Positions 1 through 34,926 of a stretch of 34,926 bases of DNA are shown here, one piece after another. The notes beneath the pieces were generated by a model. It did not search any database and was not told the origin of the DNA. It saw only the letters and a program-made list of their open reading frames with translations. The stretch comes from Dehalococcoidia bacterium. Lineage in GTDB: Bacteria > Chloroflexota > Dehalococcoidia > Dehalococcoidales > JAUXAP01. The position numbers and the translations under genes are program-made. Location: contig JAUXAP010000010.1 in assembly GCA_030619865.1 (NCBI GenBank), positions 1-34,926 of the forward strand, given 5' to 3'. The stretch's first letter is position 1, and each line of letters opens with the position of its first letter.

Positions 1-1272
1 CAGGTTATTGATGGTTACTCCATACTCAGCCAGCACTGTCATATCATACTTGCCGTTATGGGCAAGCTTGACTAGGGTAACATCTTCCAGGGGAGGCTTA
101 AGCCGGTCAATGACCTGCTTGAGTGGCAATTGCTCTACCTGCCCCCAGCCGACATGACCCACCGGGATGTAATAAGCCTCGCCCGGAGCTGGCGATAGAG
201 ATATACCTACCATCTCAGCCGACATAGCGTTTAAGCTTGTCGTCTCCAGGTCAAAGGCGAAGGACTTAGCTGCTGACAGACGGTTTAGGAGCTCATCAAG
301 GGCTGGGGTGGTATCTACAGTGTGATAATCTGCCTGAGGTGGTGGTTTAGTTTTAACCTGAGTGGTGGTTTCGGGGGCTGCCTCTTCCCCTTCAGGTAAT
401 TTAGGTAACAGGCTGAAAAATTCAAGTTCACGGAAAAGCTCAGTCACTTTATTCCGGTCATAGTGGCTAAGCTGGCAGTCATCCAGGTTAAGGGTAACCG
501 GTGTCTGGGTAACAATAGTCGCTAGCTCCTTACTCTGTCGGGCGGTGGCTTCATTTTCTCGCAATAATGCCTGGAGCTTGGGTGGAGTTACCTCATCTAT
601 GTGGGCATAGATTTGGTCTATAGAACCAAATTGATTGAGCAACTTAGCGGCGGTTACCGGCCCAATTTTGGGGACACCGGGAATATTATCTGATTTATCA
701 CCTACCAGTCCCTTAAAGTCGGCAATTTGCTCCGGCTTGACGCCGTATTTCTGGCTTACTGCGGCTTCATCATAGAGGTCGGTGTTGCTGAAGCTCCCCC
801 TTGGTTTTGGGTAAAGCACCTTTACCTTGGGCGAAACCAGTTGCATGGCATCAGCATCGCCGCTAACGATGATGGTATCAATGTTCTGCTCGCTTGCCTG
901 GCGGCTGAGGGTACCTAAGACATCATCGGCTTCATAGTCATCGAGTTCGAAAATAGGGATGTTGAAGGCTTCCACCAGCTGTCTCACCCGCCCCAATTGA
1001 TTGACCAGTTCATCAGGAATCTCCGGTCGATGTGCCTTGTACTGGTCATAGAGCTTGTGCCTGAAGGTAGGGCCTTTCTTATCAAAGGCAATGGCACACT
1101 GGGTTGGCTTCAGCTCGTTTATCGCCTTCAGCAGCATAAGGGCAAAGACATAAACAGCGCTTACTATCTCGCCGGTTTTGCGCACTGTTAGTGGCCTGGT
1201 AGCTTCAAAGGCGTGGAAGGCGCGATGGACTATATTATTGCCGTCAAATAGCACCAGCAACGGCTTTTTCAT
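1..1272 (-). CDS. polA: DNA polymerase I, N-terminal part (runs off the left edge)
   Basis: I translated the minus strand from the ATG at 1272; the frame stays open for 424 codons to the window edge. The protein opens with LFDGNNIVHRAFHAF, typical of the FEN-like 5'-3' exonuclease domain of bacterial Pol I. It continues with FELDDYEADDVLGTL, VSGDADAMQLV and FKGLVGDKSDNIPGVPKIG, the metal-binding and helix-hairpin-helix motifs of that domain. A 3'-5' exonuclease-like domain follows at about residue 335, with a DLE motif (FAFDLETTSL) that keeps the DxE metal ligands, so proofreading may be active. The polymerase domain lies outside the window. It would act in repair and Okazaki-fragment processing. 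An extended -10 (TGC TATAAT, 1279-1284 on the complement) ends six bases before the ATG and no Shine-Dalgarno is visible, so the mRNA may be leaderless. Confidence 0.95.
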   Translation of the reverse strand, partial: MKKPLLVLFDGNNIVHRAFHAFEATRPLTVRKTGEIVSAVYVFALMLLKAINELKPTQCAIAFDKKGPTFRHKLYDQYKAHRPEIPDELVNQLGRVRQLVEAFNIPIFELDDYEADDVLGTLSRQASEQNIDTIIVSGDADAMQLVSPKVKVLYPKPRGSFSNTDLYDEAAVSQKYGVKPEQIADFKGLVGDKSDNIPGVPKIGPVTAAKLLNQFGSIDQIYAHIDEVTPPKLQALLRENEATARQSKELATIVTQTPVTLNLDDCQLSHYDRNKVTELFRELEFFSLLPKLPEGEEAAPETTTQVKTKPPPQADYHTVDTTPALDELLNRLSAAKSFAFDLETTSLNAMSAEMVGISLSPAPGEAYYIPVGHVGWGQVEQLPLKQVIDRLKPPLEDVTLVKLAHNGKYDMTVLAEYGVTINNL

Positions 1273-1310
1273 ACCCTTATTATAGCAGAGTGAGGAGCGA
1301 AGGGTGTAGG

Positions 1311-1943
1311 TTAAAAATCGCTGAGTGGGGTTTTGTGGAGGGGTTTCAAATAGGATGTATTGTTGTGTTCTGTTAATATGAACCGTCTGTTTTCATAGTT
1401 AAAGGTGGTTATTCCGCAGTTATCTTGCTTTATGTTCCAGAAGTGGGAATTATCAAGCCCTAGCAGAACACATATCAAAACCTTATTCACCACACGATGA
1501 GATACTAAGACTACAGTTCCCTTATGTTTGGTTAGTATACTAGCCACCACAGCAACGGCTCTTTCCCTAACATCATTCAGGCTTTCACCAGCCGGCATCT
1601 TTACCATGTCAGGATTGTTAAGCCATTCTGCATAAAGCTCTTTATGTTTATCCTTTACTTCTTGATGGGCTAAGCCCTGCCATTTTCCATAATTAAAATC
1701 AATAAGACCGGGAGCAATTTCTATATCAGGTTTATGATAACTAGCAATCATTTTGGCCGTTTTTAAGGCTCGCTTTAACGGACTGGAGTAAACGGCATCT
1801 ATCTTCATACGACTTAGGTATTCAGCCAGCAATTCTGCTTGTTTAATTCCGGTTTCATTAAGCTCAATATCAGTTCTTCCCCTGAATATTTCCTCCACAT
1901 TCCATTTCGTTTCCCCGTGCCTTGCCAGAATAATTTCTGTCAT
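1311..1943 (-). CDS. histidine phosphatase family protein (phosphoglycerate mutase-like)
   Basis: This is a 210-residue protein of the RHG (branch 1) histidine phosphatase superfamily. It starts MTEIILARHGETKWN, where the His of RHG at residues 8-10 is the phospho-acceptor. The second catalytic His sits in VLVSHRVVNKV, and the acid residue is probably in the MPAGESLNDVRERA segment. Relatives include cofactor-dependent phosphoglycerate mutases, GpmB-like phosphatases and CobC. The length suits a GpmB/CobC-like phosphatase better than a glycolytic mutase, and no cobalamin genes are nearby. The substrate is unknown. It lies 38 bp downstream of polA's start on the same strand and may share transcripts with the DUF4342 gene. 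Confidence 0.88.
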   Translation of the reverse strand: MTEIILARHGETKWNVEEIFRGRTDIELNETGIKQAELLAEYLSRMKIDAVYSSPLKRALKTAKMIASYHKPDIEIAPGLIDFNYGKWQGLAHQEVKDKHKELYAEWLNNPDMVKMPAGESLNDVRERAVAVVASILTKHKGTVVLVSHRVVNKVLICVLLGLDNSHFWNIKQDNCGITTFNYENRRFILTEHNNTSYLKPLHKTPLSDF

Positions 1944-2007
1944 TTTATAACCTCAACGTTAAGCCAAGCATAGTCTTACTTCTCTCTGGCAGTATTAGCT
2001 GTTACTT

Positions 2008-2262
2008 TTACGATTTTTCTATCTTCTCTACCTCAATAGTGCACTCGGTTACCAGTGCAGCAAAGGCACCTAGGGCGGCTAAAATTGGAGCTGCTAAAGC
2101 TATTACTGCCGCCGCTGATGCGCCTACCGTCAGGGGAATCTCAAGTATCGTATTCCCTTTATGGATGACGCGGACCCTTCTGATGTTACCTTTATGGATG
2201 AGTTGCTTGATTTTCTCAACCAATTTGTCTCCCGATATAGTAAACTTTTCTTTAGTGCTCAT
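2008..2262 (-). CDS. DUF4342 domain-containing small protein
   Basis: This 84-residue protein matches my memory of the DUF4342 family: a charged N-terminus (about 1-45, GDKLVEKIKQLIHKGN then RRVRVIHKGNTILEIPLT), then an Ala-rich hydrophobic helix (about 46-70) and a short acidic tail. The family often occurs as small stand-alone proteins or fused to a UBA-like helix. No function is established to my knowledge. The hydrophobic stretch could be a membrane segment or an amphipathic oligomerisation helix. A good AGGAGG lies just upstream of the ATG. It sits between a histidine phosphatase and a LarA-like gene on the same strand, with a gap of about 50 bp to the LarA-like gene. Confidence 0.75.
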   Translation of the reverse strand: MSTKEKFTISGDKLVEKIKQLIHKGNIRRVRVIHKGNTILEIPLTVGASAAAVIALAAPILAALGAFAALVTECTIEVEKIEKS

Positions 2263-2312
2263 TGATAACCTCCTTTATTTATTTGTGTCCTTGAAGTTTA
2301 GCGCATTTTTTC

Positions 2313-3569
2313 TTATTCAAAAGAGAACCTTTCCCTTTTTAGGTTGCCCTCTTTATCAAATTGTAAGGGCTGTAGGTCGCTCTCTAACATCAGATTATCT
2401 TTTTTCTGGATAACCGGTAACAAACTTTCGGAAACGTAGAATTCCGCCAAGCGAGAGGTATTCTTAATCCATACCGCCTCGATATCCTTCGCTTCTTTAT
2501 CAATTGTCATAAATGCCGCTTCTAAAGCCTCTCGGTCAGAATCAAAATAGGCAGGGATTTTGGCTGAGTCAGGTATCATAGAGGTCAACGAGTTAGCATA
2601 AGTAGCTTTTCGGTCAATCTTTTTAACCAATCGCGTTGTTGTAAAGTCTGCCTGACCAATACCGGTAGCATTCCCGTAGGATTTTTGGGTAAGGTCACGG
2701 ATAAAGATACGGAGTATCTTCGGTTCACTTATACCTATTCCTCGACCAGTTATATTGCGGTCCATTCCTGGCCCACTGATATTCTTGCCCATCTCGTCGA
2801 CAATGAGTAGGTCCAAAGTATCGGAAGGTAATTTAGGTGAAATTTTCTTGACGTGGGCTAGGAGCTTAGGTTCTTCCTTTTCTATTTCATCACCAGCTAG
2901 CGCCTTTATTATGGCTGTCTCACCAAAAGCATTTTCAATGATGGCTAAACCAAAAAGAAGGGGATGATTGCGCAGTAAAACCTGGGCTATTCTTCTCAAC
3001 AGGATGCTATGCGGTCCTATCCGTAAGACAGCACTACTGTGGGCGGCTAATGCCCCTTTATGCTTCCCTAAACCAATAACGCACATTTTGGTAAGGCCGC
3101 TCTCTATTTCTCCATGGAAAAGAGTGTGAGACTTAACTCGGTTAATGATAACAATATGGTTAGCTCCAGCAGCAAATTTATCAAGGTAGACAGGGATGCC
3201 GTCTTCACTTTCTCCTACCTTTATAACATCTAGAGACGAATGAATAGGGCAACCTAAATACTTCTCCGTTATACCAAGGGTCTCCAGCACCTTAAGCTGC
3301 CCCTCGGCTGTAGCTCCACCATGGCTTCCCATAACCGGGATAATAAAAGGAGCAGTCCCCAAGGATTTTAGGTAATCCACCACTTGTTTAACAATACGCT
3401 CAATATTAGTAATGCCACGACTACCAACACCGATAGCCACCTTGTCTCCCTTGCTTACCTTTCCCCGAATACCTAGACTCTCTATTTCCTGATAAACAGC
3501 TTCTTCTACATTTTCCAAACGGGAGTCATCAAGTAACTGTCGAGCTCGTGCCATTTTAAATAATTCCAT
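2313..3569 (-). CDS. LarA-like (DUF2088) lactate racemase-domain protein
   Basis: This 418-residue protein carries the LarA N-domain signature around residues 95-200: IIPVMGSHGGATAEGQ, NRVKSHTLFHGEIESGLTK and MCVIGLGKHKGA. LarA enzymes use a nickel-pincer nucleotide to racemise or epimerise 2-hydroxy acids. The characterised lactate racemase needs LarB, LarC and LarE to make the cofactor, and none is encoded nearby. The substrate may therefore differ from lactate; many homologues are uncharacterised racemases or epimerases. The C-terminal half (LLIVDEMGKNISGPGMD) matches the family's second domain. It is divergently transcribed from argF with about 110 bp between them, which must hold both promoters. 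Confidence 0.8.
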   Translation of the reverse strand: MELFKMARARQLLDDSRLENVEEAVYQEIESLGIRGKVSKGDKVAIGVGSRGITNIERIVKQVVDYLKSLGTAPFIIPVMGSHGGATAEGQLKVLETLGITEKYLGCPIHSSLDVIKVGESEDGIPVYLDKFAAGANHIVIINRVKSHTLFHGEIESGLTKMCVIGLGKHKGALAAHSSAVLRIGPHSILLRRIAQVLLRNHPLLFGLAIIENAFGETAIIKALAGDEIEKEEPKLLAHVKKISPKLPSDTLDLLIVDEMGKNISGPGMDRNITGRGIGISEPKILRIFIRDLTQKSYGNATGIGQADFTTTRLVKKIDRKATYANSLTSMIPDSAKIPAYFDSDREALEAAFMTIDKEAKDIEAVWIKNTSRLAEFYVSESLLPVIQKKDNLMLESDLQPLQFDKEGNLKRERFSFE

Positions 3570-3704
3570 GAAGGTTACCTCTTTCTAAAACAATTTAACT
3601 ATTGCATTAAAGCAACTCCCTCCCTAAAAGTAAAGTATTGTCCATAATCGCCTCTATTGGATAGTTGTTTTTCGTGATATACTATGGGCATAGGAGGGAC
3701 TGAT

Positions 3705-4646
3705 TTGAAAAGTAAGGACCTACTTTCAATATCTGACCTCAGCAGTGAGGGCATTCACTCACTCATATCAGATGCAGTAGATATGAAAGCCAAGGGCTGG
3801 CTTTCTTTACTTGATGGAAAGATATTAGCTCTTTTATTTGAGAAGCCCTCGTTGCGGACTCGGGTTAGCTTCGAGGTAGCTATGCGACAACTGGGTGGGC
3901 AGGCCATTTATCTGTCTCCGGCTGAGGTTGGTCTGGGAGAGCGTGAGTCGGCTCCAGATGTGGCCCGGGTACTCAGTCGTTATGTAGATGTTATTGCCGC
4001 CCGCACCTTTTCTCACCAGACTCTGGAGGTTCTGGCTAGCTATTCCAGTGTACCAGTGATAAACGCCCTGTCTGATTTGGAGCACCCGTGCCAGGCTCTG
4101 GCTGACTTTCTTACCATTTATGAGAAGAAGGGAGCGCTAAGCGGCTTGACCTTAGCCTTTATTGGTGATGGTAACAACGTGGCTCACAGCCTGCTGTTAG
4201 CGGCATCGCTTACGGGGATGAATTTTAGGATTGCTTCCCCTGCTGACTACAGAGTTCAGGACAGAATACTGCATCTGGCTCAAGATTATGCTATTGATAG
4301 TGGTGCTGAAGTGTTTTGTACGGAGGAGCCAAGCTCGGCGGTTAGTGGGGCTGATGTAGTTTACACTGATGTGTGGGCGAGTATGGGCCAGGAGGCTGAG
4401 GCTGACAAGCGCCGTCAGGCGTTTGCTGGATACCAGGTGAATAGTGAACTTTTGTCTTTAGCCAAGGAAGATGCCATATTCATGCACGACCTGCCTGCCC
4501 ATCATGGCGAGGAGGTGGCGGAGGGCATTTTAGATAGCCCACAATCGGTGGTCTTTGACCAGGCTGAGAATAAAATGCACTTACTCAAAGCGTTGCTGGC
4601 GGAAATACTGGGTGGCCTGGAGATACCGCTTACTGCCTATCGTTAG
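3705..4646 (+). CDS. argF: ornithine carbamoyltransferase
   Basis: This enzyme joins carbamoyl phosphate and ornithine to give citrulline in arginine synthesis. It shows the carbamoyl-phosphate loop KPSLRTRVSFEVA, the HPCQALADFLTI segment and the ornithine-side SMG loop (TDVWASMGQEAE), which together separate it from aspartate carbamoyltransferase. The usual HCLP motif near the C-terminus reads HDLPAHHGEE, so the expected Cys is Asp. I place the start at TTG 3705 because AGGAGGG at 3692-3698 lies six bases before it; an ATG at 3684 is in frame but lies upstream of that site. A -10-like TATACT sits at 3678-3683, which would put the transcript start beyond the ATG. The product of 313 residues is a normal length. 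Confidence is high for family and good for substrate. Confidence 0.92.
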   Translation: MKSKDLLSISDLSSEGIHSLISDAVDMKAKGWLSLLDGKILALLFEKPSLRTRVSFEVAMRQLGGQAIYLSPAEVGLGERESAPDVARVLSRYVDVIAARTFSHQTLEVLASYSSVPVINALSDLEHPCQALADFLTIYEKKGALSGLTLAFIGDGNNVAHSLLLAASLTGMNFRIASPADYRVQDRILHLAQDYAIDSGAEVFCTEEPSSAVSGADVVYTDVWASMGQEAEADKRRQAFAGYQVNSELLSLAKEDAIFMHDLPAHHGEEVAEGILDSPQSVVFDQAENKMHLLKALLAEILGGLEIPLTAYR

Positions 4647-4655
4647 GGGGATGAT

Positions 4656-5315
4656 ATGTATATATTAAGGACTATAGTAAGTTGGGGCTGGTCTCCTATT
4701 TTAATAACGGCACTGGCGGTGGTTGGTTACATATATAAATGGCCGATTGTAACCGTAGCCCCGGCTTTGATTGTTATCCTGATTGTCGGTTTAGTGGTGG
4801 CGGTGACTAGAGCGAGGGAGCGGAGATTAGAGTTTTCAACACTAAGGTTTAAGCAGATAGCTGGGTATTTTAATCGCCGATTTACGGGCAATTCGCCACT
4901 ATCCATCTTTGCTATTATAGAGAGTCTACTCAATATTGATGACCCCAAATTGTGGGATTGGGTACGGGTCTGTGATGTATCACAGCGGATTTTCAATACT
5001 TGGGGTAACAGCTTTATCAGCAGAGTGGAGAGCGACGTTAGAACCGGGAGGTTTGCTCTTTACCTGCGCACCTACTTAAATGAGCTGTGGTTGTTAACCA
5101 GTCATTATTATGAATTTATAGAACAGTTTTATGAGGTAGCGGAGAAGGTTGAGATTCCAGAGGAGACCAGAGTCCAATATAATAGGTTTGCGGTGGAATA
5201 CAATGCTTTTGTGCAAGATTTCAGGGAGAATATCAGCGAGCTGAAGAAAGTTGCCAGGACTGAGATTGAGCCTCCCAGCGTGAGGTTGGCTAAAGAGTTA
5301 GCGGTGGCGGGGTGA
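4656..5315 (+). CDS. unrecognised membrane-anchored protein, possibly coupled to argF
   Basis: I do not recognise this 219-residue protein. Residues 1-50 hold two hydrophobic segments (WSPILITALAVVGYIYKW and APALIVILIVGLVVAV), followed by a basic turn (TRARERRLEF). The remaining 170 residues look soluble and mostly helical, rich in aromatic and charged residues (LWDWVRVCDV, LNELWLLTSHYYEF). A helical cytoplasmic domain behind a membrane hairpin is the simplest reading. The ATG follows a GGGGGATGAT ribosome site only nine bases after the argF stop, so the two genes are probably co-transcribed, though no link to arginine synthesis is evident. Confidence 0.75.
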   Translation: MYILRTIVSWGWSPILITALAVVGYIYKWPIVTVAPALIVILIVGLVVAVTRARERRLEFSTLRFKQIAGYFNRRFTGNSPLSIFAIIESLLNIDDPKLWDWVRVCDVSQRIFNTWGNSFISRVESDVRTGRFALYLRTYLNELWLLTSHYYEFIEQFYEVAEKVEIPEETRVQYNRFAVEYNAFVQDFRENISELKKVARTEIEPPSVRLAKELAVAG

Positions 5316-5396
5316 TTTTTATTGGTAGCTTAGAAGTCTACCATGTGATGCTGGAATGAAGTGCCCAAGGCTGATTCATATGGGTGAAGGGGTTTG

Positions 5397-5627
5397 ATGG
5401 CGTTACAATGGTATGTTGGTACATCAGGCTGGCATTATAACCACTGGTGGGATAGGTTCTATCCCGAAAAGTTAGCTAAGGCAAAGTGGCTCGAGTTTTA
5501 TGCCAGTCATTTCGCTACCGTTGAACTCAATAATAGTTTTTACCGGTTACCTTCGGAGGCTGCTTTTGCTACCTGGCGTGACTCTTCCCCAGCTAATTTT
5601 TACTATATGTACTATAAAGTAGTATAG
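5397..5627 (+). pseudogene. DUF72 family protein, truncated after about 70 residues
   Basis: The frame starts MALQWYVGTSGWHYNHWW and continues with FYPEKLAKAKWLEFYA and TVELNNSFYRLP, the unmistakable N-terminus of DUF72 (YecE-like, TIM-barrel) proteins, which normally run to roughly 240-300 residues. At about residue 70, where the family reads on into the barrel, the sequence changes to YYMYYKVV and stops. No continuation was found in the next 300 bases. I read it as a gene cut off by an insertion or deletion. The junction lies about 25 bp before an attC-like sequence. AAGGGG precedes the ATG, so a short product could still be made. Confidence 0.8.
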
Positions 5628-5929
5628 CTACCACTGTGGAGAACATGCCAACGCCAACTAAGTGCTTGTATTGAATGCAACACGGATGTAAAAAAGGTGC
5701 GCTGAATTTCATGCCTGAATGTTAGGCGTTAGACATTGAGAGAAAAAAGGAAGGATTATAGCAGTTGACAGCCTTGAATAACAGGTTTATATTGTCTAGA
5801 AATATGAAAGGAGGGTTGATACTTATAGTAATAATCCCTACGGGGAAAGAGTTATATATCGGAAATAATCTGAATTGATCAGTATAATAACTGGATATCT
5901 TCGATTGCATTAGCTTAAGGAGGAAGATC
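5628..5929. other. 302-bp gap between the DUF72 remnant and the lipoprotein gene
   Basis: No gene was found here on either strand. The first third holds the attC-like sequence at 5648-5732. The rest is AT-rich and probably contains the promoter of the lipoprotein gene at 5930, but no convincing -35/-10 pair could be singled out. A strong AAGGAGGAAG ribosome site closes the gap. Confidence 0.5.
5648..5732 (+). other. possible degenerate attC (59-base element)
   Basis: The right end reads GTTAGGCGTTAG, which includes GTTAGGC, a match to the attC core GTTRRRY. The left end, CCAACGCCAAC at 5648-5658, can pair with it over ten bases with one mismatch and one bulge. The 85-bp spacing is within the usual range for attC sites, and the interior gives a patchy imperfect stem. 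The left core does not match RYYYAAC exactly, so this is weaker than the site at 8696-8767. The orientation is the same as that site. Confidence 0.42.
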
Positions 5930-6235
5930 GTGACGAAGAAACGCCTGTTTTTTGTATCTATAGTAATCCTGGCCGTGCTCCTACTGGCCGGCTGCGCTGC
6001 TGGCACTAATCCTACAGTAGATGTGCTCGATGCCGATGGAAATAGCGCCGGTTTCTGGTCAGGTTTGTGGCACGGTGTTATTTTACCTGTTACCTTTTTT
6101 ATTTCGCTGTTTTCAGATAACGTCAACATCTATGAGGTGTATAACAGCGGTAACTGGTACGACTTCGGTTTCATGTTCGGTGTCAGCATTATCTTCGGCG
6201 GTAGCGCGCGCGCGGCGAAGCGGAAGTCTAAATAA
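5930..6235 (+). CDS. small lipoprotein / membrane protein of unknown function
   Basis: A GTG start at 5930 follows a strong AAGGAGGAAG. The 101-residue product begins with a lipoprotein-type signal: KKR, a hydrophobic stretch (FFVSIVILAVLLLAG), then the lipobox LLAGC with Cys near residue 23. After a short linker there is a second, longer hydrophobic region (GLWHGVILPVTFFISLFSDN) and a third (FGFMFGVSIIFGGSA) ending in a basic tail (RAAKRKSK). I recall similar small proteins with a GLWHG...ISLF core as widespread unannotated genes, but can give no function. It is the first gene of the putative cassette. Confidence 0.75.
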   Translation: MTKKRLFFVSIVILAVLLLAGCAAGTNPTVDVLDADGNSAGFWSGLWHGVILPVTFFISLFSDNVNIYEVYNSGNWYDFGFMFGVSIIFGGSARAAKRKSK

Positions 6236-6357
6236 GTGCCATTTGAAACGTTTGATTTAAGGATTTAGCTGCAAGGCTTACTTGATTACAGTTATAGCTT
6301 ATCTGCTATATAAACGAGATAAAATGACCGAATCAAAGTAATCTTGGAGGAATTCTT

Positions 6358-6882
6358 ATGAAAGCGAATGAGAGCTGGTTTTCTCGGGGTAAGGCAGAAG
6401 CGGATAAAGGTATCCCGTATGGCCACCGGGTCGTGGGTATCGCTTTAGTTGTGCTTAGCGTCTTGATGATTTTGTACTTCGTTGCCCATCAGATGCAGTC
6501 AACAGGTTTTTTCACTGCAACATTCGGCACGTTGGAGATGCTCCTGCTTTATGGTTCTTTGGTTTTTTGGATTGTTTCAGCTGGTTTGGAAGGGGTACTT
6601 GGTCAAAGACTCCTTTCTCGCCTCTTTGATGTTTTTGGTGGACTTATTTTTGCCGCTGTCTGCATTGCTTGGCTCTTAGTGGTCTTTCCCTTTGAATTTG
6701 CCTATTTTGCAGACGTGTTGCCGGATTCCCTCAGATTTCTGGTGCAGTGGATTTCCAACGACATTGCTCGAGTGCTGATGGTGCTGGGAATCATCGTGTA
6801 TGTGGGTGCGGCAGCTTATTGTCCGATAGGTTACAAGTTCGTTAGCATTAAACGCTCCAAGCGCGAAAAAATTTCTGATTAA
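6358..6882 (+). CDS. four-helix integral membrane protein, unknown function
   Basis: This 174-residue protein starts at an ATG preceded by TTGGAGGAATTCTT. About four membrane spans can be placed: VVGIALVVLSVLMILYFVA, MLLLYGSLVFWIVSAGLEGV, IFAAVCIAWLLVVFPFEFAYF and VLMVLGIIVYVGAAAYCPIG. The N-terminus is hydrophilic and the tail strongly basic (SIKRSKREKISD), consistent with both ends in the cytoplasm. No conserved motif points to transport or catalysis. It lies about 120 bp after the lipoprotein gene and 51 bp before the alcohol dehydrogenase. Confidence 0.7.
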   Translation: MKANESWFSRGKAEADKGIPYGHRVVGIALVVLSVLMILYFVAHQMQSTGFFTATFGTLEMLLLYGSLVFWIVSAGLEGVLGQRLLSRLFDVFGGLIFAAVCIAWLLVVFPFEFAYFADVLPDSLRFLVQWISNDIARVLMVLGIIVYVGAAAYCPIGYKFVSIKRSKREKISD

Positions 6883-6933
6883 ATTTTGACCCAAAATATT
6901 ATTAACCTTAAGAGTAAATTAGGAGGAAAACTT

Positions 6934-7914
6934 ATGAAAGCGATTGTATGCACAAAATACGGATCACCAGATGTTCTTCAGCTCAAAGAGGTAGAAAAGC
7001 CTGTTCCCAAGGACAATGAAGTACTGATAAAAATATATGCGGCATCAATATCATCAGGGGACGTGAGAACTCGAGGTTTCATATTCCCTCGTTTGTTCTG
7101 GCTCATGATGCGAGCAATGCTTGGTTTCAGAGGACCGAGAAAAAAAATACTAGGGTCTGATCTAACCGGGGAAATTGAAGCAGTAGGCAAAGATGTAAAA
7201 CGATTTAAGAAAGGCGACCAGGTTTTTGGATATCCCGGTTCTGGTGCTTATGCCGAGTACATATGTCTGCCTGAAGAAGGAGTGCTGGCAATAAAACCGG
7301 CCAATATGACCTATGAGGAAGCCGCCGCCGTTCCGTTTGGGGGAAATACAGCATTGCATTTGCTTAGAGAAGCAAATATCCAGAGCGGGCAAAAAGTTCT
7401 TATCTTTGGCGCTTCTGGAGGGGTAGGTACTGTTGCGGTACAGCTTGCCAAGTACTATGGGGCAGAAGTTACCGGGGTATGCAGTACCACGAATCTGGAA
7501 TTGGTGCAATCTCTGGGAGCCGATAAGGTAATTGATTACACTAAAGAGGATTTTACCAAAAGCGGCCAGACCTATGATGTTGTTATGGACGCGGTAGGCA
7601 AGAGTTCGCTTTCACGTTGTAAAAGCTCGCTAACGCAAAGAGGAACCTATGTTTCAGTTGGCATGCCGATGTCATATGTTATAAAAGGGCTATGGCTTTC
7701 AATGACAAGCAGCAAGAAACTAATAGGTGGGATAACACTCCCAAAGACTGAAAATTTAATTTTCCTCAAAGAGCTTATTGAGGCGGGAAAGCTAAAAGCG
7801 GTCATAGATAGACGCTATCCGTTGGAACAAATTGCCGAGGCTCACAGGTATGTCGAAAAAGGACACAAAAAGGGAAATGTAGTCATCACTGTGGAACATA
7901 ATGGCAAAACCTAA
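6934..7914 (+). CDS. zinc-less medium-chain dehydrogenase (quinone oxidoreductase-like)
   Basis: This 327-residue protein is an NAD(P)H-dependent medium-chain dehydrogenase/reductase. It opens [20 protein letters not shown], has the [12 protein letters not shown] segment, and a Rossmann nucleotide motif [16 protein letters not shown] followed by [13 protein letters not shown]. The structural-zinc Cys loop is absent, and the catalytic-zinc ligands are not apparent, so it fits the quinone oxidoreductase/enoyl reductase branch. The start is ATG 6934, with AGGAGG at 6921-6926; an upstream in-frame TTG at 6886 has no such support. The last 156 bp, including the stop, are duplicated downstream at 8549-8704. 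The substrate is unknown. Confidence 0.88.
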
Positions 7915-7917
7915 CAA
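7762..7917 (+). repeat. 156-bp direct repeat, copy 1 (3' end of the dehydrogenase)
   Basis: This stretch and 8549-8704 align without gaps over 156 bp with 9 differences by eye (about 94% identity). It ends in ACCTAAC (7909-7915), the same attC-type left core that begins the complete attC after copy 2. Past CCTAACAA the two copies diverge completely, so copy 1 has lost the rest of its attC. Confidence 0.9.
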
Positions 7918-7956
7918 GGGAACTACACAGGACAATATAAATAATAAAAAGAAGAT

Positions 7957-8520
7957 GTGAAAATAATGAAGAGAATGAATATAGTGGAGGAACAGAAATC
8001 CAAGCTATTTTATTTGGGAATATTCCCAAAGTGTCCCTTCTATGGCAAACCGGTATCTGTATTGATTATTTTAGTTTTAATAGCTTTTGGTACCTGGGGG
8101 ATATATTATCTGAATTTATGGGCTGCTGTGGGGTATTTAATATATTCTATTTTGTTTTATTTTTTAATAATGCCATTAACGATGTGTAAATACTGTTATT
8201 ACAAAGTTAAGGAAACTTCAATAGATAAAGAGAAAGGGAAGACTAGTGAGAAGCTGTTGTCTGTAGATAAATGGAGTGAATCGTACTTACATAAGCATGT
8301 AGGTCAAAAACATTGGACATGGCTAATGACCACAGTATGGCTATTACCTATTGTCTTAATTGTCATTTCGTTTTTTTTGAATTTCTCTATATTTGCTTTA
8401 ATATCTTTAATTGGCTTTATAGTTGTGCTGGCGGGAAATTGGCTTTATATGTTGCGGGTAAAATGTCCAACATGCGCTATCAAGGAGGAATGCCATTCAT
8501 CTTTTGGAAAACAAAGGTAA
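7957..8520 (+). CDS. membrane protein with C-terminal cysteine motif, unknown function
   Basis: This 187-residue protein starts at GTG 7957, or at the nearby ATG 7966; GTG follows a weak GAAGA. It has two pairs of membrane spans: [20 protein letters not shown] with [18 protein letters not shown], then [17 protein letters not shown] with [20 protein letters not shown]. Cysteines lie near each pair: CPFYG near the N-terminus, [10 protein letters not shown] at about 90, and [10 protein letters not shown] at the C-terminus. These could bind metal or form disulfides. The DNA is clearly more AT-rich than its neighbours. It sits between the two copies of the dehydrogenase 3' repeat, as if inserted there. 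I do not recognise the family. Confidence 0.7.
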
Positions 8521-8701
8521 TGAAATCATAGATGCCAAAGATCTAATCTTCCTCAAAGAGCTTATTGAGGCGGGAGATATAAAAGCGGTCATAGATAGAC
8601 GCTATCCGTTAGAACAAATTGCCGAGGCTCATCGGTATGTCGAAAAAGGACACAAAAAGGGAAATGTAGTCATAACTGTGGAACATAATAACAAAACCTA
8701 A
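8504..8701 (+). pseudogene. C-terminal remnant of a second dehydrogenase
   Basis: The frame from ATG 8504 encodes 65 residues; after about 15 unrelated ones it reads [20 protein letters not shown] through to [11 protein letters not shown], nearly the same as the C-terminus of the dehydrogenase at 6934-7914. The catalytic and nucleotide-binding parts are missing, so it cannot be an active enzyme. It overlaps the end of the preceding membrane-protein gene by 17 bp. It is directly followed by a complete attC site. Confidence 0.85.
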
Positions 8702-8704
8702 CAA
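8549..8704 (+). repeat. 156-bp direct repeat, copy 2
   Basis: This is the partner of 7762-7917, with 9 differences in 156 bp. Both copies keep the reading frame, and several differences are silent or conservative, which suggests two diverged cassette genes rather than a very recent duplication. Confidence 0.9.
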
Positions 8705-8767
8705 AGCGCTGCACCCGACCGCTGTGAAGCGCAGCGGAATAGCGGCAGGTGAGCTTGGTCGTTAGGT
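8696..8767 (+). other. attC site (integron 59-base element)
   Basis: The 72-bp element begins ACCTAAC (RYYYAAC) and ends GTTAGGT (GTTRRRY); the two are exact reverse complements. Inside, GCTGCACCCGACCGCT can pair imperfectly with the stretch ending AGGTGAGCTTGGTC, and CCGCTG/CAGCGG closes an apical hairpin. This layout is that of integron attC sites, and the internal GCTGCACC...GGTGAGC motif is familiar from environmental cassettes. It directly follows the dehydrogenase remnant, as expected for the 3' end of a cassette. No integrase gene is present in the window. Confidence 0.8.
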
Positions 8768-8858
8768 TGCCATTACCAAGCAGCAAGTGATCTCAAAAGT
8801 ATTCATATCATGAAAAAATATCTGCTAATATGTGATGAGCGCGGTACAAAAAGTATAA

Positions 8859-8945
8859 AAAGCACTAAAAGCAGTAGCCGACTATGTTGCCCTTGATGTT
8901 GAGCACAGTGGAGTAGCAGCGGCGATTAAGAAGTTTTTGCTGTGA
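8859..8945 (+). pseudogene. C-terminal fragment of a Cof-type HAD phosphatase
   Basis: An open stretch ending in TGA reads KALKAVADYVALDVEHSG then VAAAIKKFLL. This matches the typical ending of Cof-type HAD hydrolases (VKAVADYV...GVA.AIEKFL). A TAA precedes it in frame and no upstream part of the domain was found, so only the tail remains. A 50-bp part of it is repeated at 10600-10649. Confidence 0.55.
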
Positions 8946-8962
8946 AATTGTGCATTTTGGCT
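8913..8962 (+). repeat. 50-bp dispersed repeat, copy 1
   Basis: This aligns with 10600-10649 with 7 differences in 50 bp, without gaps. It includes the HAD tail (VAAAIKKFLL, stop) and ends ATTTTGGCT. The two copies flank the RNA-binding gene cluster at 9007-10419. Confidence 0.75.
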
Positions 8963-9006
8963 GATTATTATATATCTTATTAGGCATATAGATTATGAGT
9001 AAAGGT

Positions 9007-9333
9007 TTAGCTTCTTCTCTGTCTTATATTTCTACTGTACCTGCCTCTTCTCTTGTGATTATAGGAGCCATTGCTACCATTGCCAGAAAGAGGGAGGGCC
9101 TGAATAATATCCATCGTCCTATGCCTAAGTGTTTTTCCATTGAGGGCGGTAATTGCAGCTTGACCTTCAGACACTGATGGCATTTCAACAAATCCGTATC
9201 CCCTAGATTGCCCGCTACCAATATACTTATCGTTCATAATGGTTACAGATAGCACTTCTCCGAAAGCCATGAATTCTCGTCGCAGTTCTTCCTCAGTCAC
9301 CTTGAGAGATAAGTTGCCCACATAGATATTCAT
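9007..9333 (-). CDS. RRM-type RNA-binding protein, paralogue with shortened basic tail
   Basis: This is a single RNA-recognition-motif protein of 108 residues. RNP2 is IYVGNL near residue 3 and RNP1 is RGYGFVEM near residue 46, followed by GQAAITALNGKTL. It resembles the cyanobacterial/chloroflexal Rbp proteins, which bind RNA and are often cold-induced. I choose ATG 9333 (MNIYVGNLS) because AAGGAT lies at suitable spacing; ATG 9342 is too close to it. Compared with the neighbour at 9463-9804 it has lost the Gly-rich tail and carries a basic one (NHKRRGRYSRNIRQRRS). The genes are tandem paralogues, with 129 bp between this start and the upstream stop. Confidence 0.9.
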   Translation of the reverse strand: MNIYVGNLSLKVTEEELRREFMAFGEVLSVTIMNDKYIGSGQSRGYGFVEMPSVSEGQAAITALNGKTLRHRTMDIIQALPLSGNGSNGSYNHKRRGRYSRNIRQRRS

Positions 9334-9462
9334 ATTGTCCATCCTTCTTTGGCGATTGGGTCAGGCTTGGCCTACTGTTTGTCACTAATGCCTAAACTAA
9401 TAGCCCTTCGGAATTATGAATATATTTTGTGTGTCTTAAGCAGAAATAAGTGAAGAGGGGGT

Positions 9463-9804
9463 TTAATATCCTCTCTGTCTTCCTCCCCCGAATCCACCAC
9501 CTCTACCACCACGGGAGCCACCACCCCTCCTGTCACCATACGACCCGCCGCCTCTGTTATCAGAGCGGGGACGAGCTGTATTAACAGTAAGTGTTCGTTC
9601 TCTCAGTGTTTTTCCGTTGAGCCCAGTAATTGCAGCTTGACCTTCAGACACTGTTGGCATTTCAACAAACGCGAATCCTTTTGGCCGTCCACTATACTTG
9701 TCCATTATGATATTTACAGATTCAACTTCCCCAAAAGCCAGGAATTCCTTGCGTAACTCCTCCTCAGTGACATCATAAGATAAGTTGCCCACATATATCT
9801 TCAT
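9463..9804 (-). CDS. RRM-type RNA-binding protein with Gly-rich C-terminus
   Basis: This 113-residue protein has one RRM (IYVGNLSYDVTEEEL; RPKGFAFVEMPTVSEG) and a glycine/arginine-rich tail from about residue 83 (RGGGSYGDRRGGGSRGG...). This is the classic layout of bacterial RNA-binding proteins of the Rbp type, thought to act as RNA chaperones in cold or other stress. The ATG follows AAAAGGAG with somewhat long spacing. It lies just after rpsU on the same strand. An rbp-rpsU pairing is also known in cyanobacteria, which supports a translation-related role. Confidence 0.92.
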   Translation of the reverse strand: MKIYVGNLSYDVTEEELRKEFLAFGEVESVNIIMDKYSGRPKGFAFVEMPTVSEGQAAITGLNGKTLRERTLTVNTARPRSDNRGGGSYGDRRGGGSRGGRGGGFGGGRQRGY

Positions 9805-9845
9805 ATTAATTAATGCTCCTTTTATTGGGTTATGGTTATTACTAG

Positions 9846-10040
9846 TTAGCCCCTTGTCATCTGTTTTCGCCTTCTTCTTGCGCTCTTTTGCGCTTTCAAA
9901 CGTGCCGTCTCTCCCTTGGATAGAAAATGACGATGGGCCTTTGCCTCACGCAGAACCCCACTCATCTGCACCATCCTTTGAAAGCGACGCAACAAGGAAT
10001 CTTGGGATTCCCCTTCACGTAAAGAGACTTGCAACGACAT
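9846..10040 (-). CDS. rpsU: ribosomal protein bS21
   Basis: From ATG 10040 the product is 64 residues: MSLQVSLREGESQDSLLRRF, then QRMVQMSGVLREAKAHRHF and a very basic tail (ARLKAQKSARRRRKQ). The REGES start, the LLRRF core and the RRR-rich end identify bS21 of the small ribosomal subunit, which helps start-site selection on mRNA. A longer in-frame start at 10070 would add a non-conserved, Cys-rich leader and is unlikely. No good Shine-Dalgarno is seen before 10040; bS21-dependent systems sometimes show autoregulation, but that is inference here. It stands between the zinc-ribbon gene and the RRM genes. Confidence 0.9.
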   Translation of the reverse strand: MSLQVSLREGESQDSLLRRFQRMVQMSGVLREAKAHRHFLSKGETARLKAQKSARRRRKQMTRG

Positions 10041-10119
10041 AACACACCAACACATTCTAGGGACATACACGGGCCAATTATCCTCAGCCCATGTATGCCC
10101 TTAAGGTTAAACCCCAGTA

Positions 10120-10419
10120 TTACCTACTCGGTCTGACCTTACGGTAGCAATCGCTACAGTAAACCGGTCTATCACCGCGAGGTTCAAAGGGTACTTCGGT
10201 ATCTTTGCCACACTCGGCGCATACTGCGGGAAACATCTGGCGTCTGGACCCATAGCTGCTGCTTCCGTAACGCTCTGACTTCCTTGCCTGGCGGCATTCG
10301 GGACAACGCTTGGGCTCATTAGTATAGCCCTTAGACTGGAAAAACTCTTGCTCCTCAACGCTGAAAGTGAAGGTAGCCCCACAATCGGAGCACTGAAGAG
10401 ACTTGTCCTCAAAACTCAT
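10120..10419 (-). CDS. zinc-ribbon protein (zf-trcl plus CxxC-x17-CxxC domain)
   Basis: This 99-residue protein has two zinc-binding regions. The first, CSDCGATFTFSVEEQEFF with KRCPECRQARK, is the zf-trcl ribbon; the second, CAECGKDTEVPFEPRGDRPV with CSDCYRKVR, fits the CxxC-x17-CxxC pattern. Such proteins are common in Chloroflexota and Deltaproteobacteria, often beside cold-shock or RNA-binding genes; a nucleic-acid-binding role is likely but unproven. The start is ATG 10419, with AGGAGG at 10427-10432 on the complement. An in-frame ATG at 10464 would add 15 residues, but it lies inside the region that pairs with the ribosome site. Confidence 0.88.
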   Translation of the reverse strand: MSFEDKSLQCSDCGATFTFSVEEQEFFQSKGYTNEPKRCPECRQARKSERYGSSSYGSRRQMFPAVCAECGKDTEVPFEPRGDRPVYCSDCYRKVRPSR

Positions 10420-10468
10420 TGGATGACCTCCTCTCTTTGAAATTCTAGTTAGAGTTACGGTCATCCAA
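10419..10468 (-). promoter_or_regulatory. 10-bp inverted repeat that can mask the zinc-ribbon gene's start
   Basis: On the minus strand, TTGGATGACC (10468-10459) is an exact reverse complement of GGTCATCCAA (10428-10419). In the mRNA the second arm covers the last two bases of AGGAGG, the spacer and the A of the start codon. The loop between the arms is 30 nt. A stem of this kind could hold translation off until opened by temperature, a ribosome or a protein. The pairing is seen directly; the regulatory role is inference. Confidence 0.6.
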
Positions 10469-10529
10469 AACTTAGCAAAATCACGAGGTGATTCAAGTAT
10501 TTAACAACCTAAACTGAAACTACTTTTTG

Positions 10530-10559
10530 ATTATAACACAGAAGAGCCACTGTTTGCAA
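10530..10559 (-). promoter_or_regulatory. sigma70-type promoter of the zinc-ribbon / rpsU / RRM cluster
   Basis: On the minus strand TTGCAA, 18 bases, then TATAAT. The -10 is a full consensus and the -35 matches four of six. It would start a leader of about 100 nt ahead of the gene at 10419, long for a bacterial leader and consistent with the stem described at 10419-10468. Confidence 0.6.
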
Positions 10560-10599
10560 GAACCAGTACAAACCTTCGAGTAGAAAATAACTGCCTTCT

Positions 10600-10649
10600 G
10601 TAGCGGCGGCGGTTAATAAGTTTTTGCTGTAAGATTGCCCATTTTGGCT
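10600..10649 (+). repeat. 50-bp dispersed repeat, copy 2
   Basis: This is the partner of 8913-8962 (43 of 50 identical). It keeps the HAD-like tail reading SVAAAVNKFLL then stop. Its right end overlaps the 19-bp sequence that recurs exactly at 19886-19904. Confidence 0.75.
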
Positions 10650-10663
10650 TTTTGTTACCTCAG
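10645..10663 (+). repeat. 19-bp direct repeat, left copy (flanks the lipid island)
   Basis: TGGCTTTTTGTTACCTCAG occurs here and again, exactly and in the same orientation, at 19886-19904. The bases on either side differ. The two copies enclose the GC-rich lipid gene island with nothing else. They could be integration or recombination end points. Confidence 0.7.
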
Positions 10664-10671
10664 ACAGACCA

Positions 10672-10830
10672 CTACGCCTTCAGAATCTCCTTGTGCTTTA
10701 AAGCGCATTCCAGTGACGGCTGCATCCTCATGTCGCGAAACTGGGTGATAGCGGAGTCCAGGTGTTGGAGCGCCTGTAGACGGTAAACCCAGCTCACAAG
10801 CCCCCTGGCCAGTCTTAGCTGCGTGAGTCT
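10672..10830 (-). pseudogene. C-terminal tail of a TPR-type protein
   Basis: On the minus strand an open stretch ending at 10672 reads RLQALQHLDSAITQFRDM then RMQPSLECALKHKEILKA and stop. This helical pattern (HL..A...F..M.M.P.LE.AL) is the usual ending of TPR-containing adenylate-cyclase or LuxR-type regulators. No upstream part was found; its frame runs into the end of the lipid-kinase fusion gene in another frame. I read it as a leftover of a large regulator removed when the neighbouring genes arrived. The fragment is short, so the family call is tentative. Confidence 0.4.
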
Positions 10831-12686
10831 TGATCTATACCTGAGAGCAGCCAGATCTTGCCGGACACAGATATGGATACCTCCCCACGTGCGACCATCG
10901 CACCACCGTCTACGTTGACAGCATAGGGACGAGCGTCCCGGGGCTGCACTCTTAGGCTGCTGACTGTCCGAATGATGCAGCCGTAACGCTCAGGTTCGGA
11001 AAGGATGGTACCCCTTCGTGCCGCCAGGATTTGCCGCAGTGTCTGCGGTAATCCCAGATAGCGCATTGCAATCACCCTGAACGAACCGCTTCCGAGAGAC
11101 AGGCCCCGTCCTAAAGGCAAATCGGCTCCCAAGTCACCGTTAACCACCAAGACAGTGCCCCAGGTTGCCGTAGCTGTCGTCTCTTCACCTAGGACCAAGG
11201 ACATTTCTGGTACACGGCCCAGTATGCGCTGGAGCTGCCATCGCCCCATGGCAAGGCCCAAGCCAACAAAGAAAGGGCCTAGGTCACCCAGAAGCGACCC
11301 CAGAACACCTTTGTAGACCTTGATGAAACGGCTCTCTGTGAAATGTGGCACCTCACCGAAAACGCCAAGTCCGCCAAAGCCCACAAGCTTGCGGCGCTGT
11401 ACTTCACCATCTGCATCGGTGGCCTCTACCGTCAGAATATCGGCAGGAACACAGTTTCCCGTTTCCAGAGCTGCAAGAATAGCCTCAACCGCGGCCTCGA
11501 GCCGGTTCGGGATACCAAGTACCTTGCCAATGAGATCCGCTGAACCCTTCCGCAAAAAGCCCAGCCGGAGATCCGAAGGCACCCTCCCAGCTAAGTGGCA
11601 CCCCTCCACGACCGCATTGAACGTCCCAGCACCGCCGGCTGACACAATGATACGGCTGCCTTCGGCCACTAGGCGTTGTGCGATCTCTCGTGCCTGGGCG
11701 TGACTGTCCGCTCTGTACACGCGAACCGGTCGTGATGTTCGCGATGAGAACGCTGGGCCTATGCGTTGCACCTTCCGCTGGTCCTGGATTGAACCGGACA
11801 TGGTAGTGGCAATCACTTCGATGGGAGCATGCTGCTGGGAATTGGGACCTTCGGCCGGGTTTTCACCCGCTAGGTGGTGGAGCACGCCAGTCGCGACGAT
11901 CTCCACGACTTCCCTCAATGATAATTGATTAGCGCGAATCGTCGTGAGTGGGATGCCGCGCTGTTTATGAAGCAAAGTGCAGACTCGACCGTAACCCCGG
12001 CCCAACTCGCCGAGGAAGGCTGCTGTCTCGTGCACCTGAACAGGTCTCCCACGGGCGCGGATACGTCCCATGGCCACCTCAGGATCAATGTCAAGTAAAA
12101 AGATGAGGTCTGGGGGTGAGAAGCGGCTCAACCCTAGCAAGTTTAGCAACGGCAACTGCCATGCTCGAAGCACGTAGTGCGCCAATCTGCGCAGAGGAAT
12201 GCGGTCCTCGCCACCCAGGTAGCATATCACGCGCCAGAGTTCTTCGTCATCGTCTGATAAGTCTTCCCTGTAAAAACGAGCGCAGGCCCAACCGGCAACA
12301 TTGATGAGTGGTTGACCGTCAGTAAGAATGACATCAGGAGGATCATGGTCGGTCACATATTGACAAATATGCGCCAGTTCGGCGAGCTCGACAAACTTGA
12401 AGTTCTTGTAGAGCCGCTGCCAACGCAAACCTTTGGCGAAACGCCCGAGGAACTTCGCGGAGCGCGAGAGGGGAACACCGGCGAGCTCACTTATCGACTC
12501 GCCCGGTCCACCGTGCAGTATTTGATCTCCAATACCTACAACTCGGACACGATTGGCCAATGCCCTCAGCGTGCCAATAAAGGTGGAGCTCTTCCCGGAT
12601 CCATCCACGCCCACAACTGTGGCCACAATAGGTTTCTTCCTCACAATACTATTCTTTGCCCTGACTAAGCTCGGAGGAGTCATCAT
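10815..12686 (-). CDS. thymidylate kinase-like / diacylglycerol kinase-like fusion protein
   Basis: This 623-residue protein joins two nucleotide-binding domains. Residues 1-270 are a P-loop kinase of the thymidylate-kinase type: GVDGSGKSS at 26-34, DVILTDGQPLINVAG at about 118-132, and RIRARGRPVQVHE like the TMK lid. Residues 320-615 are a diacylglycerol/sphingosine-kinase (LCB5/YegS) domain, with IIVSAGGAGTFNAVVEG around 347 and LGFLRKGSADLIGKVLGIP near 375. The usual GGDGT reads GGAGT, and PxGTxND reads RKGSADL, so the lipid kinase site is altered and activity is not certain. It heads the lipid island on the minus strand. It probably phosphorylates or binds a lipid or polyol; which one is unknown. 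Confidence 0.8.
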   Translation of the reverse strand: MMTPPSLVRAKNSIVRKKPIVATVVGVDGSGKSSTFIGTLRALANRVRVVGIGDQILHGGPGESISELAGVPLSRSAKFLGRFAKGLRWQRLYKNFKFVELAELAHICQYVTDHDPPDVILTDGQPLINVAGWACARFYREDLSDDDEELWRVICYLGGEDRIPLRRLAHYVLRAWQLPLLNLLGLSRFSPPDLIFLLDIDPEVAMGRIRARGRPVQVHETAAFLGELGRGYGRVCTLLHKQRGIPLTTIRANQLSLREVVEIVATGVLHHLAGENPAEGPNSQQHAPIEVIATTMSGSIQDQRKVQRIGPAFSSRTSRPVRVYRADSHAQAREIAQRLVAEGSRIIVSAGGAGTFNAVVEGCHLAGRVPSDLRLGFLRKGSADLIGKVLGIPNRLEAAVEAILAALETGNCVPADILTVEATDADGEVQRRKLVGFGGLGVFGEVPHFTESRFIKVYKGVLGSLLGDLGPFFVGLGLAMGRWQLQRILGRVPEMSLVLGEETTATATWGTVLVVNGDLGADLPLGRGLSLGSGSFRVIAMRYLGLPQTLRQILAARRGTILSEPERYGCIIRTVSSLRVQPRDARPYAVNVDGGAMVARGEVSISVSGKIWLLSGIDQDSRS

Positions 12687-13377
12687 TGTTTACTAGCCCA
12701 CTTTCTTGATATTCGCTTTACCGGGGTAAGATTATTACCATTTAACATATTACTATTATACTACACCGCTTTCATCCCATAATAGATATTGAATTTCATA
12801 TACAACATAGTCCTCGGATTAGCCCCACAAGCCCCACGCCGCGAAACGGGGCTCGCTTAGCCTACCGCGAGTAGTAAACGCCTCAGAAACTAGCTCCTGC
12901 TCCTTTTCCTATTCTGCGGGGAACTACGTCGAGAATCTGGGCTTGCTCAAATGAGAACTTCTGATTACCCCTCTCCTAGGCTGCCAAGGCGGATATTATA
13001 GGAAAATAGGGGCGTCGGGCCAATAACTTAGTAGTTATGAACCCCGCCTCCCTATTCACTACCCATTCATCCTAGGATTACCCCGCCGCGTCCCCCCTCG
13101 TGCCCGCTCCGACCCTGTTTTTTGCGAGGCATATCTGGATTGTTTCGGGGAGCGGATAGGGATTCTTCTTCCATAAGCCCAGATTCTCGCCTGGCGGCTC
13201 CGCCGAATAGGGAATCATTGCACGACTGTGCCATGAGGCGTTTGGTACTCGCGTGGGGAAAAGCAGGCCCCGATTCTCGTTGTGGCGCTCACTGCTAGTT
13301 AAGAATGCTTCTTTATACTTGCCGTTCACTAGACGAACGACTGGCCATCTATGTCCACCAACAGGCCGGTACCCGCT
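12687..13377. other. 691-bp GC-rich gap without a convincing gene
   Basis: No family was recognised in any frame. An open minus-strand frame at 13078-13329 (83 codons, NPYPLPETIQICL near the end) has no clear ribosome site and no recognisable domain; I leave it out as a gene. A short inverted repeat, AGCCCC/GGGGCT with a 12-base loop, lies near 12829-12852 but has no T-run. The stretch also holds the possible promoter at 12995-13023. Confidence 0.5.
12995..13023 (-). promoter_or_regulatory. possible promoter of the lipid-kinase fusion gene
   Basis: On the minus strand TTGGCC, 17 bases, then TATAAT. The -10 is consensus and the -35 matches about four of six. The leader to the start at 12686 would be about 300 nt, which is long. 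No closer promoter stands out. Confidence 0.4.
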
Positions 13378-13734
13378 CTATCGTACAACAAATACCACGC
13401 CTGCTATTATCAGGACCGTACCCAGAATCTTGAACAAGGTGACGCTTTCACCGAGAACCAAAACTCCGATGAGAGCTGCCCAGATGAAAGTGGTTGCATA
13501 TATGGGATACAGTACGGTAAGCTGGCCACCTTTCTTCAGACCGAATATAAACAAAAACATTACCCCGATGTAGCATAAAATTCCCAGAATGATTCTCACA
13601 TTGGTGAACAGACTAACAAGCTTGGAAAGCTGTACCTGAGCAGCCCCCCCCTTATACAGGTACTGGCCCACCGCACCCAGAAATGCGGCAACTAGGTACG
13701 ACACAACAGAGATGACCGGTGTAACAGCGTTCAT
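13378..13734 (-). CDS. small DMT/EamA-type membrane transporter (SMR-like)
   Basis: This 118-residue protein has four hydrophobic helices: VISVVSYLVAAFLGAVGQYL, VRIILGILCYIGVMFLFIFGL, QLTVLYPIYATTFIWAALIG and LFKILGTVLIIAGVVFVVR. The LYPIYATTFIWAALIGVLVLGE segment and the GTVLIIAGV ending are typical of the drug/metabolite transporter superfamily at half size, as in SMR exporters and in ArnE/ArnF-type lipid-carrier flippases. Beside lipid-biosynthesis genes a lipid or lipid-linked substrate is plausible, but the sequence does not show it. The ATG follows GGAGGG at normal spacing. Confidence 0.82.
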   Translation of the reverse strand: MNAVTPVISVVSYLVAAFLGAVGQYLYKGGAAQVQLSKLVSLFTNVRIILGILCYIGVMFLFIFGLKKGGQLTVLYPIYATTFIWAALIGVLVLGESVTLFKILGTVLIIAGVVFVVR

Positions 13735-13758
13735 TTCAACCCTCCAGTTCGAGACTAC

Positions 13759-13977
13759 TCATGAGCGGACTCCGCCTTTGGGAGACCTTGGCTCGGTCCA
13801 CCATCCATAGAATCTATAGCGATGCAGAGCGGACAATGTATCGAAGCCACACCCTCCGATAACATCGCTGAGCCAGTGAGCACCCAAACGGCTACACGAC
13901 AGCCCCTGAACAAAGCAAAAGCAGGGTGCAGTGTCCAAGAAGGCACCTCGAAATGCCGTGAGCCATCTGGACACCAA
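13759..13977 (-). pseudogene. relic of a PAP2-type phosphatase (C-terminal motif)
   Basis: A minus-strand frame contains GLSCSRLGAHWLSDVIGGC. PAP2 phosphatases end with SR-x5-H-x3-D, as in LSRVYLGAHWLSDVLGG, and nine or ten residues around the catalytic His and Asp are matched, although the conserved Arg of SR appears lost. The rest of the frame has no PAP2 character, and neighbouring frames show hydrophobic pieces (HCTLLLLCSG), as expected for a frameshifted gene. PAP2 enzymes remove phosphate from phosphatidic acid and similar lipids, which fits the surrounding genes. The evidence is one motif, so confidence is limited. Confidence 0.4.
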
Positions 13978-14055
13978 CCTGGATATGTGCTATATTATCC
14001 ACTAGCAAACTCGACATGTCAATCGCTGTGCTGTGGCAGCTTGCGGGAGAATAGC

Positions 14056-14667
14056 ATGTCTGACAACGCGATACCCCCAAGTCATCCTTTGCTAGCAGAC
14101 CGGATGCGAAATTTCAGTTCGTCACGCTATACTATTGTCGGTGGCTTCCTCTGGGGTTTGTGTGAAGGCATATTCTTTTTCATTGTGCCGGATGTACTCA
14201 CTACTCTAGCCGGTCTGTTCCGCTTTCGCTCGGGGCTGATAGTCATGGCTGCGTCAATCGTGGGCTCGCTCCTCAGCGCTGTTGTCTTGTACCTGCTGGT
14301 TGCATCCCTCGGAGGGCCAGCGATGGTAAACTTCATTGGAAGTATTCCCGAAATCTCCGGACAGGTGATTAGCGATGTATCTGCGCAGCTGGCCGAGTCC
14401 GTCCCGGCTGCCCTTATTCGCGCACCGTTGCAAGGCTACCCGTATAAGATCTACTCCGTGGAAGCCGCTATCCAGGGTGTATCTCTCTGGCAGTTCCTCC
14501 TCTGGTCAGTTCCGTCACGCCTTGGGAGGTTACTTCCGACCACCCTCTATGCTGGACTCCTTGGCGTCATCTTCAGGAAGAGAATCCAGAGGCATACCCG
14601 GATTGCGTTAGCGATACATGCTACCATCTGGGTGGCAATGTATGCTTTTTACTGGTCCACTAATTGA
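14056..14667 (+). CDS. polytopic membrane protein, possibly VTT/YqaA-like
   Basis: From ATG 14056, preceded by GGGAGA, the product is about 203 residues. An earlier in-frame ATG at 13822 would add a Cys-rich leader without any membrane or domain character and overlaps the PAP2 relic, so I reject it. The chain has about four hydrophobic segments: VGGFLWGLCEGIFFFIVPDV, LIVMAASIVGSLLSAVVLYL, LWQFLLWSVPSRLGRLLPTT with LYAGLLGVIF, and IALAIHATIWVAMYAFYW. A polar region with GYPYKIYSVEAA precedes the third. This is reminiscent of SNARE-associated (VTT/DedA-related) proteins, some of which move lipids across membranes. The assignment is tentative. Confidence 0.62.
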   Translation: MSDNAIPPSHPLLADRMRNFSSSRYTIVGGFLWGLCEGIFFFIVPDVLTTLAGLFRFRSGLIVMAASIVGSLLSAVVLYLLVASLGGPAMVNFIGSIPEISGQVISDVSAQLAESVPAALIRAPLQGYPYKIYSVEAAIQGVSLWQFLLWSVPSRLGRLLPTTLYAGLLGVIFRKRIQRHTRIALAIHATIWVAMYAFYWSTN

Positions 14668-14900
14668 ACGTCACTCACTCTGTCTCCCGATTTTAGAGAT
14701 AATGGCGTTTCTCTTGCCAGCTTCTATCCTGAAAGCTTACACACCTCGTATACCGTTACACCATCTGACTAGTGGTCAAACAATCTCTTTTGCTTCGGAG
14801 CTACCAGAGATGATGGTTGACGTGGCTATCTTTCTGAGATATACTTAGATATACTTAGCGCCACCAGTGGCAGAAGGACAATTATAGGCAATACGGTGGT

Positions 14901-15247
14901 GGAGGTGAAGGGTGAAGAGGCAAAAGTGGCGGGTAATCATCGGGGTTGTGGCTCTCCTACTGGCAGTCACCCTACTGACGGGGGTCGCCTCGCCCCCCCC
15001 TGTTGAGGTAGAAGTTCCATTAATGGACTTTCCGTGGTGGCTCCCTTTGGCATTCTTCGGGCTGCCGGTACTAGTGATTGGTTTCATTATTCTCATAGTG
15101 TGGATATTATTACGGGTTTTCCGTAAGGAATCACCAGAGCAAAAGCTAGCGGGGGAAGAGTGGCAAGCCAAGATTGGGGAACAACAAGATCGAAAAGACA
15201 AGATTCGAGAACACCGTCAGTCGCAGAAGGACGACCATAGCCAATAA
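14901..15247 (+). repeat. tandem gene-sized repeat, copy 1
   Basis: The first 110 bp or so (GGAGGTG ribosome site to the codons after the poly-C tract) and the last 100 bp are nearly the same as in copy 2 (15254-15595); the middle part differs. The offset between matching starts is 353 bp. Copy 1 has eight C residues at 14993-15000. Confidence 0.85.
14912..15247 (+). CDS. small membrane protein with signal peptide and charged tail
   Basis: A GTG start at 14912 follows GGAGGTG. The 111-residue product has an N-terminal signal-like helix (WRVIIGVVALLLAVTLLTGV), a short outer segment (SPPPVEVEVPLMDFPWW), a second helix (PLAFFGLPVLVIGFIILIVW) and a hydrophilic, strongly charged tail of about 45 residues (ESPEQKLAGEEWQAKIGEQQ onward) that may form a coiled coil. 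No family is recognised. The SPPP codons fall on an eight-C run. It stands just upstream of a near-duplicate and the lipid ligase fusion. Confidence 0.7.
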   Translation: MKRQKWRVIIGVVALLLAVTLLTGVASPPPVEVEVPLMDFPWWLPLAFFGLPVLVIGFIILIVWILLRVFRKESPEQKLAGEEWQAKIGEQQDRKDKIREHRQSQKDDHSQ

Positions 15248-15264
15248 TGAGCTGGAGGTGAAGG

Positions 15265-15595
15265 GTGAAGAGGCAAAAGTGGCGGGCAACCATCAGGGTT
15301 GTGGTTCTACTATTAGCAGTGACCCTACTGACGGGGGTCGCCTCGCCCCCCCCCTGTTGAGGTAGAAGTTCCATTAATGGACTTTGGGGCTGAGATTGGT
15401 AAAATTCTTTTATTTTTCTCGGTACTACTCGCACTACTGATTGGTCTCATTTTTCTCATATGGTGGATAATAAGAAGGTTTTTACGTAAGGAACCACCAG
15501 AGCAAAAGCGAGCGCGGGAAGAGTCGCAAGCCAAGATTGGGGAACAAAAGGAGCGAGACATTGGAGAAAAGAGGAGACAAGACCAACAGCGGTGA
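15265..15595 (+). pseudogene. second copy of the small membrane gene, frameshifted at a poly-C tract
   Basis: The GTG start at 15265 and ribosome site match those of copy 1. At 15346-15354 this copy has nine C residues against eight, which shifts the frame into TGT TGA at 15360, giving only 31 residues. With one C fewer, the frame would run on into the open stretch at 15377-15595, which has a membrane helix (ILLFFSVLLALLIGLIFLIW) and a charged tail like copy 1. The shift could be a decayed duplicate, a phase-variable switch or a sequencing error in a homopolymer. Confidence 0.75.
15346..15354 (+). repeat. C9 homopolymer that decides the reading frame
   Basis: Nine C residues here against eight at the same place in the neighbouring copy (14993-15000). 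Loss of one C restores a full-length frame of 110 codons in copy 2. Homopolymers of this size inside coding sequences slip easily. Confidence 0.8.
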
Positions 15596-15669
15596 GGGGA
15601 GTTTCTACTATGACTGTTGTCAGGATGCCCAGGGCATGAGTTCTGGCTACACTGCACAGAGAGAAGACC

Positions 15670-18177
15670 ATGAACACCTTGTGTCAGTTACTCCAGGAGG
15701 CGGCAGCTGAGTTTGGCTCCAAGACCGCTCTATTGATGCAGCGCGGTTACCGTATAGAGCGCTGGAGCTATCAGTATCTGTGGGAATTCAGCGAGCGCCT
15801 TATAACCTACCTGCGAGGCAAAGGCCTCCAGCATGGGGACCGCGTGCTTCTGTGGGCTCCTAATATACCTGAGTGGGTAGGTCTCTACTTCGGCTGCTTG
15901 CGGGCTGGCATCATCTTGGTACCTCTGGATATACTGTGCACACCCGATTTCGTGGTCAAAATCAAAGACAGCACCAACGCTCGCTGCTTATTCGTTTCTC
16001 GAACTACCAAGGGACAGGTGTCGGAAGTCGGTATCCCCGTGTTGTATCTCGAAGACCTGCCGCAAGAACTGGAAGGAGTGAGCTCGGATTCATCCATCTC
16101 CCTCCCCATCGAGGAGGACATTGCCGAGATCATGTTCACCTCTGGGACAACAGGAGAACCCAAGGGGGTAATCCTCACCCACCGCAATATTGTGTCTAAT
16201 GTCTTGTCAGCCACGCAGATGGTACCCGTTGGTCCAAGTAGCCGCGTCCTCTCTCTCTTACCCTTGAGCCATATGCTAGAGCAGACAGCTGGGTTATTAG
16301 GCTTTCTCAAGTCAGGTGCCACCATAGTCTATCCTGCCAGCCGTCAGCCAGGGGTGATCTTCCGGACTCTGAGAGAGCACCGCATCACCAATATTGTCTT
16401 GGTGCCTCGGGTACTCCAGCTCTTCTGGGGTGCTATTGAGCGGGAGGTGAAAAAGCAGGGAAGGGAGCAAGTGTGGCAGCGCCTGCTACAGATATCGGCT
16501 CGCCTGCCCACAAAGTTGCGGAGACTCCTTTTTCGACCAGTACACCAGCAACTTGGAGGTTGCCTCCAGTTTCTCATATGCGGTGGGGCTTACTTGGACC
16601 CAGAGATGGCTCGCCGCTGGGAACTACTGGGTATCCCTATTCTTCAAGGATACGGTACTACCGAGGCAGCCCCTAGCGTGACTGTAAACTCCTTGAAGAA
16701 GCGCCGACTAGATTCCGTAGGGAAGATACTCCCGGGTCAGGACATGAAGATAGCCTCAGATGGGGAGGTCCTCATTCGTGGTGCTAATATCACACAGGGT
16801 TACTGGCAAAATACCGAGGCTACAGCTGCGGCGTTCGATGGTGATTGGTACAGGACTGGGGATCTGGGCTACGTGGACGACAAGGGATATCTGTACCTTA
16901 GAGGCCGTAAGAAGGACATGATCGTTCTAGCCAGCGGGATGAACGTTTATGCCCAAGATGTAGAGAAAGCCTTAAAGATCTGCCCTGGAGTAGAGGATGC
17001 ATGTGTGCTGGGCGTACCGAAGGGGGAAAGTGGGGTACAGGTACACGCTGTACTGCTGCTGAAAGAAGAGAGGACCACCTCTCAGGATATTGTCGACCAC
17101 GTGAATAAGGGCTTGGCAGATCACCAGCGAGTTCAGGCGGTTACTGTCTGGCCCTTCCCTGACTTTCCTCGCACCCATACCCTTAAGGTTAAGAAGCAGG
17201 AGGTCCTAGATTATGTGCTGAAAGGTATCTTGGCTGAAGGACCTGCTGAAATGGCCCCCGCTGTGGGTAAGGTCAGTGAGGTGCCCATACTTCATCGCCT
17301 ACTGGCCAGCTTGGCGGGTGTGCCAATGCAGAGCATCCATCCCTCTATGACCCTGGGAGAAGACCTAAACCTAGATTCCTTGGGCCGTGTGGAGTTGCTG
17401 GCCGCGGTAGAGTCAGAGTTAGACACTTATGTGGATGAGTCCTACGTCTCGACTGGGACCACAGTGGAAGAACTGGAAGCTGTGGTAGCCTCAGCGGGTG
17501 AGGTTTCAAAAGAGCAAGTGCAGCTGGATTGGCCACTCAGCAGGCTTGTACGTCTTGGCCGCGCCATCCTCCAGTTATTCTTAGTCTTTCCCCTCCTACG
17601 GACGGTGGCTCCCCTCAAAGTAGAAGGCCGGGAAAACCTGAAGGACTTGCGGCCCCCGGTACTTTTTGCCGTCAACCATCAAAGCCACTTGGATACTCCT
17701 ACGGTACTGGCCGCTCTACCTATAACCTGGCGTAGCCGAACGGCGGTGGCGGCCGCTGCTGACTTCTGGTTTGCCGCCGGTCGTAGCAGAAAACTCCTGG
17801 CCACATTTGTGTTCAACGCATTCCCTTTCTCACGCACCGACTCCATCCGCCCCACCTTAAAGCACTGCTGTCGCTTGCTGGATAGAGGCTGGTCTGTTCT
17901 GATCTATCCTGAGGGGACCCGCTCCGAGACCGGGCAGATGGGGTCATTTAAGTCAGGGGCAGGACTCATGGCTGTTGAACTAGGTATGCCGGTGGTACCG
18001 ATCCACATACGCGGTACCCACGAAGTACTTCCGAAAGGTCAGACTATGCCGCGTCGCGGGCGTGTGCAAGTGCGTATTGGGAAGGCACTCCGGTTCCCGC
18101 TCCAGACCTCATACATCGAGGCTACCAAGACTCTTGAAGAGGCTGTAAAGGTTCTGGAAGTGCAGAAGATCCAGTAA
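15670..18177 (+). CDS. acyl-AMP ligase / acyl carrier protein / PlsC acyltransferase fusion
   Basis: This 835-residue protein has three domains. Residues 1-515 are an AMP-forming acyl ligase, with FTSGTTGEPKGVILTHRN at 156-173, GYGTTEA at about 327 and YRTGDLGYVDDKG near 394. Residues 535-610 are an acyl carrier domain, with LGEDLNLDSLGRVELLA where Ser570 should carry phosphopantetheine. Residues 640-830 are a PlsC-type acyltransferase, with AVNHQSHLD (His670, Asp675), AFPFSRTD, IYPEGTRS and VVPIHI. The single chain could activate a fatty acid, load it on its own ACP and transfer it to a phosphate- or polyol-containing acceptor. It recalls Aas but with an inserted ACP. The next gene starts 12 bp later, so the three downstream steps form an operon. 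Confidence 0.92.
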   Translation: MNTLCQLLQEAAAEFGSKTALLMQRGYRIERWSYQYLWEFSERLITYLRGKGLQHGDRVLLWAPNIPEWVGLYFGCLRAGIILVPLDILCTPDFVVKIKDSTNARCLFVSRTTKGQVSEVGIPVLYLEDLPQELEGVSSDSSISLPIEEDIAEIMFTSGTTGEPKGVILTHRNIVSNVLSATQMVPVGPSSRVLSLLPLSHMLEQTAGLLGFLKSGATIVYPASRQPGVIFRTLREHRITNIVLVPRVLQLFWGAIEREVKKQGREQVWQRLLQISARLPTKLRRLLFRPVHQQLGGCLQFLICGGAYLDPEMARRWELLGIPILQGYGTTEAAPSVTVNSLKKRRLDSVGKILPGQDMKIASDGEVLIRGANITQGYWQNTEATAAAFDGDWYRTGDLGYVDDKGYLYLRGRKKDMIVLASGMNVYAQDVEKALKICPGVEDACVLGVPKGESGVQVHAVLLLKEERTTSQDIVDHVNKGLADHQRVQAVTVWPFPDFPRTHTLKVKKQEVLDYVLKGILAEGPAEMAPAVGKVSEVPILHRLLASLAGVPMQSIHPSMTLGEDLNLDSLGRVELLAAVESELDTYVDESYVSTGTTVEELEAVVASAGEVSKEQVQLDWPLSRLVRLGRAILQLFLVFPLLRTVAPLKVEGRENLKDLRPPVLFAVNHQSHLDTPTVLAALPITWRSRTAVAAAADFWFAAGRSRKLLATFVFNAFPFSRTDSIRPTLKHCCRLLDRGWSVLIYPEGTRSETGQMGSFKSGAGLMAVELGMPVVPIHIRGTHEVLPKGQTMPRRGRVQVRIGKALRFPLQTSYIEATKTLEEAVKVLEVQKIQ

Positions 18178-18189
18178 GGAGGCATTTGA

Positions 18190-18798
18190 GTGGGTATCTA
18201 CAGCATCAAACCCAAATTTCAGCAGACATTAAGGGTCGTAGAGCGGCCACTGGTACGGTGGCGTGTCCATCCGGACGTGCTCACCCTGTCCGCCCTGGGA
18301 TTGAGCTTCTTAGGTGGCTTTGCCCTCTTCGCTTCCCAGTGGACTCCCTGGACTCTGCTCGCTGTGCCTTTCATAGCCTTATTGCGCATCTCACTTAATG
18401 CCTTGGATGGCATGGTAGCCAAGGACCTGGGAGTTGCTCGACCCTGGGGAGAGGTTCTCAACGAGCTATGCGATCGCTTAGCGGATGTTGCCTTCTTCGT
18501 TGGGGTAGCCTTGATTCCAGGTGTAAACATACCCCTTGGCATAAGCGTACTGGTGCTGATGGTTATCACTAGCTACGTGGGCATTCTTTCCAAGGCGGCT
18601 GGAGGAGCCAGAGAGTTCGGTGGCCTCATGGGCAAGGCCGACCGGATGATATTGCTGGCACTGGCGTCGGTCTTGGCTCTGATATTGCCCAATCTGCCTG
18701 TGTTCAATGGCTTCTTGGTCGTAGTTCTGGTCGGCCTTGCTGCCACCCTATTCCAGCGCCTGCGGAGGACATATGTGGCTCTCAAACCCCATCGCTGA
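18190..18798 (+). CDS. CDP-alcohol phosphatidyltransferase-type membrane protein (YnbA-like)
   Basis: The GTG start at 18190 is preceded by AAGGAGG. The 202-residue protein has about six hydrophobic helices and the family site as LNALDGMVAKDLG followed by GEVLNELCDRLAD. In the normal site (D1xxD2GxxAR...GxxxD3xxxD4) the first and third aspartates are Asn here and the Arg is Lys. The NALDG...LNEL pattern is one I associate with the E. coli YnbA branch, whose substrate is unknown. Members swap CMP for an alcohol head group on a CDP-activated lipid or polyol. It overlaps the CdsA-type gene by 26 bp, which supports a paired function as in ynbA-ynbB. Confidence 0.85.
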   Translation: MGIYSIKPKFQQTLRVVERPLVRWRVHPDVLTLSALGLSFLGGFALFASQWTPWTLLAVPFIALLRISLNALDGMVAKDLGVARPWGEVLNELCDRLADVAFFVGVALIPGVNIPLGISVLVLMVITSYVGILSKAAGGAREFGGLMGKADRMILLALASVLALILPNLPVFNGFLVVVLVGLAATLFQRLRRTYVALKPHR

Positions 18799-19696
18799 CC
18801 CCCTCTTCTGGTCATTCATCAAAGTCGTTGGAATTGTCCTCGGCGTAGCACTTGTGGTACTCCTAGTACTGGAGCGGCGCCACCTGAGGGAGCTTCACCG
18901 GCGGGAACTGTTCAGGCGTCTGTTCACATGGGCTTGCATCGCTCCCCTTTATAGTGTGGCTATCCTTAGTGGGCGTATTCCCGTTCTACTCATTACCTGT
19001 TTGATGGTCTTCCAAGGAATCAGGGAATATGCAACGTTAGTGGGCTTGCCGCGGACCTATCGCTGGGTATTGATTGGTATGGGGGTGCTGGCGCCTCCTG
19101 CAGCCCTTCACTCCCCTTTAGCCTTCTATGTGTTGCCTGCATTATTGTTGTTGTTAGCAACCCTCCAACCACTGCTGATCCGCGACAGAAGGGGAGGGGT
19201 GAGGCATTTGGCCTTCGCTGTGTTTGGATGGAGCTATGTGGCCTGGCTCCTGGGACACATTATGCTCATATATCTCTATGTGGATCAGGGCCCTAGGCTT
19301 TTGCTGGCCTTAGGATGGTCCGTAGCACTCAGCGATGTGGCAGCGTTCGCAATCGGGAAACCTCTAGGGAGGCATAAGCTCGCTCCTAGACTCAGCCCTA
19401 ACAAGACTTGGGAAGGTGTGGTAGGAAACTTTCTAGGGGCGTACCTTGGGATGGGTATCATGTACGTTACTCTGCAACTGAACCTCCGTGGTTATCTCGC
19501 TTGGACCTTTCCGGCTGTCATTGCTGCAGGTGCTTTATGGGGGGATTTACTCGAGTCGGCCATAAAGCGTGAGTTTGAGGTGAAGGACGCCGGCGGGTGG
19601 CTTCCCGGATTTGGGGGGCTTCTGGACAGAATAGACAGCTTGCTCCTTGTCTTGCCGTTGGCATTCTATACCCTATCACTGACACGTCTCCTCTAG
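18773..19696 (+). CDS. CdsA-type phosphatidate cytidylyltransferase (YnbB-like)
   Basis: I place the start at ATG 18773, since GGAGG at 18764-18768 lies just before it; an in-frame upstream start at 18737 has no ribosome site. The 307-residue protein has about eight membrane spans and the CdsA hallmark near the C-terminus: LSPNKTWEGVVGNFLGA and SAIKREFEVKDAGGWLPGF then GGLLDRIDS. The His before GG in the usual signature is Phe. The enzyme would use CTP to make a CDP-lipid in the membrane, the substrate for the neighbouring phosphotransferase. A chromosome like this would normally have its own cdsA elsewhere, so this copy is likely specialised. Confidence 0.88.
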   Translation: MWLSNPIADPLFWSFIKVVGIVLGVALVVLLVLERRHLRELHRRELFRRLFTWACIAPLYSVAILSGRIPVLLITCLMVFQGIREYATLVGLPRTYRWVLIGMGVLAPPAALHSPLAFYVLPALLLLLATLQPLLIRDRRGGVRHLAFAVFGWSYVAWLLGHIMLIYLYVDQGPRLLLALGWSVALSDVAAFAIGKPLGRHKLAPRLSPNKTWEGVVGNFLGAYLGMGIMYVTLQLNLRGYLAWTFPAVIAAGALWGDLLESAIKREFEVKDAGGWLPGFGGLLDRIDSLLLVLPLAFYTLSLTRLL

Positions 19697-19885
19697 ACCC
19701 ACATATATGTCTATCTGATCCTCATGCACTAGCATACGAGGGAAGCCAGATTACATTAGGGCGATCTGTTCTTTGAAGGAAGAGAATTAAATAGCTAAGG
19801 CTCAGTACGTTATTTCATGTTTATAAAGTGGGTTTGCCTTACTAGAAATAGACAAAAAATTATTCTGTTATCAAATTGAACAAAA

Positions 19886-19904
19886 TGGCTTTTTGTTACC
19901 TCAG
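19886..19904 (+). repeat. 19-bp direct repeat, right copy
   Basis: Exact match to 10645-10663, same orientation, about 190 bp beyond the end of the CdsA-type gene. It marks the right edge of the lipid island. Confidence 0.7.
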
Positions 19905-19927
19905 CGACAAGGGAAAATGGTCGAGCA

Positions 19928-20863
19928 TCATGATGAACCCTGCTCAATCAAAACATCCAAATTCCTTGGCATCACATCCAACTGGTCGAATAGGCAGACT
20001 CTCTTTAGTTTTTCTACGGTCGCTTGCGGGAATTGATTGGGGGAGGTTCCTTTTAATATAAGTTCAGTCTCTTTTTCCGTGAAGCTTTCCTGCCCTTCTT
20101 CAAACCAGCGAAAGAATCTCTTATTCACTGGGCAAGCTAACTGACAGTACATACAACCGATTAGGCAATTATGCCAGCAAAGCTCAATCCAGTCAGGAAA
20201 TTCATCCGGTCTTTCATTATGAAAGGTAAGGCATTTCTCTGCTTGAATCAAGAAGCGATGAGGAATAATTGCGCCAGGCGGGCATTTGTTAGCACAAGCA
20301 CTGCATTTGTTGCACTGTTCCATCATCTGCAGCCCAAACCAGTTATCTTCAGCAGCGGGAAGGTCTGAAAGGAAAGCCTTGAGCCTGTAGAAACTGCCCA
20401 TGCCTTCAATATAGGTAATGTTATTCTTGCCGTATTTGGACAGTCCGCTATGAACCGCCAGCAGTTTTACCGGCAACACAGCTGGAAAAAGGTTGAATCC
20501 CTTTGGCTTCAGTATGTCAGAAAGTATGTTTTCGACTATTTCATCTGTCTTGTGGGAATAGGTTGGTGGTACTGTTAAATGATATGGCCTTCCCTTGAAG
20601 TTGAAATTCACCTTTTGCTGGGGTTGTGGCGCGGAGGTTATCACAAGAGACTTCGCATCAGGAAAATGCTCAGGGATCCCGAACTCAAATCCAGCAAGAT
20701 ACTCTTGGTACAGAGCTTCGTCAAAAACTCCTTGCTTGCGATGATGCTCAAACTCCTCTTTCAGATCAGCAAGATGTTGGATAGGGACAATCTTTCCCCT
20801 GTATCCTTTTTGTTCAAGTCTTGAGTAGACTTGTTTCGTAATTTGTGAAATACCCGAGGTCAT
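19928..20863 (-). CDS. double 4Fe-4S cluster protein, distant relative of epoxyqueuosine reductase
   Basis: The protein is 311 residues from ATG 20863 (MTSGISQITKQ), chosen because GGGAGAG lies before it at normal spacing; the upstream ATG at 20878 adds five residues. Two cluster motifs, CNKCSACANKCPPGA and CLIGCMYCQLACP, each provide four cysteines for a 4Fe-4S centre, in the arrangement found in QueG and reductive dehalogenase-type proteins. SGLSKYGKNNITYIEGMGSF resembles the GxxGKN segment of QueG. It lacks the HEAT-like C-terminus of true QueG, so I do not name it so. A cobalamin- or flavin-linked redox role is plausible; the substrate is not known. Confidence 0.82.
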   Translation of the reverse strand: MTSGISQITKQVYSRLEQKGYRGKIVPIQHLADLKEEFEHHRKQGVFDEALYQEYLAGFEFGIPEHFPDAKSLVITSAPQPQQKVNFNFKGRPYHLTVPPTYSHKTDEIVENILSDILKPKGFNLFPAVLPVKLLAVHSGLSKYGKNNITYIEGMGSFYRLKAFLSDLPAAEDNWFGLQMMEQCNKCSACANKCPPGAIIPHRFLIQAEKCLTFHNERPDEFPDWIELCWHNCLIGCMYCQLACPVNKRFFRWFEEGQESFTEKETELILKGTSPNQFPQATVEKLKRVCLFDQLDVMPRNLDVLIEQGSS

Positions 20864-20980
20864 ATTTCTCTCTCCCATCTCCTCATAGCCTCATATCTTC
20901 AACTGAAACTACCTGTAAAGTAAGTAACTCGTCATTGTATAGTAATATCGTCAATAGAGCAATAGTATTATTACTTGACG

Positions 20981-21001
20981 GCACAAAATGACGTTTTGTG
21001 C
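20981..21001. promoter_or_regulatory. perfect palindrome, possible operator
   Basis: GCACAAAA, five bases, TTTTGTGC: an exact 8-bp inverted repeat between the divergent 4Fe-4S and beta-helix genes. It lies about 30 bp upstream of the promoter at 21028. The size suits a dimeric regulator. Confidence 0.45.
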
Positions 21002-21027
21002 AATCGCCACTATCTTGAGGGCAGGTA

Positions 21028-21056
21028 TTGACAAAGTCTCAGAAAGGGAGTAAACT
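21028..21056 (+). promoter_or_regulatory. promoter of the beta-helix surface protein
   Basis: TTGACA, 17 bases, TAAACT. The -35 is consensus and the -10 matches four of six. Transcription would start near 21063, leaving a leader of about 165 nt before the gene at 21230. Confidence 0.6.
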
Positions 21057-21119
21057 CTAGTTCGCATATGAATAATCACTAAAACAGAACTTTTGTAGTA
21101 TTGGGTTGGAGGAGTGGTG

Positions 21120-21146
21120 ATGAAACAAGGGCACTGGAATCGTTAG
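21120..21146 (+). other. possible leader peptide MKQGHWNR
   Basis: An eight-codon frame with ATG at 21120, stop TAG at 21144-21146, and GGAGGA at 21108-21113 placed six bases before it. It overlaps the 5' arm of the hairpin that follows. Ribosome position on it could decide whether that hairpin forms. It may also be chance. Confidence 0.35.
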
Positions 21147-21174
21147 TTGATTAGTGACGACTGGTGCCCTTTTT
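21129..21174 (+). terminator. intrinsic terminator or attenuator ahead of the beta-helix gene
   Basis: GGGCAC pairs with GTGCCC at 21164-21169, with a second helix TCGT/ACGA inside, followed at once by TTTTT. It lies between the promoter at 21028 and the gene at 21230, so it would stop most transcripts before the gene unless prevented. Confidence 0.55.
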
Positions 21175-21229
21175 GATTGGAATGCCACGAGCCAAAGCAA
21201 TATTAGGAAAGGCGGAGAGGAGGTGTGAC

Positions 21230-23275
21230 ATGAAATTGATTAGAAAAGTGGTTCCAGTTTTGCTTACTATAGCTATGGCTGGCGTGGTGCTGTTAGGCGG
21301 AGGCCCGGCTGTGGCTGATGTCAGCCAGCCTAGCGTTAGCCTGAGCGACGACACCATTAGTGCCAATGCCTCATACGTCATCACTTTCGACATCAACGAG
21401 GAGTTACTTGTTGATGGCACTGACTGGATTGAAATCCGCTTCCCTGAGGGCACCTACATCTATGATTTCGCGGTTGCCGACGCTGACATCACGGTTCAGA
21501 CTGAGAGTACCTTTGGCAACGATAACGCCGCAACTAACGTTGGGGACGATACTGTCTTCGTTGAGGACCCGGACGATGTCTGGACAGCGACTATTGACCT
21601 CGTTGCTCTGAATCTCGCCGTTTCCGAAAACTCTGATGTCAGGGTAGAGTTCGTGGATGAGACCATCATCGAGAATCCGGCTACCCCCGGCATCTATACG
21701 CTGGAGGTACGCACCTCTGACGAGGACGACTGGGTACCTTCAGAGGAGTACGAGATAGAGGTCCCAGATGTTGACCCACTTCCGGGCATAGTTAAAGTCT
21801 ATAACCCCTCCATGATACTAATGGCCATCTTCACCGGAGACAGCGCGATTACAGACGCTATAGCTTACGCTGGGGCAGGTTGGACCATAAAGGTTTTTAC
21901 GGGCACCTACACTGAGAATGTGGATATCGGCTCGTCTAAAACTGGTTTGACCATCCAGTCAGAGAGTGGATACAATAACACCACGGTTGTGGCATCTAGC
22001 TCAAGCGACCATGTCTTTGATGTAACCGCTGACAATGTAACCATAGACGGTTTCACCATCTATGGTGCAACTGACAATGAAGAAGCAGGGATAATCCTCA
22101 GCGGGGTGAGTGGCTGTACCATAGAGAACAACCGTTGTGGCTATGATAGCGACCATAAGAACTACTACGGCGTCTACCTGTCTTCTTCGAGTAACAACAC
22201 GCTCACGAGCAACACCGCTAACTCAAATACCAGCTACGGCATCCGACTGTCTTCTTCGAGCAACAACACGCTCACGAACAACACCGCTAACTCGAACAGC
22301 CACGGCATCCACATGCGGTCTTCGAGCAACAACAACACACTCGCGAACAACACCTGCAACTTAAATACCAGCCACGGCATCTACCTGTATGAGGCGAGCG
22401 CCAACACGCTCATGAACAACACCTGCAACTCAAATACCAACGCCGGCATCCACCTGTATAATTCGAATGACAACACTATCTACCTCAACAACTTCAGCAA
22501 CAGCACCGCCAATGTTTATTCAACTGGTTCAACCAATACCTGGAAATCGCCCACCACGCTGTGCTACTTCTATAGCTCGAGCTATAAGAATTACTTAGGT
22601 AACTACTATAGCGACCGCAGCGGAAATGAGGGTGCAGGGGGCATTGGAGATACTCACTATACCACTGACGGTGCTGGTGACAATTATCCGCTCTGGCAAA
22701 CCTCCGACCACTACACCGTGCAGGCGTGGTGGCTCCACAGTGACGACAAGATGTATGAGGCAGACACGAGCAAGGGGCCTGGAACCGTCACCATAGCCGC
22801 CAGTGGCTCCAACATCTGGATTGCGGATGAAGCAGCGGCAACAGATATTACCTTTTCCAATGACACCTGGACGGGGCAGGTGGTCTTCAGCTCGGCACCG
22901 GGAACCGATAAAATTAAGGTTGAGATAGGCTCTTCCACTGGGGCAGGCAATTTCACTGCTGGTGGACCCGAGGATACGATAGGGGATGGTAGTACCACTA
23001 CTCTGACCTTCACCACCAATGCCAGCTCTGTCACCGTGCCCAATACAAACTATCTTGCCCTCAGGATAAGCAACCTAGATACTTTGAGCAGTTATAATGT
23101 AGTTACCGGCGGGGCATGGAGCTATACCTCCAATCCCAATACCGGTGCCCCGGACTACCCCGTCCCCGAGTTAGCCACCATAATCCTTCTGGGAGGCGGG
23201 CTGGTTGTCATAGGTGTTTACTCTATTTTGCAGAGGCGGAGGAAGAGCCTTCACCTCAGCTTAACCCCATTGTAA
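21230..23275 (+). CDS. secreted right-handed beta-helix (NosD-type) surface protein
   Basis: The ATG at 21230 follows GAGAGGAGGTG; upstream in-frame starts lie in the terminator. The 681-residue protein has a signal peptide (MKLIRKVVPVLLTIAMAGVV, cleavage likely after AVAD), a beta-sandwich-like acidic region (about 25-190), then a parallel beta-helix with repeats of the form NNTLTNNTANSN...GIxLxSSS around residues 320-430. A second sandwich-like part follows. The end is a sorting-type anchor: PVPELATIILLGGGL, a hydrophobic helix and QRRRK. Such proteins sit on the cell surface and may bind or cut polysaccharide; no catalytic residues are evident. Confidence 0.85.
   Translation: MKLIRKVVPVLLTIAMAGVVLLGGGPAVADVSQPSVSLSDDTISANASYVITFDINEELLVDGTDWIEIRFPEGTYIYDFAVADADITVQTESTFGNDNAATNVGDDTVFVEDPDDVWTATIDLVALNLAVSENSDVRVEFVDETIIENPATPGIYTLEVRTSDEDDWVPSEEYEIEVPDVDPLPGIVKVYNPSMILMAIFTGDSAITDAIAYAGAGWTIKVFTGTYTENVDIGSSKTGLTIQSESGYNNTTVVASSSSDHVFDVTADNVTIDGFTIYGATDNEEAGIILSGVSGCTIENNRCGYDSDHKNYYGVYLSSSSNNTLTSNTANSNTSYGIRLSSSSNNTLTNNTANSNSHGIHMRSSSNNNTLANNTCNLNTSHGIYLYEASANTLMNNTCNSNTNAGIHLYNSNDNTIYLNNFSNSTANVYSTGSTNTWKSPTTLCYFYSSSYKNYLGNYYSDRSGNEGAGGIGDTHYTTDGAGDNYPLWQTSDHYTVQAWWLHSDDKMYEADTSKGPGTVTIAASGSNIWIADEAAATDITFSNDTWTGQVVFSSAPGTDKIKVEIGSSTGAGNFTAGGPEDTIGDGSTTTLTFTTNASSVTVPNTNYLALRISNLDTLSSYNVVTGGAWSYTSNPNTGAPDYPVPELATIILLGGGLVVIGVYSILQRRRKSLHLSLTPL
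22178..22470 (+). repeat. tandem coding repeats of the beta-helix
   Basis: About four units of roughly 66-69 bp share AACACGCTCACGA...AACACC and the CACGGCATC or TACGGCATC turn. They encode successive rungs of the helix. The first two units are nearly identical in DNA sequence, so unit gain or loss by recombination is possible. Confidence 0.75.
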
Positions 23276-23352
23276 TGCTGTCTATTATGCTGCCAGTTAA
23301 TCCAACAATGTGACGAATTGTTCAGTATTTTAGATGTGCAGTTCTATGGGGA

Positions 23353-23568
23353 TTATCTCTGGAATAGTCGTTTCCACCAGGGTTTTTTATTACCAAGTCC
23401 CTTTACCGTGAAGGAGTATTCACACTTATTACATCTCCAGGTCTTATAATGCTCGTTATAATAGGTTTCGGAGCTACCGCAATGAGGGCATATCGTCCTC
23501 ATTTTTCTGGCTGTTTCCTTATCAAGTCTATTCCAGTATCCATCAGACCACCTGGGGCGGATGGGCAT
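23353..23568 (-). CDS. small zinc-ribbon protein
   Basis: This 71-residue protein has a CxxC...CxxC ribbon (ICPHCGSSETYYNEHYKTWR then CNKCEYSF), a basic N-terminus and a basic, Trp-containing tail (NKKPWWKRLFQR). AGGAGG lies at normal distance before the ATG. It starts 13 bp after the stop of the TGS GTPase gene and is probably the last gene of the rho-uvrC operon. The fold suggests nucleic-acid or protein binding; nothing more specific can be said. Confidence 0.72.
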   Translation of the reverse strand: MPIRPRWSDGYWNRLDKETARKMRTICPHCGSSETYYNEHYKTWRCNKCEYSFTVKGLGNKKPWWKRLFQR

Positions 23569-23581
23569 TTTAGCCTCCTGA

Positions 23582-24556
23582 TTACATATGCAGTTCTATT
23601 ATATCACCATCTTGAAGGATGTGGTCTCTCTTTACCATTACGCCGTCGTGCTTCCCCGAGCCCCAGATACGGGCATATTTCAGTTTGGCTTGGAAATCTT
23701 TGTGGATTGAGGCGGCGGCATCCTCTAATGTGCTTCCCCGCTCAAGGGTTATCGGGTCATTAAAGTCAGGTTTTTGACCCGGAGTTTTGGTATATACCCG
23801 AATAATATCAAGCATTTGATAAATTTTAGACCTCAGCTCTTCTAGACTAACACCCTTTTTAGCTGAGATAGCAATGACTGGTAACTGGTCTTTATACTTA
23901 TTCTGTAAGGCCGTGTAGTTCTGGCTGGCGTTGTCTAAGTCTATCTTGTTGCCCACAATTAGCGCCTTCTTATGGCTTAGCACGACGCCTTCTTCAGCCT
24001 TCTCTTTACCGATTGCTATTCTCATATCTTTTAGTTGGGCGATGATGGAGTCAATCTGGGTTAATGGGGCATCGCTTAAGTCCACCACAATGAGTAGGGC
24101 GTCAGCCCGTATCAGCATATGGCGGAGCCACCACTCAATAGACTGGGATACCAGGGGTGGAGTATCAATTAGCTGTATTTGGATATTCTCAAATTGCAGC
24201 ATTCCCGGAGTGGCACTGTGAGTGGTAAAGGGGTATTCGGCTACGGTTGGGGAGGCATTGGTAACGCTGGAAACAAGCTGAGACTTACCGGCATTGGGCA
24301 GACCGATTACCGCTACCTGGGCTGCCCCCTCTTTCTCAATGACCATGGATGCTCTTTGAGTGGCTGCCTTCTTATCGGCTGCCTGGGTTAGTTTAGCAAT
24401 TCTTTGCCTCAGTTCCGCCCGGAGGTGGTCAGTACCCTTATGCTTGGGCATAATAGCCAGCATTTCTTCCAGGGCTATTATCTTTTCAGTGGGGTTTTTA
24501 GCCGCTCGGAATTTCTTTTCGGCTTCAAAGTATTGTGGTGGTAAATTAGCTGGCAT
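23582..24556 (-). CDS. DRG/Obg-type GTPase with C-terminal TGS domain
   Basis: This 324-residue protein has a helical N-terminal part (1-85), a G domain and a TGS domain (about 255-324). G1 is GLPNAGKS, the switch region has ASPTVAEYPFTTHSATPG, G4 is NKID and G5 is ISAKKG. G3 reads DTPPL instead of the usual DTPGL, so the Gly that contacts the gamma phosphate is replaced by Pro; this may alter hydrolysis. The ending DGVMVKRDHILQDGDIIELH is a normal TGS end. DRG/Obg proteins associate with ribosomes. It follows uvrC by six bases. Confidence 0.88.
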   Translation of the reverse strand: MPANLPPQYFEAEKKFRAAKNPTEKIIALEEMLAIMPKHKGTDHLRAELRQRIAKLTQAADKKAATQRASMVIEKEGAAQVAVIGLPNAGKSQLVSSVTNASPTVAEYPFTTHSATPGMLQFENIQIQLIDTPPLVSQSIEWWLRHMLIRADALLIVVDLSDAPLTQIDSIIAQLKDMRIAIGKEKAEEGVVLSHKKALIVGNKIDLDNASQNYTALQNKYKDQLPVIAISAKKGVSLEELRSKIYQMLDIIRVYTKTPGQKPDFNDPITLERGSTLEDAAASIHKDFQAKLKYARIWGSGKHDGVMVKRDHILQDGDIIELHM

Positions 24557-24562
24557 CGCTTC

Positions 24563-26419
24563 TCACAAATACTGCTTTATTTTCTTAGCCAGGCTCTTAG
24601 TCATGCCTTTGGCTGTTGTTAGCTCCTCTTCAGTAGCCTCCTTGATAGCTCGGACTGAACCAAATTGCTTCAGCAGGCTACGCTTGCGTTTAGGACCGAT
24701 GCCGGGAATGGTATCAAAGATTGAAGCAAAGGTTTCCCTTTTACGGAGTTTCTGATGATAACTTAGAGCGAAGCGATGGGACTCATCTCTAAGGCGCTGT
24801 AGTAATTGAAGGCCTCGGGAATTACGGGGTAGAATAATAGGTTTCGTCTTCTGTGGGATGAAAATCTCCTCGTTTTCCTTGGCTAAACTGGCAACGGGCA
24901 CAGACTCGACTCCTACCTTCCGCATTATTGATAGGGCAGTATTGAGTTGCCCCTTGCCTCCGTCAATGAGGATAAGGTCGGGTAGAACTGCCCAGGCACT
25001 TGGAGTAGAGGTGTCACTCTTAAGACTCCGCTTAAATCGCCGACCAAGTACTTCTTGAAGCATAGCGTAGTCATTAGCACTTGGCACCGTTTTGATTCTG
25101 AAGCGTCTATAATGAGATGGCTTTGACTTCCCTTTCTCAAAAACCACCATACTGCCTACTGCTGCCGTGCCCTGTATATTGGAGATGTCATAGCCTTCCA
25201 TACGGGAAGGAAGACGGGGTAGATGGAGCTCTCTTTCTATCTCGGCTAAAGCATCTGCCAATGCTTTGGGAGAGGCTAATTGCTTAATTTTATGTTGTTC
25301 CAAACCTTGCTGGGCATTTTCAGCAACGATATTTACCAGTTGTTTTTTATTACCCCGACTTGGCACTTGAATATCAACCTTAGCCCCTCTTTTACTTTGA
25401 AGCCAGTTCTTAATAATAGGCATATCTTCTACCGGATGCTGGAGCAGTAATAGGGGGGGTATGTAAGGGGTAGAGGCGTAAAACTGTTTAATAAAGCTGG
25501 TCATAATTTGATGCGGCTCTTCAGAGCGAGTGCCCTGCAATACGAAGCTCTCTCGACCAATCAATTTGCCACTGCGAATAAAGAAAACCTGGACGTAGGC
25601 TTGGTTTTTATCACTAGCGAAGGCAATAACATCCTGTTCGCCTCTTACCGTAGTAGCTATTTTCTGTCCTTCAATAACCCTGTTTACAGCTTGGATTTGG
25701 TCTCTAAGTAAAGTCGCCTTTTCAAAGTCTAAAGCCTCAGCGGCCTTTTTCATCTTGCTCTCAAGCTCTTGGGCTACCGTTTCCTGCTTCCCTTCAAGGA
25801 AGAGGATTACCTGCTTTATCACCTCAGCGTATTCTTGCTTACTCACAACACCAATACAGGGTCCAAGGCAATGGTGGATGTGGTAATCGAGGCAGGGTTT
25901 GGAATCAGTGCCGGTGATGGTTCGGGAACAAGAGCGAAAGGGGAAGATTCCTTTTATCACTTTCAGGGTTTGTCGCACTGACTTAGCGCTGGCAAAAGGA
26001 CCGAAGTAGCGCCCTCCATCTTCCTCCAGCCGCCGGGTAATATATACCCTAGGCCAATCCTCATTAGGGTTTATCTTGAGGTAAGGGAAGGTTTTATCGT
26101 CTTTAAGTCGGACGTTGTAAGGGGGGCGGTGTCTCTTTATCAAGTTCAACTCAAGGATAAGAGCTTCTTGTTCCGAATTAGTAACAAAGAAATCGAGGTC
26201 ATTGACTCGGCTTACAAGTCGCTTAAGTTTGGGTGATAGTTTTTGCGAAGCACTAAAATATGACTTTACCCGGTGATGTAGGTCAGCTGCCTTACCCACA
26301 TATAGTATAGTGCCCTCGGCGTCCCTCATGAGGTAGACACCGGGATTAGTTGGTAGCTGCTTTAATTGCTCGGTTATAAGGTTACTTGCCGAATTGAAGG
26401 AGGATGTTATCCCTTTCAC
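24563..26419 (-). CDS. uvrC: excinuclease ABC subunit C
   Basis: This 618-residue protein makes both incisions in nucleotide excision repair. The GIY-YIG nuclease is at 25-105 (NPGVYLMRDAEGTILYVGKA), the Cys-rich CLDYHIHHCLGPCIG segment follows, then the UVR motif that meets UvrB, the RNase H-like second nuclease (MEGYDISNIQG; LPDLILIDGGKGQL) and a helix-hairpin-helix end (IPGIGPKRKRSLLKQFGSVR). The length is typical. It starts with GTG whose bases overlap the rho stop (GTGA), so the two genes are translationally coupled. Confidence 0.96.
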   Translation of the reverse strand: MKGITSSFNSASNLITEQLKQLPTNPGVYLMRDAEGTILYVGKAADLHHRVKSYFSASQKLSPKLKRLVSRVNDLDFFVTNSEQEALILELNLIKRHRPPYNVRLKDDKTFPYLKINPNEDWPRVYITRRLEEDGGRYFGPFASAKSVRQTLKVIKGIFPFRSCSRTITGTDSKPCLDYHIHHCLGPCIGVVSKQEYAEVIKQVILFLEGKQETVAQELESKMKKAAEALDFEKATLLRDQIQAVNRVIEGQKIATTVRGEQDVIAFASDKNQAYVQVFFIRSGKLIGRESFVLQGTRSEEPHQIMTSFIKQFYASTPYIPPLLLLQHPVEDMPIIKNWLQSKRGAKVDIQVPSRGNKKQLVNIVAENAQQGLEQHKIKQLASPKALADALAEIERELHLPRLPSRMEGYDISNIQGTAAVGSMVVFEKGKSKPSHYRRFRIKTVPSANDYAMLQEVLGRRFKRSLKSDTSTPSAWAVLPDLILIDGGKGQLNTALSIMRKVGVESVPVASLAKENEEIFIPQKTKPIILPRNSRGLQLLQRLRDESHRFALSYHQKLRKRETFASIFDTIPGIGPKRKRSLLKQFGSVRAIKEATEEELTTAKGMTKSLAKKIKQYL

Positions 26420-27684
26420 TCAGTTTCCTTGCCCAGGTTGGCCAGAAACTCGGCGTTGGATTTTGTGTTGCTCAGGCGCTCGAGGACTCGCTCTGTGGTC
26501 TCAGCGAAGTTGGCAGAGTTATTAGAAATCATAGACACCATACGCCGCAGCAACCATACCTGCTTTACTGTCTTTTCACCTAGTAGTAGTTCTTCTCGTC
26601 TGGTGCTACTGCGTTGAATATCCATAGCTGGGAAGATACGGCGTTCAGCTAATCGACGGTCGAGGTGAAGCTCCATATTGCCTGTTCCTTTGAACTCCTC
26701 GTAGATGAGTTCGTCCATGCGGCTGCCGGTATCAATGAGACAAGTGGCGATGATGGTTAGACTACCACCCTCGTCCACGTTGCGGGCAGCACCAAAGAAG
26801 CGTTTAGCGGGGTGGAGAGCGGCCGGGTCAATGCCACCGGATAGGGTACGACCACTAGGGGGTACAACTAGGTTGTATGAGCGGGTGAGACGGGTAATGC
26901 CATCAAGAAGGATGAGCACATCCTTACCGCTCTCTACCATACGTTTGGCTTTCTCCAATGCCAGCTCAGCGACACGGGTGTGATTCTCTACTGGCTCATC
27001 AAAGGTGGCGCTTATCACCTCTCCTCCTTTGACCGAGCGTTTCATGTCAGTAACTTCCTCCGGTCGCTCGCCAATAAGGCATACCATTAGGTGGATATCA
27101 TTATAGTTAGTGAGGGCAGCATGGGCTATGAATTTGAGCAGTACCGTCTTACCGGCTTTGGGCGGTGACACAATTAAGCCCCGTTGCCCGCGCCCAATAG
27201 GGGCAATGAGATTCATAAGTCGAGTGGACAAGTTGTTGGGCGAGGTCTCTAGGTTAATTAGTTGGTCAGGGAAGGTAGGAGTAAGTGAGCCGAAGGTAGG
27301 TCGGTTTTTGGCCAGCTCAGGGTCGATGCTATTAATCGCTTCTATCCGGAGCAGGCTATAATATTTCTCACTATTTCTGGGTGGTCGGCACTGACCGGCG
27401 ACCAGGTCGCCGTTGCGCAGACCTAAGCGCCGAATCTGGGACTGGGAGACATAGACATTGGTAGGACTGGGTAAGAGTGTGTTCTGCCTGAGGAAGCCGT
27501 AGCCCTCACTTATAATCTCTAGGATGCCGCTGAGGAATACATGGCCCTGTTGCTCAGTTTGAGCCTGAAGCAGAGACATAATGAGGTCTTGCTTCTTAAG
27601 GCCAGTATAATTAGAGACACCCATCTCCTTAGCCAGTTCAATCAGCTCATCTTTGGTTTTGTTTTCTAGTTGATTAATGTTCAT
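26416..27684 (-). CDS. rho: transcription termination factor Rho
   Basis: This 422-residue hexameric RNA helicase ends transcription at Rho-dependent sites. It has the N-terminal Rho domain ([17 protein letters not shown]), the RNA-binding cold-shock-like fold ([31 protein letters not shown]), Walker [13 protein letters not shown] and Walker [14 protein letters not shown], and the Q/R loops ([17 protein letters not shown]). It leads an operon with uvrC (4-bp overlap), the TGS GTPase and a zinc ribbon. The length matches short Rho proteins without insertions. Confidence 0.96.
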
Positions 27685-27963
27685 TTTAACCTCACTCCCT
27701 GATTTTCGGTGATTTTATCTCCTTCCCCTTTTGCTACGGGGATTTAGGATGTGCATTGTCTATTTTAAGCTTTCCTTTATCATTTAATCAGTTTTAGCCG
27801 TTGCAAGGCTATTCCTATCTAACCAGAATCAAAAATAGTGTGTTGCTATGAAATTTAAAGTTCAAAATTATAAATTAAAGACCGGAACCTCTAAAGTATC
27901 TTTTCCTTGGTAAAATTAGAGCTTGCCGACTCGGTCTTACAGTTCATTTATTTTGGTCACGAA

Positions 27964-29598
27964 TTAAGGCGAGAGGGGCAGCGATGATTGAGCCCCTTCG
28001 CGTAGTATATCCTTGGCGACACCGATGAAATCACGGAAGAGAGGGTGAGGACGACCCGGACGAGAGCCGAATTCAGGATGAAACTGGCAGCTTACCATCC
28101 ATGGGTGGTTAGCTAGCTCACAGATTTCAACCAGTCTGCCGTCAGGGGATAGTCCGCTATAAACCATTCCCGCTTCCTGTAGTTGAGTGCGAAACTGATT
28201 ATTAAATTCGTAGCGGTGTCTATGGCGCTCGGAAACTAGGCTTTCCCTGTAGGCACTAGCGGCACGGCTGCTATCGACCAGTTGACAGGGGTAGTTACCC
28301 AGGCGCATAGTGCCTCCTTTGCTTTTTATCTTCTTCTGTTCGGGGAGGAGGTCAATGACGGGGTAGGGAGTGGAGGCATCAAACTCAGTAGAGTTTGACT
28401 CAGTTGAGCCTAGAGCATAACGGGCAAACTCAATTACCATAACATGCATACCCAAGCACAGTCCTAAATAGGGAATTTCATTGTTTCGGGCATAGGTGGC
28501 TGCCTTTATCATGCCTTCTATGCCTCTAATGCCAAAGCCGCCAGGAACTATGATACCCTGAGCTGAGCGCAGTATGGCATCGCTGTTATCCTCTTCCAGA
28601 GCCTCCGATGGTACCCAGGTGAGATTAATATCTCGATTATGATAGAGGGCAGCGTGATGGAGTGCTTCTCGAACCGAGAAATAGGCATCCTTTAGTTCTA
28701 CATATTTGCCCACCAGGGCGATATTAACCGGCTCACGGGGTGTTTTGAGGCGATAAACTAGTTCCTGCCACTGGCTCAGGTCAGTCCGTTTTGCCTTGAG
28801 GCTGAGACTGTCTATAATTAGTTGTCCTAACCCTTCCTGCTCCAGGACTAATGGTACCTCATAGATAGTGTCTACTGTAGGTAGGGGAATGACTGCCTGC
28901 CGCTCCACGTCACAGAACAGGGATATTTTATCCTTAATCCCCTCCGAGATGGGATAATCACTACGGCATATGATAATATCAGGCTGGATACCAATGCGCC
29001 TGAGCTCGTTAACACTGTGCTGAGTGGGCTTGGTCTTTAGCTCCTGAGTAGAGTTGAGGTAAGGGAGGAGGGTAACATGGACATAAAGCACGTTATCCCG
29101 CCCCACATCCTTTCTCATTTGCCTGATGGCTTCAAGGAAGGGTTGCCCTTCAATATCGCCTACTGTGCCACCTACTTCTATAATAACCACCTCAGCCTGG
29201 GATTTTTGAGCTAATTGCGTAAATCGCCTCTTTATCTCAGTGGTAACATGGGGCACCACCTGAATGGTACCACCTAGGAAATCACCCTGCCTCTCCTTGG
29301 CAATAACGGCACTGTAGATCTGGCCTGAAGTAACATTGGACTCGGCAGTAAGGTTAACATCGATAAAACGCTCGTAGTTGCCTAGGTCAAGGTCAGTCTC
29401 AGCACCATCCTGGGTGACAAACACCTCACCATGCTGATAAGGCGACATTGTTCCTGGGTCAACATTAAGGTAGGGGTCTAGCTTCTGCACAGACACTGTG
29501 ATTTGGCGGCTTTTCAGAATAGTACCTATGGAAGCGGTAGTAATACCCTTGCCAACCGAACTAACAACGCCACCAGTAACAAAAATATACTTTGACAT
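27964..29598 (-). CDS. pyrG: CTP synthase
   Basis: This 544-residue enzyme turns UTP into CTP using glutamine. The synthetase domain starts [20 protein letters not shown] and contains the [20 protein letters not shown] stretch. The class I glutamine amidotransferase domain carries the Cys nucleophile in GLCLGMHV and the His/Glu pair in [10 protein letters not shown]. The length is normal. A strong promoter lies at 29688-29716. CTP is also the co-substrate of the CdsA-type enzyme in the lipid island, though nothing ties the two together beyond chemistry. Confidence 0.97.
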
Positions 29599-29687
29599 TC
29601 AGGAAAACCAAACTCTCAGGATTCAATCCGAGAAGTGACTCTGCGTTAGATTTATTTAGAGGGGATGGAGAAGATGGGTTTTCATAT

Positions 29688-29716
29688 ATTATACTCAGCC
29701 AGATATTAGTTGTCAA
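29688..29716 (-). promoter_or_regulatory. consensus sigma70 promoter of pyrG
   Basis: On the minus strand TTGACA, 17 bases, TATAAT: a perfect match to consensus. The transcript would start near 29681, giving a leader of about 83 nt before pyrG. It lies just after the end of the Hsp20 relic. Confidence 0.75.
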
Positions 29717-29726
29717 GTTTTGTAGC

Positions 29727-29837
29727 TTAAACACTCTTGGCTCTGACCTTTATTGGTTTGGGCTTAGCTTGTTCGGATTTAGGAATGGTCAACGTCAGGA
29801 TACCATTTTCAAGAGTTGCCTCCACTTTGTCGCTCTC
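29727..29837 (-). pseudogene. C-terminal remnant of a small heat-shock protein (Hsp20)
   Basis: On the minus strand the last 36 codons before a TAA read KVEATLENGILTLTIPKSEQ then AKPKPIKVRAKSV, the typical ending of alpha-crystallin-type Hsp20 (A.LENGVLTVTLPK...KIEV). A TGA stands in frame directly upstream (29838-29840) and the rest of the domain is absent. It is divergent from dnaJ and next to the heat-shock operator, where an intact hsp20 gene would be expected. Confidence 0.75.
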
Positions 29838-29858
29838 TCACGAGAGTAATATAGCACA

Positions 29859-29921
29859 CTTAATAAATTTTATTAAGTTTATTAAGTAAATATTGACAAA
29901 TATTATAAAGCAGTTTAAAAT
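29859..29921 (+). promoter_or_regulatory. promoter and inverted-repeat operator of the dnaJ-hspR operon
   Basis: The promoter is TTGACA (29893-29898), 17 bases, TAAAAT (29916-29921). Upstream lies CTTAATAAA-T-TTTATTAAG (29859-29877), a perfect 9+9 inverted repeat, with a third half-site TTTATTAAG directly after it (29878-29886). HspR repressors bind inverted repeats of the CTTGAGT-N7-ACTCAAG type; this is a shorter, AT-rich version. Binding here would control dnaJ and, formerly, the divergent hsp20. Confidence 0.6.
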
Positions 29922-29983
29922 ATTTCTATTGAATGACAGATTATGATAAGGAATTTCTGTAAGCTGTTTTGGTGGGAAGAAGA

Positions 29984-30976
29984 ATGGCCGGTAAGGACTA
30001 CTATAGCATATTAGGGGTCAATCATAATGCCAGTGAGCGGGAGATAAGGCAGGCTTACCGCAGGCTGGCTCGTAAGTATCACCCTGATGTCAATCCCGGT
30101 GACAAGTTGGCAGAGGCCAAGTTTAAGGAGATAAACGAGGCTTACGAGGTTCTGTCCGATAAGGAAAAGCGACATAAGTATGACCAGTTTGGTGACCAGT
30201 GGCAGTATGCTGACCAGTTTGCCAAAGCAGGGAGACAGCGGCCTGCGTTCTGGGATTTTAGCCAGGCTGGAGGTGCTCAAAGATTCCACTTTGAGGAGGG
30301 CAATTTAGACAGTTTATTTAGTGACCTGTTTCAGCATTTTGGTACAAGGGCTTCTAGTCGCCGAGGTCGACCTCGGCGTGGTCAGGATATAGAATATCCG
30401 GTTGAGGTAACCCTGAAAGAAGCCTATCATGGAACTACTCGTATCCTTAGCCTTAAAACTGAGCAGCTTTGTTCTACCTGTGGTGGCACTGGCCAGATAC
30501 AGAATGCTTTATGTTCGGTTTGTCATGGCTCAGGGGCGGTAGCTCGTTTGAGGCGGCTGGAAGTCAAGATTCCACCTGGAGTTAAAAGTGGGTCTCGAAT
30601 ACGCATCGCTGGTAAAGGGAAACAGGGTTATAATGGGGCTAGTGGTGACCTTTATCTGGTAACATCGGTTAAACCTCACCGGCTGTTTGAAAGGAAGGGC
30701 GATAATTTATATGTAGAAGTGACGGTTCCGTTGGCGATAGCGGTGCTGGGGGGTGAGGTTCAGGTACCTACACTTAAAGGGAAGCTGGCACTTAAGATTT
30801 CACCAGAGACTCATAATGGGCGTACCTTTCGCCTAAACGGGCAAGGAATGCCTCATCTGGGTAACTCTTCTCGTGGAGACCTGCTGGCTAAGGTGAGTGT
30901 GGTTTTGCCTACTAAGCTTTCGGCGGAGGAAAAGAAGCTATTTGAGCAGCTCGGTCGGCTACGACCCAGTGGCTAA
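29984..30976 (+). CDS. DnaJ-family co-chaperone with two-motif zinc finger
   Basis: From ATG 29984 ([12 protein letters not shown]) the protein has 330 residues. The J domain holds HPD at 33-35, which stimulates DnaK ATPase. A basic/Phe-rich linker follows, then the substrate-binding DnaJ C domain. The zinc finger has only two CxxCxGxG motifs (CSTCGGTGQ and CSVCHGSG) instead of the four in classical DnaJ, so it can form one zinc site at most. This is between DnaJ and CbpA types. A TTG start at 29969 is possible but less conserved. hspR follows 15 bp later. Confidence 0.9.
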
Positions 30977-30991
30977 GTTCAGAGGTGATTT

Positions 30992-31306
30992 ATGAATCCA
31001 AATGATGAAGACCCCTGTTATGTGATAAGTGTAGCTGCCAGGATGGTTGGTGTCCAAACTCACACCTTGCGCTATTACGAAAAAATTGGCATAATGGAGC
31101 CGTCCCGGTCCAAGGGCAATATTCGTCTATATTCGGACAGAGATATAGCTCACATAAAGCGGGTGAAGACACTGATGGATGACCTAGGGGTTAACTTGGC
31201 TGGGGTAGAAGTTATTATGCATATGACACAGCACCTAATTGAATTGCAGCGCCGTATGGCAGAGCTGGAATCAGAAATAGAGGAGTTCAGACGGAGGGAA
31301 CATTAG
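30992..31306 (+). CDS. hspR: MerR-family heat-shock repressor
   Basis: This 104-residue protein has a MerR-type winged helix (YVISVAARMVGVQTHTLRYY then EKIGIMEPSRSKGNIRLYSD) and a short helix (ELQRRMAELESEIEEF) as dimer coiled coil. It lacks a metal-binding C-terminus. Its place right after dnaJ and near clpB is the classic HspR setting, where the repressor acts with DnaK on heat-shock genes. The operator candidate lies at 29859-29886. AGAGGTG precedes the ATG. Confidence 0.87.
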   Translation: MNPNDEDPCYVISVAARMVGVQTHTLRYYEKIGIMEPSRSKGNIRLYSDRDIAHIKRVKTLMDDLGVNLAGVEVIMHMTQHLIELQRRMAELESEIEEFRRREH

Positions 31307-31366
31307 CCGGTTACTTGGTTAGCTGACTTGTGAAATTCAAAGTTAAGGTTGAGCAGGAGGATTCTG

Positions 31367-31399
31367 GTGAACAATATAATAGGATGTTTTGTTAAATAA
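31367..31399 (+). other. possible upstream peptide MNNIIGCFVK
   Basis: A ten-codon frame with GTG at 31367 and AGGAGG five to ten bases before it, ending TAA at 31397-31399, one base before the ATG of the VTT gene. That gene has no good ribosome site of its own, so reading of this short frame may feed ribosomes onto it. Confidence 0.35.
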
Positions 31400-31400
31400 G

Positions 31401-32033
31401 ATGGATACTACAAACGAAAGCCAAGAGACCAAGCGACGCTGGCCCAAAAGGGAGATTATCCTGGGCACTGTATCAATAGTGGTCATTATTGGGCTTTGCG
31501 TTGCTGCTATTTACTATAAAGACGATTTAATGAATATAGTAAATATGGCAGGCTACAGCATCCTAGGTCTGTTCATTATCGCTTTTCTTGGTAGTGGTTT
31601 GCCTAGTGCCACTGCAGTACCTCTCCCCTTTTGGCTTCTGGTATTAACCCTGCCAAGCGTATTAGCTTCACGGTGGGGGATATTAGCCCCAGTGTGGATA
31701 GCACTAATTACAGCGTTAGGCATTAGTTTGGGTCAGTTACTCACTTTTATGGTTGGCTATGGGGGCAGAAGTCTTTCTCAAAAACTTACCACTAAGTTTA
31801 ATAATCGTTTCTACAGTAGAGCTATGGGGTGGGCACAGCGGCACGGTTCTTGGGCTGTCTTTATCATGTCGGCTATATTTAATCCCATTCATTTGCCGAT
31901 GACTATTGCTATAGCGGCGCTCCGCTACCCTCCGCAGAAATTTTTCTTCTTCTGCTTCCTCGGTGCCTTAGTTAAGAGCTTATTTGTAGCCTTCTGTGGT
32001 TATTTTGGGTTGGGTTCCATATTCGGTTTTTAG
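31401..32033 (+). CDS. VTT (DedA/SNARE-associated) family membrane protein
   Basis: From ATG 31401 (MDTTNESQETK) the protein has 210 residues; an in-frame TTG at 31389 adds four. A charged N-terminus is followed by about five or six helices: EIILGTVSIVVIIGLCVAAI, MAGYSILGLFIIAFLGSGLP, PFWLLVLTLPSVLA, APVWIALITALGISLGQLLT and FFFFCFLGALVKSLFVAFCG. The VGYGGRSLSQK segment and the NPIHLPMTIAIAALRYPPQK stretch are typical of VTT proteins, which include lipid scramblase-like proteins. It is a different gene from the one at 14056. Confidence 0.78.
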   Translation: MDTTNESQETKRRWPKREIILGTVSIVVIIGLCVAAIYYKDDLMNIVNMAGYSILGLFIIAFLGSGLPSATAVPLPFWLLVLTLPSVLASRWGILAPVWIALITALGISLGQLLTFMVGYGGRSLSQKLTTKFNNRFYSRAMGWAQRHGSWAVFIMSAIFNPIHLPMTIAIAALRYPPQKFFFFCFLGALVKSLFVAFCGYFGLGSIFGF

Positions 32034-32076
32034 GAGTGTAAGGCGGGTATAAAGTGCCGCAAGTGTGAGGTTTTAG

Positions 32077-32700
32077 GTGAGAGTTGCTACCAATTGGGAC
32101 AGATATTATAAGCGTATTAAAATTAGCCAAATAACCTTGGGGTTCATTTGGAAGGCTTATCTGGATTTGCTAAACGGAGTTCATTTCAGGCAACCGGTTA
32201 AAGTAATAGAATTAGGCTGTGGCACAGGATATAATACCTTGCAGATAGCTAAGCTATTTCCGGTTAGTAAAGTAACGCTAGTGGATGCCAATCCTAAGGT
32301 ACTGGCTGTTGCTGAAAAAAAGCTGTCTCGTCTTAAATGCAAAAAGGAATTCGTGTTAAAAGACCTGTTTAACCTTGATTTGAGTGAAAAATATGATATA
32401 GTCCACTCTCAAGGGCTCCTAGAGCATTACCCCCTTGAGAGTAGAAGAAAATTAGTCCAGTTACACAAAGAGAGTCTGGCTACAGATGGAGTGGCTATAA
32501 TAATAGTGCCCACCCCAAGTCCAGTCTATAAATTGTGGAGAGGGATGCTGGAGATGATGCATCTATGGATCTACACTGATGAAGTAGCTATTACCAGAGC
32601 CGAATTTACTGCAGACTTGGAAGCTAGTAACTTGCAAATCTTAAAAATGAAAATGTATCACTTAACCGAGCTTGGTGCCTTATGTAAGGCAAGGAGTTAG
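32077..32700 (+). CDS. class I SAM-dependent methyltransferase
   Basis: The GTG start at 32077 gives 207 residues. The SAM-binding motif I is VIELGCGTGYNTLQIA, the acidic motif II is VTLVDANPK, and the later motif is YDIVHSQGLLEHYP, followed by LATDGVAIIIVP. The fold is the methyltransferase 11/12 type. No substrate-specific feature is seen. It forms a tight run with a second methyltransferase-like gene (5-bp gap) and a hydrolase, which suggests a joint pathway for modifying a small molecule or lipid. Confidence 0.85.
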   Translation: MRVATNWDRYYKRIKISQITLGFIWKAYLDLLNGVHFRQPVKVIELGCGTGYNTLQIAKLFPVSKVTLVDANPKVLAVAEKKLSRLKCKKEFVLKDLFNLDLSEKYDIVHSQGLLEHYPLESRRKLVQLHKESLATDGVAIIIVPTPSPVYKLWRGMLEMMHLWIYTDEVAITRAEFTADLEASNLQILKMKMYHLTELGALCKARS

Positions 32701-32705
32701 GTCAT

Positions 32706-33251
32706 ATGAAAATGGGGTTGCTTAGTCGTTTCTTCAGTGGCTATACTCTGGTTATTGGCTCTCATATAAGAAGGCAACTTGAATTTTTAAAGGAGAAAGC
32801 CCCGCCCGACTTTAAGCATAGACAGCTGGATGATTTGGGTTGTGGTGATGGCAAGATAACCTTATTGTTAAAAGATATTTTATTGCCAACAAGGCTCCGA
32901 GGCTTTGATGTTAATCCTAATCTTGTTAAACGAGCCAGAGCTAAAGGAATTGAAGCTGAGGTCAATAATCTAGAGGATGATATGCCTAGCGGGGAATTGG
33001 GCGTAATGTGGGGGGTTTTACACCATCTAAAAGATAGGGAGGGTTGTCTTAGAAGGCTAAAGGAAAACTACAGCTTGATTTTTATCAGAGAACCGGTAAA
33101 GACTGGCCTTGCTAGTGGGTTAGAGCTGGGACACCCTTTAAGAAAAGAAGAGCTTGAATCTCTGATTCGAGAGTATCTAGCTGGTTCGCAAGTCTTCTAC
33201 TGTGGCAATAGTGTCATCCTATTTTATATATCGCCAAATGGAGGGATATGA
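32706..33251 (+). CDS. SAM-dependent methyltransferase-like protein, short
   Basis: This 181-residue protein has motif I LDDLGCGDGKITLLL, motif II LRGFDVNPN and the post-motif GVMWGVLHHLKDREGC, so it binds SAM or derives from an enzyme that did. The C-terminal part is shorter than usual and ends HPLRKEELESLIREYL and SVILFYISPNGG. It starts with an ATG five bases after the stop of the first methyltransferase. The two are not close paralogues. The target is unknown. Confidence 0.8.
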   Translation: MKMGLLSRFFSGYTLVIGSHIRRQLEFLKEKAPPDFKHRQLDDLGCGDGKITLLLKDILLPTRLRGFDVNPNLVKRARAKGIEAEVNNLEDDMPSGELGVMWGVLHHLKDREGCLRRLKENYSLIFIREPVKTGLASGLELGHPLRKEELESLIREYLAGSQVFYCGNSVILFYISPNGGI

Positions 33252-33258
33252 TAGTCGA

Positions 33259-34104
33259 ATGGACAAAGGGAAGGAAAATATGGTTGAGATAAGCGATGTT
33301 GACTTAGCCCTGCGGGAAGAAGCCCGCTACTTGGGTCAGCAGCTTTTTGGGAACAGATTAGAGAGGATTGATAACTTCACCGATAGGCTTTTGAATATTA
33401 GCACTAGAGCTCGAGGCAAAGACTTTCTTCTCGTTCATAACTCCGGTGGCTGGGGGAGCGCTGGTATGGACCATTGTTTGCAATGGGAAAGAAGCCTAGT
33501 GACTGGGGTGAGCGCCACTATAGAAAAGCTCGGGTATACCTCTTTACTAATTCATTACCTTCGTACTGGCAAGGGTTGGCGAGAAAATATACGGGATATA
33601 AAAGAGCAATTCCAATTCTTTGCCTTTAAGGCAAGGCTAATGGCAGCCGAATTAAGATTTCTAACCCAGCACAACAACCCTCTTAAGGTGCTACTGATAG
33701 GGGTAAGTCAGGGGGCTGCCTTTAGTAATGCCGTAATGCGAGACTTAACCGACCTTGGTCCCGTTTACAGCATTGAACTGGGCATGCCCTTTAACCACAG
33801 GTCTCGGCGGCTAGTTACTGAGAAAGCATTGGTGTTAAATAGTAACGGATTGATGCCCGACGCTACAGTGCAGGGGAACCTAGCCGGTGCTTTACAGGCT
33901 TACTTGGTCGGTCCCTTTAAATGGCTTATGTATCAGTTACGAAGAAGACCGGTAAGATTTGCCCAATGCATTAATGCCCCCGGGCATGACTATGATTGGG
34001 GACACCCTGAGGTTAGACAGCAGATTGAGGATTTCCTTAAGCTTAATTTCGGCACTAAGAGCAATGTGGAGGTGGTCAGTCATGAGGCAAGAGAGATTCA
34101 CTGA
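33259..34104 (+). CDS. alpha/beta hydrolase-like protein
   Basis: The start is uncertain: ATG 33259 ([11 protein letters not shown]) follows GGAGGG at long spacing, while ATG 33280 follows GGGAAGG closely. The product is 281 or 274 residues. [15 protein letters not shown] matches the GxSxG nucleophile elbow of alpha/beta hydrolases, and [11 protein letters not shown] near the end offers the catalytic His. An early [13 protein letters not shown] may form the oxyanion part. It could be an esterase or thioesterase for the product of the two methyltransferases; that is inference. Its end overlaps the ClpB-type gene by 23 bp. Confidence 0.68.
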
Positions 34105-34926
34105 GCAGGCACAGGAGGCACTGGCTCTTTCTCAGGAGCTGGTTCGTCAGTATCACCACAGCCAATGGGATGTGGAGCATATCCTACTAGCACTGCTCCG
34201 GCAGGAGAAGGGCTTGGTTGGTGATATACTGAAGGAGCTTGGCGTTGATGTTGAGGCGGTGAGGCAACAGGTGGAAGCTGCTCTGGATAAAACATCTAAA
34301 GTTGCTTATGAGACACCGCAAATTTACGCCACGCCACGCATTGCCCAGCTTTTGCAGGTGGCAGGGACTGAGGCTGATAGACTTAAAGATGAGTTTATCG
34401 GCACCGAACACCTGCTGATTGCTATGGCCGGGGAGCAGAAAGGTGAGGCGGTTGATATCCTTCGCCGCTTTGATGTTGACCAGGAGAAGGTATATTCTGC
34501 TCTCCAAAAGCTCCGTGGCGGGCACCGTGTTACCGATGCTAGGGCAGAAAGCAAGTACCGTTCCCTGGAGAAGTACGGTCGTGACCTCACTGAGTTTGCT
34601 CATCAGGGGAAGCTCGACCCGGTTATTGGTCGGGATGACGAAATCAAACGGGTAATACAGATACTTAGCCGGCGCACCAAGAACAACCCGGTAATTGTTG
34701 GCGATGCTGGGGTGGGCAAAACGGCTATTGCTGAAGGTTTAGCTCAGAAGATTGCCGCTGATGATGTTCCCAACTCACTTAAAGGACGCCGGATAGTGGC
34801 TCTGGATATGGGAGCACTGGTGGCTGGGAGCAAGTTCCGGGGCGAGTTTGAGGAGCGGCTTAAGGCGGTTATGGATGAGGTTCGTCAGGCCCAGGGCGAG
34901 GTCATGTTGTTCATTGATGAGATTCA
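34082..34926 (+). CDS. clpB: ClpB-type AAA+ chaperone, N-terminal part (runs off the right edge)
   Basis: From ATG 34082 the frame is open for 281 codons to the window edge. It begins [20 protein letters not shown], with two Clp_N repeats ([32 protein letters not shown]), then the linker [20 protein letters not shown] and the first ATPase domain with Walker [16 protein letters not shown] and the start of Walker B (VMLFIDE). The linker wording and the heat-shock neighbours favour ClpB over ClpC. The middle coiled coil that would settle it is outside the window. ClpB works with DnaK/DnaJ to dissolve aggregates. Confidence 0.88.

Follow-up and report, generated by a model that had tools for sequence, protein, structure and literature searches.

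The open reading frame at 10815-12686 joins a thymidylate kinase (TMK)-like P-loop domain to a diacylglycerol (DAG) kinase-fold domain with altered active-site motifs. The best explanation is that it is the fused version of a two-part module conserved in Chloroflexota, and not a broken gene, since distant relatives keep both parts as adjoining, overlapping genes. Judged from sequence, the pair is probably an undescribed enzyme module for modifying a membrane lipid. Well-studied lipid kinases depend on the Asp of GGDGT; the clade described here has lost this residue throughout, has gained other invariants and is tied to a second kinase fold. Such a clade would show a lipid kinase becoming a substrate-binding or regulatory partner, and it hints at a lipid modification not described so far, in bacteria that have received little study. 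Moreover, the alternation of fused and split forms, with overlapping genes, makes the joint working of both halves testable. A previous sequence-only reading named no characterised enzyme with this fusion and, in agreement, we found no report of the architecture among open-licence papers; the family nevertheless extends beyond a single fusion and includes a two-gene form.

Architecture of the fused gene

The window, that is, the whole stretch of 34,926 nucleotides analysed, lies on contig C27 of an 823-kb genome bin (G000) of a Dehalococcoidia bacterium, 58% complete. The features of the fused gene are the following; counts refer to the copies described below.

10815-12686, minus strand: fused protein of 623 aa, TMK-like P-loop domain plus altered DAG-kinase-fold domain (ORF calls, Pfam, homologues)
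11871-12632, minus strand: TMK-like P-loop kinase domain, residues 19-272 (partial PF02223 match, E 8e-5; hhalign)
12585-12611, minus strand: P-loop GVDGSGKSS, residues 26-34 (G26, D28, G29, G31, K32 and S33 invariant in 9/9)
12312-12326, minus strand: L-T-D-G-Q, residues 121-125, at the position of the TMK DR motif (D123-G124 invariant in 9/9)
12027-12095, minus strand: LID-like region L198..E220, LDxxPxxAxxRxxxRGxxxxxHE (partly matched by Pfam and NCBIfam TMK models)
10836-11825, minus strand: DAG-kinase-fold domain with both lobes, residues 288-617 (PF00781, E 3e-11; hhalign)
11622-11636, minus strand: GGAGT for GGDGT, residues 351-355 (Ala in 4/4 fused copies, Gly in 5/5 unfused, Asp in 10/10 control DAG kinases)
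11532-11552, minus strand: RKGSADL for PxGTxND, residues 379-385 (R379 invariant in 9/9)
10902-10913, minus strand: VDGG for xDGE, residues 592-595, with loss of the catalytic/Mg-binding Glu (alignment with copies and controls)

The frame runs through its 623 codons without an internal stop, which confirms the proposed fusion of both domains in one frame. The motifs GVDGSGKSS, GGAGT and RKGSADL lie where the sequence-only reading had placed them, and their alterations are real, but two more changes had escaped it (VDGG at 592-595 and DG at 123-124). The LCB5/YegS-type domain is also present, although it starts near residue 288 and not at about 320. Neither a frameshift or missed stop between the halves nor an intact GGDGT in close homologues was found.

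When each half was searched against Pfam, DAGK_cat (PF00781) matched residues 291-405 above its cut-off (43.5 bits against 23.6), while the Thymidylate_kin (PF02223) match was confined to residues 191-227 and fell below it (22.8 bits against 27), as did the score of TIGR00041 (22.1 against 83). Profile comparison confirms both folds at the sequence level: the TMK-like family of nine members aligned with TMKs (hhalign 96.5%, E 7.5e-10) and the DAG-kinase-fold half with canonical DAG kinases (98%, E 2.4e-13). The top PDB match was DgkB (E 5e-5), and AlphaFold models, both full-length and limited to the N-terminal half, reached a pLDDT of only 37-38.

Fused and unfused forms in Chloroflexota

Short exact peptides were searched for in 84,980 species genomes, a scan that detects near relatives only and that recovered three more fused copies from metagenome assemblies of Dehalococcoidia/Chloroflexi: L003 and L004, 88% identical, and L005, 65%. 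GGAGT and RKGSADL occur in all three, and VDGG also in L003 and L005, L004 being interrupted by a scaffold gap ahead of that position. The same fusion junction is thus present in four assemblies. Across the fused protein dN/dS is 0.15-0.36 (NG86), the DAG-kinase half being about as constrained as the N-terminal half, which shows that the gene is under purifying selection. Phage and plasmid searches (tblastn) gave no match, viral contigs gave none, and PADLOC and PHROGs yielded nothing beyond weak partial matches.

More distant relatives were sought within a Chloroflexota sample, many of whose genomes come in fragments, with several contigs breaking off close to the gene; other phyla were scanned for near-identical peptides alone. 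A profile of the N-terminal domain found one relative among 393 genomes of the class, G047, where the gene starting with the TMK-like domain is directly preceded, on its upstream side, by a DAG-kinase-like gene (GGGGGT). With G047 included, the profile gave four strong matches among 390 genomes of the phylum (E 1e-36 to 1e-43), all from family f117, and the order was the same in 4/4: a DAG-kinase-like gene (GGGGGT, LDED) followed by the TMK-like domain. In four of the five unfused pairs the genes share an overlap of 4 nt (GTGA or TTGA); the DAG-kinase-like partners score 38-51 bits with PF00781 (cut-off 23.6), and two unfused relatives pass the PF02223 cut-off. Further, weaker matches among the 390 genomes cover the LID region alone; most of their frames have the length of a TMK, and they probably represent ordinary TMKs. 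Besides the window, the two parts are represented by three fused copies plus five genomes with the unfused pair.

In the unfused pairs the P-loop protein carries a methyltransferase; among the f117 genomes, a methyltransferase-like part follows the TMK-like domain in the three whose contigs continue. One split-form methyltransferase scored 17.4 bits against Methyltransf_20 (best of 2000 shuffles, 4.5), and no Pfam match was found for the split-form methyltransferase at E 1. In L064, L065, L066 and L037 the methyltransferase fused to the TMK-like domain resembles Methyltransf_20 but goes unrecognised by every Pfam model.

The low synonymous divergence of the fused gene indicates recent horizontal spread. 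Among the window, L003 and L004 its dS is 0.18-0.25, against 0.92 for the ligase gene described below, 1.00 for TMK and 0.78 for NAD kinase, a baseline of three genes each taken from one pair of the same genomes, which are metagenome bins. DNA identity of ~91% spans from about codon 11-17 to ~17 bp beyond the stop and then ends abruptly. The simplest reading of these sequences would be a recent transfer of the single gene among Dehalococcoidia. GC content was dropped as a sign of transfer, neighbouring coding genes being at 0.54-0.56 against 0.57.

The P-loop half

In canonical TMKs the DR motif serves the phosphate of dTMP. It is absent here, with DG at 123-124 in 9/9 copies, whereas the canonical TMKs of the sister genomes (L014, L015) have CDRY and thus retain DRY. 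The P-loop follows the GxxxxGK[ST] pattern of thymidylate kinase and is intact in 9/9 copies. D199, R208, R212, G213, H219 and E220 of the LID-like region are invariant in 9/9, and conservation over the nine members further includes D54, L92-Y93, K97, PD193, LD199 and Y232. Given the DG at the DR position and a long insertion ahead of the LID, the acceptor is probably not dTMP.

Separate TMKs were found in G739 and G740 (E 1e-51 and 1e-53), so we rejected the idea that the fused gene is the sole TMK for these two sister genomes; none was seen in G000 (58% complete) or G741. Canonical DAG kinases are likewise present separately in G000, G740 and G741, and hence the fusion is an extra gene in those genomes. 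A tree of the N-terminal half with TMKs had long branches and was uninformative.

The DAG-kinase-like half

The Asp of GGDGT is gone from 9/9 DAG-kinase-like partners, and the Glu of DGE from every partner with that region assembled: VDGG stands in the three fused copies whose 3' end is assembled, and LDED in the unfused ones. Ten control DAG kinases from related genomes have GGDGT in 10/10 and DGE in 9/10, L022 having EGE. The Gly-rich loops are retained, and G351, G352, G354, T355, A358, E361, R379 and S382 are conserved over the nine members, with H329 present in all eight copies that cover it; residue 361 is Glu in the family and Asn in the controls. In the tree the altered halves form one clade, separate from seven controls (support 100/99). 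Since they share the new invariants H329, E361 and R379, the site looks re-specialised rather than decayed, and its conservation despite the loss of catalytic residues would therefore indicate a new role.

In sphingosine kinase 1 (SK1) the corresponding motif contains Asp81, whose mutant is inactive, and Mg binding is predicted for Asp341/Glu343 (PMC4466670). In an NAD kinase the Asp of GGDG acts as proton acceptor (PMC8553519). By analogy, catalysis of the DgkB type by the C-terminal half is unlikely.

Genomic neighbours

Three genes of the window bear on a possible lipid link.

15670-18177, plus strand: acyl-AMP ligase, acyl carrier and acyltransferase, 835 aa, recurrent neighbour (Pfam)
18190-18798, plus strand: CDP-alcohol phosphatidyltransferase, YnbA-like, neighbour in the window genome alone (family models, Ynb comparison)
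18737-19696, plus strand: CDP-DAG synthase-like, over its length closer to YnbB than to E. coli CdsA (family models, Ynb comparison)

The first of these genes occurs as one strong copy in each of G000, G739 and G740, near the fused gene but in different arrangements (divergent at ~3 kb, convergent at 37 bp, on the same strand at 22 bp), and was not found in G741. Three of the four ynbABCD-like functions lie near the fused gene in the window, and the acyltransferase fusion alone in L003/L004. No close YnbA-like homologue was found in G739, G740 or f117, which weakens membership in a ynbABCD operon and leaves the lipid link drawn from the neighbours as suggestive only. The f117 neighbourhoods of the split pair contain no lipid genes.

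The surroundings also contain several repeats. Upstream of the ligase gene, at window 14865-15556, there are two interleaved direct repeats of 136-141 nt (82-88% identical, spacing ~353-363) together with a 39-nt exact repeat in the same gap. Diverged direct repeats of 152 and 119 nt (70-75%, spacing ~475) lie at 9050-9807, and a 58-nt repeat (83%) occupies 8913-8970 and 10600-10657, the latter shortly beyond the 3' end of the fused gene. A NosD/parallel beta-helix protein at 21164-23275 has a 69-bp internal tandem repeat at 22167-22480. Other genes noted are a 316-aa 4Fe-4S protein (19928-20878, minus strand), which QueG and reductive dehalogenase models matched weakly, below their cut-offs; a 300-aa ORF without a Pfam match (33202-34104, plus strand); and, near the fused gene in L003 (5644-6819, minus strand), a CetZ/FtsZ-like protein of the tubulin superfamily, judged from its sequence.

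Proposed mechanism and alternatives

We propose, with about even confidence, that the P-loop half transfers phosphate and that the DAG-kinase half is the binding partner for a lipid or lipid phosphate, which it presents or through which it regulates the reaction. The N-terminal half would be a TMK-fold P-loop kinase with an intact ATP-binding loop and an altered acceptor site, probably phosphorylating something besides dTMP. The C-terminal half, most likely no longer a lipid kinase by the mechanism of DgkB or sphingosine kinase, would bind the lipid (or lipid phosphate) and present it to the P-loop half or regulate this half. The sequence-only reading had suggested the same division of work; the intact P-loop and the loss of the GGDGT Asp and the DGE Glu fit it, although it remains a reading of sequences. 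Three points are inferred: the identity of the active half, a lipid or lipid head group as the acceptor, and the direction in which the pathway runs. Going further, we tentatively propose, with some doubt about its full extent, an undescribed two-component kinase: a TMK-fold P-loop enzyme would carry out the chemistry, and a re-specialised DAG-kinase fold, itself non-catalytic, would hold the lipid for it. Such a kinase would exist as a fusion, as an overlapping gene pair or together with a methyltransferase, and would produce a modified membrane lipid so far undescribed in Chloroflexota.

Against the main reading stands that the lipid link consists of the fold plus a neighbour absent from G741, and that the f117 neighbours are not lipid genes. 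The DAG-kinase-like half may instead be a sensor or membrane anchor: on binding its ligand (a lipid, nucleotide or phosphate) it would regulate a P-loop half whose substrate is soluble, for example a nucleotide or sugar phosphate. The loss of the catalytic acids with retention of the Gly-rich loops agrees with such a role, as do the split-form neighbourhoods; however, the acyltransferase/acyl-ligase neighbour of three fused genomes and the distant resemblance of the split-form methyltransferase to Methyltransf_20 of phospholipid operons speak against it, and we regard it as rather improbable.

The new invariant acidic and basic residues could also mean novel catalysis by the DAG-kinase half. 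Both halves would then be active kinases, the catalytic acid having moved to E361 or H329 with R379 holding the phosphates, and would phosphorylate one lipid or head group twice in succession. H329, E361 and R379 are indeed invariant across lineages only ~25% identical despite the lost Asp/Glu, and dN/dS is equally low in both halves; but both residues important in SK1 and NAD kinase (PMC4466670, PMC8553519) are missing from every assembled copy, and two of the sites carry different replacements depending on the lineage (A or G; DGG or DED). Two phosphorylations by the pair, as the earlier reading also contemplated, are therefore an unlikely outcome, even with an altered half that has invariant residues of its own.

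Losing the Arg of the TMK DR motif could leave the P-loop half merely hydrolysing or binding ATP. A module without kinase activity in either half, in which the P-loop part would be an NTP-driven switch and the role structural or regulatory, would be consistent with the replacement of this Arg by Gly in all copies, but the LID residues, the P-loop and the TMK-fold aspartates are retained and make it very improbable. Finally, although all named copies come from metagenome-assembled genomes, with L003 beginning near a contig end and L004 running into a gap, we rejected a misassembly, frameshift or decaying pseudogene as having practically no probability, given the shared junction, the selective constraint on both halves (dN/dS well below 1), the fixation of the altered motifs in one clade and the unfused counterparts in five genomes.

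Comparison with known systems

The fused protein can be compared with four known systems. Thymidylate kinase (PF02223, TIGR00041; 4tmk) has the P-loop, the LID region and the order of elements in common with the N-terminal half, which differs in DG for DR and is roughly 60 aa longer.

YnbC-type systems offer a second comparison. The Methyltransf_20 domain (PF12147), C-terminal in E. coli YnbC, is encoded in phospholipid operons beside CDP-alcohol phosphotransferase, CDP-DAG synthase and acyltransferase, and is collinear with the split-form methyltransferase (hhalign 88.7%, E 2.5e-6), a signal that needed the alignment of six relatives, YnbC alone not being significant. Unlike these systems, the window protein has no methyltransferase.

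Bacterial ceramide kinase CpgB of Caulobacter is likewise a lipid kinase of the DAG-kinase family (PMC10331486), but it keeps GGDG and no fusion to a P-loop kinase has been described for it. The soluble DAG kinase/YegS/sphingosine kinase family as a whole (PF00781; DgkB 2qv7, human AGK 7cgp, SphK1) shares with the C-terminal half the two-lobed fold and the Gly-rich GGxGT loop. The C-terminal half departs from this family in lacking the GGDGT Asp and the DGE Glu, in RKGSADL for PxGTxND, in Glu for the second Asn of NExxNG, and in having a P-loop kinase as its fusion partner or paired protein.
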